DNA from: Lachnospiraceae bacterium
GTDB lineage: Bacteria > Bacillota > Clostridia > Lachnospirales > Lachnospiraceae
Length of the DNA: 64,000 nucleotides
Direction: 5' to 3'
NCBI GenBank assembly: GCA_024403275.1
Contig: JAKSSD010000002.1
Coordinates: 103,332-167,331 of the forward strand
Below the pieces are notes generated by a model. The model searched no databases. It saw nothing but the letters and a program-made list of their open reading frames with translations, and was not told the origin of the DNA. Below are positions 1-64,000 of the stretch, in pieces; the stretch's first letter is position 1, and each line of letters begins with the position of its first letter. The position numbers and the translations under genes were made by a program.

Positions 1-2
1 CA

Positions 3-425
3 GGATTTGGCGTTGGTTCCGCTTTTGGATCTGCTCCAAGCAGACCGATGAATTCAAATGCTGGTGGTGGATTACTTGGCGTTTTGGCAACTACTGCCGC
101 AGGAGTTGCAGGAGCTGCAATTGTTAATAAAATGCAGGAAAACAGCCAAATGAAGCTTCAGGAACAGCAGGCTGAGAGTCAGATGAGAATTGCAGAAATG
201 CAGGCTGAGAGAGCGGCAATGAGAGCTGAACAGAATGAAGAATATCAGCTAGAAATGCAGAGACTTAAAAACGAGCAGGAAGAGATTAAACTTGAGGCGC
301 TTCAGCCAACTAAGAGATATCATGCTAACTGCCCATATTGTATGGGTGTTAATCCAAACGGAAGCAAAGTATGCGAGTATTGCGGAAGTTCTTTAGCATA
401 CTATGATGAAGCAGATAATAAATAA
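3..425 (+). CDS. Zinc-ribbon protein, C-terminal part (5' end outside window)
   Basis: The reading frame is already open at base 3, so the first ATG at 48 is probably internal and the gene begins outside the window. What remains has a Gly/Ala-rich, partly hydrophobic stretch, then a strongly charged Gln/Glu/Met-rich helix likely to form a coiled coil (about 45 residues), and ends in a four-cysteine zinc ribbon (CPYC, then CEYC 14 residues on). This layout is seen at the C-termini of SPFH-like or virion-core-like proteins and other bacterial zinc-ribbon membrane proteins, but the missing N-terminus prevents naming. A terminator follows at once, so it ends its transcript. Confidence 0.6.
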   Translation, partial: GFGVGSAFGSAPSRPMNSNAGGGLLGVLATTAAGVAGAAIVNKMQENSQMKLQEQQAESQMRIAEMQAERAAMRAEQNEEYQLEMQRLKNEQEEIKLEALQPTKRYHANCPYCMGVNPNGSKVCEYCGSSLAYYDEADNK

Positions 426-438
426 AATAATCAGATAA

Positions 439-466
439 GGTAACCTGAAAGATGGTTACCTTTTTA
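439..466 (+). terminator. Rho-independent terminator
   Basis: The arms GGTAACC and GGTTACC form a 7-bp stem with an 8-nt loop, followed by TTTTTA. It closes the zinc-ribbon gene transcript and lies only 8 bases ahead of the next start codon. Confidence 0.75.
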
Positions 467-473
467 TAGTGTA

Positions 474-929
474 ATGAGAAAGACATCTTTGGTATATATT
501 AAGTGTCAAAATAAATATTTGATGCTTTATAGGAACAAAAAGAAAAATGATTTAAATGCTGGAAAATGGGTTGGCGTTGGTGGAAAGTTTGAAGGCGATG
601 AAACTCCAGAACAGTGTGCAAGACGTGAGATATTCGAGGAAACTGGTATTGAGGAAGTAGAACTTGAATATTTAGGATTAGTCAAATTTATATCAGATGT
701 TTGGGAAGATGAAGATATGTATCTATTTAAGGGTATAATGAATGATTTTCCTAAGGAGTTTGAATCAAATGAGGGAGATTTAGCCTGGATAGATGAAGAT
801 AAAGTTATGGATCTTCCAATGTGGGAAGGTGACAGAGTATTTCTTCCAGAGCTAATAGAGGATAAAAAGGATATTAATTATACATTGGTCTATAAGTCAG
901 AAGACCTTGTAGAAGTGATAAAGAATTAA
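474..929 (+). CDS. Nudix hydrolase (MutT/8-oxo-dGTP diphosphatase type)
   Basis: A complete Nudix box lies at residues 37-59: G37, E43, then R51-E52 and E55-E56 with G58, matching GX5EX7REUXEEXGU, the Mg2+-binding site that hydrolyses nucleoside diphosphates linked to another group. The phrase NAGKW just before the box is typical of the MTH1/8-oxo-dGTPase-like branch, so cleaning of oxidised nucleotides is likely, though substrate cannot be read from sequence. The length of 151 residues is normal. The ATG sits 8 bases after a terminator and has no good ribosome binding site, so the start is less certain than the domain. The lipid kinase gene follows after 15 bases. Confidence 0.85.
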   Translation: MRKTSLVYIKCQNKYLMLYRNKKKNDLNAGKWVGVGGKFEGDETPEQCARREIFEETGIEEVELEYLGLVKFISDVWEDEDMYLFKGIMNDFPKEFESNEGDLAWIDEDKVMDLPMWEGDRVFLPELIEDKKDINYTLVYKSEDLVEVIKN

Positions 930-944
930 AAATATGGGGGAAAT

Positions 945-1784
945 ATGCAATATATTTTATTCAATCAGAAAGCAAATAATGGTAAGGGTAAGGAAAATGC
1001 AGACAAGTATCTTGAAACAGTAAAATGTGAATATGAACTTGTAAATGTTTGCGAAACAGATATTAAAGAGTGGGTTAAATCATTAAAGGAAGAGGATCTG
1101 GTTGTTCTTTGTGGTGGAGACGGAACACTTAACAGATTTGCAAATGATTTGTATGGAACAGAGGTTCCTTGCGACATTTTGTTATTTGGTGCAGGAACAG
1201 GAAATGATTTCTTAAGAGATATTAAAGAAAATTATGATCAGTCAAATCCAGTGTCCATCAAAAAATTCATAGAGAAGCTTCCTACCGTGAAGATTAAGGA
1301 TAAAGAAGTTAAATTCTTAAATGGAATTGGTTTTGGAATCGATGGAATGTGTTGTGAAGTGGCAGATGCAATGAAAGCAAATGGTGCCAAGGAGATTAAT
1401 TACACAACTCTTTCAATCAAGTTAATGTTGTTTAAATACAAATGTCCTAAATCAACAATTATCGTTGATGGAGTGGCAAAGGAATATAACAAAACCTGGA
1501 TTGCTTCTGCAATGAACGGCAGATATTATGGTGGTGGAATGAAGGCTGCTCCAGACCAGGACAGACTTGGCGATACATTAACAAATGTTGTATTCCATGA
1601 TAAAGGAAGAATTGCGACACTTATGGCATTCCCTTCAATATTTAAGGGAGAGCATGTTAATAAGAAAAAAATAGTTGAAGTAAGAACAGGTAAAGAAATT
1701 ACAGTTAAATTTGACAGACCAATGGCTCTTCAGATTGATGGTGAAACAGTAACAGGTGTAACAGAATATACAGCTTGGAAATAA
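945..1784 (+). CDS. Diacylglycerol-kinase-family lipid kinase
   Basis: The N-terminal catalytic domain carries the family nucleotide-binding motif GGDGT at residues 57-61 and GTGNDF at 84-89, both hallmarks of the DAGK_cat fold (DgkB/YegS family). Members phosphorylate diacylglycerol or related lipids at the inner membrane face, feeding phosphatidate back to phospholipid synthesis. The length of 279 residues is near the usual 290-300. A GGGGG-rich ribosome binding site precedes the ATG. It sits in the same direction as the Nudix and trkA genes with short gaps, so co-transcription is plausible. YegS-type sugar-lipid kinases are an alternative substrate class. Confidence 0.85.
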   Translation: MQYILFNQKANNGKGKENADKYLETVKCEYELVNVCETDIKEWVKSLKEEDLVVLCGGDGTLNRFANDLYGTEVPCDILLFGAGTGNDFLRDIKENYDQSNPVSIKKFIEKLPTVKIKDKEVKFLNGIGFGIDGMCCEVADAMKANGAKEINYTTLSIKLMLFKYKCPKSTIIVDGVAKEYNKTWIASAMNGRYYGGGMKAAPDQDRLGDTLTNVVFHDKGRIATLMAFPSIFKGEHVNKKKIVEVRTGKEITVKFDRPMALQIDGETVTGVTEYTAWK

Positions 1785-1799
1785 AAAAGGAAGAACAAT

Positions 1800-3155
1800 A
1801 TGAAAATTATTATTGTAGGATGTGGAAAAATTGGAGTTTCCATTATTAAGCAGTTAATAATCGAAAAACATGATATTACAGTTATTGATCAGAATACAGA
1901 TGTTATTAATGATATAACTAATAACTATGATGTAATGGGCTTTGTAGGAAATGGAGCCAGCTATTCCGTTCAAAAGGAAGCTGGAGTTGATAAAGCTGAT
2001 TTACTTATCGCTGTGACTGGTTCTGATGAAATTAACCTTTTATGTTGTCTTTTTGCTAAGAAATTTGGTAATTGCAATACTATTGCAAGAGTTAGAAATC
2101 CTTTATATAACAAGGAAATTGCCTATATTAAGGACGAACTTGGTCTTTCGATGATTATCAATCCTGAATATGCGGCAGCAACTGAAATCTCAAGAATTCT
2201 TAGATTTCCTTCAGCAGATAAGATTGAAACTTTCGCTAAGGGAAGAGTAGAGTTATTAAATCTTGTTATTAATGAAGAATCTCCACTTGTTGGAAAAACT
2301 CTTATTGAAGTATCAAAGAGAATTTCATCTGATATTTTGGTATGTTCAGTTGAAAGAAATGATGATGTATTTATTCCAAATGGTGCATTTATCTTAAGAG
2401 AAGGCGACAAGATTACTATTATTGCATCAGCAGTTCATGCAAAAGAATTCTTTACAAAGATTGGATATGATACACATCAGGTTAAAGACACCATGATTAT
2501 TGGTGGTGGTCGTATGACTTTTTATCTTGCAGAACAGCTTTTAAAGATGGGAATTAAAGTCAAAATTGTTGAATCAGATAGAGCTAAGTGTGAAACTCTT
2601 AGCGAAACATTCCCTAAGGCAACAATTATTAATGGCGATGCAACAAATCAGGAAATTCTTCTTGAAGAAGGAATTACAGGATGTGATTCCTTTGTAGCAT
2701 TAACTGGAATCGATGAAACTAATATATTCCTTTCATTATTTGCAAGAACCCGTACTCAGGGAAAAATTGTAACAAAGATTGATAGAATTAATTTTAATGA
2801 TATTATCGATACATTTAAGTTAAGTAGTCTTATTTATCCAGAAAAGATTGCAGCTGATTACATTGTTTCATATGTAAGAGCTATGCAAAATTCTATTGGA
2901 AGTAATGTTGCTACAATGATTAAGCTTAATTCAGGTAAAGTTGAAGCTTTGGAATTCACGATTACTCAGGGATCACCAGTAGTAGGAATTCCAATTATGG
3001 ATCTTAACCTTAAGAGAGATATTCTTATTGGATGTATTAATCATAAGGGCAAAATCGTTGCACCAAAAGGCCAGAATGTAATTGAAGTAGGAGATACTGT
3101 AGTAGTTATTACAACTAAAACAGGTCTTAACGACATCAAAGATATACTTGAATAG
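1800..3155 (+). CDS. trkA: Trk potassium uptake system NAD-binding subunit TrkA
   Basis: The 451-residue protein has two tandem RCK units. Each is a Rossmann NAD(H)-binding half (GCGKIG at residues 7-12 with acidic D30 ending the second strand; a second GGGRMT near 236) followed by a TrkA_C ligand-binding half. This is the full-length duplicated TrkA rather than a single-unit KtrA. TrkA is the cytoplasmic gating ring for the membrane subunit TrkH, whose gene starts 8 bases downstream, so the two form an operon. TrkA_C domains in Firmicutes often bind c-di-AMP or nucleotides, and gdpP (c-di-AMP hydrolase) occurs later in this window; a link is inferred only. Confidence 0.95.
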   Translation: MKIIIVGCGKIGVSIIKQLIIEKHDITVIDQNTDVINDITNNYDVMGFVGNGASYSVQKEAGVDKADLLIAVTGSDEINLLCCLFAKKFGNCNTIARVRNPLYNKEIAYIKDELGLSMIINPEYAAATEISRILRFPSADKIETFAKGRVELLNLVINEESPLVGKTLIEVSKRISSDILVCSVERNDDVFIPNGAFILREGDKITIIASAVHAKEFFTKIGYDTHQVKDTMIIGGGRMTFYLAEQLLKMGIKVKIVESDRAKCETLSETFPKATIINGDATNQEILLEEGITGCDSFVALTGIDETNIFLSLFARTRTQGKIVTKIDRINFNDIIDTFKLSSLIYPEKIAADYIVSYVRAMQNSIGSNVATMIKLNSGKVEALEFTITQGSPVVGIPIMDLNLKRDILIGCINHKGKIVAPKGQNVIEVGDTVVVITTKTGLNDIKDILE

Positions 3156-3163
3156 GAGAAGTT

Positions 3164-4603
3164 ATGAATATAGCTATAGTTGGTTACAATTTAGGCTGGG
3201 TATTAACTTTTGAAAGTGGATTTATGCTTCTCCCAGCACTTGTTGGACTTATTTATGGAGAAAAAGAAGGATGGCCCTATCTGATTGTTGGTATTGCCGG
3301 ACTTCTTATAGGATTACTTTTTGTAAGAAAGAAACCAAAGAACAAGCAGTTCTATACAAAGGAAGGTTTTGCGACAGTAGGTCTTGCCTGGATACTTATG
3401 AGTATTATTGGAGCTATTCCTCTTTGCGTATCAAAGGATATTCCTAATTATATTGATGCATTATTTGAGACTGCTTCAGGTTTATCTACAACAGGAGCTT
3501 CGATTCTTAGAGATGTAGAAGCAATCAGTCATGTAGGTTTATTCTGGCGAAGCTTCACTCACTTTATAGGTGGTATGGGAATTTTCGTATTCCTTCTCGC
3601 AATTATGCCTATGGTAGGTGGACTTAATATGCACCTTCTTCGTGCAGAAAGCCCAGGACCAGTAGTAGGCAAATTGGTTCCAAAGATGAAGGATTCATCA
3701 CAGATTCTATATCTTATTTATATTTTCCTTACAGTTCTTGAGTTTATTTTACTTTGGATTTTTGGTATGAACCCATTTGAAGCTCTTTGTACATCGATTG
3801 CTACTGCGGGTACTGGAGGTTTTGGTATATATGGAGATAGTATAGGAGGATTTAATACCGCATTAAAATGGATTGTTGCTATATTTATGATCCTTTTTGG
3901 TATCAACTTTAATGCGTATTTTCTTTTACTTGCCAGAAAGTTTAAAGATATATTCAAGATTGATGAGATTAAAGTATATCTTTCAATGATTCTTATTTCG
4001 GTTGTTGCAATTACTATTAACATTTTCAAAATGTATGAACATTTTGGCGATGCCTTAACAGATGCCTTTTTCCAGGTTGCTTCATTGGTTACTTCAACAG
4101 GTTTTGCAACTACTGACTTTAATCAGTGGCCAACATTTTCAAAGACAGTGCTTATTCTTATAATGATATGCGGAGCCTGCGCAGGTAGTACAGGTGGTGG
4201 TATTAAGGTATCAAGATTCATTATTATGTTTAAAGCCATAATCCAGGAAATCAACTTATTTATACATCCAAGAAGTGTTAAATCAGTTGAAATGGATGGT
4301 AAGGCTGTTGATAAAACAGTAGTAAGAAGTGTATGTGTATATTTCCTTCTTTTTGGAGTGATTTATTTCGTATCAGTATTCTTAATATCATTTAATAAAT
4401 TTGATATGGTTACTACATTTACATCTGTACTTGCTACGATTAACAATATGGGACCTGGTCTTGAAATGGTTGGACCTGCAGGAAGCTTTGCAGATTTCAA
4501 CTGGTTCTCTAAGTTAGTATTCATATTTGATATGTTAGCTGGACGACTTGAATTATATCCTATATTATTGTTGATTTTACCAGCTATGTGGAAAAAGCAT
4601 TAA
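3164..4603 (+). CDS. trkH: Trk potassium uptake system membrane subunit TrkH
   Basis: This polytopic protein of 479 residues carries the four pore-loop repeats of the Trk/Ktr/HKT family, each with a selectivity-filter glycine: STTGAS, ATAGTGGF, TSTGFAT and NNMGPG. The conserved GGIKVSR loop and the C-terminal GRLELYPIL motif are also present. It forms the K+ conducting subunit gated by TrkA, encoded immediately upstream with an AGGAG ribosome binding site in the 8-base gap. The length and motifs are complete. Confidence 0.95.
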   Translation: MNIAIVGYNLGWVLTFESGFMLLPALVGLIYGEKEGWPYLIVGIAGLLIGLLFVRKKPKNKQFYTKEGFATVGLAWILMSIIGAIPLCVSKDIPNYIDALFETASGLSTTGASILRDVEAISHVGLFWRSFTHFIGGMGIFVFLLAIMPMVGGLNMHLLRAESPGPVVGKLVPKMKDSSQILYLIYIFLTVLEFILLWIFGMNPFEALCTSIATAGTGGFGIYGDSIGGFNTALKWIVAIFMILFGINFNAYFLLLARKFKDIFKIDEIKVYLSMILISVVAITINIFKMYEHFGDALTDAFFQVASLVTSTGFATTDFNQWPTFSKTVLILIMICGACAGSTGGGIKVSRFIIMFKAIIQEINLFIHPRSVKSVEMDGKAVDKTVVRSVCVYFLLFGVIYFVSVFLISFNKFDMVTTFTSVLATINNMGPGLEMVGPAGSFADFNWFSKLVFIFDMLAGRLELYPILLLILPAMWKKH

Positions 4604-4641
4604 GGTATGTAAATATATAATAAGTGGTTTAGGAGGTTATT

Positions 4642-6228
4642 ATGGAAGCAAAAGAAATTATTGAATCAGGTAAAGCGATACTTGGAATAGAGTTTGGTTC
4701 AACAAGAATTAAGGGTGTTATTACAGACGATAAAGGAAGTGTTTTGGCAGTAGGTGGTTTTGGATGGGAAAACAGCTTGCTTGACGGAATATGGACATAT
4801 TCAGAAGAAGAAATCTGGAATGGATTACAAGAATGCTACGCAGATGTATGCAAAGTAGTTGCTACAGAGTATGGCGTAAAGATTAAGAAGTTTGCAGCAA
4901 TTGGTTTCTCAGCAATGATGCATGGATATCTTGCATTTAATAAGGATGATGAACTTCTTGTTCCATTTAGAACATGGAGAAATACAATTACAGCAAAAGC
5001 CCAGGAAGAACTTACAAAAGAATTTAACTATAATATTCCTCAAAGATGGAGTATTTCACATTTATATCAGGCTATGTTAAATAAGGAAGAGCATGTAAAG
5101 GACATTACATTCTTCACAACTCTTGCAGGTTTTGTACATTGGAAACTTACAGGAGAAAAGGTACTTGGTGTAGGTGATGCATCAGGTATGTTCCCAATTG
5201 ACATTGCGACTGGCAACTATGATGAAAAAATGATTGCTAAGTTTGATGAACTTGCAAAGACAACAGATTTAAAACTTTCACTCAAAGATATTTTACCAAA
5301 GGTTCTTACAGCAGGTGAAAATGCTGGTTATCTTACAGAAGAAGGTGCAAAACTTCTTGATAAGAGTGGCGAATTAGAGGCAGGAATTCCTCTTTGCCCT
5401 CCAGAAGGTGATGCAGGAACAGGTATGGTTGCAACAAATAGTGTTGGAGTAAGAACTGGTAACATTTCAGCTGGTACATCAGTATTCGCAATGGTAGTTC
5501 TTGAGAAAGAGTTATCAAAGGTTTATCCAGAAATTGACCTTGTTACAACACCAGATGGTGCATTGGTTGGTATGGTTCATTGCAATAACTGTACATCAGA
5601 AATTAATAACTGGGTTAAGATTTTCAAAGAGTTCTATGCACTTATGGGACAGACACCAGATATGAATGAGTTATTTACCAAGTTGTATTCAGTAGCTATG
5701 GAAGGTGATGCAGACTGCGGAGATGTAATGCTTTATAACTACTTATCAGGTGAACCAGTAACTGGATTTGAGAAGGGTGCTCTTGTTCTTGCAAGAACAG
5801 CAGAAGCAGAGTTTTCACTTGCAAATCTTATGAGATCAAATCTTTATTCAGCTATGGCTACACTTAAGGTTGGTCTTGACCTTATGCTCAAGGAAGAAGG
5901 AGTAAAGGTAGATGAGATGTATGGTCATGGTGGATACTTCAAGACAAAAGGCGTTGGAACAAAGATTGCCGCAGCTGCAATTAACGCTCCAGTTTCTGTA
6001 ATGGAGACTGCTTCAGAAGGTGGTGCATGGGGAATCGCAATTCTTGCTGATTATATGGTTAACAAGAATAATGAATCCTTAAGTGAATTCCTCAATAATA
6101 CAATTTTCGCTGGTTCAAAGTGTGAAAAGTGTGAACCTGAAGCAAAGGATGTTGAAGGATTTGATAAATATATTGAGAAGTACAAGGCTGGTCTTGCGAT
6201 TGAGCGAGCTGCTGTAGATACACTTTAA
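4642..6228 (+). CDS. FGGY-family carbohydrate kinase, probably L-ribulokinase-like
   Basis: The N-terminal phosphate-binding motif GIEFGSTRIKG and a second nucleotide-binding segment near EGDAGTGMVATN place this 528-residue protein in the FGGY sugar kinase family. The AraD gene starts 20 bases downstream, which favours L-ribulose (or a related ketopentose) as substrate, giving L-ribulose-5-phosphate for the epimerase. It is not a close match to classical AraB or XylB by eye, so no symbol is given. An excellent AGGAGGT ribosome binding site precedes the ATG. No isomerase or sugar transporter lies alongside, so the sugar is processed with help from genes elsewhere. Confidence 0.8.
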   Translation: MEAKEIIESGKAILGIEFGSTRIKGVITDDKGSVLAVGGFGWENSLLDGIWTYSEEEIWNGLQECYADVCKVVATEYGVKIKKFAAIGFSAMMHGYLAFNKDDELLVPFRTWRNTITAKAQEELTKEFNYNIPQRWSISHLYQAMLNKEEHVKDITFFTTLAGFVHWKLTGEKVLGVGDASGMFPIDIATGNYDEKMIAKFDELAKTTDLKLSLKDILPKVLTAGENAGYLTEEGAKLLDKSGELEAGIPLCPPEGDAGTGMVATNSVGVRTGNISAGTSVFAMVVLEKELSKVYPEIDLVTTPDGALVGMVHCNNCTSEINNWVKIFKEFYALMGQTPDMNELFTKLYSVAMEGDADCGDVMLYNYLSGEPVTGFEKGALVLARTAEAEFSLANLMRSNLYSAMATLKVGLDLMLKEEGVKVDEMYGHGGYFKTKGVGTKIAAAAINAPVSVMETASEGGAWGIAILADYMVNKNNESLSEFLNNTIFAGSKCEKCEPEAKDVEGFDKYIEKYKAGLAIERAAVDTL

Positions 6229-6248
6229 TTAGTAAAGGATAAAATAAT

Positions 6249-6947
6249 ATGTTAGAAGAATTAAAAATTAAAGTATTTGAAGCAAATATGCTTCTTCCAA
6301 AGTACAATCTTGTAACATTTACATGGGGAAATGTAAGTGCAATTGATAGAGAAAGCGGATTGTTTGTAATCAAGCCAAGTGGAGTTGAATATGATGTTAT
6401 GACTCCAGAGGATATGGTTGTTGTAGATTTAAATGGTAAGGTAGTTGAAGGAAAACTTAATCCTTCATCTGATACACCAACACATCTTGAACTTTATAAA
6501 GGATTTCCTGAAATCGGTGGTGTAGTTCATACTCATTCTACATATGCAACAAGCTTTGCACAGTCAGGCAAGGATATTCCTTGTTATGGAACAACTCATG
6601 CAGATTATTTTTATGGAGATATTCCATGCGTAAGATGTCTTACAAAGGAAGAGATAGAAGATGCATATGAGTTGAATACAGGAAAACTTATTGTTAATGA
6701 GTTCAATAAGATGAACAAAGATCCAATGGCTGTATGTGGAGTGCTTTGTAAGAATCACGGACCATTTGCATGGGGAAAGGATGCAAATAATGCCGTTCAC
6801 AACGCAGTAGTTATGGAAGAAGTAGCGAAGATGGCACTTTTCACAGAGCAGATCAATCCAAAGGTTGAAAGAGCTCCTCAGGAATTACAGGATAAGCATT
6901 ATTATCGTAAACATGGAGCTAATGCTTATTACGGACAGAGTAAGTAA
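6249..6947 (+). CDS. araD: L-ribulose-5-phosphate 4-epimerase
   Basis: This class II aldolase-fold protein of 232 residues has the zinc ligands in [11 protein letters not shown] (two His) and the third His in [10 protein letters not shown], plus THADYFYG around the active site. AraD converts L-ribulose-5-phosphate to D-xylulose-5-phosphate, linking arabinose use to the pentose phosphate pathway. The kinase gene directly upstream supplies the substrate. Paralogues UlaF and SgbE use the same fold for ascorbate/xylulose routes and cannot be fully excluded, but the kinase neighbour fits AraD best. Confidence 0.9.
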
Positions 6948-6966
6948 ATAGAAAAAAGGGGAACAT

Positions 6967-7449
6967 ATGGAATACAGAGGTGAAATAGTCTTAGCAATAA
7001 TTGACGGAAGAATTCATCCTTTTGAGGATAAAGAAGTTCCAGATGCTATTTGCTCATTAATCATTACAGAGAGTATGCTTTATGTTTCAGAGGATAATTA
7101 CGATGGAACATATACAGATCATTATAGTGCGCCTTTAAAAGATGTTGAGTCAATTGCAATTGAAAGACCATTTGCGACATCAATGGGATCAATGGGTCCG
7201 AAAAGATCAGGATTTGAGGATCGTTCGTTTAATATGAATTACGGACTTCCAATGCATGGATTTATAGCTGCAATTTTTGATTATTTTGATCCTAATTTAG
7301 CAGATAAACCAGGAAATGAAAGAGCAAAATATCTGGTTGTTCATTACACTGAAAAAGATGGAAAAGAAAAGAAAGTTTTCTTTAATGAAGTTAATAAAAA
7401 TGCTAAAAGATTTGTAAAAGAGTGGGAAGCAATTAAAGAACGTCATTAA
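6967..7449 (+). CDS. Uncharacterised protein, 160 residues
   Basis: I do not recognise this soluble protein. It lacks a signal peptide or membrane segment. The first part (residues 25-60) alternates hydrophobic and polar residues like a beta-rich PH-type domain, the middle is Gly/Met-rich and the end is Lys/Glu-rich and helical. A GGGGAACAT sequence precedes the ATG. It follows araD by 19 bases on the same strand, so it may be co-transcribed, but nothing ties it to sugar use. The next gene has its own promoter starting at this gene's stop codon. Confidence 0.6.
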   Translation: MEYRGEIVLAIIDGRIHPFEDKEVPDAICSLIITESMLYVSEDNYDGTYTDHYSAPLKDVESIAIERPFATSMGSMGPKRSGFEDRSFNMNYGLPMHGFIAAIFDYFDPNLADKPGNERAKYLVVHYTEKDGKEKKVFFNEVNKNAKRFVKEWEAIKERH

Positions 7450-7479
7450 TTGACAATCATAATCTTCGTGTGATAGCAT
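7450..7479 (+). promoter_or_regulatory. Promoter of the amino-acid ABC importer
   Basis: A perfect TTGACA -35 box (7450-7455) is followed after 18 bp by TAGCAT (7474-7479), itself preceded by TG one base upstream (extended -10). It begins immediately after the previous stop codon. An inverted repeat follows downstream, before the start codon. Confidence 0.55.
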
Positions 7480-7485
7480 ATTAGT

Positions 7486-7518
7486 GTTTTACTTGACTAA
7501 AGCAATATTTTGTAAAAC
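7486..7518 (+). promoter_or_regulatory. Inverted repeat, possible operator
   Basis: GTTTTAC (7486-7492) and GTAAAAC (7512-7518) are a perfect 7-bp inverted repeat with a 19-bp spacer. It lies between the proposed promoter and the ribosome binding site of the binding-protein gene. It could be a regulator site; no factor is suggested by the sequence. Confidence 0.3.
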
Positions 7519-7532
7519 AGGAGGAGAGATTT

Positions 7533-8330
7533 ATGAAAAAATTAGTTTCAGTATTAATGACAGCTTTAATGGCTTGTACATTACTTGTTGGTTGCGGTAA
7601 AGCAAATGCAACTGACTGGGAGTACATTAAAAACAAAAATGAAATGGTAGTAGGTATTACACTTTATGAGCCAATGAACTACTATGATGAGAGCGGTAAG
7701 TTAATTGGTTTCGATACAGAGTTTGCTGAAGCAGTAGCTGAAATCACAGGTGTTCCTGTTAAATTCCAGGAAATCGAGTGGGATCAGAAAGAAGTTGAAC
7801 TTAAGTCTAAGACAATTGACTGTATCTGGAATGGTCTTACAGTAACAGAAGAGAGAAAAGCAAACATGGCATTCTCAACTTCATATGTTGTAAACAAGCA
7901 GGTTGTAGTTATAAACAAGGCTAATGCAGACAAGTTCACATCTCTTGCAGAAATGGATGGTATCAGTGTATGTGCTGAAAGTGGTTCAGCTGGTGAAAGT
8001 GCTATCGAGGCAGATGCTCACCTTAGCACAGGAAAATACCTTGGATGTTCAGCTCAGAAGGATTGTTTACTTGAAGTAAAGGCTGGAACATGCGATGCAG
8101 CAGTTCTTGACTATACTCTTGCAAATGCAGTTATTAATGATGATACAGATTATAGTGACCTTATGATTCTTGAAGGTGCTGATCTTATGAGCGAAGAGTA
8201 CGCAATTGGTTGCAGACTTGAAGACGTTGAAACAGTTAAGAGAATCGATGATGCTATCGCAAAGTTAGTTGCAAACGGAAAGCTTGCAGAGCTTGGTGAG
8301 AAGTACGGCGTAGACGTTATTTCAGAATAA
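7533..8330 (+). CDS. Polar amino-acid ABC transporter substrate-binding lipoprotein
   Basis: A lipoprotein signal peptide ends in LLVGC with the lipidated cysteine at residue 21. The mature part is a family 3 solute-binding protein: MVVGITLYEPMNYYD opens the first lobe, GFDTEFAEAVAE is the family signature and WNGLTVTEER lines the ligand cleft. It binds a polar amino acid outside the membrane and delivers it to the permease/ATPase pair encoded downstream. AGGAGGAGAG is a strong ribosome binding site. A hairpin after the gene probably makes this product more abundant than its partners. Confidence 0.92.
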   Translation: MKKLVSVLMTALMACTLLVGCGKANATDWEYIKNKNEMVVGITLYEPMNYYDESGKLIGFDTEFAEAVAEITGVPVKFQEIEWDQKEVELKSKTIDCIWNGLTVTEERKANMAFSTSYVVNKQVVVINKANADKFTSLAEMDGISVCAESGSAGESAIEADAHLSTGKYLGCSAQKDCLLEVKAGTCDAAVLDYTLANAVINDDTDYSDLMILEGADLMSEEYAIGCRLEDVETVKRIDDAIAKLVANGKLAELGEKYGVDVISE

Positions 8331-8352
8331 TATAAAAGTATTAATTAAGCGA

Positions 8353-8384
8353 AAGGAAGCTTGATTTATCAGGCTTCCTTTTAT
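8353..8384 (+). terminator. Intra-operon hairpin/attenuating terminator
   Basis: AAGGAAGC and GCTTCCTT pair, and the stem continues inward through TGAT/ATCA with one mismatch; a short T-run follows (8379-8382). It lies between the binding-protein gene and the permease gene, a common place for partial termination or 3'-end protection so that the binding protein is made in excess. Confidence 0.6.
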
Positions 8385-8405
8385 ATTAAATCTTAGGAGA
8401 AAACT

Positions 8406-9050
8406 ATGTTTTTGGATGTTACACTGAATCTCTTAGAAGGATTCAAACTTACTATTTTAATATTTTTGATTACACTTGTGGGGGCCCTTCCATTAGGTCT
8501 TGTTATTACATTTGGTAGTATGTCAAAAATCAAATTTATTAAAGGTCTTACTAAAGGATTTGTATGGATTGTAAGAGGTACACCTCTTATGTTACAGATT
8601 ATTCTTGTATTTTATGGACCAGGACTTATTTTTCATACAAATGGTTTAGGAAGATTACCAGCTGTTTTGGTAGCGTTCATTATTAATTACGCATGTTATT
8701 TCTCAGAGATTTACAGAGGTGGAATAGAAAGTATTTCGCAAGGACAGTATGAAGCTGGTCAGGTTTTGGGTATGACCAAAACTCAGATTTTCTTCAAGGT
8801 AATTCTTATGCAGGTTGTTAAGAGAATAATTCCTCCAATGGGTAATGAAATAATTACTCTCGTAAAGGATACTTCCTTAGCACGTGTTGTATCATGTGTA
8901 GAATTATTAAAAGCGGCTCAGGACATCGTAGGATTGAAAGCTATTATTTGGCCAATTTTCTACATTGGTGCCTTTTATCTTCTTTTCACAGGTTTTCTTA
9001 CATTGTTGTTTGGATTCATTGAAAAGAAACTTAATTACTATAAAGGTTAG
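8406..9050 (+). CDS. Amino-acid ABC transporter permease
   Basis: A hydrophobic protein of 214 residues with about five membrane segments and the permease EAA loop (EAGQVLGMTKTQIFFKVIL), which docks on the ATPase. RGTPLMLQ near the second membrane segment is a signature of the His/Glu/Gln permease family. AGGAGA precedes the ATG. It works with the binding protein upstream and the ATPase 11 bases downstream. A single permease gene implies a homodimeric channel. Confidence 0.92.
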   Translation: MFLDVTLNLLEGFKLTILIFLITLVGALPLGLVITFGSMSKIKFIKGLTKGFVWIVRGTPLMLQIILVFYGPGLIFHTNGLGRLPAVLVAFIINYACYFSEIYRGGIESISQGQYEAGQVLGMTKTQIFFKVILMQVVKRIIPPMGNEIITLVKDTSLARVVSCVELLKAAQDIVGLKAIIWPIFYIGAFYLLFTGFLTLLFGFIEKKLNYYKG

Positions 9051-9061
9051 GAGGCTGAGCT

Positions 9062-9868
9062 ATGGCAGTATTAGAGGTTGAAAATTTAGGAAAAAGCTTT
9101 GGTGGAAACCAGGTACTTAAAAATATATCATTTGAACTCGAAAAGGGAGAGGTTTTAGCAATCATTGGTTCATCAGGTGGTGGTAAGACAACCCTTTTAA
9201 GATGTCTTAATCAGTTAACAAAACCTGATTCAGGCAGTATTACTGTTAATAATGACGTAATATTTGATTCTAAAGCAGGAAAATTAAGTGATTCAGAATT
9301 AAGAAAGAAAAGATTACATTTTGGATTGGTTTTCCAGCAGTTTAATCTTTTCCCACAGTATAATGTCTTTAAAAATTTGACACTTGCAGCACGCTTGCTT
9401 GCAAAAGAGAATAATAAGGGCAAATCATTAGCTGAATTAAATGCAACATATGCAGAGATTGATAAAAAAGCAGAAGATTTACTTAAAAAAGTAGGTCTTA
9501 CTGAAAAAAAGACTGCTTATCCATGTGAATTATCAGGAGGACAGCAACAAAGAGTTGCTATTGCAAGAGCACTTATTTTAAATCCAGATATCCTTTGTTT
9601 TGATGAACCAACTTCAGCTCTCGATCCAGAACTTACAGGCGAAGTATTAAGAGTTATAGAAGGACTCAAATCTCAGGATAATACAATGATTATAGTTACT
9701 CATGAAATGGAATTTGCAAGAAGAGTAGCAAGTAAGATTATGTTTATTGCAGATGGAGTAATTGAGGAAATCGGTACTCCAGAAGAAGTATTCGAGCATC
9801 CAACAAGTGAGAAGTTAAAGAGTTTCTTTAATAAATCAGTTGAGGTTATTGCGGGTAAAGAAGAATAA
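9062..9868 (+). CDS. Amino-acid ABC transporter ATP-binding protein
   Basis: The 268-residue ABC ATPase has Walker A GSSGGGKT (residues 36-43), the Q-loop (VFQQFNLFP), signature LSGGQQQRVAIARAL, Walker B ILCFDEPTSALD and the switch His in VTHEME. The Walker A carries GGG where most relatives of the GlnQ/HisP group have GSG, a mild variation that keeps the essential K and T. An insertion of about 20 residues after the Q-loop (KENNKGKSLAELNATYAEI) is longer than in GlnQ. Energises uptake of the amino acid bound by the upstream lipoprotein. Confidence 0.93.
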   Translation: MAVLEVENLGKSFGGNQVLKNISFELEKGEVLAIIGSSGGGKTTLLRCLNQLTKPDSGSITVNNDVIFDSKAGKLSDSELRKKRLHFGLVFQQFNLFPQYNVFKNLTLAARLLAKENNKGKSLAELNATYAEIDKKAEDLLKKVGLTEKKTAYPCELSGGQQQRVAIARALILNPDILCFDEPTSALDPELTGEVLRVIEGLKSQDNTMIIVTHEMEFARRVASKIMFIADGVIEEIGTPEEVFEHPTSEKLKSFFNKSVEVIAGKEE

Positions 9869-9883
9869 TCGAGGGTGAGATAG

Positions 9884-10519
9884 TTGAAACAAAGCGAGAG
9901 AATTGAAAAGATAATTGAATTAATGGATAAGGAATATGGAACAGATTATATATGTTATCTGAATCATACCAATGCTTTTCAATTACTTATTGCGACAATT
10001 CTGTCAGCTCAGTGTACAGATGCAAGGGTTAATACAGTTACTCCTGAATTATTTGAAAAATATCCTACTCCTGAAGCCTTTAAAAATGCAAAGCTTGAAG
10101 ATGTCGAAGCAATTATTAAGCCTTTGGGATTTTATCATTCCAAGGCAACTAATATTATTGGTGCCTGTACTAAGATTTGTGATGATTTTAATGGAGAGGT
10201 GCCATCTACTCTTGAGGAGTTGATTACACTTAATGGAGTTGGAAGAAAGACAGCCAATGTAATAAGGGGAAATATTTACAAAGAACCAAGCATTGTTGTT
10301 GATACTCATGTTAAAAGAATCAGTAATAAATTAGGAATTACAAAAAAGTCAGACCCTACGGATATAGAATTTGACTTAATGAAAAAAATTCCAAAGGACC
10401 ACTGGATCCTCTGGAATATTCATTTAATCACATTAGGAAGAACTATTTGTAAGGCCCCTAATCCAAAATGTCAAGAATGCTTTCTTCGAGATTATTGCCC
10501 TCAGTGGAAATCTCATTAA
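9884..10519 (+). CDS. nth: Endonuclease III (DNA glycosylase/AP lyase)
   Basis: The 211-residue protein has the helix-hairpin-helix LNGVGRKTANVI containing the catalytic lysine, the catalytic aspartate in VVDTHVKRIS, and the C-terminal [4Fe-4S] ligands in C-x6-C-x2-C-x5-C spacing (CKAPNPKCQECFLRDYC). It removes oxidised pyrimidines and nicks the abasic site in base excision repair. The start is a TTG with GAGGGTGAGA upstream, 15 bases after the ABC ATPase. Its 3' end overlaps the convergent gene on the other strand by 62 bp. Confidence 0.95.
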   Translation: MKQSERIEKIIELMDKEYGTDYICYLNHTNAFQLLIATILSAQCTDARVNTVTPELFEKYPTPEAFKNAKLEDVEAIIKPLGFYHSKATNIIGACTKICDDFNGEVPSTLEELITLNGVGRKTANVIRGNIYKEPSIVVDTHVKRISNKLGITKKSDPTDIEFDLMKKIPKDHWILWNIHLITLGRTICKAPNPKCQECFLRDYCPQWKSH

Positions 10520-11138
10520 GAGCTTTCATGATAGGAGCTTTAGTTAATCCATTTAATAAAGAAGCGGAAGAGATAAGATAATTAATCTTGGTGAAATCCT
10601 TTTCCTCTTCATAGATTTTCGATAATAATTTATAAGTGTTAATAATATCACTTCCAGATGAAACTGCGAATTCAAGGAGAATTTTAGCAGTTTCTTTTTT
10701 GTCTAAAGAGTAGAAATAATCTCCCATTGCCTGAAGTGTACGAATCAAAAGAGTATAGTTTTGATCATACATGGATAGTTCAGGAAGATTAGCTGCCCCA
10801 TAGGTAAGCTTCAAATCTGTATTAGAAATATTTGATAAATTAACAATCTTATTATCTTTTAGATGTGAGAAAGCTAAAACTGCATCATGAAGAACTTTGT
10901 TGTCTTCTTCATTAACTTGAATAAAACTTTTGTCCTCTTTAAGGAAAGGAGCTAATACCTCATCCGGAATAACAATATAATGCAAATCATCAAGGGGCTT
11001 TTTTCTGGTTTCGTCAGCCATCGCTTCCTTTTTCCAAAATGCAGCTTCGGCCTTATCCCCCTTCTTATTGCTCTTTTTTATCTCGTACGCAAGCCATATA
11101 CAGAAGACTATAACGCTTGCAAAAAAAGGAAATATCAT
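10458..11138 (-). CDS. Membrane-anchored TPR-like protein, function unknown
   Basis: A single N-terminal membrane segment (residues 2-18) is followed by a short basic stretch and a helical cytoplasmic domain. Residues 125-205 look like paired amphipathic helices of the tetratricopeptide type (QTLQAMGDYFYSL, KILLEFAVSS, YKLLSKIYEEE), suggesting protein binding, but no canonical repeat could be scored by eye. CGAGGT precedes the ATG on the minus strand. The last 62 bases run into the 3' end of nth, so both transcripts share antisense ends and no terminator separates them. Confidence 0.65.
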   Translation of the reverse strand: MIFPFFASVIVFCIWLAYEIKKSNKKGDKAEAAFWKKEAMADETRKKPLDDLHYIVIPDEVLAPFLKEDKSFIQVNEEDNKVLHDAVLAFSHLKDNKIVNLSNISNTDLKLTYGAANLPELSMYDQNYTLLIRTLQAMGDYFYSLDKKETAKILLEFAVSSGSDIINTYKLLSKIYEEEKDFTKINYLISSASLLNGLTKAPIMKALNEISTEGNNLEESILDILD

Positions 11139-11209
11139 TTATAATTTACCTCGTGTCACGTAGACTATGGGACACATGTTTTTAGGTTATTTTTTTGAGG
11201 AAAAACATT

Positions 11210-11314
11210 ATGATGAATTTACGTACAAAAAAATCCAAAGTAATCTTGGCAATTATTGCAATAGTTCTTGTTATCGCAATGATTGTACCTTTTTTAGTAT
11301 CCGTCGCGTGGTAG
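11210..11314 (+). CDS. Small single-pass membrane peptide (34 residues)
   Basis: This short frame starts ATGATG after a GAGG ribosome binding site and codes MMNLRTKKSK followed by about 22 hydrophobic residues ending near the stop. The basic head and uninterrupted membrane segment give a clear N-in topology. It lies in the gap between the divergent TPR-like gene and the AIR-synthase-like operon. Tiny basic-plus-membrane peptides like this are conserved in some Firmicutes, but I cannot name the family. Confidence 0.5.
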   Translation: MMNLRTKKSKVILAIIAIVLVIAMIVPFLVSVAW

Positions 11315-11363
11315 AATAAGTATAAGTTAAAAACGAAAAAAAAGCAATTAACTGGTAAATGCG

Positions 11364-12335
11364 ATGATAGACGGAAAAGTAGCTGAGAATGTGTTGAAAA
11401 GAGCAGTTCTTAGCAGAATTAAAGAAATCAATAAAGATGTAATTACTGGCGCGGCTTTTGGAAAAGACTGCGCCATTTTGAATTGTAAGGAAAAGACTGG
11501 AATTGCAACGGGGACAGCGATAGGCTTAAAAAATGGCAGATATGCTATTTATAAGGCCGCAAATAACCTAGCAGCAGAAGGATTTCAGGCTAAATCATTT
11601 ACATTAAATATAATAATTCCATCAGAAAGCAAAGAATCAGAGTTAAAAAGTCTGATGGATGAGTTAGTCGACATTGCCTATTCTTTAAATGCACAGATTA
11701 TTAATGGTAACACTGAGGTAAGTAGCCAGATAAAAGAAGCGATTATTAGTGTAACAGCTATTGGTGATTTATTTTCAAATCATCAGGTCGATAAGCTTAA
11801 CATTAAGCCGGGAGATAAAATCTTAGCTACAAAATGGATAGGAATTGAAGGCTGCGCGATTATTTACAATGCAAGAAAAGAAGAATTAACAGATAGATTT
11901 GGGACTAATTTTCTTGCTAGAGTAGAAAGATATCATGAATGGGTATCTTGTGAGGAAGAAGCCAAGCTTGCAAGTCTTAATAAAGCAATAGCTATGAAGG
12001 ATGTTTCTGAAAGAGGAATATTTGCAGCATTATGGGAACTTGGAAGTGTAGCAGGGAAAGGCTTAAAGGTTAATCTTAAAGATATTCCTGTCAGACAGGA
12101 AGTAGTTGAGATTTGTAATTATTTAAATATTAATCCATATGCACTTAAGTCTCAGGGAATGATGTTAATAGTTGCAAGAGAAACAGAAGCAATTATTGAA
12201 GAACTTGATAAGGTTGAGATTCCATGTAGCATAATAGGTGAATTTACAGATAACAATGACAGAATTGTTATAAATGAAGATGAAATACGCCATCTTGATA
12301 AAATAAAACAAGATGAGATTTATAAAGTAATATAA
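11364..12335 (+). CDS. AIR synthase (PurM/HypE/SelD superfamily) related protein
   Basis: The 323-residue protein shows the two-domain ATP-grasp-unrelated PurM fold: an N-terminal half with AAFGKDCAI and a Gly/Ala-rich ATP-binding loop, then a C-terminal half beginning KPGDKILATKWIG, the conserved turn of the family, with SERGIFAALWELGS matching the H/D-x-x-x-GG-like helix region. HypE and PurM are the best-known members, but no [NiFe]-hydrogenase or purine gene is nearby and HypE's C-terminal cysteine is absent, so the reaction is unknown. It heads an operon with an Lrp regulator, an aminotransferase and TrmL, spaced 11 bp from the regulator. Confidence 0.75.
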   Translation: MIDGKVAENVLKRAVLSRIKEINKDVITGAAFGKDCAILNCKEKTGIATGTAIGLKNGRYAIYKAANNLAAEGFQAKSFTLNIIIPSESKESELKSLMDELVDIAYSLNAQIINGNTEVSSQIKEAIISVTAIGDLFSNHQVDKLNIKPGDKILATKWIGIEGCAIIYNARKEELTDRFGTNFLARVERYHEWVSCEEEAKLASLNKAIAMKDVSERGIFAALWELGSVAGKGLKVNLKDIPVRQEVVEICNYLNINPYALKSQGMMLIVARETEAIIEELDKVEIPCSIIGEFTDNNDRIVINEDEIRHLDKIKQDEIYKVI

Positions 12336-12346
12336 GGAGAAATGGT

Positions 12347-12829
12347 ATGCGTGAGAAAATTTTAAAAGCAATTGAGAAAAATTCTAGAATTGACTTGAAA
12401 GAACTGGCGATTATGCTTGGCGAAGATGAAATTAAAGTGGTAAATGAAATCGCGGCCATGGAAGCGGAAGGAATTATCTGCGGATATCATACACTTATTG
12501 ATTGGGATAAAACAGATATTGAAAAGGTTAGCGCACTTATTGAAGTAAGAGTAACTCCACAGAGGGGACAGGGATTTGATTCTATCGCAGAAAGAATCTA
12601 TAAATATCCAGAAGTAAATAGTGTTTATCTTATTTCAGGAGGTTATGACCTTCTTGTTTCACTTGAAGGAAAAACTCTTAAGGAAGTATCTAAGTTTGTA
12701 TCAGATAAGCTTTCTACACTTGATACAGTTCTTAGTACAGCAACACACTTTATTTTAAAGAAATACAAGGATCATGGTTCGATTCTTGATAAAAAAATAG
12801 TAGATGAAAGGTTAAAAATGACACCATGA
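12347..12829 (+). CDS. Lrp/AsnC-family transcriptional regulator
   Basis: An N-terminal winged helix-turn-helix (residues 1-55, SRIDLKELAIMLG) is joined to a RAM ligand-binding domain (residues 65-140, with ALIEVRV and YLISGGYDLLVSLEG). Such proteins assemble as dimers to octamers and bind amino acids to control nearby amino-acid genes. The stop codon overlaps the aminotransferase start (ATGA), so the two are translationally coupled and the aminotransferase is a likely target. The linker between wing and RAM (IDWDKTDIEKV) is normal. Confidence 0.9.
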   Translation: MREKILKAIEKNSRIDLKELAIMLGEDEIKVVNEIAAMEAEGIICGYHTLIDWDKTDIEKVSALIEVRVTPQRGQGFDSIAERIYKYPEVNSVYLISGGYDLLVSLEGKTLKEVSKFVSDKLSTLDTVLSTATHFILKKYKDHGSILDKKIVDERLKMTP

Positions 12830-13998
12830 GAAATCCGTTATCAGATAAAATAGTTGAAATTAAGCCATCTGGTATCAGAAAATTCTTCGACATTGTAAGT
12901 GAAATGAAAGATGCAATTTCTTTGGGTGTTGGAGAGCCTGATTTTGATACACCATGGCATATAAGAGATGAGGGTATTTACTCTTTGGAAAAGGGAAAAA
13001 CCTTCTATACTTCTAACGCAGGTTTGAAAGAACTTCGTCAGGAGATTTGTAATTATTATTATAGAAAACAAGGCGTTTCATACAATCCTATTACAGAAAC
13101 ATTAGTTACAGTTGGTGGTTCTGAGGGTATTGATATGTGCTTAAGAAGCATGTTAAATCCAGGAGAAGAAGTTATCATTCCTACTCCTTGTTATGTTTCA
13201 TATGAGCCTTGTACAGTAATGGCAGGAGGAGTACCTGTTATTCTTCCTCTTAAGAATGAGAATCAGTTTAGACTTACAGCAGAAGAACTTGAAAGTGCTA
13301 TTACTGATAAAACTAAGATTTTGATTCTTGCATTCCCTAACAACCCAACAGGTGCGATTATGGATAAAGAGGATCTTGAGGCAATTGCAGAAGTAATCAT
13401 AAAGCATGATATTTTTGTTCTTTCAGATGAGATTTATTCAGAACTTACATATAGTGAAAAGCCACATGTATCAATTTGTTCACTTCCAGGAATGAGAGAA
13501 AGAACAATTGTTATTAATGGTTTCTCAAAAGCATATGCTATGACAGGCTGGAGACTTGGATATGCACTTGGTCCTGCTGAGATTATTAAGCAGATGACCA
13601 AGCTTCATCAGTTTGCAATTATGTGTGCACCTACAACTAGTCAGTATGCTGCAGTTGAAGCCATTAAGAATGGTGATGAAGATGTAGCTGAAATGAGAGA
13701 AGCATATAATCAGAGAAGAAGATATCTTATGCATGAGTTTGAGGAAATGGGACTTCCATGCTTCGAACCATTTGGAGCTTTCTATGTGTTCCCTTGCATT
13801 AAGGAATTTGGAATGACTAGTGAAGAATTTGCACTTAAATTCCTTGAGGATGAGAAAGTAGCAGTTGTACCAGGTACAGCATTTGGCGACTGTGGAGAAG
13901 GATTCTTGAGAATTTCATATGCTTACTCAATTGATGATCTTAAGGTTGCTATTGGCAGACTTAAAAATTTTGTTGAGAAATTACGTGAGGCTAAATAA
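12826..13998 (+). CDS. Class I/II PLP-dependent aminotransferase
   Basis: The 390-residue fold-type I protein has the cofactor lysine in GFSKAYAMTGWRLGY, NNPTGAI (PLP-ring Asn), the Asp in SDEIYSEL and the substrate-carboxylate Arg in GFLRISYA. It resembles the aspartate/aromatic aminotransferase group (PatA-like), which moves the amino group between an amino acid and a 2-oxo acid. Which amino acid is not readable from sequence. It overlaps the Lrp-family gene by 4 bases and its TAATG stop/start couples it to trmL. Confidence 0.9.
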   Translation: MRNPLSDKIVEIKPSGIRKFFDIVSEMKDAISLGVGEPDFDTPWHIRDEGIYSLEKGKTFYTSNAGLKELRQEICNYYYRKQGVSYNPITETLVTVGGSEGIDMCLRSMLNPGEEVIIPTPCYVSYEPCTVMAGGVPVILPLKNENQFRLTAEELESAITDKTKILILAFPNNPTGAIMDKEDLEAIAEVIIKHDIFVLSDEIYSELTYSEKPHVSICSLPGMRERTIVINGFSKAYAMTGWRLGYALGPAEIIKQMTKLHQFAIMCAPTTSQYAAVEAIKNGDEDVAEMREAYNQRRRYLMHEFEEMGLPCFEPFGAFYVFPCIKEFGMTSEEFALKFLEDEKVAVVPGTAFGDCGEGFLRISYAYSIDDLKVAIGRLKNFVEKLREAK

Positions 13999-14486
13999 TG
14001 AATATTGTATTATTAGAACCAGAAATTCCATTTAATACTGGTGCTATAGGTAGAACTTGTGTTGCAACAGGAACGACTCTTCATTTGATTGAACCTTTAG
14101 GTTTTGTTTTAAATGAAAAGTCAGTCAAAAGAGCTGGTATGGATTACTGGGATAAGCTTGATTGCAGAAGATATGTTAATTATGAAGATTTCTTAGATAA
14201 GAATCCTGGAGCACGTATATTTTATGCTACAACTAAAGCGAAACATGTATATTCTGATGTTACATTTACAGATAATGATTATATTATGTTTGGAAAAGAA
14301 AGTGCAGGAATTCCAGAAGAAATTCTTGTTGAGCATCCAGATGAATGTATAAGAATTCCAATGCTTTCAGAAATCAGATCATTGAATTTATCCAATTCGG
14401 TAAGCATTGTTTTGTATGAAGCATTAAGACAGACAAACTTCAAGAGCATGGAACTTGAAGGAGAACTTCATAGATTAAAATGGTAA
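13998..14486 (+). CDS. trmL: tRNA (cytidine(34)-2'-O)-methyltransferase
   Basis: The 162-residue SPOUT methyltransferase has the three knot motifs: EPEIPFNTGAIGRTC at the start, FGKESAGIPE in the middle and IPMLSEIRSLNLSNSVSI at the end, which form the deep trefoil knot that binds AdoMet. TrmL methylates the ribose of the wobble base in tRNA-Leu isoacceptors. Its ATG overlaps the aminotransferase stop by one base. The length is standard. Confidence 0.93.
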   Translation: MNIVLLEPEIPFNTGAIGRTCVATGTTLHLIEPLGFVLNEKSVKRAGMDYWDKLDCRRYVNYEDFLDKNPGARIFYATTKAKHVYSDVTFTDNDYIMFGKESAGIPEEILVEHPDECIRIPMLSEIRSLNLSNSVSIVLYEALRQTNFKSMELEGELHRLKW

Positions 14487-14490
14487 AAAA

Positions 14491-14514
14491 AGAGGACTGA
14501 TTAATCAGTCCTCT
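14491..14514. terminator. Bidirectional terminator shared by convergent genes
   Basis: A perfect 24-nt palindrome with half-site AGAGGACTGATT. On the plus strand it follows trmL directly and on the minus strand it contains the last codons and the stop codon of the histidine kinase gene. It is preceded by an A-run, which reads as T-run on the minus strand, and followed by TTCATTT. Confidence 0.8.
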
Positions 14515-15929
14515 TCATTTATGTCTGAAAGTGGCAATGTAAACAAGAATTCGGTTCCTTCACCCTCAGTGCTTATACAGTTAATATTTTCGCCGTGGGC
14601 TCTAATAATCTCTCTTGTGATTGAAAGGCCAAGGCCTGTACCACGTTTATCTTTACCTCTTGAAAGATCAGTTTTGTAGAATCTGTCCCAAATCTGATTA
14701 AGGCTTTCTTTAGGAATACCAATTCCCTGGTCCTTAACACTAATAAAGACTTTCTTATGTTTTTCCTTGGTTTCAATAAATATTGTTGAATCTTTGTTGC
14801 TGAATTTAATGGCATTATCCATTAAATTGTAAATAACCTGTTGGATTTTACCCATATCACCTTTAACAAAGAGATGTTCTCCAGTTAATGTAAGAGAAAT
14901 GGAGATTCGTTTCTTCTGACAAGCTCCTTCAAAGGTAGCTACCGTTTTACGAATAGCGGTATTTATGTCAAAGTCAGTTATTTCAAGCATCATACCTTCT
15001 GTATTAAGGTTGTTTAAAGTAAGAAGAGAATTAGTAAGCTTAATAAGTCTATCTGATTCATTAGTTACAATTTCAAGGTATTTGTTGTGGAGTTCTGGTG
15101 GAATTGTTCCATCAAGCATTGCTTCAGAATAACCCTTGATACTCGTAAGAGGAGATCTGAAGTCATGTGATACATTGGCTACAATCTGTTTCTGATTATC
15201 TTCAACCTTTGATAATTCATTGGCCATATAGTTAAGAGATGCAGCCAGGTAACCTAACTCATCCTCACTATCGATCTGGAATTGATAGTGAAGGTTACCA
15301 GAAGCGTATTCTTCGGTCGCTTTGGTAATCTTTCTAAGAGGACGATATACGTTACTTGTAAAGAAAATCAAAATAATAAGAGATAGAACAAACAAAATAA
15401 TCAAAAGATAATAGGATACGTTCAAAAGCATATTGGATAAATCCTGAATTTCCGTCATTTCCTTGTGAATAACTACGTAACCCTGTAATTGGAAATTAGT
15501 TAAAATTGGTGCAAAAACACTTAGGACATCATCGTCAAAGGATCCATAGAAATTACCAACAGTATAGTATCCACCAGTATTATCGACTGTACTGAAATTC
15601 TCTACAGAGGAAGGATTCATAATATCAACAGGAGTATCTGAAGATAGGACAATAAGTCCAGAAGGGTTCATAATCCAGATTGTTGCATCAAAGTAAACGC
15701 CCAGGATATCAAGCTGTTTCTTAACACGGTCGATACTGATTTCAGAATTGTAAAGGTCAGTTGCGTAAGTGTCTGCAACAATAATAGCTTCTTTATATAA
15801 CTTGTCAGCTTCTGTTTTGACTACCAGATTGGTAATGGTTCTGGAAATAAAGGTTGCCACTACAATAAATCCGAAGAAGGCAAACAGAAGATATGCAACT
15901 ATTAATTTGGTATATACGGTTTTTTTCAT
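14505..15929 (-). CDS. Membrane sensor histidine kinase
   Basis: The 474-residue kinase has two membrane segments (about 9-31 and 172-192) around an extracytoplasmic sensor of about 140 residues, a HAMP linker (195-245), a HisKA domain with phospho-acceptor H255 in NVSHDFRSPLTSI, and an ATPase domain with N-box (N368, N372), DQGIGIP (400-406) and GTGLGL (430-435). All catalytic elements are intact. It follows the HtrA-like gene by 4 bases in one operon, but no response regulator is encoded nearby, which is unusual. The layout matches PhoR/WalK-type cell-envelope sensors. Confidence 0.92.
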   Translation of the reverse strand: MKKTVYTKLIVAYLLFAFFGFIVVATFISRTITNLVVKTEADKLYKEAIIVADTYATDLYNSEISIDRVKKQLDILGVYFDATIWIMNPSGLIVLSSDTPVDIMNPSSVENFSTVDNTGGYYTVGNFYGSFDDDVLSVFAPILTNFQLQGYVVIHKEMTEIQDLSNMLLNVSYYLLIILFVLSLIILIFFTSNVYRPLRKITKATEEYASGNLHYQFQIDSEDELGYLAASLNYMANELSKVEDNQKQIVANVSHDFRSPLTSIKGYSEAMLDGTIPPELHNKYLEIVTNESDRLIKLTNSLLTLNNLNTEGMMLEITDFDINTAIRKTVATFEGACQKKRISISLTLTGEHLFVKGDMGKIQQVIYNLMDNAIKFSNKDSTIFIETKEKHKKVFISVKDQGIGIPKESLNQIWDRFYKTDLSRGKDKRGTGLGLSITREIIRAHGENINCISTEGEGTEFLFTLPLSDINEED

Positions 15930-15933
15930 TGTC

Positions 15934-17244
15934 TTACTCCGAAAGTGTTAATTTAACATCCATTTCGCTATATTCACTACCACTTGGTCTCATTATTGTG
16001 ATAACTACATCATCATCAGGGTTGTAGTTAGCGAGTTCATTTTCATATTCCAAAACATTTGTAATAACAGCATCATTAATTGCCACGATTACATCTCCTT
16101 TTCTAATGCCACTCTTCATGGCAGGAGAATCCATATAAAGATTAGTTACATAAGCACCAGTTGGAATATTGTAATACTGCTTTGCAAAGGTTGTAACATT
16201 AGTTACATAAACACCAATATGAGCGGGCTTTTTTTCATTGCAAAGATTCTCAATAATACCCTTGATTTCAGTAATACCTATAGCTGATACCTGGTTAGGA
16301 TATTCTTTAGAATTATAAGATTGATCGATAATACCGATAATCTTTCCCTTCTGACTTACTAAAACTCCATTTGAATTAGGAGAGCCATAAATGTCAGTAG
16401 TAATAAGAGAGAAGTTCTTATCAATACTATTTATTTCATTTGCAGTAGAAGTAACCATTCCGTAAGCAATAGAAGAACCATAATTATAAGGGTCTCCAGT
16501 AGCGATAATTAAATCACCGGATTTGGTGCTTACAGCAGAGTTACCAAGCTCTGCATAAGAAATGGCACTTTTAGTTGTATCATGAAGGTCATCCAAAGGG
16601 ACAGTAACAATAGCCAAATGATTATATTCATCGTTTGATTTAAGAGTAGCTTTGGCTTCCTGTGTATTAAAAAATGTGACAATTATTTCTTTGGAATTAA
16701 CAATATTTTCAGAGTTAATAAGTATAAGCAAATCGCTTCCATTGTCATTTATAATAATACCCGTTGTCTGAGTATGGTTTTCATAGGAATTTAAAAGCCA
16801 GTCAGTTCCATCCTGTACACCAGTTACTGTAACTAAAGAACGATTGGTCTCTTGAGCAATATTTCTCATTTTGTAATAGATAGTCTGAAGATCAGATACG
16901 GCTGGCTCATATGCTACAAAAGCCTCATCAATAGTACTTGTAAATGCTGGTGGTTCAAGCTGTTTGTCTACATCATGAAGCATGTCTTCCGGAAGAATTT
17001 CATCAGATGGGTCGTATAAATCAATGCTTATGTCCATTGGTTCTTCAGGGGTAGAAAACATTTTAACGATAGAATCCTGGAAAAAGAAGAAAATAACACA
17101 GGCAACAAGAGCAAAGCTTATAGCCAAGGATATGGTAAGCAGGGATTGTTTAAAGACTTTCTTCTTATTAATAGGTCGTTCTTTTATTTTTTCTTGTAAA
17201 AAGGTATAGTCATCATTTTCGTTTTTTAAATGCTGGTCGGCCAT
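15934..17244 (-). CDS. Membrane-anchored HtrA-like pseudoprotease with PDZ domain
   Basis: Residues 33-55 form a single membrane anchor with a basic cytoplasmic side; residues 130-330 have the layout of an S1C (HtrA/DegP) protease and 341-433 form a PDZ domain (IGVYVTNV, MDSPAMKSGIRKGDVIVAIN). The protease part is degenerate: the usual TNNHVV is replaced by INSENIV (near 176-182), so the catalytic His is gone; the DLAV aspartate is replaced by His (HLAI, H209); only the serine region remains (PNSNG, S291). Activity as a protease is therefore unlikely; peptide sensing through the PDZ domain is inferred. AAGGAGG precedes the ATG. The histidine kinase gene follows 4 bases later. Confidence 0.8.
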   Translation of the reverse strand: MADQHLKNENDDYTFLQEKIKERPINKKKVFKQSLLTISLAISFALVACVIFFFFQDSIVKMFSTPEEPMDISIDLYDPSDEILPEDMLHDVDKQLEPPAFTSTIDEAFVAYEPAVSDLQTIYYKMRNIAQETNRSLVTVTGVQDGTDWLLNSYENHTQTTGIIINDNGSDLLILINSENIVNSKEIIVTFFNTQEAKATLKSNDEYNHLAIVTVPLDDLHDTTKSAISYAELGNSAVSTKSGDLIIATGDPYNYGSSIAYGMVTSTANEINSIDKNFSLITTDIYGSPNSNGVLVSQKGKIIGIIDQSYNSKEYPNQVSAIGITEIKGIIENLCNEKKPAHIGVYVTNVTTFAKQYYNIPTGAYVTNLYMDSPAMKSGIRKGDVIVAINDAVITNVLEYENELANYNPDDDVVITIMRPSGSEYSEMDVKLTLSE

Positions 17245-17384
17245 GTAAACCTCCTTAAGTAAAACAAATATGGTTATATTTTAGACAAAAAACATAACAT
17301 TTACAAGTAAAGGCAGGGCTAAATAAAATAAGAAATGTGCCGAAATATAAACTACAGAAATTAAATAATCCAGGGAAAAGTCAT

Positions 17385-20312
17385 ATGGTTCATTTAAATA
17401 TTCAAAAAACTCATGAAAACAACGGAATAAATAATGTAGCTGTTAAGCAGAATAATGATTTACGTGTTGTAAAGACATCTGAAATGACAGCGCAGATGAT
17501 TCAGGGCAGCAATCCTTTATCGCTCTATTCAGGTCAAAATGGACTTGCGAGTGATATAGAAACTGGTGCCATTAAATTTGATAATAAAAATAATTTAGAC
17601 TATATGACTGTTATGGCAAATACCATGAGCCATGAAGATTTTAGCAAAATGATGGAAGATGGTATAAAGCCAAGCGAATTAGATGGCGCGGAGAGCGTTA
17701 ATACTCTTGATAGAATTAAGGCTAAGATGGCAGAAGCAGGTATCATTATTGAGGGCTACAATGATGATTTGTCAGTAGAAGAAATAGAAGCAGTTTTAGG
17801 AAACAGAGGTCAGGCAGAGAATCTTAAGAATGAATTTGCCCAAAGAGATTTAGCTCTTACTAATATAGAAGATATTGCTGAAATCTATAAAAAGGCTTCC
17901 GATATAGAAGAAATCACAGATGGAATGTGTGATTACATATTAAGAAATGCAGTTGAGCCTACGGTAGATAATCTATATCGAGTACGTTATTCATCAGCTG
18001 AATTACCAATTGCCGAGTCAGGATATTTTACTGATGAGTACGGACACATAGTTAAGGATGGCGGAAGCATTGAGGGAAATGATTATTACGTTAATAAGAT
18101 TAAGGAAATAATAAACGACCTTGATGTTGAAGACGAAGGTGAGATTAATGAGTATATAAATGAAGGAAAGTGGCTTGTAGATTCAAGAATTCTTCTTACT
18201 AAAAATAACCTTGTTACTCTTCATGATTTAAGAAAGCTTAATCTTCCAATGAAAGATGAGGATATAGCAAAAGCAATCGCAAATGCCGTTGAAAGAGGTA
18301 AAGGCGTTGAAAAAACAGATCTCACAAAGACTGATAATCTATTGGAAAGAGCTGTTAAGGCTAAAGAAATCATTGATAAGTCTACAGACAGTGACGTAGA
18401 GACTTTAATTAATCAGAATAAAGAAATCAATATTGAAAACCTGGCAGCAGTTGCTGGAAGCAATATTAATAATACAATATCTACTAATCCAGAAGTTGTA
18501 AGAAATCAAAGAATTGTAGCAGAACTTAGACTTCGTATGACAGTTGAGGCTAATTATCAGCTTATTAAGAGAGGAATTTCTCTTGAGACTGTAGCTTTGG
18601 AAGAAGCAGTTAATGCATTAAAGGCGTTGGAAGAAAAGGTAAGTCGTGATTTCTTTGGAAATGATGAGGTTGAGGCAAATACCAAAGCGGAAATTTGGAA
18701 AGAAAGTAGAAATGTTGTAGCTGAACTTCCATTTTTACCTGCAAGAGCAGTAGGTGATATCGTAAAAAGTCAGACTGCATTTACCCTTAAATACACATAT
18801 GAAGCAGGTATTGCAATAAAAGAGCAATATGAAAAAGCCTTGACTTCATATGAAACAGTATCTACAGAGGTAAGATCAGATTTAGGCGATGACATTAAGA
18901 AGGCTTTCGGAAATATTGAATCAATTCTTGCAGATGAAGGCTTGGAAGACACAGAGCTAAATAAAAAAGCAGTCAGAATTTTAGGCTATTCAGAAATTGA
19001 AATAACAAAAGAGAATATTCTTGATATAGCACAAAAGGAAGCAGCACTTAACCGAGTTATACAGAAGATGAACCCAATGGCAACTCTAAACCTTATAAGA
19101 GAAGGGGTTAATCCATTGGAAATCTCTATGGAAGAACTTGAGGAAAAGCTCGATAATATGTTGAATTCTACAGAAAACTCAGTAGATTCATATGCGAGAT
19201 TCTTAAGTAAGCTTGATAGAAAAGGCGATATTACAGAATCTGAGAGAGAGGCATACATTGGAATATACCGATTGCTTGATAAGATTGAAAAGAGCGATGG
19301 AAAGGCTCTTGGAGATTTGTCAAAGGCAGAAGCAGGTATTAATTTTAAGAATCTATTAACGGCTCTTAGAACTGGTAAATCCGCAGGAATGGATATTAAA
19401 CTTGATGAATCAATGGGAGAATTGATTAGAGAAAGTGGATATCAGTTTGATATAAGCGAGCAGATAGCTAAGGGATTTGCTCAGATAGTTAATTCAAACG
19501 ATCAGGATCTGTACATTAAGAGAGAATTTGAGAGTTATAAGGAAGAACTTACAAGTCTTGATAAGGCAGCAGCTGAAGAACTTGAATTAATAGGAGAAAA
19601 GGTAAGCTCAGAGAATGTTAAAGCCATGGCAGAGATTCTTAATAATGATGAGAATTATGGTCCATGGAAAAAGGTTCGTGACTACGCAAAAGCTATAGAA
19701 GGCAATAAATTCGATGAAGCCATGAACAAAGTGGTCGATGAATTTAATGATCCTGAAAGCGTAAGCAAGGCTTATGATGGATTATTAAAAGAAGCAAGTG
19801 AGGCGATTAGCAAGGTTAGCCAAAGTGTCGTAAGCGAATATATCGATATTAAATCCTTAAAAGGTGCATTTAAGCAGATAGGACTCATAAGTAAGCTTAC
19901 GTCAGAAGAGAATTACGAAATTCCAGTTGAGATGGATGGAGAAATTCTTAATATGCGAGTTAAAATCACACATAAGAGTGAAAAAGAAGGAAAAGTATTC
20001 ACTTCGTTTAAGAATGAGCAGTTTGGAAGTATACTTGGACAATTTGGTCTCAAAAATGGTGTGGTTCAGGCTCTCGTAGCAGGAGATAGTGAAAGAGGAC
20101 TTGATAATCTTAAGTCACTTGAGAATCTTGAAGAGAACTTTAAGAAAGCAGGATTTGAAGAGGTTACGTTTAACTACATTCAGACCGATATAATTAATGC
20201 AGATTACTTTAAGCAACATTTCGCAGGCGAAAAGAGCGATGAAGTAACGACAAAACAATTATTCAGTATAGCTAAAATATTCGTTCAGACAATACAGAAA
20301 GCAGGTAGATAA
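17385..20312 (+). CDS. Large flagellin-linked protein (DUF6240-like), 975 residues
   Basis: A long, soluble, acidic, largely helical protein rich in Glu, Lys, Ile and Asn without signal peptide, membrane segments or recognisable catalytic motif. It resembles, from memory, the large DUF6240-type proteins found beside flagellar genes in Lachnospiraceae. The frame extends upstream to a GTG at 17337, but I prefer the ATG at 17385 because AGGGA lies 8 bases ahead of it while the GTG has none. The stop codon is one base before the flagellin ATG, so the two are coupled. A secretion-, hook-length- or filament-related role is inferred only from position. Confidence 0.65.
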   Translation: MVHLNIQKTHENNGINNVAVKQNNDLRVVKTSEMTAQMIQGSNPLSLYSGQNGLASDIETGAIKFDNKNNLDYMTVMANTMSHEDFSKMMEDGIKPSELDGAESVNTLDRIKAKMAEAGIIIEGYNDDLSVEEIEAVLGNRGQAENLKNEFAQRDLALTNIEDIAEIYKKASDIEEITDGMCDYILRNAVEPTVDNLYRVRYSSAELPIAESGYFTDEYGHIVKDGGSIEGNDYYVNKIKEIINDLDVEDEGEINEYINEGKWLVDSRILLTKNNLVTLHDLRKLNLPMKDEDIAKAIANAVERGKGVEKTDLTKTDNLLERAVKAKEIIDKSTDSDVETLINQNKEINIENLAAVAGSNINNTISTNPEVVRNQRIVAELRLRMTVEANYQLIKRGISLETVALEEAVNALKALEEKVSRDFFGNDEVEANTKAEIWKESRNVVAELPFLPARAVGDIVKSQTAFTLKYTYEAGIAIKEQYEKALTSYETVSTEVRSDLGDDIKKAFGNIESILADEGLEDTELNKKAVRILGYSEIEITKENILDIAQKEAALNRVIQKMNPMATLNLIREGVNPLEISMEELEEKLDNMLNSTENSVDSYARFLSKLDRKGDITESEREAYIGIYRLLDKIEKSDGKALGDLSKAEAGINFKNLLTALRTGKSAGMDIKLDESMGELIRESGYQFDISEQIAKGFAQIVNSNDQDLYIKREFESYKEELTSLDKAAAEELELIGEKVSSENVKAMAEILNNDENYGPWKKVRDYAKAIEGNKFDEAMNKVVDEFNDPESVSKAYDGLLKEASEAISKVSQSVVSEYIDIKSLKGAFKQIGLISKLTSEENYEIPVEMDGEILNMRVKITHKSEKEGKVFTSFKNEQFGSILGQFGLKNGVVQALVAGDSERGLDNLKSLENLEENFKKAGFEEVTFNYIQTDIINADYFKQHFAGEKSDEVTTKQLFSIAKIFVQTIQKAGR

Positions 20313-20313
20313 T

Positions 20314-21417
20314 ATGAGAGTTGGAACTAATGTATCAGCTTTAACAGCTAATAACGCATTAAATAGAACAGATAACGCATTGACTAAGTCAATGGAAAGA
20401 CTTTCTTCAGGACTTAAGGTAAATAGTGCAAAGGATAATCCTGCAGGTATTGCTATAGCAAAGAGAATGAATTCTCAGATTAATGGCCTTTCAATTGCAG
20501 GCGATAATGCTGGCGATGGTATTTCAGTAGTAGAAATTGCAGATGGTGCTCTTGGCGAAATCCATTCTATTTTACAGAGAATGAATGAGCTTGCAATCCA
20601 GGCATCAAATGGAACAATGACAGATGAGGATAGAAAATCTCTTAACCTTGAGATTACTCAGTTAAAGGATGAAATTGATAGAATTGCTAAATCAACAGAT
20701 TTTAATGGTCAGAATCTTCTTGATGGTACATTTGATTTAAAGGGATATAGTTCAGATTCAAACGTTAAGGTTGCATATTATTCAGATGAAGTATCTGTAG
20801 GTAAATATATAATTGATGCACTTACTACGACTAAAGATGCAGATGGTAATGTAACAGTTACAGGAGCAACTCTTAGAACTACAGGAGATGATGCTTTCCC
20901 AGCTGATGCTGTGGTAGATAGTATTAATGGTGATTTGGTTACTATTAAAGCATCTGGTGGTTTCGAGGTAACACTTCAGGCAAAGGATAATGCAGGCCCA
21001 TTAACACTTGATATGACAGGAATTGGTGCAATGCGTATGCAGATTGGTGCTAACGAAGGTCAGGTTCTTGCAATCAGAATTCCAGAAGTATCAAATAGAA
21101 TGCTTGGACTTACAAATGTAACAATGGATAATGAAGAAGATGCTAGAGATTCAATTGAGAAATTGTCAAATGCAATCAATTATGTATCTAAAATTCGTGC
21201 AAGACTTGGTGCTTACCAGAATCGTCTTGAATCAGCTTCAGAAACACTTGATGTTACAGAAGTTAACATGACTTCAAGCTATTCAAGAATTATGGATGTT
21301 GATATGGCAAGTGAAATGACTACATATACAACTCAGCAGGTTCTTATGCAGGCAGGAACACAGATGTTGGCTCAGGCTAATGAGAGACCTCAGGAAATCC
21401 TTCAGCTTTTACAGTAA
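20314..21417 (+). CDS. Flagellin
   Basis: The 367-residue protein begins with the classical D0/D1 helix region (TNVSALTANNALNRT, MERLSSGLKVNSAKDNPAG, then NELAIQASNGT and FNGQNLLDG) and ends with the matching C-terminal helices (RIMDVDMASEMTTYT, QQVLMQAGTQMLAQAN). The central 110-120 residues are the variable exposed part. It polymerises as the flagellar filament after export through the flagellar type III apparatus. The upstream gene ends one base before the ATG; I see no convincing sigma-28 promoter directly upstream, so transcription may come from within or before the large gene. Confidence 0.96.
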   Translation: MRVGTNVSALTANNALNRTDNALTKSMERLSSGLKVNSAKDNPAGIAIAKRMNSQINGLSIAGDNAGDGISVVEIADGALGEIHSILQRMNELAIQASNGTMTDEDRKSLNLEITQLKDEIDRIAKSTDFNGQNLLDGTFDLKGYSSDSNVKVAYYSDEVSVGKYIIDALTTTKDADGNVTVTGATLRTTGDDAFPADAVVDSINGDLVTIKASGGFEVTLQAKDNAGPLTLDMTGIGAMRMQIGANEGQVLAIRIPEVSNRMLGLTNVTMDNEEDARDSIEKLSNAINYVSKIRARLGAYQNRLESASETLDVTEVNMTSSYSRIMDVDMASEMTTYTTQQVLMQAGTQMLAQANERPQEILQLLQ

Positions 21418-21432
21418 TAGGCGGAAAACAGT

Positions 21433-21906
21433 ATGACAAATGATAAGAAACAGACATATACTCTTAGAATATCGTCTGCAAATAGAACAGAATTAGTGGA
21501 AATTCTCTATGAGATGTTATTGGATTATGTGGAGGATGCGACCAAAGCAATTAGCGAAGATAACAGAAATGACATAAGAGAAGCTATAAGAAAATGCAGA
21601 GGATGTCTTAGAGAACTGACAGATTCTGTAAATGAACAAAATGAGTTATGTGGAAATTTCTTAAGTTTATATGCATATGTAAACAAAGAACTTACTTTTG
21701 CAGAGATCAAGAAAGATAATACAAGACTAGAAAATGTCAGAACAGTTATTCTTCCATTGAAAACCACCTATGAGGAACTTTCCAAACAAGATGAATCGGA
21801 ATCGATTATGTCTAACACACAAAAGGTTGTAGCTGGTTATACATATTCAAAGAATAATATAAATGAAACATTAGCAGATCAAAATAATAGAGGATTCTAC
21901 GTGTAG
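21433..21906 (+). CDS. fliS: Flagellar export chaperone FliS-like protein
   Basis: The 157-residue protein has the helical-bundle pattern of FliS (NRTELVEILYEMLLDYVEDA, matching the family's early helix) and lies 15 bases downstream of flagellin, as fliS-type genes commonly do. FliS caps the C-terminal helices of flagellin to stop early polymerisation in the cytoplasm. The C-terminal 35 residues are extra relative to a typical 125-130-residue FliS and are Ser/Asn-rich. Overall similarity is moderate, so the assignment rests on both fold pattern and position. Confidence 0.75.
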   Translation: MTNDKKQTYTLRISSANRTELVEILYEMLLDYVEDATKAISEDNRNDIREAIRKCRGCLRELTDSVNEQNELCGNFLSLYAYVNKELTFAEIKKDNTRLENVRTVILPLKTTYEELSKQDESESIMSNTQKVVAGYTYSKNNINETLADQNNRGFYV

Positions 21907-21920
21907 TAGAATCCTTTTTT
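21891..21920 (+). terminator. Rho-independent terminator after fliS
   Basis: AGGATTCTAC and GTAGAATCCT form a perfect 10-bp stem with a 5-nt loop, followed by six T. The hairpin overlaps the last codons of the fliS-like gene. On the other strand it may also help stop hydE transcripts. Confidence 0.85.
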
Positions 21921-21954
21921 ATAAAATAGATGAAAATAGTTAAACAATAGTTGT

Positions 21955-23007
21955 TTATAATTTAGAATCTCCTCTATCGGTGACTACATGGTAGCCTATA
22001 GATTCCATTCTTTCCTGGAGGCAGTATCTACATTCTGCTGCTTCATCACCAGTACAGATTTTATTATCATATAAAGCATATTTTTTTCTTACACTTGTAG
22101 GGGAAAGGTTTGGCATTACAACATTTCCACCTGCAAGGATGCCTTTTTCTCTACCAAGAGGATGAATGGTTCCAAGGGCTGTAGTAGAAGGCAGAAGAAC
22201 TCTAGGATGTATAAGTCTTATAATAGATAAAAGTCGAAGAGTCATTTCCAAAGTACCAGATTCTTTACCGGCAAATGGAGTATCCTGTTGAGAAATGAAG
22301 GGACCAATACCAACCATATGAGGTTGAAGCTCTTTAATCCATTGTAAATCTTTGAAAAGTGTATCAACAGACTGGTAAGGTGAACCTACCATAAATCCAC
22401 AACCAACCTGAAAACCGATTTCTTTTAAATCTTTGAGACATTGAATACGGTTGTCAAAAGACATTTCTTCTGGATGAAGCTTAGCATAGTGACATGAATC
22501 AGCAGTTTCGTGTCTAAGTAAGTATCTGTTGGCACCTGCTTTATAAAACTTTTCATAGCTTTCCTTTGGCCACTCTCCAATAGAAAGAGTGATGGCACAA
22601 TCAGGATATTTGTCACGAATAGTCTTAACAACTTCACAAACTCTATCTTCGTTATAATAAGCATCTTCTCCACCCTGAAGAACGAAAGTTCTAAAACCAA
22701 GCTCGTAGCCTGTTTCACAACAATTCATTATATCTTCAAGTGATAGTCTGTATCTGTCTGCATTTTTATTACTTCTTCTGATACCGCAGTATAAGCAATC
22801 GTTTTTACAATAATTAGTAAATTCAATTAGTCCACGAATATAAACATCTTTACCGTAAACAGATTCTCTTACTTCTCTAGCTTTAGTAGTTAAATATTCA
22901 GCGTCTTCTTCATTTAATGAAAGAAGTATCTCTAATTCTTCTTTAGTTATATTCTGAGTATCATGGATTCTATCCACGATTTCTTTAATCTTATCAATAT
23001 CTGCCAT
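21955..23007 (-). CDS. hydE: [FeFe]-hydrogenase maturation radical SAM protein HydE
   Basis: The 350-residue TIM-barrel radical SAM protein has the CX3CX2C cluster (C67, C71, C74 in YCKNDCLYCGIR) and the C-terminal second-cluster pattern CX7CX2C (CTGDEAAECRYC), which is typical of HydE and absent from BioB. VLQGGEDAYY and GCGFMVGSPYQ match the family. HydE takes part in building the dithiolate-bridged di-iron subcluster of [FeFe]-hydrogenase together with HydF and HydG, neither of which is in this window. It is a single-gene unit here. Confidence 0.93.
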   Translation of the reverse strand: MADIDKIKEIVDRIHDTQNITKEELEILLSLNEEDAEYLTTKAREVRESVYGKDVYIRGLIEFTNYCKNDCLYCGIRRSNKNADRYRLSLEDIMNCCETGYELGFRTFVLQGGEDAYYNEDRVCEVVKTIRDKYPDCAITLSIGEWPKESYEKFYKAGANRYLLRHETADSCHYAKLHPEEMSFDNRIQCLKDLKEIGFQVGCGFMVGSPYQSVDTLFKDLQWIKELQPHMVGIGPFISQQDTPFAGKESGTLEMTLRLLSIIRLIHPRVLLPSTTALGTIHPLGREKGILAGGNVVMPNLSPTSVRKKYALYDNKICTGDEAAECRYCLQERMESIGYHVVTDRGDSKL

Positions 23008-23160
23008 TTACTTCACCAAACATAATTCATAGTAAAATTGTATAGATTCATATTAGCATTATTTAAGTTTATTAACAATGAAATAATGGCTAAAAATGAT
23101 TATGATTAGACCGAAAGTGTATATTTTTAACAAAAATTAGAAAAAATATTCAAAAAACAT

Positions 23161-23188
23161 TTGCAAAATAAACAAAATGTGTTATTAT
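23161..23188 (+). promoter_or_regulatory. Likely promoter of the Tad pilus cluster
   Basis: TTGCAA (23161-23166) and TATTAT (23183-23188) with a 16-bp spacer. It lies in the gap between the divergent hydE gene and the first pilus gene. The TTG that could serve as a long upstream start for the prepilin peptidase is part of this -35 box, which is one reason to prefer the later ATG. Confidence 0.45.
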
Positions 23189-23265
23189 CAAATTGCTTCG
23201 ATGGAAATAATCGAATTCAAAAGATTAGGATTATTCTCCCTAATATTTCCTTAATACAATTAAAT

Positions 23266-23805
23266 ATGGACGCTTTATTTTTTATGTGCTTTTTTATTGT
23301 GGCTGGTGCAGTGGTATTGGATTTACGTACAGACAAGATCCCCAATTGGTACTTAACAATAGCTGTAATTATTTCTATTTACACAAAATTGGCCACACAA
23401 AATACAACAAACTGGATTTTAGTATTGATAGGAGTACTTATAGTATTTTTGTTACTGTTTCCACTATTTGTAATAGGTTTTTTTGGAGCAGGAGACATAA
23501 AACTATTATGTACATTAGCTATCGTATATAAATTACAGGATTTGATGATTATCTTCGGCTTTTCATTGGTATGTGGAGCGATGATTGGAATTGTGAAATT
23601 AATAAAATACAGAAATATAGGGGAAAGATTTCGGTTTTTATTACAATTTATGAATCATTTGATTACCAGCCTCAGGGTGCGAGGTGCAAAAGCTTTGCAG
23701 GAATCATATATAGACGGATTGGAAAAAGAAGAGGTAAAGAAATCAGGCATCCACTTTTCTTTACCAATTCTTTTGGGAATGGTTATTTATGTAGGAGTGA
23801 AATGA
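23266..23805 (+). CDS. Prepilin peptidase (A24 family), TadV/CpaA type
   Basis: A small polytopic aspartyl peptidase of 179 residues with both catalytic aspartates: in the loop after the first membrane segment (VLDLRTDKIPN) and in GAGDIKLL. It cleaves the leader of Flp prepilin and TadE-like pseudopilins at the inner membrane. The frame is open to a TTG at 23161, but the ATG at 23266 puts the first membrane segment at the true N-terminus, as in other TadV proteins. Neither start has a strong ribosome binding site. It opens the Tad cluster and its stop overlaps the next start. Confidence 0.85.
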   Translation: MDALFFMCFFIVAGAVVLDLRTDKIPNWYLTIAVIISIYTKLATQNTTNWILVLIGVLIVFLLLFPLFVIGFFGAGDIKLLCTLAIVYKLQDLMIIFGFSLVCGAMIGIVKLIKYRNIGERFRFLLQFMNHLITSLRVRGAKALQESYIDGLEKEEVKKSGIHFSLPILLGMVIYVGVK

Positions 23806-24776
23806 TGAAAAAGAAAGTATTGGCTTTATTTGACTCGGACATAAACTACATGGAGAAACTCTATCATTACATTGAAGACAAGGGAAGAATGGCAGTTTCG
23901 GTATGCGCGTTTACGTCGGAGGAGGTAATAAGTGAATATTTATTAAATAATCAAATTGATTTTTTGATTATTTCGGAAGACAAAAATTTAAAAGTGGAAA
24001 AAGGAGTAAAAGTATTAAAAATTTCGGATGATTATGGTGAAGGATGTATATTCAGATATAATTCAGCAGAGGTAATTCTGGAACAGATAAAAACATACTT
24101 TGAAATAGAAACAATATCATATGCAAATTGTGTTTCGAAAACAAAGTTTATCGGAATATATTCACCAGTAGCTAGATCTATGAAAACTACATTTGCAGTT
24201 GTTCTTGGTCAGATGTTAGCAAAGAACAAAAGAGTATTATATCTGAATTTTGAGAGTTTTTCGGGACATGCTTTTGACAATTTACAAAAAGACAGGGGCA
24301 ACATGACAGATTTATTATTCTATTTCAATAATCTGAAACATGATTTTGTTCGGAAATTTAATGCAAGTATCAATACAGTTAATGGATTGGACTATATTTT
24401 TCCAGCTAATAGTTTTTTGGATATTCAGTATGTGACAAAAGAACATTGGGAAGAATTTCTGCAGGAAATAATAGAAATGAACGTATATGATTACGTAATA
24501 ATGGATTTATCAGAAATCATACAAGGACTATTTGATACATTCTTATTAAAGTGTTTTGTAGTATATACGCTTACTGCTAATGATACTGTTGCTCAGAATA
24601 AGTTGTTTCAATATGAAGAGTTACTTAAAGAATATAAATATGATGAAGTTATTTCAAAAACGAGAAAACTGACTATTCCTAAACTTCGAGACCTACCAGA
24701 GCAAATAGATAGACTTCTGTATACTGAACTTCCAGATTATATAAGAAATAAGACAAAGGGAGATTTTAATTGGTAG
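23805..24776 (+). CDS. tadZ: TadZ/CpaE-like pilus localisation ATPase
   Basis: The first 100 residues resemble a receiver-like domain without phosphorylation site conservation (LALFDSDINYME), and the rest is a MinD/ParA-type P-loop fold, the TadZ/CpaE layout. The usual KGGxGKTT is replaced by SPVARSMKTT (residues 120-129), retaining only the last Lys-Thr-Thr, so nucleotide binding may be altered. The protein sets the place of pilus assembly in known systems. AGGAG precedes ATGATG, so start at 23802 or 23805. The long upstream extension of this frame overlaps the peptidase and is not real. Confidence 0.8.
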   Translation: MKKKVLALFDSDINYMEKLYHYIEDKGRMAVSVCAFTSEEVISEYLLNNQIDFLIISEDKNLKVEKGVKVLKISDDYGEGCIFRYNSAEVILEQIKTYFEIETISYANCVSKTKFIGIYSPVARSMKTTFAVVLGQMLAKNKRVLYLNFESFSGHAFDNLQKDRGNMTDLLFYFNNLKHDFVRKFNASINTVNGLDYIFPANSFLDIQYVTKEHWEEFLQEIIEMNVYDYVIMDLSEIIQGLFDTFLLKCFVVYTLTANDTVAQNKLFQYEELLKEYKYDEVISKTRKLTIPKLRDLPEQIDRLLYTELPDYIRNKTKGDFNW

Positions 24777-25966
24777 GAAACGATGAAATTGAAAAATATA
24801 TTGCGTTAGTACGTGCAGAAATTGATTTATCATCGGAGATAGAAGAGCAGGAGGTTTTGAAATTAATAGCAGAAATTATTTTTAGGGAAACTATTGATAA
24901 ACCTCTTGCTCTAAAGGACAAAGATATATTAGTAAAATCCATTTTTGATTCAATAAGAAAACTAGATGTTATTCAGGAATTAATTGAAAACGAAGATGTG
25001 GTGGAAATAATGGTTAATGGTTATGATCACATCTTTATAGAAAAAAATGGAATAGTAAGTGAGTGGGGTAAAAAATTTACAAGTAAAAACAAATTAGAAG
25101 ATGTTATTCAACAGATAGTTTCTTCTTGTAACAGGGTTGTTAACGAAAGTGAACCGATTGTAGATGCGCGTTTAGCAGATGGAGCGAGAGTAAATGTTGT
25201 ACTATCACCACCTGCAGTATATGGCCCAATTCTCACAATAAGAAGATTTCCTAAGGAAAGCTTTACTATGGAAAAATTGATAGAAAATAACAGTATTACA
25301 AAAGAAGCAGCTGAATTTTTACAGGAGGTAATAACGGCTGGATATAATTGCTTTGTTTCTGGTGGAACTTCAAGTGGAAAAACAACTATGCTAAATGTTT
25401 TGTCTGAATGCATTCCGGATAATGAAAGAGTGATAACGATTGAAGATAGCGCAGAATTGCAGATTAAAACCATTAAAAATATAGTAAAACTTGAAACAAG
25501 AAACGCTAACTCATCTGGAAGTAAAGCTATTACTATTAGAGATTTGATTAAAACAGCATTAAGAATGCGTCCAGACAGAATTATTGTAGGAGAGGTTAGA
25601 GGTATAGAAGTTGTAGATATGCTGCAAGCGTTTAATACTGGGCATGAAGGAAGTATGTCAACAGGGCATGCCAATAGCTCAAAAGATATGATAACTAGGT
25701 TGGAAGCAATGTATCTTCAAGCAATGGATATTCCTCTTGAGGCAGTAAAAAGACAGATTGCTTCTGGAATTGACATAATGATTCATCTTGAGAGAGGTCG
25801 GGATGGAAAGAGAAGAGTAAAAGAGATAAATGAAATAATTGGGGTAAAAAATGGGGTTATTGAACTTAGAGAGATATTTGGATTGGAATATGACGGACAT
25901 TTCTACAAGTTGATAAAGAAGAACAGCCTTTTAAATATTGAAAAACTGACGAGGAAAAATGAATAG
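24770..25966 (+). CDS. tadA: Tad pilus assembly ATPase TadA/CpaF
   Basis: The 398-residue secretion ATPase has Walker A SGGTSSGKTT (197-206), the Asp box VITIEDSAELQ, Walker B RPDRIIVGEVRG (267-278) and the His box GHEGSMSTGHAN (291-302). It powers Flp pilus polymerisation at the cytoplasmic face with TadB and TadC. The start is TTG with AAAGGGAGA upstream and overlaps tadZ by 7 bases. All motifs are complete, so the pilus motor should be active. Confidence 0.95.
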   Translation: MVGNDEIEKYIALVRAEIDLSSEIEEQEVLKLIAEIIFRETIDKPLALKDKDILVKSIFDSIRKLDVIQELIENEDVVEIMVNGYDHIFIEKNGIVSEWGKKFTSKNKLEDVIQQIVSSCNRVVNESEPIVDARLADGARVNVVLSPPAVYGPILTIRRFPKESFTMEKLIENNSITKEAAEFLQEVITAGYNCFVSGGTSSGKTTMLNVLSECIPDNERVITIEDSAELQIKTIKNIVKLETRNANSSGSKAITIRDLIKTALRMRPDRIIVGEVRGIEVVDMLQAFNTGHEGSMSTGHANSSKDMITRLEAMYLQAMDIPLEAVKRQIASGIDIMIHLERGRDGKRRVKEINEIIGVKNGVIELREIFGLEYDGHFYKLIKKNSLLNIEKLTRKNE

Positions 25967-26696
25967 ATTAGCAAGATCAGAAATAGTCAAAGAAATAGGA
26001 ATTAGCATTTCATTATATGTACTGATAATTAGTGTTTTGGGGTATTTTTTCTATAGATCGATAGTGGCGGTCTTTGTTATAGGTATTATTTTAGGATTTC
26101 CTTATTATTTGTATTCAAGCAGGTTAATCAATCGAAGAATTAAGTGGAAACAAACACTTGAATTTAAAGAAATGCTTAGGATTTTGTCATCAGAAATACA
26201 AGCTGGAAATTCTGTGGAAAATGCTTTTTACAACACTAATAGGGAGATGAAAAATCTTTCGGAAAAATCAACGTTGGCATATTACTGTGAATATATCACT
26301 AATGGGATAAAAAACAATGAACCAGTGGAGAAACTTCTATATGAAATGTCAGATAATCTACAGATAGAAGAAGTAAAAGATTTTGTTGAGGTTTTTGCAA
26401 TAGCCAAAAGATCGGGAGGTAATTTAAGAGAAATAATTAAAGATGCAACGAACTCAATTGATTCAAAAATAGAGTTAAAAAGGGAATATAAGATTTTAAT
26501 ATCTTCAAAACAGTTTGAACATAGAATTATGTGCATGGTTCCCTTTGGAATTATTGGATATATAGGTTTAACGAGTAAAGGATATTTTGATTTGTTTTAC
26601 AAAGATATATCAGGAAGGATAATTATGACAGCAATCATGATTGTTTATTTGGGAGCATTACTTTGGGGAGAAAAAATAATAAACGTAAAACTATAA
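25959..26696 (+). CDS. tadB: Tad pilus inner-membrane platform protein TadB
   Basis: The 245-residue protein has two N-terminal membrane segments (about 13-50), a cytoplasmic T2SSF/GspF domain (FKEMLRILSSEIQAGNSVENAF, then VFAIAKRSGGNLREII) and a pair of C-terminal membrane segments. It forms the inner-membrane platform on which TadA works. It overlaps tadA by 8 bases. AGGAAAAATG-type spacing precedes the ATG. Confidence 0.88.
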   Translation: MNRLARSEIVKEIGISISLYVLIISVLGYFFYRSIVAVFVIGIILGFPYYLYSSRLINRRIKWKQTLEFKEMLRILSSEIQAGNSVENAFYNTNREMKNLSEKSTLAYYCEYITNGIKNNEPVEKLLYEMSDNLQIEEVKDFVEVFAIAKRSGGNLREIIKDATNSIDSKIELKREYKILISSKQFEHRIMCMVPFGIIGYIGLTSKGYFDLFYKDISGRIIMTAIMIVYLGALLWGEKIINVKL

Positions 26697-27859
26697 TGAT
26701 TTCAATAGTATTAGTTTTTACCGTAATATTGCTTGGACTAATGCTTGGAAATAAAAATAAAAACGAGAAAATAACATCTCTAGAAAGGAGGGAAAAAACA
26801 GAGAAAGTATCGCTTTTAGCAAATAGCAAATACGGAGAGAGCGAGATTGAGATAGAATTGTTGCCAATTAAACTGGATGATGTCGAAGTTATAGAAATAT
26901 ACACCCAGTTCAAAAGCAAACTCTTGGAAACGATTTTAGGAGGAAATGAGTCTTTCGATGATGTAAAGGAAGATTTGCATTTTGTGGATAGACTCGAGGG
27001 ATATCCATTTGAGATTAGTTATAGTTTAAGGCCAAGAGGATATATCTCAGAAAAGGGGGAAATAATCAAGGGTGTTGATGATTCTACACGCATTGAAGTA
27101 CTAATGAGCATAACTTATGAGGAGTATGAATTCGAGGATTCAATATGGGTAAATTTATCATCTAGGACAAAGAGTGAGATGGAGGTGTTTGATTCAGCAT
27201 TAAGAGAAAGTTTGGAAAATATAAATATGTCGAATAGAGACATCGAAGCAATTAATTTGCCTGAAATAGTTGATGGAGAGCCGGTAACCTGGGAAATAAA
27301 TAAAAAGAGCAAAGTTCCGGGGGTTCTATTTCTAATCGTTGTTGTAACAGCTTATTTATTGACGAGATCATATTTTCAACGAACAGAAAATGAGAAAAAT
27401 AGACTAGAAAGTATAAAAAGAGCATATCCAGGATTTGCATCTAAATATGCGTTACTTTTGGGAACCGGCCTTCCGCACAGGCAAATACTAGAGAGAATGA
27501 TAATTGATTATTCAAGAGATGAAAGAGAGAATGCCATGTATGAGGAACTCAAAAAAGTTACAAACGAGATTCAAAGTGGTCTATCTCAAACTGAGGCATT
27601 AAATAATATGGCGCGAAGATGCAGATTAAGAGAATTAACCCAGTTCGTTAGTTTGATTAATCAAAATATAAGAAAAGGCGGTGATAACATTACTGAGCAG
27701 TTAAGAGCTGCAGCTACTGAAAGTATTGAAATAGAGAAGGAAGAAACTAGAAAACAGATTGAGAGGGCAGGAACTAAATTGTTATTTCCAATGACAATAA
27801 TTCTTATTCTTGTATTTTTGGTAATAATGATTCCTGCATTTAACAGTTTTTCGATGTAG
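26663..27859 (+). CDS. TadC-like platform protein with extra N-terminal extracytoplasmic domain
   Basis: The C-terminal half is a T2SSF domain (LLLGTGLPHRQILERM; LTQFVSLINQNIRKGGDNIT) ending in a membrane segment (373-393), as in TadC. Ahead of it are a membrane segment at 10-28, an acidic segment of about 185 residues (30-216) and a second membrane segment at 217-235. With a basic N-terminus the acidic segment should face outside. I recognise no domain in it. The TTG at 26663 has GGGAG 7 bases upstream; the next in-frame ATG at 26696 lacks one. It overlaps tadB by 34 bases. Confidence 0.75.
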   Translation: MGRKNNKRKTIMISIVLVFTVILLGLMLGNKNKNEKITSLERREKTEKVSLLANSKYGESEIEIELLPIKLDDVEVIEIYTQFKSKLLETILGGNESFDDVKEDLHFVDRLEGYPFEISYSLRPRGYISEKGEIIKGVDDSTRIEVLMSITYEEYEFEDSIWVNLSSRTKSEMEVFDSALRESLENINMSNRDIEAINLPEIVDGEPVTWEINKKSKVPGVLFLIVVVTAYLLTRSYFQRTENEKNRLESIKRAYPGFASKYALLLGTGLPHRQILERMIIDYSRDERENAMYEELKKVTNEIQSGLSQTEALNNMARRCRLRELTQFVSLINQNIRKGGDNITEQLRAAATESIEIEKEETRKQIERAGTKLLFPMTIILILVFLVIMIPAFNSFSM

Positions 27860-27872
27860 TAAAGGAGGTAAA

Positions 27873-28055
27873 ATGAATAATTTATTGAATTTAGGGGAAA
27901 AATTCATAAAAGATGAGTCAGGATTAAGTACGGTTGAAGTAATCCTGATACTGGTTGTATTAGTATCGTTGGTAATTATCTTTAGAGGGGAAATGATAGA
28001 TATAGTAGAAGATGTATTTGATGCGATTACAAAGAAAGTCAATAAAATCACCTAA
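27873..28055 (+). CDS. Flp/type IVb prepilin
   Basis: This 60-residue protein has the prepilin pattern: a short hydrophilic leader ending in Gly, followed by LSTVEVILILVVLVSLVII, with Glu at position 5 after the predicted cut (ESG/LSTVE). The rest is a short amphipathic tail, giving a mature pilin of about 43 residues, typical of Flp1. AAGGAGG is an excellent ribosome binding site, fitting a major structural subunit. The next gene starts inside its 3' end. Confidence 0.9.
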   Translation: MNNLLNLGEKFIKDESGLSTVEVILILVVLVSLVIIFRGEMIDIVEDVFDAITKKVNKIT

Positions 28056-29487
28056 TTCCGGGGCAATTTCCATATATTTAAGTTTGATATTTTCGCTAAT
28101 TATTTCATTGTTTTTGACTGTTGTTTCTGTTGCCAGAAGTGCGGTAATTCAAGTTATGTTTGAATGTGCAGTTGAGAACACCTTATGTTCTGTATTTGGA
28201 GAATATAACAAGATATTATTGGACGAGTATGATGTACTTTTTATAGATTTGTCATATTTATCTAATAGTCCAGATATTGCAAATCTTGAAAAAAAGATAA
28301 ATGACATTTTTTATGAAAATATACATCCAGAGGCTGACGAAAAAATGTTATTTATATCTGATTTAGCAGATATAAATGGTGCAAATGCAAGTATTGAAGA
28401 ATATACAATAGCAACTGATTTCCTAGGTCAGGCATTTATAGACCAGTCGTCTTCGTATATAAAGAATTTAGTTGGATTAGAGGATGCTCAAAATATACTG
28501 AACAAAATAAGTATCTATAATAGTTACGAGTTTTCATCAGAAAAATACGAGGAGCAAAAAGAGAAAAATCTAGAAATTCTTAAAATTAATAAAGAAGATA
28601 GCTGGGAACAAACAAAAATAAAAAAAGACTTAATGACATGGGCGTATATAGATACATCTACGATGATATTTCTTGGAACAGATTTATTTAAGCAATCTAA
28701 GAATTATATAGATATATGGGATACTCTTTCCTTTAGAAAAAAACATGTTGGAAACAGTGGAATAGAGGTTTTGGAAACGATAAGGGAACTAGATCCTCTA
28801 GAAAATGTATATTTTAGCGAGTATATATTATCCAAACTTGGATACTATACAAAACAAAATGATTATAGTGAATTGAAATATGAAATAGAGTATGTAATAG
28901 CGGGATGCGAGTCAGATATTATGAATCTTCAGAGCGTAAGCGAAATGGTATATATGGTGAGAGTTCTGGCAGATTATATATCAATAAATAAGGCAGAAGA
29001 TAAAAAAGAAATAGTTGAGGCAGTTGCTGAAATACTAGAAGCATTTTTAGAGATTCCACATGAGGTTACTACTCAATTAGTAATCTTTTTGTGGGCTTCT
29101 GTCGAGGCAGCGACGGATGTAAGTGATTTGTTGGATGGAAAAAAGGTATCATTAATTAAAGCATCAGATGAAATAAATGTAAGTTTAGAAGGACTATTAA
29201 ATATTATTGGTAGTTCTATGGACAGTGAAAATTCTGATAATACGCAGGAAGAAACTGGTTTGAAATTTGGATACGAAGACTATTTAAGAGCATTTCTTTA
29301 TATAATGCCTGCGGAAGGTAAGGCGTATAGGGCAATGGATATGATTGAACACGATATAAGAAAGAACTATCCAGGAAATGAATATTTTCGTTTTGATGCA
29401 TGTGTTGACAGAATTAAGGTATCTTTTGCAATTGAGTCAGGGTATGATTATAGGTTTATCACTGAAAAGAAATATTCATATTTTTAA
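28012..29487 (+). CDS. TadG-like pilus cluster protein (DUF5702-like)
   Basis: A basic head and one membrane segment (about residues 17-43, GAISIYLSLIFSLIISLFLTV) are followed by a 440-residue extracytoplasmic, acidic, helical part. The N-terminal pattern NSGAISIYLSLI is that of TadG-like pseudopilins whose segment stays in the membrane, and large proteins of this kind occupy the same cluster position in Lachnospiraceae (DUF5702 as I recall). ATG at 28012 or 28021 may be used; neither has a strong ribosome binding site, and both lie within the pilin gene, implying coupling. The C-terminal CVDRIKVSF resembles TadG ends. Confidence 0.7.
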   Translation: MYLMRLQRKSIKSPNSGAISIYLSLIFSLIISLFLTVVSVARSAVIQVMFECAVENTLCSVFGEYNKILLDEYDVLFIDLSYLSNSPDIANLEKKINDIFYENIHPEADEKMLFISDLADINGANASIEEYTIATDFLGQAFIDQSSSYIKNLVGLEDAQNILNKISIYNSYEFSSEKYEEQKEKNLEILKINKEDSWEQTKIKKDLMTWAYIDTSTMIFLGTDLFKQSKNYIDIWDTLSFRKKHVGNSGIEVLETIRELDPLENVYFSEYILSKLGYYTKQNDYSELKYEIEYVIAGCESDIMNLQSVSEMVYMVRVLADYISINKAEDKKEIVEAVAEILEAFLEIPHEVTTQLVIFLWASVEAATDVSDLLDGKKVSLIKASDEINVSLEGLLNIIGSSMDSENSDNTQEETGLKFGYEDYLRAFLYIMPAEGKAYRAMDMIEHDIRKNYPGNEYFRFDACVDRIKVSFAIESGYDYRFITEKKYSYF

Positions 29488-29489
29488 GG

Positions 29490-29591
29490 CTGATGCGGAA
29501 CGATAGCTCTCTTTAAAACAAAAAACTATAAAAAAGTGCCTTCTCAACACACATTCGTACAAAACCAAAGAGGGCTATCGTTCCGTATCAG
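29490..29591. repeat. 25-bp inverted repeat with 52-nt loop inside the Tad cluster
   Basis: The arms are 29490-29514 (starts CTGATGCGGAACG) and 29567-29591 (ends CGTTCCGTATCAG). All 25 positions pair in RNA, with two G-U wobbles. The element fills the gap between the DUF5702-like gene and the tadE-like gene. It has no T-tract on either strand, so it is not an ordinary terminator. An RNase III-type processing site, an RNA stability element or a miniature inverted-repeat element are possible. Confidence 0.8.
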
Positions 29592-29607
29592 AAAAAAGAA
29601 AGGAAAT

Positions 29608-30435
29608 ATGAAGAGATTAAAAGGAAGTCTGACTCTTGAGACGGCATTGGTTTTGCCTATATTTTTGTTTTTATCAATTAATATGATTTCATTTATAGAG
29701 ATTATGAATTGTTATATTGAAATGGAATATGCAATTCATGAAACAGCTAGAGATATAGCTATATTAAGTTATATAAATGATAAAGGCGATGAAGATATAG
29801 ATATACCTGAATTAGCTGCGGAAGCGATTTTTATAAGTAAAGTTGGTGCGAAGAAAATAAACGCTATGCCAATAAAAAATGGGATGGCAGGTATTAATAT
29901 TTTTAGATCTGAAATAGAAGAAAATGGATATATCGATCTGGTAATAACCTATAGGGTGACGCCTTTATGTAATGTTTTCGGTGTAGGCGAACAGACGTTA
30001 ATAAATCGGGCAAAAATTCACACATGGACAGGATTTAGTGGTCTTGAAGACATTTCAGAAGATGCGGAGTATGTGTATATGACAGAATACGGCACGGTAT
30101 ATCATACGCGAAGAGAATGCTCTCATTTATGTATAAAAATTAGTAATGAATTTATGGAAGATCTTGAAAATATCAAAAATAAAGAGGGAGAAAAATATAG
30201 ACCATGTGATAAATGTGCAAAAGGGAAAATAGTAGGAAGCGAAGATATTATATATGTGACGGATAGCGGTCAGGTCTATCATTTATCTCTTAATTGTAGT
30301 GGATTGAAAAGAACAGTTTTTAAGGTTCAAAAAAGTGAGGTTGGGGGGATTCCCATGTGTGAAAGATGTCAAAAATATAGTGAGACAAGGATAAAAATAG
30401 AGGATGGAGACGTTTACGATTCTTCAGGATATTAG
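29608..30435 (+). CDS. TadE-like pseudopilin with two Ada-type cysteine motifs
   Basis: The start ATG at 29608 has AAAGGAAAT directly upstream, while the longer frame from 29536 runs through the inverted repeat. The N-terminus is a pseudopilin signal (KGSLTLETALVLPIFLF, cut expected after G6, E at +5). The 275-residue protein then carries two copies of a motif: VYMTEYGTVYHTRREC (156-171) with CDKC (200-203), and IYVTDSGQVYHLSLNC (215-230) with CERC (251-254). The pattern YH-x4-C...CxxC is that of Ada-like metal-binding segments. It should sit outside the membrane at the pilus base or tip; zinc binding is inferred. Confidence 0.8.
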   Translation: MKRLKGSLTLETALVLPIFLFLSINMISFIEIMNCYIEMEYAIHETARDIAILSYINDKGDEDIDIPELAAEAIFISKVGAKKINAMPIKNGMAGINIFRSEIEENGYIDLVITYRVTPLCNVFGVGEQTLINRAKIHTWTGFSGLEDISEDAEYVYMTEYGTVYHTRRECSHLCIKISNEFMEDLENIKNKEGEKYRPCDKCAKGKIVGSEDIIYVTDSGQVYHLSLNCSGLKRTVFKVQKSEVGGIPMCERCQKYSETRIKIEDGDVYDSSGY

Positions 30436-30853
30436 GTATGGATTTGCAGCGATATTTCTATTGATTGAGAGTATTTATGATTTAAAAAGTAAAAAAATAA
30501 GTATCCCCATTTTAGTGATATTTATTATTCCTTCATTTTTGTTGGCACTTTATATTGAAAAAACGAACTTTTTAACATTGGTTATTGGGGCTTTTATTGG
30601 TTTAGGGGTTCTTGGTCTGTCCTTTTTAACAAAAGAAGGAATTGGATATGGGGATGCAATTATTCTGATAGGAACTGGTCTAGTTTTAGGGTGGCGAATC
30701 AACCTGATAATGTTATTTACAGGTTTATTCCTGAGCAGTGTAATTTCTATAGTTTTGTTAATAAAAAAGATGGATAGAAAGATGACAATTCCTTTTGTAC
30801 CTTTTATTACCTGTGCGTATTTTTTTATTCTTTTAACTGGAGGTTTAGGTTGA
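30404..30853 (+). CDS. Second A24-family prepilin peptidase
   Basis: A 149-residue, five- to six-segment membrane protein with both A24 aspartates: ESIYDLKSKKIS after the first segment and GIGYGDAIIL. It is unlike the first peptidase of the cluster in loops and length, so it is not a simple duplicate. It starts 32 bases inside the tadE-like gene, implying coupling, and its stop overlaps the next TTG start. It may process the TadE-type pseudopilins while the first one handles Flp pilin. Confidence 0.8.
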   Translation: METFTILQDIRYGFAAIFLLIESIYDLKSKKISIPILVIFIIPSFLLALYIEKTNFLTLVIGAFIGLGVLGLSFLTKEGIGYGDAIILIGTGLVLGWRINLIMLFTGLFLSSVISIVLLIKKMDRKMTIPFVPFITCAYFFILLTGGLG

Positions 30854-31368
30854 GAAAAGACAGAAATTTAAAAGGAAGTATGACTATAGAATGTGCATTA
30901 CTAATGCCAATTATTATATCTGTAATCATATCGGTTATGTGGTTAATGATTTATATGTATGACAGAATAATGATTAATAGAGCTTTGATTCATGGGATAC
31001 TGTATTGCGATTACATCAGGAAAGAAAACACCATTGTGATTGAAAAAGAAATTGAAAAACGTATAAACGAAGATTTAAATAATAGGATTTTGGCAACAAA
31101 TGATATAAAAGTTTCAGTTAAGGTTAATAATATGCATTGTAAAGTGTCAGCTGAGGCGAGAATGAATATTCCAGGAGGAATAGAGTGGCTAGAGAAAATG
31201 TCAGTTATAAGGATCGAACAAGAAAAATATATATTAAATGGGGCAGCAGTTATTAGAGATATTGATAGGGCAAAAACATATTTGGATTTATTTAATGAGA
31301 TAAAAAATGAATATGGAGGTAATTCAAAGGAGGATATTGAAAACAGAATACAAGAGAGAAATGAGTAA
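30850..31368 (+). CDS. Second TadE-like pseudopilin
   Basis: The 172-residue protein begins with a basic leader and the pseudopilin signal LKGSMTIECALLMPIIISVI (Gly at 9, Glu at +5 of the mature part), followed by one membrane segment and a 130-residue soluble part. TTG is the start, overlapping the peptidase stop as TTGA, with GGAGG 7 bases ahead. It lacks the cysteine motifs of the other TadE-like protein. Confidence 0.8.
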   Translation: MRKDRNLKGSMTIECALLMPIIISVIISVMWLMIYMYDRIMINRALIHGILYCDYIRKENTIVIEKEIEKRINEDLNNRILATNDIKVSVKVNNMHCKVSAEARMNIPGGIEWLEKMSVIRIEQEKYILNGAAVIRDIDRAKTYLDLFNEIKNEYGGNSKEDIENRIQERNE

Positions 31369-32386
31369 AACGTATTTAATAATTCAGCAAAGAAAAAATG
31401 ATTATCAAACTGAAATGATATGCCAAAATACAATAGAGGGTTTTGCTCATGTTAAAAAAGTTAAATGGGATAATGAAGATTATCTATATTATGATGTTAC
31501 ATCTAAACAACCTTTAGATACGGCATTTGCCAAAAGAAGAATAGGAATGGCAGAAATAAAAACGATTCTATATGCGATAGATAATCTTACACAAACAGTT
31601 AATAGATATTTACTAGATGTTGATAAAGTTCTTCTTAATCCAGAGTATGTGTTTTGGGATTATAACGATAATTCGATAAACTGGATTTATTATCCTTCAA
31701 ATTCGACAAATGGATATTTAGAACTTGCAGAGTTTATTCTTGAAAAAATAGATAATGAAAATACTGAAGTAGTTAAAGTAGCCTATGAATTCTACAAAAG
31801 AGTTAAAGAATCTAATTACTCAATGGAGAATTTGTATGAACTTATAAAAAATCCAGAAGGAAGTGAATTGTATAAAGAAGATTATGAAGAGAGTAGAGTA
31901 GAAACTATTCCAGAGACCGTATATAAGGAATCGAAAACAGAAGGTATAAAGAATAAACTGATAAAAGGTTTAAAATACAAAAAGAACAAAAAAGAAAACG
32001 ATTGGTTTAAAAAAGAAATTGAGAGTGCGAATGATATAAAAGAGCTATCACCTATGATAGAAGAGGAAATAGGAACAATGCTCTTAAATAGGGAAGTTTC
32101 TGAAATCAGAAGACTTGTAAGTAAAAATGGAACTATGAAGGATGTAATGCTAACTGATTTTCCCTATTTAATTGGTTCAAGAGCAGATAGTGTAGATATT
32201 TGCATAAAAGATAAAATGGTTTCAAAAATACATGCTCAAATAGCAATATTTGACAATCGTATAATTATAGAAGATTTAAATTCTTTGAATGGAACTTACA
32301 AAAACGGAGAAAAGATAGATAAACAAACAGAACTTAACACAGGTGATGAAATCACGTTTGGAAGTTCAAAATTCACATTTTTTTGA
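31361..32386 (+). CDS. DUF6382-like protein with C-terminal FHA domain
   Basis: The last 80 residues form an FHA domain: GSRADSVDI, VSKIHAQI and the signature LNSLNGTYKNGEKI with the phosphothreonine-binding Arg, Ser, His and Asn in place. The first 170 residues resemble the globular domain found beside FHA in Clostridia (DUF6382 as I recall), joined by a basic, charged linker. It has no membrane segment. Probably links the pilus machine to a Ser/Thr kinase signal. The ATG at 31361 overlaps the previous stop; a TTG at 31337 with AAGGAGG just upstream is a real alternative start. Confidence 0.8.
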   Translation: MSKTYLIIQQRKNDYQTEMICQNTIEGFAHVKKVKWDNEDYLYYDVTSKQPLDTAFAKRRIGMAEIKTILYAIDNLTQTVNRYLLDVDKVLLNPEYVFWDYNDNSINWIYYPSNSTNGYLELAEFILEKIDNENTEVVKVAYEFYKRVKESNYSMENLYELIKNPEGSELYKEDYEESRVETIPETVYKESKTEGIKNKLIKGLKYKKNKKENDWFKKEIESANDIKELSPMIEEEIGTMLLNREVSEIRRLVSKNGTMKDVMLTDFPYLIGSRADSVDICIKDKMVSKIHAQIAIFDNRIIIEDLNSLNGTYKNGEKIDKQTELNTGDEITFGSSKFTFF

Positions 32387-32398
32387 TAAATGACTTAG

Positions 32399-32427
32399 TT
32401 GTCTTTTTAATGTAAACTTATTATAAT
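32399..32427 (+). promoter_or_regulatory. Promoter of the flavodoxin-SCP2 gene
   Basis: TTGTCT (32399-32404), 17-bp spacer, perfect TATAAT (32422-32427). It marks the end of the Tad cluster transcript unit and the start of the next. No hairpin terminator is visible between the FHA gene and this promoter. Confidence 0.65.
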
Positions 32428-32470
32428 GTCATTGTGAGTAACTATGTGGTTATAATATCAGGAGTCAGAT

Positions 32471-33469
32471 GTGAAGATTAATATCTATTACGGCGGAAGA
32501 GGCCTTATCGGAGATCCAACTCAATATGTAATTCGTAAGATGCAGAATGTCTTTGAAGAACTCAATGTAACTGTTGAGAGATATGATTTATATGACATTA
32601 AGAATGCTATTACGACACTTCCAAGAACACTTAAGGAAGCTGATGGTATTGTACTTGCTACAACTGTAGAGTGGTACGGAATTGGCGGATATATGCAACA
32701 GTTCTTAGATGCTTGTTGGTTGTATGGTGATAAGGAAGCTATTTCTAAGATATATATGTGTCCAGTCTGTATGTCCACTACCTATGGTGAGCGTGAAGGC
32801 AAGATGAATCTGGCTACTGCATGGGAGATTCTCGGTGGTAAGCCTTGTAGCGGTATATGCGGATATATTCCTGAGATTTCAATGCTTGAATGTCGTGAAG
32901 ATTATGACAGAATTATTGAGAAGAAGGCTGAGAATATGTACAGAAGTATTTCTCAGAAGCTTGCATCCTTCCCTGCTAGTAATCAGGCTGTTAAGCAGAA
33001 GATTTCTATGACTCAGAATGTTGATTTGACACCACAGGAAACAGAGCAACTTTCGATGTATGCTGCAGATGAAGAGTATGTAGCACAGCAAAAGGAAGAT
33101 ATCAAGGAGTTATCAAGCATATTCTATAATAAATTAGAGAATCAGGAAGTTGATAACGATGATAAATATATAGCTGATTTTAAGAGAGCTTTTGCTCCTC
33201 AGCCAGGCATTAATGCGATTTATAAGATTAAATTTAAGAATTTCAAGAAAGATTTAATCATTAAAATAGCAAATGGTAAAATGGATATATTCTATGGAGT
33301 TAATGAATATTGCGACGTCAGACTTGAAATGAATCCAGAGATTATGGATCAGATTATTGCTGGTGACAATAATTTCCAGAGAATGTTTATGAGTGGTAAG
33401 ATGACTTCAAAGGGAGATTTTGGACTTCTTAGAGCACTTGATAATTTATTCCCGTTTTTAGAGAGGTAA
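32471..33469 (+). CDS. Flavodoxin-like reductase fused to an SCP2 sterol-carrier domain
   Basis: Residues 1-170 have the flavodoxin/NADPH-dependent FMN reductase pattern (INIYYGGRG at the start, ADGIVLATTVEWYGIGGYMQQFLDAC as the flavin-pocket region). Residues 225-332 form an SCP2-type lipid-binding fold (KIKFKNFKKDLIIKIANGK, then MDQIIAGDNNFQRMFMSGKM). A redox step on a hydrophobic ligand is a fair inference. GTG start with AGGAG upstream. It is followed by a HIT-family gene after 5 bases. Confidence 0.75.
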   Translation: MKINIYYGGRGLIGDPTQYVIRKMQNVFEELNVTVERYDLYDIKNAITTLPRTLKEADGIVLATTVEWYGIGGYMQQFLDACWLYGDKEAISKIYMCPVCMSTTYGEREGKMNLATAWEILGGKPCSGICGYIPEISMLECREDYDRIIEKKAENMYRSISQKLASFPASNQAVKQKISMTQNVDLTPQETEQLSMYAADEEYVAQQKEDIKELSSIFYNKLENQEVDNDDKYIADFKRAFAPQPGINAIYKIKFKNFKKDLIIKIANGKMDIFYGVNEYCDVRLEMNPEIMDQIIAGDNNFQRMFMSGKMTSKGDFGLLRALDNLFPFLER

Positions 33470-33474
33470 TCAAA

Positions 33475-33882
33475 GTGAAAGACGATTGTATTTTTTGTAA
33501 ACTTGCTAATGGCATAATTCCAACTAATTCTATTTATGAAGATGATGAATTCAATGTAATTTTGGATGCAGGTCCAGCTACTAAGGGACATGCACTTATT
33601 CTTCCTAAAGAACATTATAAGAATCTTTATGAGATTCCATCAGAAACTGCAGGCAAGGTAATGATTCTTGCCAAGAAGCTTGCTACTGAAATGACAGAAA
33701 AGCTTGGAGCAGATGGATTTAATCTTGTTCAGAATAATAATATATGTGCAGGTCAGACTGTATTCCACTTCCATTTTCATCTCATCCCAAGATATGAGAA
33801 TGATGGACAGCATATTTTGTGGAATCCAACACAGCCAACAAGTGAAGAACTTGCTGAGATTAAGGATATTTTGACAAAATAG
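33475..33882 (+). CDS. HIT-family nucleotide-binding protein
   Basis: The 135-residue protein has the histidine triad FHFHFHLIPR near its end, DCIFCKLANG at its start (partial zinc site) and the substrate loop KGHALILPKEH. Members hydrolyse nucleoside phosphoramidates or dinucleoside polyphosphates (Hit/HinT group). GTG start with GAGGTAA upstream. Length is normal for the family. Confidence 0.92.
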   Translation: MKDDCIFCKLANGIIPTNSIYEDDEFNVILDAGPATKGHALILPKEHYKNLYEIPSETAGKVMILAKKLATEMTEKLGADGFNLVQNNNICAGQTVFHFHFHLIPRYENDGQHILWNPTQPTSEELAEIKDILTK

Positions 33883-33892
33883 TGGAGGAAAT

Positions 33893-34819
33893 ATGAGCGC
33901 GACTCAGGATGATAATTCAACCAAAGACAGTTTGAGTACTGAAGAACAGCTTAACGATTTAAGAAAGAAATATGTGGCAGCAGACAATGTTTGGAAGATA
34001 GCTTCTGTTGTTGTTTTATTCTTAGCATTGGTTTATGTAGTTCTTATATTTATGAAATTATTAGATATTAGTTTCTATGTAGATGCTATAGTTGCAGTAG
34101 TTTTATTGGCATTAATGTTTTTCTGTATATATTTATTGCCTCATTTTCTTAAAACAAGTTCTAAGCAAAAAGAATATTTTGCCAAGTACAAGGAAGCTTA
34201 TTTAAAAACTACTCTTGAAAATGCCTTCAAGGATGGTGAGTATTCAGATTATGAGAAGGTTTCTGCAAGAGATTTAACAAAGATTACAGTACTAAAAAAG
34301 GCAAAAGGTGCCGTTGCAAATGATTGCATAAGAGGTCAGTACAAGAAGATTCCATTCTCAAGATACGATTTAGCTCTTAGATATGGAAAGAAAAAAGCCA
34401 GTTCAGAATGTGTATTAATAATTACAGAACTTAAAACCAAGATTAAATCAGAGGTTCAGATAGTTGAAAACTCATTTAAAATTGGTGGAATTGAGTATGA
34501 GCAACCAGAAACATTCTGTAAAATCTTAAGCAAAGATGAGAAATTTGATGAGAAGTTTGAAGTATTTGCACAAGATCAGGATGATGGAGAGAAATTACTT
34601 AAGGATAAGCTTATTAATAAACTTAAAAAGCTTGATGTAGGTGGTCCTGTTGCTATTTTCTGTGATAAGAATGAAATGTGTCTTATTATTAAGAAGAAAA
34701 AGGATCCAATGGAAGCTCCAATACATACTCCGGTTAAAGAGAAGAAAGCTTTGAAGGAAGCTGAGAAGGAAGTAGAAAACATTAAGACATGGATTGAACT
34801 TATTGATGACTGCTTATAA
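33893..34819 (+). CDS. DUF3137-like membrane protein
   Basis: Two membrane segments (about residues 35-55 and 60-82) separate a short polar N-terminus from a cytoplasmic domain of 220 residues. The block YKKIPFSRYDLALRYG, followed by strand pairs and FEVFAQDQDDGEKLL...AIFCDKNEMCLII, has the shape of DUF3137 proteins, which usually accompany LemA; no LemA gene is here. A basic coiled end (KEKKALKEAEKEVENI) is added. GGAGGAAAT precedes the ATG. A terminator follows. Confidence 0.65.
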   Translation: MSATQDDNSTKDSLSTEEQLNDLRKKYVAADNVWKIASVVVLFLALVYVVLIFMKLLDISFYVDAIVAVVLLALMFFCIYLLPHFLKTSSKQKEYFAKYKEAYLKTTLENAFKDGEYSDYEKVSARDLTKITVLKKAKGAVANDCIRGQYKKIPFSRYDLALRYGKKKASSECVLIITELKTKIKSEVQIVENSFKIGGIEYEQPETFCKILSKDEKFDEKFEVFAQDQDDGEKLLKDKLINKLKKLDVGGPVAIFCDKNEMCLIIKKKKDPMEAPIHTPVKEKKALKEAEKEVENIKTWIELIDDCL

Positions 34820-34840
34820 ATATTAGATTTGAAATAATAA

Positions 34841-34870
34841 GAGCTCTGCCTAAGTGGCAGAGCTCATTTT
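34841..34870. terminator. Bidirectional terminator
   Basis: GAGCTCTGCC and GGCAGAGCTC form a perfect 10-bp stem with a 5-nt loop, followed on the plus strand by ATTTTAATT and flanked on the other side by an A-rich run. It serves the convergent DUF3137-like and murG genes. Confidence 0.85.
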
Positions 34871-34872
34871 AA

Positions 34873-35946
34873 TTATGGTCTGTTTATTACTGCATCCTCG
34901 ATAAGTGCAATAATCTTGTCAATTGCATTCATCTGAGTACTTTTCTTCATTGCTTCAGTGTATTTATCTTTGTTTTGATAGAGTTCATTAACCTTCTCGA
35001 CAAGGATTTTGTCATCCATATCTTCTTCCTGAAGGACCATTGAGTAACCCTGAGCCTCGAATGAATTAGCATTAAGAATCTGGTCACCACGGCTAGCTGC
35101 CTTAGATAATGGAATCAAAAGGTTAGGCTTATTAAGAGATAATAATTCACAAATTGCATTGGCACCTGCTCTTGATATAACGATATCGCACATAGCCATA
35201 ACATCCTTAAGCTCGGCTTTTAAGTATTCAAACTGAGCATAACCAGGAGTTGTTAACAACATATTATCAATACGACCAGTACCGCACAAATGAACTACTT
35301 GATAATCCTTTAATAATTCAGGAAGGGCTGCACGAACGGCTTTGTTAATAGCTACAGAACCAGTACTTCCACCGATTACCATGATAACTGGTTTAGAAGT
35401 ATCAAAGTTGCAAAGTTCGCGACCAGCATCAGCATTACCAGTAAATAATTCAGCTCTTACTGGAGAACCAGTGAGAACGGCTTTGTTCTTAGGAAGCTTT
35501 GTTAAAGTTTCTGGGAAGTTACAGCAAATGTTCTTGGCCTTTGGAATACAAAGCTTGTTAGCAAGACCAGGAGTTAAGTCTGATTCATGGATGATGCATG
35601 GAATCTTGAGACTTGCTGCTGCACGAACGATAGGAACTGAAACATAACCACCCTTTGAGAAAACAACATCTGGTTTGATTTCCTTGAGGTATTTTCTTGC
35701 TTCACTGTATCCTTTTATAACCTTAAAGGGATCTGTAAGATTCTTAGGATCAATATATCTTCTTAATTTGCCAACAGGAACTCCATAGTAAGGAAGGTCG
35801 AAATCAGCAATAAGCTTTTTTTCGATACCATCGAGAGAACCCATATATGTAACTTCATAACCAATTTCCTGTAATTTGGGTAATAAGGCAAGATTTGGTG
35901 TAACATGACCGGCAGTGCCACCACCAGTTAATACTATTTTCTTCAT
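34873..35946 (-). CDS. murG: Lipid II synthase MurG (UDP-GlcNAc transferase)
   Basis: The 357-residue GT-B enzyme has GGGTAGHVTPNLALLPKL at its N-terminus (lipid I site) and GGSTGSVAINK plus SRAGANAICELL in the C-terminal UDP-GlcNAc domain. It adds GlcNAc to lipid I to make lipid II on the inner membrane face, the last cytoplasmic step of peptidoglycan precursor synthesis. It is alone here rather than in a dcw cluster. Reverse-strand GGAGG lies ahead of the ATG. Confidence 0.96.
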   Translation of the reverse strand: MKKIVLTGGGTAGHVTPNLALLPKLQEIGYEVTYMGSLDGIEKKLIADFDLPYYGVPVGKLRRYIDPKNLTDPFKVIKGYSEARKYLKEIKPDVVFSKGGYVSVPIVRAAASLKIPCIIHESDLTPGLANKLCIPKAKNICCNFPETLTKLPKNKAVLTGSPVRAELFTGNADAGRELCNFDTSKPVIMVIGGSTGSVAINKAVRAALPELLKDYQVVHLCGTGRIDNMLLTTPGYAQFEYLKAELKDVMAMCDIVISRAGANAICELLSLNKPNLLIPLSKAASRGDQILNANSFEAQGYSMVLQEEDMDDKILVEKVNELYQNKDKYTEAMKKSTQMNAIDKIIALIEDAVINRP

Positions 35947-36063
35947 AAAAGCCTCCGATAATCAGAAATATTTCTAATCAGAATTAAGAATATTATAGCA
36001 TTTTGGGATGCTTATTTCTACCTATATAAATAAAGAAGTAAAGAATAGAATAAATCAATTCAC

Positions 36064-36092
36064 TTGAATTACATTTTTTATTAAAGTATAAT
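36064..36092 (+). promoter_or_regulatory. Promoter of pgi
   Basis: TTGAAT (36064-36069), 17-bp spacer, perfect TATAAT (36087-36092). It leaves a leader of about 45 bases before the pgi start. Confidence 0.75.
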
Positions 36093-36144
36093 CCTTTTGG
36101 ACGTCAGTCTATATAAGTAAGAATAAATAATGGAGGAAAAACCG

Positions 36145-37725
36145 ATGATTTCATGGAACAACCTTGATACTTTATCAAGCTACAAGGAACTTGAAAACAA
36201 AGAAAAAGTTTGTCTTAAGTGTGCTATGTCAGGCGAAGCTGGTGCAGACCGTGTAAAATCTTACACAATGCCAATGGCTGCTGGACTTAGTTATAACTAT
36301 GCAGCAAAAGCTGTTAATGAAGACATTATCGATGGACTTGCCGCTTTAGCAGAAGAGGCACAGCTTATCGACAAATTCGCAGCATTATACAATGGCGAAG
36401 TTATTAATACAGGAGAGAAGCGTCTTGTTTTACATCAGCTTACTCGTGGTCAGTTAGGTGACGATGTTGTGGCAGATGGCGTTAACAAGCGTACATTCTA
36501 TACAGAGCAGCAGAAGAAAATTGCAGAATTCGCTAATGCAGTTCACGAAGGCAAGATTACTAATGCTAATGGTGAGAAGTTCACAACGGTAGTTCAGATT
36601 GGTATCGGTGGTTCAGACCTCGGTCCTAGAGCTATCTACATTGGTCTTGAAAACTGGGCAAAGACAACAGGAAACTTTAAGATGGAAGCTAAATTCATCT
36701 CTAACGTTGACCCTGATGATGCAGCAGCAGTTCTTAACTCAATCGATGTTGCTCATTCACTTTTTGTTCTTGTATCTAAGTCAGGTACAACTCTTGAGAC
36801 ACTTACAAATGAGTCATTTGTTAAGGATGCTCTTAAGAAAGCAGGCCTTGATGCTTCAAAGCATATGGTAGCAGTAACAAGTGAGACTTCACCTCTTGCA
36901 AAGAGCAGCGATTACCTTGCAGCATTCTTTATGGATGATTTCATCGGTGGACGTTTCTCATCATGTTCAGCAGTTGGTGGTGCGGTATTATCACTTGCAT
37001 TTGGACCAGAAGTATTTGCGCGTTTCTTAAATGGTGCAGGAGAAGAAGATAAGCTTGCTACAAATAAAGATGTTAGAAAGAACCCAGCTATGCTCGATGC
37101 ACTTATTGGTGTATATGAAAGAAATGTACTTGGATATCCAGCAACAGCAGTTCTTCCTTACTCACAGGCTCTTAGCAGATTCCCAGCTCATTTACAGCAG
37201 GCTGATATGGAGTCAAATGGTAAATCAGTTAACCGTTTTGGTGAGCCAGTTAACTATGTAACAGGCCCAATTATCTTTGGTGAGCCAGGTACAAATGGAC
37301 AGCATTCATTCTATCAGCTTCTTCACCAGGGAACAGACATCATTCCACTTCAGTTCATTGGTTTCAAGAATAGCCAGATTGGTCTTGATGTTGATATTCA
37401 GGGAAGCACAAGCCAGCAGAAGTTATGCGCAAACGTAGCAGCTCAGATCGTAGCTTTCGCTCTTGGTAAAGATGACGAGAATAACAATAAGAAATTCGAA
37501 GGAAAGCGTCCTTCAAGTATCATTATTGGTGAGCAGCTTACACCAGAAGCTATGGGTGCAATCCTTTCTCACTTCGAGAACAAAATCATGTTCCAGGGAT
37601 TTATCTGGAATGTTAACAGCTTCGATCAGGAAGGTGTTCAGCTTGGTAAAGTACTTGCAAAGAAGGTACTTGCACATGATACTGATGGAGCACTTAAAGT
37701 TTATAGTGACTTATTAAACATCTAA
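36145..37725 (+). CDS. pgi: Glucose-6-phosphate isomerase
   Basis: The 526-residue protein has the SIS-fold motifs of Pgi: GIGGSDLGPRAIY, VSKSGTTLETLTN and the catalytic segment GTNGQHSFYQLLHQG with the active-site His, plus FVWN/WNVNSFDQEGV with the C-terminal Lys region. It interconverts glucose-6-P and fructose-6-P. An upstream in-frame ATG at 36130 is part of the ribosome binding site itself (ATGGAGGAAAA), so the ATG at 36145, 7 bases after it, is the start. It has its own promoter and terminator, and codon use is that of a highly expressed gene. Confidence 0.96.
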   Translation: MISWNNLDTLSSYKELENKEKVCLKCAMSGEAGADRVKSYTMPMAAGLSYNYAAKAVNEDIIDGLAALAEEAQLIDKFAALYNGEVINTGEKRLVLHQLTRGQLGDDVVADGVNKRTFYTEQQKKIAEFANAVHEGKITNANGEKFTTVVQIGIGGSDLGPRAIYIGLENWAKTTGNFKMEAKFISNVDPDDAAAVLNSIDVAHSLFVLVSKSGTTLETLTNESFVKDALKKAGLDASKHMVAVTSETSPLAKSSDYLAAFFMDDFIGGRFSSCSAVGGAVLSLAFGPEVFARFLNGAGEEDKLATNKDVRKNPAMLDALIGVYERNVLGYPATAVLPYSQALSRFPAHLQQADMESNGKSVNRFGEPVNYVTGPIIFGEPGTNGQHSFYQLLHQGTDIIPLQFIGFKNSQIGLDVDIQGSTSQQKLCANVAAQIVAFALGKDDENNNKKFEGKRPSSIIIGEQLTPEAMGAILSHFENKIMFQGFIWNVNSFDQEGVQLGKVLAKKVLAHDTDGALKVYSDLLNI

Positions 37726-37742
37726 TCGATATTAATTCAAAG

Positions 37743-37788
37743 CCCCTTTTTATCAGCTTTATATGACTGGTAAAAAGGGGTTTTTTTA
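37743..37788 (+). terminator. Rho-independent terminator after pgi
   Basis: CCCCTTTTTATCAG and CTGGTAAAAAGGGG form a 14-bp stem with one wobble, followed by seven T. Confidence 0.92.
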
Positions 37789-37837
37789 TTTACATTCGAT
37801 AAATTAAAGGTTTTTTGTGGTAACAAAATAAGAATAG

Positions 37838-37846
37838 TGATATACT
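37838..37846 (+). promoter_or_regulatory. Extended -10 promoter
   Basis: TGATATACT gives TG-n-TATACT, about 50 bases ahead of the start of the small membrane protein gene. No good -35 is visible at 17 bp. Confidence 0.4.
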
Positions 37847-37897
37847 AAAATGGTCTATTTGTGTTTATAAGGAGAATGGGATTACCAGGTAAAAGGC

Positions 37898-38299
37898 ATG
37901 TCAATTTGGGATGAAGTAGATGCTTTAGATGAAAAAATCAGGCGAGGGGAAGAGGCCGAAGAGGTAGTTGAAAACACTGAGGTTGAAGAAGAAATAATCC
38001 CGGAACCAGAGATAGAATTTAAAGCAGATAATAATGAAGTATATGAAATAAAAATAGAAAAAGTTCCCAAAGCAAATCATGCTGGGGTAATCAAAGCCTT
38101 TATTTTTCTTGCCTGTGGTGCTGTATTTGCTATTACAGTCATAGCAATGGTTATTACGCTTAGCAATAGCGGTAGAGAAGTGAGGGAATTTGAGAAGGAA
38201 CTTGATTCCTTCAGAGTTTTACAGTCACACAGTATTAATGAAGCTGATTTATCAGGCGGTGTGGGAATTGTCTGGGATAAATTAGTGGAGAGTGACTGA
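37898..38299 (+). CDS. Small acidic membrane protein, function unknown
   Basis: A very acidic N-terminal region (residues 1-60, Glu/Asp/Val-rich) is followed by one membrane segment (66-88, AFIFLACGAVFAITVIAMVI) and a 45-residue tail. No family is recognised. AAAGG lies just ahead of the ATG. The oxidoreductase gene follows after 26 bases and may be co-transcribed. Confidence 0.6.
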   Translation: MSIWDEVDALDEKIRRGEEAEEVVENTEVEEEIIPEPEIEFKADNNEVYEIKIEKVPKANHAGVIKAFIFLACGAVFAITVIAMVITLSNSGREVREFEKELDSFRVLQSHSINEADLSGGVGIVWDKLVESD

Positions 38300-38325
38300 T
38301 AAAAAGTATTAGGAGGTTTTTTGTT

Positions 38326-39693
38326 ATGAAATATGATGTGATTATTGTGGGGGCTGGTCCTGGTGGTATTTTTTCAGCTTATGAGTTAACTAAGCTTGAT
38401 GCAAATTTAAAGATTGCTATCTTTGAAGCAGGAAATCCTCTTGAAAAGAGAAAATGTCCAATTGATGGTGACAAAATCAAAACTTGTATTAATTGTCCAT
38501 CATGTGCCATTATGAATGGTTTCGGTGGAGCCGGAGCTTTCTCTGATGGAAAGTACAATATCACTAACCAGTTTGGTGGATCACTTTATGAGTATATAGG
38601 TAAGAATGAAGCTATTACTCTTATGAAATATGTAGATGAGATTAACTTAGCATATGGCGGAGAAGGAACAAAGCTTTATTCTACAGCAGATACAAAGATT
38701 AAGAAGATGTGCCTTGAAAATGGCCTTCACCTTCTCGATGCACAGGTTCGTCACCTTGGCACAGATATCAATTATGTAGTTCTTGAGAACATTTATCAGT
38801 ATTTAAAAGATAAAGTTGAATTCTTCTTTAGAACACCAGTTGAGAAAGTCGCTAAAATTGAGAATGGTTATAAAATCATTGCAAAAGAGCAGGAATATGA
38901 ATGTAAGGACTGCATTATTTCTGTTGGACGAAGCGGAAGTAAGTGGATGGAAACAGTCTGCAAGGACCTTGATATCCCAACTAAATCAAATCGAGTAGAT
39001 ATCGGTGTAAGAGTTGAACTCCCAGCAGAGATTTTCTCAGCATTAACAGATGAACTTTATGAAAGCAAGATCGTTTACAGAACTGAGAAGTTTGAAGACC
39101 TTGTTAGAACATTCTGTATGAATCCATATGGAGCAGTAGTTAATGAAAATACAAATGGTATTGTGACTGTAAATGGACACAGCTATGAAGATCCAGCAAA
39201 GCATACAGAGAATACAAACTTCGCACTTTTGGTATCAAAGCATTTTTCTGAGCCATTTAAGGATAGTAATGGATATGGTGAAAGTATTGCTAAGTTATCA
39301 AATATGCTTGGTGGTGGAGTAATTGTTCAGAGATTTGGTGACCTGGTAAGAGGACGTAGAAGTAACAAAGCTCGTATTCAGGAAGGATATGTTACACCAA
39401 CTTTGGCAGCAACACCAGGTGATTTGAGTCTTGTAATTCCAAAGAGAATTCTCGATGGAATCATTGAAATGATTTATGCTTTGGATAAGATTTGTCCAGG
39501 TACTGCTAATGATGACACACTTTTATATGGTGTAGAAGTTAAGTTCTACAATATGGAAGTTGAACTTGATAATAACCTTGAGACAAGAAACAAAGGTCTT
39601 TATGTAATCGGTGATGGTTCAGGTGTTACACATTCCCTTTCACATGCTTCAGCAAGTGGAGTTTATGTAGCTCGTCATATAGTTAAGGGGTAA
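38326..39693 (+). CDS. FAD-dependent dehydrogenase (NAD(FAD)-utilising family)
   Basis: The 455-residue protein opens with an FAD Rossmann site (DVIIVGAGPGGIFSAYEL), has a cysteine-rich segment CPIDGDKIKTCINCPSC at 45-61 and GFGGAGAFSDGKYN, and ends with YVIGDGSGVTHSLSHAS for the flavin ribityl region. This matches the COG2509-like group of FAD dehydrogenases of unknown substrate. The four cysteines near the N-terminus are typical for that group and may bind a cluster or metal. AGGAGG precedes the ATG. The thioesterase gene follows after 4 bases. Confidence 0.85.
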   Translation: MKYDVIIVGAGPGGIFSAYELTKLDANLKIAIFEAGNPLEKRKCPIDGDKIKTCINCPSCAIMNGFGGAGAFSDGKYNITNQFGGSLYEYIGKNEAITLMKYVDEINLAYGGEGTKLYSTADTKIKKMCLENGLHLLDAQVRHLGTDINYVVLENIYQYLKDKVEFFFRTPVEKVAKIENGYKIIAKEQEYECKDCIISVGRSGSKWMETVCKDLDIPTKSNRVDIGVRVELPAEIFSALTDELYESKIVYRTEKFEDLVRTFCMNPYGAVVNENTNGIVTVNGHSYEDPAKHTENTNFALLVSKHFSEPFKDSNGYGESIAKLSNMLGGGVIVQRFGDLVRGRRSNKARIQEGYVTPTLAATPGDLSLVIPKRILDGIIEMIYALDKICPGTANDDTLLYGVEVKFYNMEVELDNNLETRNKGLYVIGDGSGVTHSLSHASASGVYVARHIVKG

Positions 39694-39697
39694 TAAA

Positions 39698-40093
39698 ATG
39701 AAAACTATTGAAGAAATAAGAGAATTTTTTGCAAATGATAGATTTGCAACTGAAAATGACATGGTTATAGATAGCGTTGGTGAAAATACAGCAACCTGCA
39801 GTATGGTTATTGGACCAAAGCATATGAATGCTGTTGGTGCTGTAATGGGTGGAGTTTATTTTACTCTTGCTGATTTTACATTTGCGGTTGCAACTAATCA
39901 TGAACAAAGCGGTGTAGTTTCACTTAATTCAACAATTAATTATCATTCTGCAGCTAAAGGTGAGAAAATTATCTGCACTGCGAAATGTATTAAGAATGGA
40001 AAGACAACTTGTTGTTATGAAATGAGTCTTAAAGATGATACAGACAGATTACTTGCAACAGTTGTTACAACAGGGTTTAATACTCGAAAATAA
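39698..40093 (+). CDS. PaaI-family hotdog thioesterase
   Basis: The 131-residue single hotdog domain has HMNAVGAVMGGVYFTLADFTF (the helix with the catalytic Gly and Asp region) and SLNSTINYHSAAKGEKI as the CoA-side strand. Such enzymes hydrolyse acyl- or aryl-CoA thioesters. It is packed against the dehydrogenase gene upstream, but no CoA pathway is evident nearby. Confidence 0.88.
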   Translation: MKTIEEIREFFANDRFATENDMVIDSVGENTATCSMVIGPKHMNAVGAVMGGVYFTLADFTFAVATNHEQSGVVSLNSTINYHSAAKGEKIICTAKCIKNGKTTCCYEMSLKDDTDRLLATVVTTGFNTRK

Positions 40094-40104
40094 AGGGTAA
40101 TGAT

Positions 40105-41199
40105 ATGGGAATTAATGGATTGTTAAGAATATCTTCAAAAAATGCTATTCAGACAGCCTGCATATGTGCAATAACCTTCATTGTATATTTAGGTTCTATT
40201 ATGCATATGAACAACCAGAAAACAGAACTTACTAATTGGGATAACACACGTATTCGTGAGGAAGTAGTGGCATTTAATACTTCTATTGGCGATGCTTCCT
40301 ATGAAGTAACTGAGGCTCAGATGGCTGGCTTATTAAGAGAGATGGAAAGCGTTTCCGGTGCAAATGTGGATGTTATTAGTCCGGAAGCCCAGGTTCTTAT
40401 TGATATTAATGATAAGCTAGGCGGAGAAATAGGAATAGCATGTGTTGATTCATATGTAAATGTAAGAGTTGAGCCAAGTGCAGAATCAGAGGCTACAGCA
40501 AAGATTTACAATAGCTCAGTTGTATTCATTGATGAGCAGGTTGGAGACTGGATGCATATTACATCAGGTAATGCTGATGGTTATGTTAAGACAGAATTCT
40601 TCCTTATGGGAGATTATCTTGCTAAACAGATATTAATGGATGAGCCATATACAAAAGAAGAGCTTGTAGAAGATAAAGCTTTCTCAGTAGGTATAACTCT
40701 TGAAGAAGAGGAAGCAATAAGAATTGCCAAGGAAGAAGAGGAAAGAAAAGAGAGAGAAAGAATTGCCGCAGAACAGGAAGCAGCCAGAAAGAAAGCTATG
40801 GAATCAGGCAATGACTACTCTTACTCAGATACTTCAGAACTCAGAAAGCAGATTGTAGATTTTGCAGTTTCTTATGTTGGTCTTAAGTATGTAATGGGTG
40901 GAAACTCTTTAGTTACTGGTACAGACTGTTCAGGCTTTACAAAGCTTGTTTATGGTAATTTCGGATACGGAATCGACAGAACTCCAGCAGGTCAGTTTAA
41001 TAACAATGGCCGATTGGTTTCATATGCAGAGGCACAACCTGGAGATATTATTATTTATGGTAAAAACGGTGTTTGTACACATGCTGCCATTTATATGGGT
41101 GATGGAAAGATTGTCCATGCAGCTAACAGCCGTCAGAATACATGTATAGGAAATGCTACATACAACACTATTATGGGTGTTAAAAATATTATTGATTAA
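40105..41199 (+). CDS. Membrane-anchored SH3b-NlpC/P60 cell-wall hydrolase
   Basis: Order of parts: N-terminal membrane segment (about 15-33), a spacer, an SH3b domain (112-170, YVNVRVEPSAESEATAKIY and WMHITSGNADGYVK), a charged Glu/Arg/Lys helix (195-232) and an NlpC/P60 peptidase (246-364) with the catalytic Cys in TGTDCSGFTKL and His in CTHAAIYMG. It should cut D-Glu-diamino-acid bonds in peptidoglycan peptides. The protein stays attached to the membrane rather than being fully secreted, since the segment lacks a clear signal-peptidase site. Confidence 0.9.
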   Translation: MGINGLLRISSKNAIQTACICAITFIVYLGSIMHMNNQKTELTNWDNTRIREEVVAFNTSIGDASYEVTEAQMAGLLREMESVSGANVDVISPEAQVLIDINDKLGGEIGIACVDSYVNVRVEPSAESEATAKIYNSSVVFIDEQVGDWMHITSGNADGYVKTEFFLMGDYLAKQILMDEPYTKEELVEDKAFSVGITLEEEEAIRIAKEEEERKERERIAAEQEAARKKAMESGNDYSYSDTSELRKQIVDFAVSYVGLKYVMGGNSLVTGTDCSGFTKLVYGNFGYGIDRTPAGQFNNNGRLVSYAEAQPGDIIIYGKNGVCTHAAIYMGDGKIVHAANSRQNTCIGNATYNTIMGVKNIID

Positions 41200-41210
41200 A
41201 GGTGAAACAA

Positions 41211-42599
41211 ATGAAGCTGCCTGTTGAATTTGAAAACAGAATGAAGGAAATGTTAGGCAGTGAATACGAAGAATTCATTAAATCCTACGACGAGAACAAA
41301 AAAACTGCGTTGAGAGTTAATGAATTGAAGATATCTGTTTCTGACTTTGAGAAAATAGCACCCTTCAAGATGCTTCCAGTTCTATGGTGTAAAACTGGTT
41401 TTTGTGTTGAAGAATCCGAAGAAAAACCGGGCAGGTATGCTCTTCATGACGCAGGCGCATATTATATGCAGGAGCCTTCGGCAATGTCAGTGGCAGCCTG
41501 TGTTGCTCCAGAGCCAGGAATGAAGGTTTTGGATTTGTGCGCTGCACCAGGAGGTAAGTCCAGTCAGTTAGCAAGCTTTCTTCAAAATGAGGGATTACTT
41601 GTTTCTAATGAAATAAATGCACAAAGAGCCCGCATTTTATCTTCTAATATAGAGAGAATGGGTATTAGAAATTGTGTAGTATTAAATGAGACTCCTGACA
41701 GATTATCTAAAGTTTTTGAAGAATATTTTGATGTAGTTGTAGTTGATGCTCCTTGTTCTGGTGAGGGTATGTTTAGAAAAGATCAGGTTGCCATTGATGA
41801 ATGGAGTCTTGAAAATGTTGAAATGTGCGCAAACCGACAGGAAGAGATTCTTGAAGAGGCAGTCAAGATGGTGGCTCCTGGAGGCAGATTGGCATACTCA
41901 ACTTGTACATTTGCACCAGCAGAGAATGAGAATCAGATAGCAAGATTATTAAGCGAATATCCTGAATTCAGCATAGAAGAGGTTGAGAATTTCTGTCATT
42001 TTGATAATGGAAGACCAGAATGGATAAGTGATGATGTTTCTGATGATATCAAGGCCTCTCTTACTAAATCAGCTAGATTATGGCCTCATAAGATAGAGGG
42101 TGAAGGGCACTTCGTCTGCATTCTCAAAAAAGATGGATTCCTAGAAGATGAGAACCGAAAAGAGAAACCATTAAAGGCTAATAAATCTACAGAAAAGCTG
42201 ATTAAGGAATTTGAAAAACAAAACCTTAAAGATATTAATATAGAAGCAGGAAGAGTTGTTCAGGTTGAGGATAGATTATATCTTAAACCAGAAGCGTTAA
42301 ATATTAATCTGAATAAACTTCATATTATAAGAATGGGCCTTGAGATTGGAGAAATCAAAAAAGAAAGATTAGAGCCGTCTCATGCATTAGCAATGGCATT
42401 AAGACCAGAAGAAGTTATAAGATTTATTGATATTAATGAAGAAGATGCTTTGAAATACAGACATGGCGAAGAAATTAGAGCGGATGTCCCTAATGGATGG
42501 ACACTTGTTTGTGTAAATGGTGTATCACTTGGTTGGGGAAAAGCAGTTAACCAGGTTATTAAGAATCATTATCCGAAAGGATTAAGAATAAAGTATTAA
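41211..42599 (+). CDS. RsmB/NOP-family RNA (cytosine-5) methyltransferase, RsmF-like
   Basis: Motifs of the m5C RNA methyltransferases are complete: DLCAAPGGKSSQLAS (AdoMet), VDAPCSGEGMFRKD (Cys of motif IV) and AYSTCTFAPAENE (catalytic Cys of motif VI). A 150-residue C-terminal part with IIRMGLEIGEIKKER and WTLVCVNGVSLGWGK is the PUA-like RNA-binding tail of RsmF/YebU, pointing to 16S rRNA. ATG at 41211 has AAAGGTG 6 bases ahead; the GTG at 41202 is within that site and is not used. Confidence 0.9.
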   Translation: MKLPVEFENRMKEMLGSEYEEFIKSYDENKKTALRVNELKISVSDFEKIAPFKMLPVLWCKTGFCVEESEEKPGRYALHDAGAYYMQEPSAMSVAACVAPEPGMKVLDLCAAPGGKSSQLASFLQNEGLLVSNEINAQRARILSSNIERMGIRNCVVLNETPDRLSKVFEEYFDVVVVDAPCSGEGMFRKDQVAIDEWSLENVEMCANRQEEILEEAVKMVAPGGRLAYSTCTFAPAENENQIARLLSEYPEFSIEEVENFCHFDNGRPEWISDDVSDDIKASLTKSARLWPHKIEGEGHFVCILKKDGFLEDENRKEKPLKANKSTEKLIKEFEKQNLKDINIEAGRVVQVEDRLYLKPEALNINLNKLHIIRMGLEIGEIKKERLEPSHALAMALRPEEVIRFIDINEEDALKYRHGEEIRADVPNGWTLVCVNGVSLGWGKAVNQVIKNHYPKGLRIKY

Positions 42600-42614
42600 A
42601 AAGGAAGAGAGCAA

Positions 42615-43568
42615 ATGAAAGCGAAAGTTTACATTGATGGAAGCGAAGGTACTACTGGATTAAGAATCAATGAGAGATTTCAGGGCAGAGATGATATTGA
42701 AATCTTAAAGATTGATTCAGAAAAAAGAAAGGATCCAGAAGAGAGAAGAAAGTTTATTAATGAATCAGACATTACATTTCTTTGTCTTCCAGATGCAGCA
42801 GCTATCGAGGCTGTAAGTCTTATTAATCCAGATAACAATCATACAGTTATCATTGACGCATCTACTGCTCACAGAACAGAAGCAGATTGGGCATATGGAT
42901 TGCCAGAGCTTGGGGAAGATTTCCTTGAGAAGATTAAGACAGGAAACAGAATTGCAGTTCCAGGTTGCTACGCATCAGGATTTAACATGATGGTATATCC
43001 ATTAGTGAAAATGGGATATATTGGATCTGACTATCCAGTATGTGTTACTGCTTTATCAGGATATTCAGGAGCAGGTAAGAAAGCTATTGCTTTATATGAA
43101 AGCGAAGATAAGACAAATGATTTATATGCTCCTCGTGAATATGCTCTTTCACAGAAACATAAACATCTTAAAGAAATGAAAGCTATTTCTGGACTCGACA
43201 GAGAGCCTTTATTTACACCTGTAGTTGATGATTATTATAGTGGAATGATAGTTTCTTTCCCTATTTATGCACATCTTATGAAGAAAAAAGCCACTCCAGA
43301 AGAATTACAGAAGGCATTTGAAGAATTTTATACAAATAAGAAATTCATAAAGGTAATGCCTTTTGGTTCAGAAGAGGAAGGAAACAATTTCTTTGCTGCA
43401 AATGCTTATTCAGGCAGAGATGATGCACAGATTTATATCACAGGTAATGAGGACAGATTATTGATTACAGCGAGATTTGATAATCTTGGAAAGGGTGCAT
43501 CAGGTGCAGCTATTCAGTGTATGAATATCAGACTTGGTTTACCTGAAGAAAAAGGACTTTGCATCTAA
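42615..43568 (+). CDS. argC: N-acetyl-gamma-glutamyl-phosphate reductase
   Basis: The 317-residue NADP-dependent reductase begins VYIDGSEGTTGLRINER (nucleotide loop) and has the catalytic Cys in VPGCYASGF. The short length identifies the type 2 ArgC. It makes N-acetylglutamate semialdehyde in arginine synthesis. No other arg gene is nearby. The acyltransferase gene follows after 13 bases, with its own AAAGGAG. Confidence 0.94.
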   Translation: MKAKVYIDGSEGTTGLRINERFQGRDDIEILKIDSEKRKDPEERRKFINESDITFLCLPDAAAIEAVSLINPDNNHTVIIDASTAHRTEADWAYGLPELGEDFLEKIKTGNRIAVPGCYASGFNMMVYPLVKMGYIGSDYPVCVTALSGYSGAGKKAIALYESEDKTNDLYAPREYALSQKHKHLKEMKAISGLDREPLFTPVVDDYYSGMIVSFPIYAHLMKKKATPEELQKAFEEFYTNKKFIKVMPFGSEEEGNNFFAANAYSGRDDAQIYITGNEDRLLITARFDNLGKGASGAAIQCMNIRLGLPEEKGLCI

Positions 43569-43581
43569 AGGAGAAAGAAAA

Positions 43582-44409
43582 ATGCTTGTATTGATTTTTA
43601 CTGTACTGTCTTTGATTTCTACAGTACTCACTCATGTATTATGTAAGATGTATACATCACCCTGGAATATTTTAACATTCATTGGAATGTTTATTGGATG
43701 CTTTATTTCCTGCATAGCTGTGTATTTCTTGGTATTATTCCTTTGGTCATTCACAGTTAATAAGAAAAAAGAAAGAACTAAGGTATCTAATTTCCATAGA
43801 ACAATATTTGTTGAAACAATCACAATGGCACTTACACTTCTTAATGTGCATGTCCATATTGAAGGAAAAGAAAAGATTCCTAAAGATACAAGATATTTGC
43901 TTGTTTCCAACCATTTATCAAATTACGATCCAATGAGTGTACTTAGCGCATTGAGAAAAGAGAAAATCGTATTTGTCAGCAAACCAGAAAACTTCAATAT
44001 AAAAATGGTTGGTTCACTTATGCATATGTCAGGATTCATGGCAATTGACAGAGATAATGTTAGAAATGCCATGAAGACTATAAACAAGGCAGCTGATTAT
44101 ATTAAGAGTGGTGAATCTAATATCTTTATCTTCCCAGAAGGTACAAGAAACAGAACTGAGAAACCATTGTTAGAGTTTAGAAATGGAGCATTTAAGATTG
44201 CAACTAAGGCTCAGTGTCCAATCGTTGTACTTGCTCTTTCTGAAACAGAGAAGGTTAAGCATAATATTCCAAGAAGATCAGATATTTATATTAAGGTTGT
44301 TGATGTTATTCCTGCTGAAAAAGTCAAAGAGATGCGTACTGGTGATATTTCAGATTTGGCATGGCATGAAATATACAATAACATAACGCATGGCAAGAAG
44401 GAGGAGTAA
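43582..44409 (+). CDS. 1-acyl-sn-glycerol-3-phosphate acyltransferase (PlsC family)
   Basis: The 275-residue membrane protein has two N-terminal membrane segments and the acyltransferase motifs NHLSNYDP (HX4D) and FPEGTRNR, with FVSKPENFNI between them. It likely makes phosphatidate from lysophosphatidate. ATG at 43582 has AAAGGAGA 8 bases ahead, so the longer frame from 43534, which overlaps argC, is rejected. Confidence 0.9.
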   Translation: MLVLIFTVLSLISTVLTHVLCKMYTSPWNILTFIGMFIGCFISCIAVYFLVLFLWSFTVNKKKERTKVSNFHRTIFVETITMALTLLNVHVHIEGKEKIPKDTRYLLVSNHLSNYDPMSVLSALRKEKIVFVSKPENFNIKMVGSLMHMSGFMAIDRDNVRNAMKTINKAADYIKSGESNIFIFPEGTRNRTEKPLLEFRNGAFKIATKAQCPIVVLALSETEKVKHNIPRRSDIYIKVVDVIPAEKVKEMRTGDISDLAWHEIYNNITHGKKEE

Positions 44410-44415
44410 AAAAGT

Positions 44416-45996
44416 ATGGCGTTAATAATCGATAATATACTAATGTTTATTGAAAAGGTACTTGAAGTAATAACTAATGTTAATGGATCAGTTAATGATT
44501 TTATTTGGGGAACTGTAGGTTTAGTACTTCTTATTGGAACTGGAATTATAATGACTTGCGCAACAAAGTTTTTCCAGATTGTGAGACTTCCACACTGGGT
44601 TAAGAAAACTATTGGTGGTGTGTTCCATAAGAGTAGTCATAACAAGAAAGAAAAAGGATCTGTATCTCAGTTCCAGGCTCTTTGTACAGCGCTTGCTGCT
44701 ACAATTGGTACAGGTAATATCGTAGGTGTTTCTTCAGCCATCGTAGTTGGTGGACCAGGTGCAGTATTCTGGATGTGGATTGCAGCTTTCTTTGGAATGA
44801 TGACAAACTATTCAGAAAATATACTTGGTATTTTCTATAGAAGAAAAAATAAAGACGGCGAGTGGTCTGGTGGTGCAATGTATTTCCTTCAGGATGGTCT
44901 TGGATCATATAAGGGAATGAAGTGGGTAGGAAAGGTACTTGCTATTGTTTTCTCATGTTTTGCAGTACTTGCATCATTCGGTATTGGTAACATGGGACAG
45001 ATTAACAAGATTACATTGAACATTGAATCAGCTTTCTTTGGTGAAAAAGCTAGTAATTTAGTTCTTCATCTTGGTAACGCATTTTCAATTAAGGTAGTTC
45101 CTTTATGCATTGGTATCTCATTAATGATTCTTGCTGCAGTTATTGTAATTGGTGGACTTAAGAGAATTGCAGCAGTAGCAGAAAAGGTAGTTCCTTTTAT
45201 GGCAGTGCTTTATATTCTTGGAGCTTTGGTTCTTTGTATTGTTAATATTACAATGATTCCAACAGCATTCTTATCTATCTTCAAATTTGCATTTGGAGTT
45301 AAAGCGGTTGCAGGTGGTGCAGTTGGTGTAGCTATTTCAACAGTTATCAAACAGGGTTGTAAGAGAGGTGTATTCTCAAATGAAGCTGGTCTTGGTTCAT
45401 CTGTTATGGTTCATTCAAACTCAGATGTTAAAGAGCCAATCAAGCAGGGACTTTGGGGTATCTTTGAAGTATTTGCAGATACATTTGTTGTTTGTACTAT
45501 GACAGCTATGGTAGTTCTTACATCAGGTGCGATAGATTTAAACACTGGACTTACAGTAGAAGGTGTAAATGATTCTACATTAGTTGCTAAGGCATTTAGT
45601 AATGTATTTGGTATTGGTGGTGAGTGGTTTATCGCTATAGCTATTCTTCTCTTCGCATTTACAACAGTTCTTGGATGGTCACATTATGGTAGCAAGTCAG
45701 TTGAGTATCTTTTCGGACTTACAGCTACTAAGGTATATAAAGTTATTTTCGTTCTCATGGTTGTAGCAGGTGCAGTTATGGAAAGTTCACTTGCATGGGA
45801 TATTTCAGATACATTTAACGGACTTATGATGATTCCTAACCTTATCGGTGTTATTTCTCTTTGTCCATTAGTTGTAAAATTAACTAACAACTATGTTGAT
45901 CGTAAGATTAAGGGCAAGGAAGTTAAACCACTTCTTTCATATGATCCAACAATTCAGGAGGAGCACGAGAAGTTGGTTGCTAACGGAGCAGAATAA
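44416..45996 (+). CDS. Alanine/glycine:cation symporter family protein
   Basis: The 526-residue polytopic protein has the AGCS signature regions: GTVGLVLLIGTGIIMT, LAATIGTGNIVGVSSAI with the sodium/substrate glycines, and GCKRGVFSNEAGLGSS. About 10-11 membrane segments are seen. It brings in alanine or glycine with Na+ or H+. AGGAGG overlaps the previous stop, giving tight coupling to the acyltransferase gene. Confidence 0.93.
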   Translation: MALIIDNILMFIEKVLEVITNVNGSVNDFIWGTVGLVLLIGTGIIMTCATKFFQIVRLPHWVKKTIGGVFHKSSHNKKEKGSVSQFQALCTALAATIGTGNIVGVSSAIVVGGPGAVFWMWIAAFFGMMTNYSENILGIFYRRKNKDGEWSGGAMYFLQDGLGSYKGMKWVGKVLAIVFSCFAVLASFGIGNMGQINKITLNIESAFFGEKASNLVLHLGNAFSIKVVPLCIGISLMILAAVIVIGGLKRIAAVAEKVVPFMAVLYILGALVLCIVNITMIPTAFLSIFKFAFGVKAVAGGAVGVAISTVIKQGCKRGVFSNEAGLGSSVMVHSNSDVKEPIKQGLWGIFEVFADTFVVCTMTAMVVLTSGAIDLNTGLTVEGVNDSTLVAKAFSNVFGIGGEWFIAIAILLFAFTTVLGWSHYGSKSVEYLFGLTATKVYKVIFVLMVVAGAVMESSLAWDISDTFNGLMMIPNLIGVISLCPLVVKLTNNYVDRKIKGKEVKPLLSYDPTIQEEHEKLVANGAE

Positions 45997-46016
45997 GCTC
46001 TAGAAAGGGGGTTTTT

Positions 46017-46568
46017 ATGAAAGTTAATTTTTTTACAGCACAATTACTTTTATGGAAACGAATATTTGATTACAAGGGGAAGAGCAGTCCAAAAGAATAT
46101 TGGTATCCTGCCATTGTTCAGATAGTATTATGTGTATTAGGTGCTTTTAATTTATTACTTAGCACAATTTTACTTAAATTTGCAGCATTTAATATCGCAT
46201 TTGCTGTTATAGGTGTATTGTTTCTTGTTTATCCTACACTTGCGATTATTCCAAGCATTGCATTAACAGTCAGAAGACTTAGAGATGCTGGGAAGAGTGG
46301 ATGGTGGACAATGCTTCTATTATTTGTTGGTGTTGGTACAATTATTGTTCTATATTTGTGTGCTGGAGCATCAACTGTTTCTGGGGCAATGTTTAGAAAT
46401 ATATTTGATCCATTTTATAATGAGGCACCAGCGGTATATGGACCACCAGAATGGTTTGATCCAGATAATAATATTAATAATGATGTGTATGGACCGCCTG
46501 ATTGGTTTGATCCTTCAGATAATGAAGAACCAGCGGTGTATGGACCACCAGATTGGCTTGATGATTAA
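46017..46568 (+). CDS. DUF805 membrane protein with a C-terminal 17-residue tandem repeat
   Basis: The first 125 residues form a DUF805 domain: a starting WKRIFDYKGKSSPKEYWY and the family motif LTVRRLRDAGKSGWW, with about three to four membrane segments. The last 45 residues are three copies of a 17-residue unit: VYGPPEWFDP at 140, VYGPPDWFDP at 157 and VYGPPDWLDD at 174, separated by seven Asn/Asp/Glu-rich residues; FDP at 130-132 may be a degenerate earlier unit. The tail is acidic, Trp/Tyr/Pro-rich and polar. AAAGGGGG precedes the ATG. A radical SAM/SPASM gene follows 46 bases downstream. Confidence 0.85.
   Translation: MKVNFFTAQLLLWKRIFDYKGKSSPKEYWYPAIVQIVLCVLGAFNLLLSTILLKFAAFNIAFAVIGVLFLVYPTLAIIPSIALTVRRLRDAGKSGWWTMLLLFVGVGTIIVLYLCAGASTVSGAMFRNIFDPFYNEAPAVYGPPEWFDPDNNINNDVYGPPDWFDPSDNEEPAVYGPPDWLDD
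46434..46565 (+). repeat. 51-bp tandem coding repeat (VYGPPDWFDP units)
   Basis: Two full units and a partial third of 51 bp encode the repeated tail of the DUF805 protein. Synonymous differences exist (GTATATGGACCACCA, GTGTATGGACCGCCT, GTGTATGGACCACCA), so the protein motif appears conserved rather than recently copied. Confidence 0.85.
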
Positions 46569-46614
46569 TATTATTTAGAATAATAGCAAAGTACTTATAT
46601 GGAGTATTAATTAT

Positions 46615-47706
46615 ATGAAAAACAATTCCGGCAGAACAATTGATGTTAAAATTGAACATATGCAGGAACTTGCTAAATATCGAGATGAACAATTGAGACC
46701 TAACCCAGAGCTTAGGTCTCTTTTCTTAGAAATTACACCATTTTGCAATGAGCATTGTTTACATTGTGGATCAAGATGTGGCGATATAGATGTAAGTGGA
46801 ATGCTTTCAAAAGAAGAAATATTTAAATTATTAGATGATTTTAAGCGTGACTTTAATGTAAAAAAGACAAGATTTTGTGTCACAGGAGGAGAACCTCTTT
46901 TAAGGCCTGAATTTTTCGAGATAATGGAATATGCTAACAAGCTTGGGATTGGCTGGGGCATGACTTCAAATGGCACACTTATTACTAAAGAAGTGGCTAG
47001 AAAGCTAAGGGATACAGGTCTTCGTACAGTATCAATAAGTGTTGATGGTCTCAAAAATAATCATGAATGGTTCAGACAGTCACCAGGAAGCTATGAAAAA
47101 ACAATAGAGGGTATTAAAAACCTTTTAGAGGTGGGTATTTCTCATGTTCAAATAACTACAGTTGTTTATCATAAGAATATAAATGAATTACCTAAAATGT
47201 ATAAGGAATTCAAAAAAATAGGAGTTAAATCCTGGCGAGTTATTAATATAGAACCAATTGGTCGAGCAAAAGAAAATACGGACTTAATGTTATCAGTTGA
47301 TGAATATAAGAAATTGTTTAAATTTATACGTGATAACAGATTCAAGAGTAAAATGGAAGTTTGCTACGGGTGCTCCCATTATCTTGGGGCAGACATGGAA
47401 GCGGAAGTCAGAAAGTGGTATTTCCTTTGTAATGCAGGAGTTTATACGGCCAGCGTAATGTATAATGGAGATATCGGTGGATGTTTGGATATCGAGCGCC
47501 GACCAGAGCTTATACAAGGTAATATTAGAAAAGATAACCTTAAGGATATTTGGCTTAATAAATTTGAGAATTTTCGAAATGACTATAGAAAGACTGGAAA
47601 ATGTGCCAACTGTCCAGATTACAAGTTCTGTGCGGGAGACTCATTCCATACATGGGATTTTGAAAGAATGGAGCCAGCGCTTTGTATGAAGGGCATTTTG
47701 TTTTAA
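46615..47706 (+). CDS. Radical SAM/SPASM-domain protein
   Basis: The 363-residue enzyme has the AdoMet cluster motif CX3CX2C at 44-51 (CNEHCLHC), GGEP at 91-94 and a C-terminal SPASM domain with eight further cysteines: 250, 253, 272, 290, 330, 333, 339 and 357, enough for two auxiliary [4Fe-4S] clusters. SPASM enzymes typically modify peptides or proteins (anSME, sactionine and PQQ maturases) or bind them. No leader-binding RRE domain is seen. The repeat-tailed DUF805 protein directly upstream is a candidate substrate (inference). The ATG is reached after an AT-rich gap; GGAG at 46601 is the ribosome site. Confidence 0.9.
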   Translation: MKNNSGRTIDVKIEHMQELAKYRDEQLRPNPELRSLFLEITPFCNEHCLHCGSRCGDIDVSGMLSKEEIFKLLDDFKRDFNVKKTRFCVTGGEPLLRPEFFEIMEYANKLGIGWGMTSNGTLITKEVARKLRDTGLRTVSISVDGLKNNHEWFRQSPGSYEKTIEGIKNLLEVGISHVQITTVVYHKNINELPKMYKEFKKIGVKSWRVINIEPIGRAKENTDLMLSVDEYKKLFKFIRDNRFKSKMEVCYGCSHYLGADMEAEVRKWYFLCNAGVYTASVMYNGDIGGCLDIERRPELIQGNIRKDNLKDIWLNKFENFRNDYRKTGKCANCPDYKFCAGDSFHTWDFERMEPALCMKGILF

Positions 47707-47721
47707 TAATTGGAGGGCGAT

Positions 47722-47898
47722 ATGGATATATCATGTGAAGAATGTGCCAATTTCGTTTTCGATGATGATATAGAAGATTGGGTATGTCTTGTTAATATGG
47801 ATGAGGATGAGTATGTCAGATTTATGACAGATTCTCATTATCAATGTCCATATTATCAATGTGGAGATGAGTATAAGGTAGTTAGACATCAGATGTAA
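47722..47898 (+). CDS. Small cysteine-rich acidic protein (DUF6472-like), 58 residues
   Basis: Five cysteines at 5, 8, 22, 42 and 47 in an acidic, aromatic-rich chain; the pattern CEECANFVFD...VCLVNMDEDEYVRFM...QCPYY...DEYKVVRHQM resembles the small DUF6472-type proteins widespread in Lachnospiraceae, as I recall. A metal or cluster site is likely. TTGGAGGGCGAT is the ribosome site of the ATG at 47722, so the TTG at 47710 is not the start. It lies between the radical SAM and sirtuin genes. Confidence 0.75.
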   Translation: MDISCEECANFVFDDDIEDWVCLVNMDEDEYVRFMTDSHYQCPYYQCGDEYKVVRHQM

Positions 47899-47912
47899 TA
47901 AAGGGTGATTTT

Positions 47913-48632
47913 ATGAATGAAAAAATAGCCACATTGAAAAAGTGGATTGATGAAAGTGATAATATAGTATTTTTTGGTGGAGCTGGCGTATCTACAGAAA
48001 GCGGTATTCCAGACTTTAGAAGTGTAGATGGACTATATAATCAAAAATACGATTATCCGCCAGAAACAATATTAAGTCATACATTCTTTATGCGAAAAAC
48101 TGATGAGTTTTACAGATTTTATCAGGATAAGCTAATGATTGATAATGTATTACCTAATAAAGCACATCTTAAATTAGCTGAGCTTGAGAGAGAAGGTAAG
48201 CTAAAGGCAGTCATAACTCAGAATATTGATGGGCTTCACCAAGCCGCAGGAAGCAAAGAGGTAATGGAACTTCATGGAAGCATTCAGAGAAACTATTGCA
48301 TGAAGTGTGGAAAGTTTTTTGATTTTAAATATATGAAAGAATCAAATGGAGTTCCTCATTGCGATGAATGTTCGGGAGTCATTAAGCCAGATGTTGTTTT
48401 GTATGAAGAAGGGCTTGATGAAGTTACTATTGAAAAATCCGTTAATTATATAAGAAATGCAGATGTTCTTATTATAGGTGGAACATCACTTGCAGTTTAT
48501 CCCGCAGCCGGGCTTATTGATTATTACAGAGGAAATAAACTGGTATTGATTAATTTGTCTTCAACACCAAAAGATGGAATGGCTGATCTATGTATAGAAG
48601 GCAAGATTGGTGAAGTTTTATCACAGATTTAG
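47913..48632 (+). CDS. Sir2-family NAD-dependent protein deacylase
   Basis: The 239-residue sirtuin has GGAGVSTESGIPDFR (NAD), TQNIDGLHQAAG (catalytic), LHGS with the catalytic His, and a zinc module CMKCGKFF...CDEC. It removes acetyl or other acyl groups from lysines using NAD. The residues (Tyr/Arg) selecting succinyl substrates in class III (YxxR) are not evident; YDYPPE occupies the helix region. AAAGGGTG is a fair ribosome binding site. Confidence 0.93.
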   Translation: MNEKIATLKKWIDESDNIVFFGGAGVSTESGIPDFRSVDGLYNQKYDYPPETILSHTFFMRKTDEFYRFYQDKLMIDNVLPNKAHLKLAELEREGKLKAVITQNIDGLHQAAGSKEVMELHGSIQRNYCMKCGKFFDFKYMKESNGVPHCDECSGVIKPDVVLYEEGLDEVTIEKSVNYIRNADVLIIGGTSLAVYPAAGLIDYYRGNKLVLINLSSTPKDGMADLCIEGKIGEVLSQI

Positions 48633-48641
48633 GAGAAAAAT

Positions 48642-48812
48642 ATGGCGTCATTTAACGAAGGAGATATTATTTTACTAAAAAAAATGCATCCGTGTGGTGG
48701 TTATGAATGGAAAGTATTGCGGTCAGGAACTGATTGCAGGCTTGAATGCACAAGATGTGGACATCAGGTTGAAATAGCCAGAGGAAAGCTAGAAAAAAAC
48801 TTGAAAAAATAA
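48642..48812 (+). CDS. DUF951-family small protein, 56 residues
   Basis: The short frame codes an OB-like, zinc-ribbon-type protein: FNEGDIILLKKMHPCGGYEWKV is the DUF951 signature and ECTRCG follows, giving three cysteines (18, 32 by DCR, 36/39 by CTRC). AGGAGA is 5 bases ahead of the ATG, 9 bases after the sirtuin stop. The family is widespread in Firmicutes, often upstream of rpsF, as here; its function is unknown. The frame is below 60 codons and is easily missed. Confidence 0.88.
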   Translation: MASFNEGDIILLKKMHPCGGYEWKVLRSGTDCRLECTRCGHQVEIARGKLEKNLKK

Positions 48813-48814
48813 CC

Positions 48815-48843
48815 TTGCGAAGTGTTATAGAGTATGATAATAT
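48815..48843 (+). promoter_or_regulatory. Promoter of the rpsF-ssb-rpsR operon
   Basis: TTGCGA (48815-48820), 17-bp spacer, TAATAT (48838-48843). It starts just after the DUF951 stop codon and leaves a leader of about 70 bases. Confidence 0.55.
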
Positions 48844-48869
48844 ATTAATTCGTGATGAAATAAACAATT

Positions 48870-48900
48870 CCTTGCTCCTAACCAAAGGTAGGGGCCAGAG
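48870..48900 (+). promoter_or_regulatory. Putative S6:S18-type leader hairpin of rpsF
   Basis: GCTCCTA (48874-48880) and TAGGGGC (48889-48895) pair (one wobble) around the loop ACCAAAGG, 25 bases before the rpsF start. Many bacteria carry an S6:S18-binding RNA leader at this place for autoregulation. Location and shape fit; I could not confirm the consensus. Confidence 0.4.
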
Positions 48901-48920
48901 ACCAAAAGGAGGTAACTAGC

Positions 48921-49211
48921 ATGAATAAGTATGAATTATGTTTGGTTGTCAATGCTAAGATCGAAGATGACGAAAGAGCAGCAGTTGTAGACAAGTGCAA
49001 GGCTTTAGTAGAAAGATTCGGTGGTACAATCGCTGAAGTTGAAGATGCTGGAAAGAAGAAATTAGCTTACGATATTCAGCATATGCATGAAGGATTTTAC
49101 TACTTCGTTCGTTTCGATGCTGAAACAACAGCACCAGCCGAAATCGAAAACAGAATCCGTATTATGGACAACGTGCTTAGATTCTTAGTTGTTAGAATTG
49201 ACGAACAATAA
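48921..49211 (+). CDS. rpsF: Ribosomal protein bS6
   Basis: The 96-residue protein has the bS6 pattern MNKYELCLVVNAKIEDDER and GKKKLAYDIQHMHEGFYYFVRFDAE. It forms a heterodimer with bS18 on the 30S platform. AAAGGAGGT is a near-perfect ribosome binding site. The order rpsF-ssb-rpsR is the standard Firmicutes operon. Confidence 0.97.
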   Translation: MNKYELCLVVNAKIEDDERAAVVDKCKALVERFGGTIAEVEDAGKKKLAYDIQHMHEGFYYFVRFDAETTAPAEIENRIRIMDNVLRFLVVRIDEQ

Positions 49212-49229
49212 GAAGAAAGTAGGTAAAAT

Positions 49230-49658
49230 ATGAATAAAGTAATTCTTATGGGTCGTTTGACTCGTGATCCCGAAACAAGAGGTGAAGGTACTTCTCTTGT
49301 TACAAGATATAGTCTTGCAGTAGATAGAAGATTTTCAAGAAATGAAGAGAACAATACAGATTTCATCAATATTGTTGCTTTCGGAAAATCAGGTGAATTT
49401 GCACAGAGATATTTTAAGAAGGGAACGAAAGTATTGCTTACAGGTCGTATTCAGACAGGTAGCTATACTAACAAGGATGGTCAGAGGGTATATACAACAG
49501 ATGTTATAGCCGAAGATCAGGAGTTTGCTGAAAGCAAGAATGCTTCAGGAAACAACGGGGGACAGACAGATACATATTCATCCTCAAGTAATTCTGTTCA
49601 GGATGATGGAGATTTTATGAATCTCTCTGACGGAGTAAAGGATGATATGCCGTTTTAA
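49230..49658 (+). CDS. ssb: Single-stranded DNA-binding protein
   Basis: The 142-residue protein has an N-terminal OB fold (MNKVILMGRLTRDPETR, FSRNEENNTDFINIVAFGK, KGTKVLLTGRIQTGSY), a disordered Ser/Gly/Gln linker and the acidic tip DDMPF that recruits repair and replication proteins. It lies between rpsF and rpsR. Confidence 0.97.
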   Translation: MNKVILMGRLTRDPETRGEGTSLVTRYSLAVDRRFSRNEENNTDFINIVAFGKSGEFAQRYFKKGTKVLLTGRIQTGSYTNKDGQRVYTTDVIAEDQEFAESKNASGNNGGQTDTYSSSSNSVQDDGDFMNLSDGVKDDMPF

Positions 49659-49676
49659 TAATTAGGAGGAATAATT

Positions 49677-49943
49677 ATGGCATTCGTTAAAGCAGATAAA
49701 TCAGCCGATTCTCCAATGAAGAGAAAAGGCGGAATGCGCAGAAGAAAGAAAGTATGCGTATTTTGTGGTAAAGATAATGTTATCGATTACAAGGATACTG
49801 CAAAGCTCAAAAGATACGTATCTGAGAGCGGAAAGATTCTTCCAAGAAGAATCACAGGTACTTGTGCAAAGCATCAGAGAGCTTTGACTGTAGCTATTAA
49901 GAGAGCACGTCACGTAGCACTTATGCCTTATACAATGGATTAA
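49677..49943 (+). CDS. rpsR: Ribosomal protein bS18
   Basis: The 88-residue basic protein contains [24 protein letters not shown] and [23 protein letters not shown], with three cysteines in the zinc-type (C+) arrangement. AGGAGG precedes the ATG. It ends the operon. Confidence 0.97.
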
Positions 49944-49957
49944 TTTAAATGATTGAT

Positions 49958-49990
49958 AAAACGCATTTCTTTGAAATGCGTTTTGTTGTT
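49958..49990 (+). terminator. Rho-independent terminator after rpsR
   Basis: AAAACGCATTTC and GAAATGCGTTTT form a perfect 12-bp stem with a 3-nt loop; T-rich GTTGTTTTT follows. Confidence 0.9.
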
Positions 49991-50045
49991 TTTAAAGGCT
50001 TAAAAGCAATAAAATTATAAGCTTATTAATTGAAAAGAATTTAAG

Positions 50046-50085
50046 ATACTAACCGGGAACTATCTGCTCTCGGTTAGTATTTTTT
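50046..50085 (+). terminator. Second, isolated terminator-like hairpin
   Basis: ATACTAACCG and CGGTTAGTAT form a perfect 10-bp stem around a 15-nt loop, followed by five to six T. No coding gene lies between it and the rpsR terminator 60 bases upstream. It may be a backup terminator or the 3' end of a small RNA. The rest of the 296-base gap holds AT-rich sequence and the gdpP promoter. Confidence 0.65.
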
Positions 50086-50182
50086 AATTAAGAAGTAAAT
50101 ATATGGCTTATGAATTAATGCATATATCGGGATTAAGGTCAGATTGCATAATAAATCTAATATGGCAATTCAAAAATAGAAG

Positions 50183-50191
50183 TGTTATAAT
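50183..50191 (+). promoter_or_regulatory. Extended -10 promoter of gdpP
   Basis: TGTTATAAT gives TG-n-TATAAT about 45 bases before the gdpP start; the -35 position 17 bp upstream (TGGCAA) is poor. Confidence 0.5.
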
Positions 50192-50238
50192 TAAGTATCT
50201 TTACGATTACGACCGAATTAAGCGAAAGGGTAATAAAT

Positions 50239-52284
50239 ATGGCCAAAAAGGTTAAGGTAAAAGGAAAGTTAAGATTATATTTTGTATTATTAATAGCGTT
50301 TGGCATAATACTTACATTTATTAATATACCAATATATTTTCTGAATATATTCTCGGGACTTGTCATTTCACTTTTCCTGATTATTTATTTTATTGGTTTG
50401 TTTGTAATGTGGGCATACCTGCAAAGATATATAGTCGATGAGATGGTTAATTTCGCCATGGGCTTTGGGCAGATTCAGAAGAAACTTCTCAAAGAACTGG
50501 ATTTACCATATGTACTTATTGATAGAAAAGCCAAAATTCTTTGGGCAAATGATAAATTTATATCTGTTACAGGAAAAGAAGGAGTTTCAGGTAAGTCAAT
50601 TTCGAATGTATTTAGCGAGATTACTCATGAAATTCTTCCTGAAGAAGAATATGAGAAAGAAGTAAGAATATCTTTTGATTCGAGGGAATTTAGAGCCAAG
50701 ATTAGAAAGATTAATATTGAAGGTCTTATTGAAGATAGTCCATTGATAGAGGATGTAACAGATGATAACTATCTATATGGTTTATATCTTTTTGATGAAA
50801 CTGCTTTAAAGATTGCGCTTAAGGAAATTGATGATCAGAGCGTAGTAGTAGGTATGATTTACCTTGATAACTATGAAGAAGCTCTTGAAAATGTAGATGA
50901 TGTAAGAAAATCACTTCTTCTTGCGTTGGTAGATAGAAAGATTACTCAGTGTATCTCATCTGTAGACGGTATCGTAAGAAAGACAGAGAAGGATAAATAT
51001 TTACTTATTCTTAGAAAGAAAGCATTAGCAGAGCTTAAGGAAAGCAGATTTGATATTCTTGAAGAAATCAAGACAGTAAGTATAGGTAATGAAAGACCAA
51101 TTACATTGAGTATTGGTATTGGTCTTGATGGTTTGTCATATAGCCAGAATAGTGAATTTGCAAGAGCTGCAATTGATCTTGCTTTAGGTAGAGGTGGAGA
51201 TCAGGCAGTTGTTAAGTCTCCAGGAAATGTTCAGTATTATGGTGGTAAGAGCCAGCAGACAGAGAAGAATACAAGAGTAAAGGCGAGAGTAAAAGCACAG
51301 GCCTTGAGAGAAATTCTTATTAATAAAGAACAGATCTTTATTATGGGACATCGAATTGGTGATGTTGACAGTTTTGGTTCAGCAATTGGTATTTATTGTG
51401 TAGCGAAGGCTCTTGAGAAGAAGGCTTATATTGTTATGAATGATATTACTCCTTCTTTAAAGCCACTTGTAGATTTATTTACAAATAATAAGGAAGCTTA
51501 TCCAGATCTTATTATTAAGAGTGAGGCTGCTCTTCAGATGGTTGGAAATAATGCAGCATTAGTAGTAGTTGATACAAACAAGCCATCTATTGCAGAGTGT
51601 CCAGAACTTCTTAAGTATTGTAAGGCTATCGTAGTTCTTGATCATCACAGACAGGGAGAAGAAACAATTGATAATGCTACATTATCTTATGTAGAGCCAT
51701 ATGCTTCATCAGCATGTGAAATGGTTGCAGAAATACTTCAGTATGTAGATGATGGAATTAAATTAAGTGGTATCGAGGCGGATACTCTTTATTCAGGTAT
51801 TATGATTGATACCAACAATTTTGTTACGAAAACAGGTGTTAGAACTTTTGAAGCTGCAGCTTTCTTAAGAAGAAATGGTGCGGATGTAACAAGAGTTAGA
51901 AAATTATTCAGAGAAGATGCTTCTGAATATCTTGCAAAAGCAAAGACAATCAAAGATACAACAATTTATAGAAATGACTATGCAATTGCAATTTGTGATG
52001 CATCAGGTTGTCAGAGTCCAACTATAGTTGCAGCTCAGGCAGCTAATGAATTGTTAAATATTAAGGGAGTCAAAGCAAGCTTTGTATTTACAGAATACCA
52101 GAGTAAAGTATTCTTAAGTGCCAGATCAATTGATGAGCTCAATGTTCAGGTTGTAACGGAGAAGTTAGGTGGTGGCGGCCATATGAATATTGCTGGAGCG
52201 CAGTTTGAAAATGTTACAGCAGAAGAGGCTGCAGATATGCTTAGGGCCACAATTGACTCAATGATAGAAAATGAAGAAATATAG
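50239..52284 (+). CDS. gdpP: Cyclic-di-AMP phosphodiesterase GdpP
   Basis: The 681-residue protein has two membrane segments (about 12-60), a PAS-like domain (85-165), a degenerate GGDEF domain (170-310, without a GGDEF motif) and a DHH/DHHA1 phosphodiesterase with IMGHRIGDVDSFGSAIG, VVLDHHRQG and the late GGGGHMNIAGA. It degrades c-di-AMP, the Firmicutes signal for K+ balance and cell-wall strength, so it may influence the TrkAH system at 1.8-4.6 kb. It precedes rplI and dnaB in the usual order. Confidence 0.95.
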   Translation: MAKKVKVKGKLRLYFVLLIAFGIILTFINIPIYFLNIFSGLVISLFLIIYFIGLFVMWAYLQRYIVDEMVNFAMGFGQIQKKLLKELDLPYVLIDRKAKILWANDKFISVTGKEGVSGKSISNVFSEITHEILPEEEYEKEVRISFDSREFRAKIRKINIEGLIEDSPLIEDVTDDNYLYGLYLFDETALKIALKEIDDQSVVVGMIYLDNYEEALENVDDVRKSLLLALVDRKITQCISSVDGIVRKTEKDKYLLILRKKALAELKESRFDILEEIKTVSIGNERPITLSIGIGLDGLSYSQNSEFARAAIDLALGRGGDQAVVKSPGNVQYYGGKSQQTEKNTRVKARVKAQALREILINKEQIFIMGHRIGDVDSFGSAIGIYCVAKALEKKAYIVMNDITPSLKPLVDLFTNNKEAYPDLIIKSEAALQMVGNNAALVVVDTNKPSIAECPELLKYCKAIVVLDHHRQGEETIDNATLSYVEPYASSACEMVAEILQYVDDGIKLSGIEADTLYSGIMIDTNNFVTKTGVRTFEAAAFLRRNGADVTRVRKLFREDASEYLAKAKTIKDTTIYRNDYAIAICDASGCQSPTIVAAQAANELLNIKGVKASFVFTEYQSKVFLSARSIDELNVQVVTEKLGGGGHMNIAGAQFENVTAEEAADMLRATIDSMIENEEI

Positions 52285-52299
52285 GAAAGGATATTAGTC

Positions 52300-52746
52300 A
52301 TGAAAGTTATTTTATTACAGGATGTAAAATCTCTTGGCAAAAAGGGAGAGACAGTAGAAGTTAGTGACGGATATGCAAGAAATTTCGTTTTACCTAAAAA
52401 ATTAGGCGTTGAAGCAAACGCTGCAAATATGAATGATCTTAAATTACAGAAAGCAAATCAGGAAAAGGTTGCTAAACAGCAGCTTGATGATGCTAAAGCT
52501 CTTGCAGAAGAGATTGAAAAGATTAAGGTTAAATTGTTGATTAAGACTGGTGAAGGCGGAAGAAGCTTCGGTTCAATAACTGGAAAAGAAATTGCTAAAG
52601 CTCTCAAGGACCAGCACAACATCGAAATTGATAAGAAGAAAATTGTATTAAATGATGCAATCAAAAATATGGGTGAGTTTCATGTAGGAATTAAGCTTCA
52701 TCCAAAGGTAACTGCTACTCTTACAGTTGTTGTAGATGGAGAATAA
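52300..52746 (+). CDS. rplI: Ribosomal protein bL9
   Basis: The 148-residue protein begins MKVILLQDVKSLGKKGETVEVSDGYARNFVLPK, the highly conserved bL9 N-domain, followed by the long connecting helix and the C-domain with GEGGRSFGSITGKEIAKAL. It sits 15 bases after gdpP and 4 bases before dnaB. Confidence 0.97.
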   Translation: MKVILLQDVKSLGKKGETVEVSDGYARNFVLPKKLGVEANAANMNDLKLQKANQEKVAKQQLDDAKALAEEIEKIKVKLLIKTGEGGRSFGSITGKEIAKALKDQHNIEIDKKKIVLNDAIKNMGEFHVGIKLHPKVTATLTVVVDGE

Positions 52747-52750
52747 TTGA

Positions 52751-54100
52751 ATGGAAGAGGCACAAAACAGACAGAATCTGCCAAAAGATATAAAAGCAGA
52801 AAAGAGTATACTGGGTGCTATTCTTATGGATCCTGATAGTGTTATGCAGGCTACAGAAATCATGGAAAACGGAGATGATTTCTATTTAAAAGAGCATGGT
52901 GTAATCTATGAAATGATGGTAAAGATGTTTGAGCAAAAGGTAACTATTGATCCGATGACTTTACAGAATAGATTGAGAGAAACCAGCCTTCCAGAAGAAG
53001 CATTTGATGATGATAAAATGAATTCCTTTATTGAAGTAGCAACTACTTCGGCAGGTATCAAGCATCACTGCAATATTGTATATGAACTGGCAGTAAAAAG
53101 ACGACTTATAAAGGCTTGTGAAGATATTGCAAACAAGTGTTATCAGGGTAAGGAAGAAATGACTACTCTTCTTGATAGCACAGAGAAGAATATCTTTGAC
53201 ATAGTACAAAAAAGAAATACAGATGATTTCGTTCCTATTAACCAGATAGTAATGAATTCCTTGAGAATGATAGAAAAGGCACACAATACAGATGGTACAG
53301 TAACTGGTGTTGCTTCAGGATTTACAGATCTTGATTACAAAACAACAGGTTTTCAACCATCAGACCTTATTCTTTTGGCAGCGCGTCCTTCAATGGGTAA
53401 AACAGCTTTTGCTCTTAACATCGCATTGCATGTAGCCGCTGTAGAGAAAAAACATGTTGCTATTTTCTCCTTGGAAATGAGTAAGGAGCAGTTAGTTAAC
53501 CGTCTTCTTGCCCAGGAATCTCATGTAGATTCACAGAAAATCAGAACAGGAAATCTATCAGATAATGAGTGGACTGCACTTATTGATGGTGCGGATGTAG
53601 TAGGAAAATCTTATTTGGTGATTGATGATACTCCAAGTATTTCAGTATCAGAATTAAGATCAAAATGTCGTAAACAAAAAGCCGATCCAAACGGTGGACT
53701 TGATATGATTATTATTGACTACTTACAGCTTATGTCAGGAAGTGGTAAATCAGAATCAAGACAGAATGAAGTATCAGAGATTTCACGTTCACTTAAGGCA
53801 ATAGCCAGAGAGTTGCATGTACCAATTATTGCTCTTTCACAGCTTAGCCGTAAAGTTGAGGAGCGTGCAGATCATAGACCAATGCTTTCAGACCTTCGTG
53901 AATCTGGTGCCATCGAGCAGGATGCCGATGTAGTAATGTTTATTGATCGTGAAAGAATGGAAGTAGAGGATGCCAATAAAGCAACAATTATCATTGCCAA
54001 GCAAAGAAACGGCCCTATTGGTGACGTTAATCTTATGTGGCTTCCTAAATACACTCAGTTCAAGGATATGGATAAGTCATTATTTAAAGATGAAGAATAA
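52751..54100 (+). CDS. dnaB: Replicative DNA helicase DnaB
   Basis: The 449-residue protein has the N-terminal helical domain (EKSILGAILMDPDSV) and the RecA-type ATPase with Walker A ARPSMGKTAFAL, FSLEMSKEQL, IIIDYLQLM (Walker B) and SQLSRKVEERADHRPMLSDLRESGAIEQDADV. It unwinds DNA at the fork. It closes the gdpP-rplI-dnaB operon. Confidence 0.97.
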   Translation: MEEAQNRQNLPKDIKAEKSILGAILMDPDSVMQATEIMENGDDFYLKEHGVIYEMMVKMFEQKVTIDPMTLQNRLRETSLPEEAFDDDKMNSFIEVATTSAGIKHHCNIVYELAVKRRLIKACEDIANKCYQGKEEMTTLLDSTEKNIFDIVQKRNTDDFVPINQIVMNSLRMIEKAHNTDGTVTGVASGFTDLDYKTTGFQPSDLILLAARPSMGKTAFALNIALHVAAVEKKHVAIFSLEMSKEQLVNRLLAQESHVDSQKIRTGNLSDNEWTALIDGADVVGKSYLVIDDTPSISVSELRSKCRKQKADPNGGLDMIIIDYLQLMSGSGKSESRQNEVSEISRSLKAIARELHVPIIALSQLSRKVEERADHRPMLSDLRESGAIEQDADVVMFIDRERMEVEDANKATIIIAKQRNGPIGDVNLMWLPKYTQFKDMDKSLFKDEE

Positions 54101-54106
54101 AAAAAG

Positions 54107-54138
54107 AGGCGTAACTAAATGTTACGCCTTAATTTTTA
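54107..54138. terminator. Bidirectional terminator between dnaB and ferredoxin
   Basis: AGGCGTAAC and GTTACGCCT form a 9-bp stem with a 5-nt loop, followed by TTAATTTTT on the plus strand and by CTTTTTT on the minus strand. Confidence 0.88.
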
Positions 54139-54153
54139 TTATATTTCAAATAA

Positions 54154-54324
54154 TTATGCCTGAGCGATAGCATCAGCAGGACATCCTTCAGCACATCCGC
54201 CGCAATCGATGCATGCGTCTGCATTGATTTCGTACTTACCAGCACCTTCTGAGATAGCATCTGCAGGACACTGAGCTGCACAAGCACCACACTGTACACA
54301 GTTGTCATTAATAACGTATGCCAT
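54154..54324 (-). CDS. 2[4Fe-4S] ferredoxin, 56 residues
   Basis: The small frame on the minus strand codes a bacterial-type ferredoxin with two CxxCxxCxxxCP motifs (CVQCGACAAQCP and CIDCGGCAEGCP). It is a low-potential electron carrier for hydrogenase, pyruvate:ferredoxin oxidoreductase and similar enzymes of an anaerobe; HydE elsewhere in this window fits. AAGGAGGG lies ahead of the ATG. It is shorter than 60 codons and easily overlooked. Confidence 0.96.
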   Translation of the reverse strand: MAYVINDNCVQCGACAAQCPADAISEGAGKYEINADACIDCGGCAEGCPADAIAQA

Positions 54325-54475
54325 TTTACTTTCCCTCCTTATAATTAATCAATCATTCAAATTGTTTAAGACTTAATAATCTTATTTTGATTTTATTACA
54401 TATCATTAGAAATATCAAGAAAAATGTATTTATGCAAAAACTCAAACTCCTAAATCACTTGAAAAATAAATCATA

Positions 54476-54505
54476 TTGTTAAATATCGTGAAAATGGTTT
54501 ATAAT
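54476..54505 (+). promoter_or_regulatory. Promoter of the GT-C membrane protein pair
   Basis: TTGTTA (54476-54481), 18-bp spacer, perfect TATAAT (54500-54505). The remaining sequence from 54325 to 54475 is AT-rich and holds nothing else I can support. Confidence 0.55.
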
Positions 54506-54534
54506 GTTGAAGACTATAGGTGGAGGAAATAGAA

Positions 54535-56880
54535 ATGAAAAAATTTCTTGAAAATAAAAAACTTCTTTTAATTATTCTAGCAGCATTTAACTTGTTAGTT
54601 ATCTTAATTATGGCTGGAAGAGCAATTTATAAATCAAATAATCTTGTTAGTTATCATATTACTAAAGAGGATTTTCAGTCATACACTTCTGATATGAATG
54701 ACGATAATGAAAGATTTTTTGCCGGAACTATAGGAGGAGAAGGATATGAGATAGGAACCTTTTATACAGCTTCTCCTTATATAATGTGGGAAAAAGGATA
54801 TTGGACATACACACTTACATATACTAGTACAGGCGAAACAGAAGCTTTTGTTTGGCCATTTAATGCATTTGTAGATGTTGAAGGTATTTCAGAAGCAGAA
54901 GTAGTTTATTTTGAAAAAGGAACACATACAGTAACTAAAAAAGTTGTAAACAATGCGGATTTGTTATTGGCACTTAAGGTTTTCTATCAGGAAACTGAAG
55001 GAGAGATAACCTTTGAAGATTGTCTTATAAAAGAGTCAGCAATGCTTCAGATAAGACAGTTGTGGATGGCAATTCTTTTATTAACTATTTTTGATGCACT
55101 ATTTTATGTTGTATTACTTAGAAAAGAAGAGATTTCAAAAGAGAATATTTATGTATTTGCTGCAAATGCAATTCTTATGATAAGTGCAACATATCCATTA
55201 TTCTTAGGATATGTGATTGGTGGACATGATATAGATTTTCACTTATGTCGAATTGAAGGTGTAAAGGATGCTTTACTTTCAGGACAGTTCCCAGTAAGAC
55301 TAAATCCTGATTTTGAAATCGGATATGGATATGCAGATCCTATCTTTTACGGAAATATTTTCCTTTATATACCAGCTTTACTTAGATTATTATCTATTTC
55401 TCTTGGAGAAACTTACCTTATTTATGTAGGACTTGTTACACTGGCTACAGTTATTATTTCTCAGGTTTGTTTCGAGAAAATGTTTAATAATAAAGCGATA
55501 GCATATATTGTTACATTCCTTTATGTAATGGCTCCTTACAGAATAGTAGATGTTTATTTAAGAGCCGCTGTTGGTGAATATACCGCCATGGCCTTTTTGC
55601 CGATGGTTGCATATGCAATTTACAGAATTTACACTATGGATACAAAGGATAAGACATATAAATGTAATTTTATTCTTTTGGCTTTAGCACTTACAGGTGT
55701 TATGCAGTCTCATGTCCTTACAGGTGAAATGCTTTGTATATTTATGTTTGCAACCTGCTTCTTATTTATTAAGAGAACCTTGAAGCTTAAGGTATTTCTT
55801 GAAATGCTTAAGTCAGCTTTTATGACTATTCTTTTGAATGTATGGTTTTTGGTACCATTTCTTGATTTCAGATCAGAAAGAATTAAGATTTTTGTACTCA
55901 CACCATCAAAGAGAATCGGAAGTACAGGTCTATATTTGTTCCAGTTAATACAAATGTTCCCACAGTATGCACTTGGTAACTTTGTTAAGAGTGTTGGTTC
56001 TATAGATGAAATGTATTGCTGTCTCGGCATTGCATTTGTATTTGGATTAATTGTGTGTGCTGCATTGCTTTGGATTTGCAGAAAAGATAAAAAAGAAATT
56101 AATAAATGGGGCTTGCTTGTCGTATTCTTTGCTTGTCTTTCAGCTTGGATGACAACACTTTATTTCCCATGGGATACACTTTATGACAAGTTAGGATTCT
56201 TAAATAGTTTTGTTACAGCACTTCAGTTTGCATGGAGATTCTTAAGCTTTGCATCATTGTTTAGTGCAATTGCTGTAGGTATTGCAGTAGTTTTACTTAA
56301 TAAAAAGGAAGGTAAGAATCCAGCATATGCATTTGCAGGAGTATTAATGGTAATTACTTTCATTACAAGTATTTACTATATGCAGGTTTTATGCTTGAAT
56401 CATCCAGAATTCAAGAAAATAGAGGATTTATCAACAATTCAGACATGCCAGGCTATTAGTGGTGGAGAGTATTCAATTGTACTTCCAGACGAAGAAGGAT
56501 ATGTCTATGAATTTGATCCATATAAGAAAAAAATGCCATTAGTTGCTACATCGGATGATGTTGAGATTACTAATTACAGAAGAGGTGGAACAAATCATTA
56601 CATGACAGTAAAAACTACCGACAGTGACGGAACTGTGACATTGCCACTTTTCTGTTATAAGGGTTATAAGGTTACATCCTCTGATGGTGTTATTACAACA
56701 GATAATCTTGTAAAGAAGAATACAGAATTGTGGTATCTTGAAATTCCTAAGGGATATTCAGGAGATATAAGCATCAGCTATTCAGGAATGTGGTACTGGC
56801 GTATAGCTGAAGCAATAAGTGTGATTTCATTTATACTGATGGTTGCTTACGGTATATTTGTATATAAAAGGAAAAAATAA
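54535..56880 (+). CDS. Large GT-C-type membrane protein (YfhO/6-PTP-synthase-related membrane family)
   Basis: The 781-residue protein has one N-terminal membrane segment, a 120-residue extracytoplasmic beta-rich domain, about ten further membrane segments and a C-terminal soluble domain (from about 620) before a final segment. GGHDIDFHLCRIEG just after the second membrane segment resembles the acidic loop of GT-C glycosyltransferases, so transfer of a sugar from a lipid carrier is possible. ATG at 54535 has GGAGG 8 bases upstream; the GTG at 54520 overlaps that site. The next gene begins immediately after the stop. Confidence 0.65.
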   Translation: MKKFLENKKLLLIILAAFNLLVILIMAGRAIYKSNNLVSYHITKEDFQSYTSDMNDDNERFFAGTIGGEGYEIGTFYTASPYIMWEKGYWTYTLTYTSTGETEAFVWPFNAFVDVEGISEAEVVYFEKGTHTVTKKVVNNADLLLALKVFYQETEGEITFEDCLIKESAMLQIRQLWMAILLLTIFDALFYVVLLRKEEISKENIYVFAANAILMISATYPLFLGYVIGGHDIDFHLCRIEGVKDALLSGQFPVRLNPDFEIGYGYADPIFYGNIFLYIPALLRLLSISLGETYLIYVGLVTLATVIISQVCFEKMFNNKAIAYIVTFLYVMAPYRIVDVYLRAAVGEYTAMAFLPMVAYAIYRIYTMDTKDKTYKCNFILLALALTGVMQSHVLTGEMLCIFMFATCFLFIKRTLKLKVFLEMLKSAFMTILLNVWFLVPFLDFRSERIKIFVLTPSKRIGSTGLYLFQLIQMFPQYALGNFVKSVGSIDEMYCCLGIAFVFGLIVCAALLWICRKDKKEINKWGLLVVFFACLSAWMTTLYFPWDTLYDKLGFLNSFVTALQFAWRFLSFASLFSAIAVGIAVVLLNKKEGKNPAYAFAGVLMVITFITSIYYMQVLCLNHPEFKKIEDLSTIQTCQAISGGEYSIVLPDEEGYVYEFDPYKKKMPLVATSDDVEITNYRRGGTNHYMTVKTTDSDGTVTLPLFCYKGYKVTSSDGVITTDNLVKKNTELWYLEIPKGYSGDISISYSGMWYWRIAEAISVISFILMVAYGIFVYKRKK

Positions 56881-58638
56881 GTGAACATTAAAGAATATGC
56901 TTTAAAAAATAAAATATTTATTGCAATATTACTTATTGTTACTGCCATTGCCTTAGTGTTTTGCTTCAAAAAAGAAGGTTATCATGTAGATGAAATGTAT
57001 TCCTATGGATTAGCAAATAGTGAGTACCTTCCATTTATGCACTTTGGCGAATCAGGATATGATGTTAAAGACTGGATGAATGATTATGGTGCAGGCGAGT
57101 CTATTGGTCAGTTTGTTCAAAATATGATCAAGGATGCCAAAATCGTAGTTAAGGCAGGATTTAAGGTTAAGGAAACAGAGATTTATAGTAAGTACCTGGA
57201 AGCACAAAAAAACAGTGCGGATACACTTACATCAAGCTGGGTAAGCGGTAAGGAATACGAAGAATATATTACTGCGGACAAGCATAACAAATTTAATTAT
57301 GCATCTGTTTACTATAATCAAAGAGGCGATGTTCATCCACCACTTTACTATATCATATTGCATACAATTTGCTCCTTGACTGAAGGACATTTTAGCAAAT
57401 GGACCGGTCTTGGCATAAATATTGTCTGTATAATGCTAGCCTTAACCTGTATTTATGAAATGTCGAAGAGATATTTAGGTGGTATAGAAGCAGCATTAAG
57501 TATAGTTACATTGTATGGAATATCTTCTACTATAATGTCGTTGACAGTATATATAAGAATGTACGCATTGTTTATGCTTATAACAATGGTATGCATGTTG
57601 CTTCATTTACGAATGATAGAGAAGAAATATGAGATATCAAAAAATGATTATCTGCGAATAGGTGGAATAGTTCTTCTTGGATATCTTACTCATTATTATT
57701 TTGTAGTATACATTATTGGTCTTGCTGCAGTTTTTGTAATTACAATGCTTGTAAGAAAGAAATTCAAAGCAGCTATTAAATATTGTCTAACAATGTTTGC
57801 TTCAGGAGCAGTAGGTATTATTGTTTGGCCGTTTTCGATAAGACATGTATTCTCTGGATACAGAGGAAATCAGGCCTTTGCTTCAATGAAATCAACATAT
57901 TCTTTCTATAAGCTTGGATGGATGGTAGAAACTTCCGTTTGGGTTACATTAGGTAAGATAGGAATTGCAGTTCTTATTTTGGCATTTATTATTTCAATAG
58001 TAACGATAGTAATGCAAAAGAAGAAGTATCCATTTGAAAAGCTTAATGCACTGACAATTCCAACGATTTTTTCAACAATTGTTGTAACTCAGATAAGTCC
58101 TTTTTATACTGAAAAATATTTAATGAATATTCTTCCATTCATTATTATAATTCCAGTGTATATTCTGACTTTGTTTGTAAAGGCTATTCAGGATAAGGGA
58201 GTAAAAGAGAAAAATAATAAGTTAAATATTGGTCTTATTATTTCTTTAGCTTCTTTTAGTATTATAATTGCGATATTTAATAATTGTTTCTTCCATAATG
58301 TAATGAATCTATATGAAAATGGCCAGGAAACAGTTGTAATAGAAGAAAACACGGATTGTGTATGCGTTCTTCCATATGGAGACTGGAATGAAACAGCAGA
58401 AGATTCAATGATTCTTGCTAAATGTAATAAAGTCGGTATTGTTTACGAGAACAATATTGGAGTATTAAAAGATGGTTATAAATACAAAAAGGGAAGTAAA
58501 CTTCTTGTAAATGTTGCCAAAGATCTTGATGCAGATGAAACGCTTGAAAAAGTCAAAGAAGAACTTGGTGTTACAAGTCTTCAGGAGATAAAAAGGAGCG
58601 AATCAGCCTGGTGTACAAGAATATGGCTAGCGCAGTAG
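56881..58638 (+). CDS. GT39-like (GT-C) membrane glycosyltransferase
   Basis: The 585-residue protein has a first membrane segment followed by YHVDEMYSYGLA (DE of the catalytic loop) and, later, QRGDVHPPLYYIIL, a hallmark of ArnT/PMT-like GT39 enzymes. Around ten membrane segments follow, ending in a soluble tail. It likely moves a sugar from polyprenyl phosphate to a cell-surface acceptor. GTG start directly abuts the previous stop codon, implying tight coupling; the partner upstream has the same architecture, so the two may act in the same pathway. Confidence 0.8.
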   Translation: MNIKEYALKNKIFIAILLIVTAIALVFCFKKEGYHVDEMYSYGLANSEYLPFMHFGESGYDVKDWMNDYGAGESIGQFVQNMIKDAKIVVKAGFKVKETEIYSKYLEAQKNSADTLTSSWVSGKEYEEYITADKHNKFNYASVYYNQRGDVHPPLYYIILHTICSLTEGHFSKWTGLGINIVCIMLALTCIYEMSKRYLGGIEAALSIVTLYGISSTIMSLTVYIRMYALFMLITMVCMLLHLRMIEKKYEISKNDYLRIGGIVLLGYLTHYYFVVYIIGLAAVFVITMLVRKKFKAAIKYCLTMFASGAVGIIVWPFSIRHVFSGYRGNQAFASMKSTYSFYKLGWMVETSVWVTLGKIGIAVLILAFIISIVTIVMQKKKYPFEKLNALTIPTIFSTIVVTQISPFYTEKYLMNILPFIIIIPVYILTLFVKAIQDKGVKEKNNKLNIGLIISLASFSIIIAIFNNCFFHNVMNLYENGQETVVIEENTDCVCVLPYGDWNETAEDSMILAKCNKVGIVYENNIGVLKDGYKYKKGSKLLVNVAKDLDADETLEKVKEELGVTSLQEIKRSESAWCTRIWLAQ

Positions 58639-58667
58639 TTGATAACTTAAAATTTGAATGATATAAT
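58639..58667 (+). promoter_or_regulatory. Promoter of ileS
   Basis: TTGATA (58639-58644), 17-bp spacer, perfect TATAAT (58662-58667), beginning at the base after the previous stop codon. The leader to the ileS start is only about 35 bases. Confidence 0.75.
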
Positions 58668-58706
58668 AAGTAGTTGTTTTTACCAAAAAACGAAAGGAGC
58701 ACATAT

Positions 58707-61700
58707 ATGTACAACAAAGTCGAAACAGACCTTAATTTCGTACAAAGAGAAAAAGAAATTGAAAAATTCTGGAAAGATAATGATATTTTCAGAAAGAGTA
58801 TGGAAAACCGCAAAGAGGGACCAACTTATACATTTTATGATGGACCTCCAACAGCTAATGGAAAGCCACATATTGGCCATGTTCTTACACGTGTAATTAA
58901 GGATATGATTCCAAGATACCGTACAATGAAGGGTTATATGGTACCAAGAAAGGCTGGATGGGATACACACGGACTTCCTGTAGAGCTTGAAGTTGAAAAA
59001 CTCCTTGGACTTAATGGTAAAGAGCAGATTGAAGAATATGGTATGGAGCCTTTCATTGAAAAATGTAAGGAATCTGTATGGAAATATAAAGGAATGTGGG
59101 AAGATTTCTCAGGAACAGTAGGTTTCTGGGCAGATATGGATGACCCATATGTTACATATCATGATGACTATATTGAGTCAGAGTGGTGGGCATTAAAGGA
59201 AATCTGGAACAAAGGTCTTCTTTACAAGGGATTTAAGATTGTTCCTTATTGTCCACGTTGTGGAACACCTTTATCTTCAGCAGAGGTTTCACAAGGTTAT
59301 AAGACAGTAAAAGAGCGTTCAGCAGTAGTTCGTTTCAAGGTAAAGGGCGAAGATGCTTATTTCCTCGCTTGGACAACAACACCTTGGACACTTCCATCAA
59401 ACGTTGCACTTTGTGTTAACCCAGATGAAAGCTATTGTAAGGTAAAAGCAGCTGACGGATATACATATTATATGGCTAAGGCTCTTCTCGATACAGTTCT
59501 TGGTAAACTTGCAACAGAAGAAAAGGCTGCTTACGAAATCCTTGAAGAGTATGTAGGTAAAGATTTAGAGTACAAAGAATATGAGCCATTATTTGCCTGC
59601 GCTGGTGAATGTGCAGACAAACAGCATAAGAAAGGCTTCTTTGTTACATGCGATAACTATGTAACAATGTCAGATGGTACTGGTATCGTACATATCGCTC
59701 CTGCATTTGGTGAGGATGATGCTAATGTTGGAAGAAATTATGATCTTCCATTCGTTCAGTTTGTAAATGGTAAGGGTGAACTTACAGAAGAGACTCCTTA
59801 TGCTGGAACATTTGTAAAGAAAGCAGATCCATTAGTACTTGTTGATCTTGATAAAGAAGGTAAATTATTCGATGCTCCTAAGTTTGAGCATGAATATCCA
59901 CACTGCTGGAGATGTGATACTCCACTTATTTACTACGCAAGAGAGTCTTGGTACATCAAGGAAACAGCAGTAAGAGACGATTTAATTAGAAATAACAATA
60001 CAGTTAACTGGATTCCCGAATCAATTGGTAAGGGAAGATTTGGTAACTGGCTTGAGAATATTCAGGACTGGGCTATTTCACGTAACCGTTACTGGGGTAC
60101 TCCACTTAATATCTGGGAGTGTGAATGTGGCAAGTTCGATTGTATCGGTAGCAGAGCAGAATTAAAGGAAAGAAGCGGTAAGGCTGATGCAGATAAGGTT
60201 GAGCTTCATCGTCCATTTATTGATGAAGTAACAATCAAGTGTCCTGATTGTGGCAAGGAAATGCACAGAGTACCAGAAGTTATTGACTGTTGGTTCGACT
60301 CAGGTGCAATGCCATTCGCTCAGCATCATTATCCTTTCGAGAATAAGGAATTATTTGAGGCTCAGTTCCCTGCACAGTTCATCTCAGAGGCTGTTGACCA
60401 GACAAGAGGTTGGTTCCATTCACTTATGGCAGAATCAACACTTCTTTTCAACAAGTCACCATACGAGAATGTAATCGTATTAGGACATGTTCAGGATGAA
60501 TTTGGGCAGAAGATGAGTAAATCAAAGGGCAACGCAGTAGACCCATTTGATGCTCTTGAGAAGCTTGGCGCAGATGCAATCAGATGGTACTTCTATATCA
60601 ACTCAGCTCCATGGCTTCCTAACAGATTCCATGATGATGCCGTAGTAGAAGGACAGCGTAAATTCATGGGAACACTTTGGAATACATATGCATTCTTCGT
60701 TCTCTATGCAAATATCGATGAATTTGATGCGACAAAGTATTCACTTGAATATGATAAGCTTCCAGTAATGGATAAATGGCTTTTATCAAAGCTTAATACA
60801 GTAATCAAAGAGGTAGATGATAACCTTGATAACTACAGAATCCCAGAAGCAGCAAGAGCTCTTCAGGATTTCGTAGATGAAATGAGTAACTGGTACGTTC
60901 GTCGTGGCAGAGAAAGATTCTGGGCAAAGGGAATGGAGCAGGACAAGATCAATGCTTACATGACTCTTTATACAGCACTTGTTACAATTGCTAAGGTTTC
61001 AGCTCCAATGATTCCATTCATGTCAGAGCAGATTTATAGAAATCTTGTTTGCTCAATTGATAAGAATGCTCCAGAAAGTGTACATTTATGTGACTTCCCT
61101 GTTGCAGATGAAGCAATGATTGATAAAGACCTTGAGAAGAATATGGAAGCAGTTCTTAAGACAGTAGTTATGGGACGTGCTTGTCGAAACAATTCTGCTA
61201 TCAAGAACAGACAGCCTATCGCTAATATGTTCATTAAGGCAGACTTCACACTTGATGATTTCTATAAGGAAATTATCGAGGACGAATTAAATGTTAAGGC
61301 AGTTACATTTACAGATGATGTAAGCGCACTTACAACATATACATTTAAGCCACAGCTTAAGACTGTTGGACCAAAATATGGTAAGCAGTTAGGTGGAATT
61401 AAGGCTTATCTTGCTAATGTTGATGGTAACGCAACAATGGCAATTCTTAAGTCAGAAGGTGCTGTTAAGTTTGATGTAGATGGAACAGAGGTTTCACTTG
61501 CTGAGGAAGATCTTCTTATTGAAATGACTCAGAAGGAAGGCTATGTAACTGAGGCTGATAATTATGTAACAGTAGTTCTTGATACAAATCTTACAGAAGA
61601 ACTTCTGGAAGAGGGAAATGTAAATGAAATTATTTCTAAGCTTCAGACAATGAGAAAAGACTCAGGCTTCGAGGTTATGGATAGAATCAACGTTTACATT

Positions 61701-61859
61701 GAAGGAAATGAAAAGCTTGAAGCAGTTGTTAAGAAGAACGAGGCAGCAATTGCAGGAAAGGTACTTGCAGACAAGATTCTTTATAATGAAACAACTGACA
61801 ATTCAAAGAAATGGAATATTAACGGCGAATCAGTAAATATCGGTGTTAAGAAGAATTAG
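58707..61859 (+). CDS. ileS: Isoleucyl-tRNA synthetase
   Basis: The 1050-residue class I synthetase has the HIGH motif (GKPHIGHVLTR), KMSKS (GQKMSKSKGNAVDPF), the editing-domain region TTPWTLPSNVALCV and zinc-type cysteine pairs CECGKFDC and CPDCGKE. The sequence around HIGH and the length resemble the eukaryote-like type 2 IleRS found in many Clostridia. ATG at 58707 has AAAGGAG 8 bases ahead; the longer frame from 58674 has none and includes the promoter region. No T-box leader fits in the short gap. Confidence 0.95.
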   Translation: MYNKVETDLNFVQREKEIEKFWKDNDIFRKSMENRKEGPTYTFYDGPPTANGKPHIGHVLTRVIKDMIPRYRTMKGYMVPRKAGWDTHGLPVELEVEKLLGLNGKEQIEEYGMEPFIEKCKESVWKYKGMWEDFSGTVGFWADMDDPYVTYHDDYIESEWWALKEIWNKGLLYKGFKIVPYCPRCGTPLSSAEVSQGYKTVKERSAVVRFKVKGEDAYFLAWTTTPWTLPSNVALCVNPDESYCKVKAADGYTYYMAKALLDTVLGKLATEEKAAYEILEEYVGKDLEYKEYEPLFACAGECADKQHKKGFFVTCDNYVTMSDGTGIVHIAPAFGEDDANVGRNYDLPFVQFVNGKGELTEETPYAGTFVKKADPLVLVDLDKEGKLFDAPKFEHEYPHCWRCDTPLIYYARESWYIKETAVRDDLIRNNNTVNWIPESIGKGRFGNWLENIQDWAISRNRYWGTPLNIWECECGKFDCIGSRAELKERSGKADADKVELHRPFIDEVTIKCPDCGKEMHRVPEVIDCWFDSGAMPFAQHHYPFENKELFEAQFPAQFISEAVDQTRGWFHSLMAESTLLFNKSPYENVIVLGHVQDEFGQKMSKSKGNAVDPFDALEKLGADAIRWYFYINSAPWLPNRFHDDAVVEGQRKFMGTLWNTYAFFVLYANIDEFDATKYSLEYDKLPVMDKWLLSKLNTVIKEVDDNLDNYRIPEAARALQDFVDEMSNWYVRRGRERFWAKGMEQDKINAYMTLYTALVTIAKVSAPMIPFMSEQIYRNLVCSIDKNAPESVHLCDFPVADEAMIDKDLEKNMEAVLKTVVMGRACRNNSAIKNRQPIANMFIKADFTLDDFYKEIIEDELNVKAVTFTDDVSALTTYTFKPQLKTVGPKYGKQLGGIKAYLANVDGNATMAILKSEGAVKFDVDGTEVSLAEEDLLIEMTQKEGYVTEADNYVTVVLDTNLTEELLEEGNVNEIISKLQTMRKDSGFEVMDRINVYIEGNEKLEAVVKKNEAAIAGKVLADKILYNETTDNSKKWNINGESVNIGVKKN

Positions 61860-61867
61860 TAAAGTGA

Positions 61868-61930
61868 ATGCCGTAAGGCATAGATAAAAAGAAGGGACGA
61901 GGGCTACAAGGGCTTAAGTTCCTTCTTTTG
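61868..61930 (+). terminator. Hairpins and terminator after ileS
   Basis: A small hairpin ATGCC/GGCAT (61868-61881) is followed by AAAAGAAGGGA (61887-61897) pairing with TTCCTTCTTTT (61919-61929) with one wobble. The T-rich right arm may serve as the tail. Confidence 0.6.
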
Positions 61931-61982
61931 CATTAAAATCTACTTGCAATGATAAATCAAAAATCTTCAATAATCAGATTAA

Positions 61983-62135
61983 GAAAAAAGTTCTAGATAC
62001 AAATGTGTAACATGTATAATTTGCCCACCTAAAAACAAAATTGGTACAGTTTGGCATGCATTTGATATTTCAGAAGATGGAATAAGAAGAGTAGATGAAT
62101 TTTATAGTGTAAATGATACTTTTGATATAAAATAA
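61983..62135 (+). pseudogene. C-terminal remnant of an unknown gene
   Basis: A frame of 50 codons with no start codon and a natural stop codes for RYKCVTCIICPP followed by GTVWHAFDISEDGIRRVDEF and VNDTFDIK, which reads like real protein. It has three clustered cysteines and no ribosome binding site. It is probably the tail of a lost gene. This and the ileS terminator fill the 308-base gap. Confidence 0.4.
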
Positions 62136-62155
62136 AAAAATATAAAGAAAGAGAG
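62123..62155 (+). repeat. Shared upstream block, copy 1
   Basis: TGATATAAAAT followed by A-rich sequence and TATAAAGAAAGAGAG, seen again at 62970-63001 ahead of the other lipoprotein gene. It contains an extended -10-like TGATATAAA and the ribosome site region. Confidence 0.6.
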
Positions 62156-62166
62156 GAATATAGAAT

Positions 62167-62766
62167 ATGAGAAAAATGATATTAGTTATTGCTTTGCTTT
62201 GTTTATCTTTTAGCTTTATTTCGTGTACAGAGTCTAATATTTCTACAGATATAAACAATGAACAGGATACTGAGAATGAATCATATGTAGAATATGAAAT
62301 ACCAGAAGTATTTGTTGTCAGATGTAGTTACTATGATTTAGATGATAATGGAAATTATCAAGAATGTGCGTATTTTCTGTTTGATCAGAATGGGAATGAA
62401 TACAGATATGATAGTCCTAATGGTGGAAATGATGAAATAGAAGATTTGGTTTCTGATTATTTAGAGGGTCAATTAGAAGATGCACTTATATTTATAAAGA
62501 CATACAAAGATAAGGAAGGAATACAGAATTGTGTTTCTAACCTACAAGGAATAGCAAATAATGAAGACTTCAAAATAGAGTTTAGAGCAGAAATATCATA
62601 TGGCACAGAATCCAGTTATTATGAAAAATGGTATGGTTTATATTATGATGAGAATCATACATTAAGAAAACTTTGTTTTTCGGCGCATGACGAATATGAT
62701 TGGACAGCTTCTAATGATAAAAGATCAAGTGAAATTTATAATTGGTTACGATATACCGAAGACTGA
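62167..62766 (+). CDS. Lipoprotein of unknown function, 199 residues
   Basis: A signal peptide ends in SFISC (Cys at 20), marking a lipoprotein. The mature part is acidic and rich in Tyr, Asn and Asp, with pairs of short strands such as ECAYFLFDQNGNEYRYD. I recognise no family. GAGAGGAATA precedes the ATG. It lies in an AT-rich region with frequent ATA codons beside a gene remnant and another lipoprotein. Confidence 0.7.
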   Translation: MRKMILVIALLCLSFSFISCTESNISTDINNEQDTENESYVEYEIPEVFVVRCSYYDLDDNGNYQECAYFLFDQNGNEYRYDSPNGGNDEIEDLVSDYLEGQLEDALIFIKTYKDKEGIQNCVSNLQGIANNEDFKIEFRAEISYGTESSYYEKWYGLYYDENHTLRKLCFSAHDEYDWTASNDKRSSEIYNWLRYTED

Positions 62767-62845
62767 TAAATATGTCATTATTGTCAATAGTTGATTTATA
62801 TTTTGACTTATTAGAAAACATAATAATAGACCGGTAGCAATTGTG

Positions 62846-62890
62846 ATACGTACCCTCTTTACCTGATAAACCAGTAAGGAGGGTACGTAT
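62846..62890. repeat. Strong hairpin without T-tract
   Basis: ATACGTACCCTC and GAGGGTACGTAT pair perfectly (12 bp) and the stem continues five more pairs inward with one G-U, around an 11-nt loop. No T-run follows on either strand. It is the only structure in the 241-base gap between the two lipoproteins, apart from the upstream block at 62970. Confidence 0.75.
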
Positions 62891-62969
62891 TGAAATTATG
62901 ATCTGTTTTTTAAATTAGCTGATTGATTCGATGATATTGTATGTAGTAAGTGCTCTGGAATGATATCAA

Positions 62970-63001
62970 TGATATAAAATCAAAATTATAAAGAAAGAGA
63001 G
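62970..63001 (+). repeat. Shared upstream block, copy 2
   Basis: TGATATAAAAT, an A-rich spacer and TATAAAGAAAGAGAG match copy 1 at 62123-62155 nearly base for base, and both precede a lipoprotein start by about 10 bases. Confidence 0.6.
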
Positions 63002-63007
63002 AAAAAG

Positions 63008-63646
63008 ATGATTAAAATATTAAAAAGAGTATCAATGATGCTGATAATTGTATTGTTGTTTGCAGGATGCACTATTGATTTTGATAAGCCAGATAAATTA
63101 ATTGAATTAGGGGATGAACAGACACACGTTCTTGAAAGAATAGGTGTGTATGCTTATGCTAATCTGGCAAGAGAAAGAACTTTGAAACAGGCCGAATTAA
63201 AAGGAATAATTGAGAAAGATCTTGAGAACTATATTTATACAGTATTTGCTTCTAATGAGACAGACGATGGAACTTATTATTGGAGTAATGAGATTTCCAA
63301 GGATACTATAGAGGACCATTTAAGTAGTTTATATAATATAAATGAGATAGATTATTCTATTTTCTCTAATAGTCCCAAAGGACAGTATGGAATGATATAT
63401 GATGCTGATAATGAAAGCTTTAAATCTTATGCAGTAATGTTGGATTATGAAGATTTTGCAATGGTTACTGAAGCAAACTATTCTAATAGTGAATGTATTT
63501 ATTATGTGAATTGTACAGAGTATGCTGAGATAGAAGAAAATGTATATTATATACCTGAGATAGCTGTTAGTATTTGGTATGAAATTAATACAAACCGAGC
63601 TTTACAATATGAAATTAGAGAAATAAACGCATATTACCTTGATTAA
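63008..63646 (+). CDS. Lipoprotein of unknown function, 212 residues
   Basis: The signal peptide ends in LFAGC (Cys at 21). The mature part is acidic, Tyr/Asn-rich, with YIYTVFASNETDDGTYYW in the middle and YYVNCTEYAEIEENVYYIPE near the end. No family recognised, and no obvious sequence similarity to the lipoprotein upstream despite the shared leader block. AAGAGAGAAAAAG is the ribosome site. Confidence 0.7.
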   Translation: MIKILKRVSMMLIIVLLFAGCTIDFDKPDKLIELGDEQTHVLERIGVYAYANLARERTLKQAELKGIIEKDLENYIYTVFASNETDDGTYYWSNEISKDTIEDHLSSLYNINEIDYSIFSNSPKGQYGMIYDADNESFKSYAVMLDYEDFAMVTEANYSNSECIYYVNCTEYAEIEENVYYIPEIAVSIWYEINTNRALQYEIREINAYYLD

Positions 63647-63744
63647 AAAGTAAATCTTTTACTACACAAATCAATAAAAAGGTGTTAAAATGGGTAAATT
63701 GTAATTTAATGTGTGTATAGAAATGCATGGAGGAAGTAAGAAAT

Positions 63745-64000
63745 ATGGCAACAACTAAGAAAACTGCTTCAACAAAAAAGGTTGAAGAAAAAGCTACAGC
63801 CAAGAAAGTAACAGCTAAGAAGACAGCAGAAAAAGCTCCTGTAAAGACAGCAGCTCCTGCAAAGAAGACAGCAACTAAGACTGTTGCAAAGAAAACAACT
63901 GTAACTAAGAAAGAGGATGCAAAGAAGACTCCAGTAAAATCAACCAAGAAGGCTCCAAAGGCAAAGAAACCAACAATTACATTTGATAAGGAATTATTCA
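63745..64000 (+). CDS. Lysine/alanine/threonine-rich protein, N-terminal part (runs off window)
   Basis: GGAGGAAG lies 7 bases before the ATG. The first 75 residues are made of Lys, Ala, Thr, Val and Pro in repeated KKTA/AKK units, like the C-terminal tail of histone H1 or the N-terminal linkers of DUF6465-like proteins of Lachnospiraceae (recalled, not verified). KPTITFDKELF begins what looks like a folded domain at the window edge. The basic part could bind nucleic acid. The gene is incomplete here. Confidence 0.65.
   Translation, partial: MATTKKTASTKKVEEKATAKKVTAKKTAEKAPVKTAAPAKKTATKTVAKKTTVTKKEDAKKTPVKSTKKAPKAKKPTITFDKELF

Follow-up and report, generated by a model that had tools for sequence, protein, structure and literature searches.

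The window, by which we mean the whole 64,000-nucleotide stretch of Lachnospiraceae DNA analyzed here, contains a DUF805 membrane protein whose stop codon is separated by a 46-base gap from the start of a SPASM radical SAM enzyme, with a small DUF6472 protein as the third gene (Table 1). The initial annotation had described the DUF805 protein as ending in three 17-residue units built on YGPP[DE]W and the enzyme as lying 46 bases downstream with ten or more cysteines, and both descriptions were borne out. The YGPP motifs start at residues 141, 158 and 175, a period of 17, and read VYGPPEWFD, VYGPPDWFD and VYGPPDWLD in context. The enzyme has 13 cysteines, 11 of which are invariant across a 28-row alignment that excluded one degenerate relative (L013), and it carries the radical SAM CxxxCxxC motif (Cys 44, 48 and 51) as well as the SPASM domain PF13186; no Pfam domain beyond PF04055 and PF13186 was found in it. 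In the host genome (96% complete), the DNA pattern encoding YGPP[DE]W has three matches, all of them in the tail of this DUF805 protein. When the 53-residue tail was shuffled, at least one YGPP appeared in 177 of 20000 trials, with a maximum of two and three never reached, and when the protein was shuffled over its full length, one or more appeared in 79 of 20000.

Table 1. Positions of the genes and repeat units at the locus, numbered along the window.
Feature	Position	Strand	Details
DUF805 membrane protein, proposed substrate	46017..46568	+	183 aa; PF05656, 65.6 bits (cut-off 25.7)
Repeat unit 1, YGPP at residues 141-144	46437..46448	+	Translation and DNA pattern
Repeat unit 2, YGPP at residues 158-161	46488..46499	+	Translation and DNA pattern
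Repeat unit 3, YGPP at residues 175-178	46539..46550	+	Translation and DNA pattern
SPASM radical SAM enzyme, 363 aa, proposed Tyr-Gly modifier	46615..47706	+	PF04055, 102.4 bits; PF13186, 39.4 bits
DUF6472 protein, 58 aa	ATG at 47722		Third gene; PF20076, 92.2 bits

We searched a family sample of 150 genomes, in which the enzyme was present at E <= 1e-40 in 11 (the host and 10 others), and scanned named genomes, from which the best 80 of 565 enzyme loci were taken; these 80 loci and 10 from the family search make up a set of 90. A same-strand YGPP ORF was found in 79 of the 90 loci and stood directly beside the enzyme in all 79, bearing in mind that locus counts are not counts of independent events, as L008 and L038, and likewise L080 and L082, share identical enzyme ends and L019 and L023 belong to one assembly. 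Seventy-four of these adjacent carriers lie upstream of the enzyme and two downstream, each within 150 bases; the remaining three (L047, L049 and L052) are just upstream by their coordinates, in loci where the enzyme ORF is over-extended upstream. The carriers hold 362 YGPP sites within 22750 aa; in the other six-frame ORFs of the 90 loci, there is a single YGPP in 551132 aa. A profile of the single repeat unit matched 6 of the 11 enzyme-bearing genomes of the family sample and none of the 139 others (E <= 0.01; Fisher test, 3.2e-8). In a class sample of 391 genomes, 16 of which have the enzyme at E <= 1e-80, the repeat profile matched 4 of those 16 and none of the 375 others (E <= 0.001; Fisher test, 1.9e-6). 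Both tests assume independent genomes, and these genomes are kin, such that the two probabilities come out too small; the repeat profile (A2) was derived from enzyme neighbors, such that diverged tags elsewhere may escape these counts. Among 14 new enzyme loci from the class search (L145-L158), a YGxP partner adjoins the enzyme in 13, with diverged tags that include LYGVP, MYGSP and MYGPPP, while the partner in L157 reads AYGID and has no Pro. Judged from these comparisons, the pairing of enzyme and YGPP repeat is real.

The YGPP neighbor is absent in 11 of the 90 loci: L008, L013-L015 and, among the best 80 of 565, the seven loci L028-L032, L038 and L058, L038 and L008 being one contig. Of the seven genomes concerned, five have a repeat-tailed DUF805 protein elsewhere. 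In G150-G153 this unlinked protein and the enzyme sit on different contigs, as they do in G120, which is also G155; one unlinked repeat protein (L101) is flanked by what look by eye like trigger factor on one side and peptidyl-prolyl isomerase on the other. In the two remaining enzyme-bearing genomes, G154 and G156, no repeat protein was found at E <= 1, and their enzyme loci (L032 and L058) are truncated, one contig starting 575 bases ahead of the enzyme and the other within it. The enzymes of L014 and L015 each adjoin a double zinc-ribbon protein with a single YGPMPE or YGPKPE; relatives of this carrier occur in 3 of the 150 family genomes, all three of them enzyme-bearing and each with a YGP, and the third copy (G120) reads VYGPPP. 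In L013 (G041; enzyme and neighbor at L013:1074-2532, minus strand), the enzyme has lost its CxxxCxxC segment and the neighbor ends in RSGPPEMAG, with no Tyr, an apparent case of joint decay of enzyme and tag. The initial annotation had proposed the repeats as the target of the enzyme, and had named as contrary evidence the finding of repeat-tailed proteins mostly without the SPASM gene. Enzyme and repeat co-occur, whether as neighbors or on different contigs, and no enzyme-less genome of either sample matched the repeat profile (0 of 139 and 0 of 375). The check named in the annotation thus came out in favor, and the proposal that the tail is the target is strongly supported.

We asked which residues of the tag are constant using the 362 YGPP sites, which come from 120 same-strand ORFs of the 90 loci (80 of these being the best 80 of 565). 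Since tallying YGPP alone would be circular, anchors outside the motif were used within the carriers. Of 83 upstream DP..N anchors, 81 are followed by YG at a single fixed spacing, and the other two resemble dockerin loops; of 96 downstream P[DE][WM][FLY] anchors, 95 are preceded by YGP. V, L or I precedes the Tyr in 325 of the 362 sites, and Trp follows PP[x] in just 85. Partners such as those in L145, L148, L155 and L158 keep YG and have no W-x-D/E unit beside it. The constant core is X-Tyr-Gly-Pro with X mostly Val, Leu or Ile, and the Trp and Asp are variable. The earlier suggestion that Trp, Phe/Leu and Asp of the units are target-like residues did not survive this comparison, and a Trp-based target was rejected on conservation. 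Together, the anchor counts, the aliphatic residue before Tyr and the rarity of Trp indicate that the enzyme most likely targets the Tyr-Gly unit rather than the Trp/Asp part.

By pattern rules, the 120 same-strand YGPP ORFs comprise 39 with a lipobox, 30 dockerin-like, 26 DUF805-like and 25 others, the last class including lipoproteins that escape the lipobox pattern; Dockerin_1 scored above the Pfam cut-off in two of three dockerin-like carriers tested. Carriers span DUF805 proteins, lipoproteins, dockerin proteins and zinc ribbons, and up to at least eight tag copies stand in tandem on one carrier (L022). Membrane anchoring, which the initial annotation had considered unusual for a RiPP, is instead usual here, with lipoproteins and DUF805 proteins ranking among the most frequent carriers. 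The DUF805 protein of the window has hydrophobic stretches at about residues 29-86 and 94-126 and a positive loop, RRLRDAGKSGWW, which by the positive-inside rule suggest that its N-terminus is cytoplasmic and its tail outside. In Ruminococcus and related loci (L087, L088, L095 and L096) there are at least two tandem YGPP-tagged proteins per enzyme, several of them of dockerin type, which may link the tag to cellulosomes. Small basic proteins with CIYGPPEM-type tags and no evident signal peptide are encoded at L057:4117-4314 and by ORFs in L062, L064 and L065, that of L057 adjoining another carrier. In L156:3-703 (minus strand), two short membrane proteins stand beside the enzyme, one reading MYGSPE and the other TEYAPP, possibly a natural variant with Ala after Tyr.

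To assess other neighbors, we clustered ORFs of at least 60 aa within 3 kb of the enzyme in the 90 loci. Local synteny and one antisense ORF aside, the carrier cluster, with members in 62 loci, is the sole wide one: the second cluster, found in 16 loci and always on the strand opposite the enzyme, is an ORF antisense to the enzyme in the example inspected, and the remaining clusters comprise at most 10 loci each, as synteny predicts. Relatives of DUF6472, SIR2, DUF951 and an acyltransferase were found near the enzyme in 10, 9, 8 and 10 of the 90 loci, respectively, and were rejected as system members, being confined to at most 10 loci of the closest kin; in the window, the DUF6472 and SIR2 genes follow the enzyme at 47722-48632, an arrangement seen in the closest kin alone. 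The cysteine-rich protein of 58 residues noted earlier as the third gene is therefore present, as DUF6472 (PF20076), but does not hold as a member of the system, given its 10 of 90 loci in syntenic close kin; on present evidence it is local synteny only, with a function unrelated to the tag. No leader-binding domain, peptidase or exporter recurs within 3 kb of the enzyme in these loci (ORFs of at least 60 aa), in agreement with what had been noted for the window, and no PlpY-like (RRE) gene recurs in the same set, from which shorter or very diverged ones would escape. No leader, of the Nif11/NHLP type or otherwise, was seen.

A chemistry that acts on a site resembling the tag is known. Spliceases (PlpX) excise tyramine at XYG, leaving a reactive alpha-keto-beta-amino acid, and TIGR04103 (nif11-class peptide radical SAM maturase 3) is presumably the PlpX family (IPR026482). 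In a Nostoc locus, an enzyme above the TIGR04103 cut-off (853 vs 725) adjoins a Nif11 precursor that ends in GSIALYGLPPELF and has the core ALYGLPPELF, and PlpX-like enzymes of Bacillota adjoin NHLP-like precursors with LAYGVP and TAYGIARP; by their sequences, these cores look like VYGPPEMF units. The literature gives XYG as the splicease motif (PMC10533398, PMC11002830), with tyramine (135.0757 Da) removed by PlpX and MYG and LYG as natural sites (PMC10533398). It is also reported that PlpX works with a partner, PlpY (PMC11002830, PMC10373908), that several sites are permitted per substrate (PMC10373908), that spliceotides are protease inhibitors (PMC11117315, PMC10373908) and, in PMC10533398, that the leader is not required, that splice tags include YGLP, that the FtsZ table shows most of the insertions to be not accepted, and that 27 other systems are characterized and 939 predicted. 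Two further loci were read on the PlpX side. The DUF1843 peptides of L180 and L181, whose neighbors are radical SAM enzymes of GDL type or related to it, carry PYGAGI, PYGVAI and LYGGAM, and also LYAAGI, MYAASI and MYMATM, such that YG is not always kept. On a host contig outside the window (C169), a second SPASM radical SAM gene (L169:3176-4225, minus strand; TIGR04103, 208 bits) is overlapped by a gene for a zinc-ribbon protein (L169:4194-4535, minus strand) with two VYAGP motifs (RFVYAGPVS and GVYAGPETM), possibly a parallel enzyme-tag pair.

The best named model for the window enzyme is TIGR04133, at 287 bits and under its cut-off of 425, while no match to TIGR04134 or any other NCBIfam model was found for the window DUF805 protein up to E = 1. 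Heme-type radical SAM models come next, AhbD scoring 173 bits and thereby exceeding TIGR04103 (124 bits vs a cut-off of 725), and MftC, at 125 bits, scores similarly to the latter. Among solved structures, the best sequence matches are SkfB, 5wgg (a radical SAM domain protein) and cytosylglucuronate decarboxylase, with no splicease named among 11. The final version of our tree, from which the AcgM, TIGR04347 and Rhizobium rows were dropped (they formed long branches in the first tree) and to which five heme-type rows were added, resolves three groups: YGPP enzymes together with TIGR04133 and the YGVP/MYGSP forms (20 rows, support 100/98), PlpX-like enzymes (100/98), and heme/TIGR04053/MftC enzymes (99/97). 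We rejected the argument that this places PlpX closer than the heme enzymes, because any unrooted tree of three one-sided groups will put two of them together. Diagnostic columns were likewise rejected as evidence for PlpX kinship: three are common to the YGxP and PlpX sides, two to the YGxP and heme/MftC sides, and six to the PlpX and heme/MftC sides, and enzyme kinship by itself therefore does not point to PlpX. The HCGS signature is among the three YGxP-PlpX columns, Gly52 and Ser53 being common to all 8 PlpX-side rows as against 0 and 1 of 8 heme/MftC-side rows, respectively.

Three plasmid loci illustrate the named pair: the Parabacteroides and Treponema enzymes exceed the TIGR04133 cut-off, and the Phocaeicola enzyme is 60% identical to the Parabacteroides one. 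The adjoining lipoproteins of the Parabacteroides, Treponema and Phocaeicola loci read CEYGSP, CYGMP and CEYGTP, respectively, with the YGSP, YGMP or YGTP no more than about 15 residues beyond the lipobox Cys; TIGR04134 was confirmed for the first two, and the Phocaeicola lipoprotein was read by eye. L158 bridges the two forms, as its TIGR04134 lipoprotein (52.3 bits, cut-off 39.8) reads CGMYGPPP.

What the enzyme does at this core can be weighed from the partner side. By analogy with PlpX, we lean slightly towards Tyr-Gly splicing as the likeliest chemistry. Counted against it are the low TIGR04103 score of the window enzyme and its higher scores on heme-type models such as AhbD, the three-group tree and the column counts, which do not favor PlpX kinship, the lack of a leader and of a recurrent PlpY-like gene among the clustered ORFs, the AYGID partner of L157, the TEYAPP of L156, the partial loss of YG in DUF1843 peptides on the PlpX side, and the two enzyme-bearing genomes in which no repeat protein was found. 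There is a real possibility that the Tyr of YGPP is altered otherwise, by a Tyr-Val/Pro C-C cross-link, desaturation, a decarboxylation-type change or epimerization, a reading that draws on the same enzyme-tag pairing and is consistent with the distance of the enzyme from TIGR04103, with the column counts of 3, 2 and 6 and with an MftC score on a par with that of TIGR04103, the altered pair in mycofactocin being Val-Tyr; the constant Gly after Tyr and the YGxP-like cores beside PlpX-type enzymes fit a splicease better. Because splicing and these other products add up, modification at Tyr-Gly of one kind or another appears very probable, on the basis of the partner motif and not of enzyme kinship.

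Readings that place the chemistry elsewhere fare less well. The tag could be a docking or recognition sequence, with the enzyme acting on a different region of the protein or on a small molecule; the great differences among carriers and the heme-type models as next best matches would suit this, but the tag is the common part of these very different carriers, it is multiplied in tandem as a target would be, and no other neighbor recurs beyond local synteny, which makes docking improbable. Still less probable is a target in the Trp, Phe and Asp of PEWFD. Triceptides contain a three-residue cyclophane and a conserved aromatic-x-[D/N/K/R/S] motif, and W-F-[DE] is indeed found in the window and in many close kin, whereas no such motif is conserved in the tag, in which Trp is present in so few of the 362 units and YG persists in partners that have no W-x-D/E unit. 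That a short acidic, low-complexity tail of biased composition came to lie beside an unrelated enzyme by chance is hardly credible in view of the shuffles, the genome co-occurrence and the fixed spacing of DP..N and YG.

The pairing and the constancy of Tyr-Gly are established by comparative sequence analysis; the modification of the tail, its chemistry, its topology and its use are inferred. The shared YGPP tag is probably a site that the enzyme chemically rewrites on surface-held proteins. In the window, the SPASM radical SAM enzyme would modify the Tyr in every [V/L/I]-Tyr-Gly-Pro-Pro unit along the DUF805 tail, and the modified tail would then be exposed on the outside of the membrane; with an outer tail and a cytosolic enzyme, modification would need to precede membrane insertion. 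In relatives, the same tag would be presented on lipoproteins, dockerin proteins and zinc-ribbon proteins. A likely use would be a surface array of reactive groups that trap proteases or form covalent links, and we speculate that Val, Leu or Ile before the keto group would suit either role.

The initial annotation had called this a possible new system, which stands only in part, as the TIGR04133/TIGR04134 enzyme-lipoprotein pair is already named in NCBIfam, where it is marked hypothetical. Our literature search found no repeat array on DUF805 or dockerin proteins and no shared YGxP tag, the YGPP matches looking unrelated by title. Some of this enzyme group may already figure in a published survey of spliceases (Scott et al., 2022). 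The full proposal, that rumen and gut Clostridia put genetically encoded, leader-free, RRE-free splicease arrays of backbone ketoamides on ordinary surface proteins (membrane proteins, lipoproteins and dockerin proteins of cellulosome type) rather than RiPPs, as tethered protease traps or covalent linkers, is a tentative one and we regard it as doubtful in its entirety. If true, radical SAM backbone splicing would extend beyond secreted peptides to a general tagging system, in which a variety of surface proteins in rumen and gut bacteria would each bear reactive groups, up to at least eight in number. Being short, seemingly leader-free and modular, the tag could also serve site-specific labeling, and the named hypothetical pair gains a defined residue and becomes directly testable.

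Among known systems, TIGR04133/TIGR04134 (NCBIfam hypoth_equivalog) are the closest predicted kin, in the same tree group as the window enzyme (100/98). They differ in that the window enzyme scores below the cut-off and its carrier is a DUF805 protein with no NCBIfam match, and in that the TIGR04134-type lipoproteins we read (L140, L141, L142 and L158) have one tag copy each whereas the window tag is repeated. MftC and AhbD/NirJ have the SPASM/twitch superfamily in common with the window enzyme and give second-tier profile scores, but they form a separate tree group and act on other substrates. PlpX-type systems resemble ours in the combination of radical SAM and SPASM domains, the HCGS signature, an XYG in the partner (VYG three times in the DUF805 tail) and room for several sites per substrate; they differ in that the window enzyme is below the TIGR04103 cut-off, with no Nif11/NHLP leader seen and no PlpY-like neighbor found, and, unlike PlpX-type substrates, those of the window type are whole membrane, lipo- or dockerin proteins.
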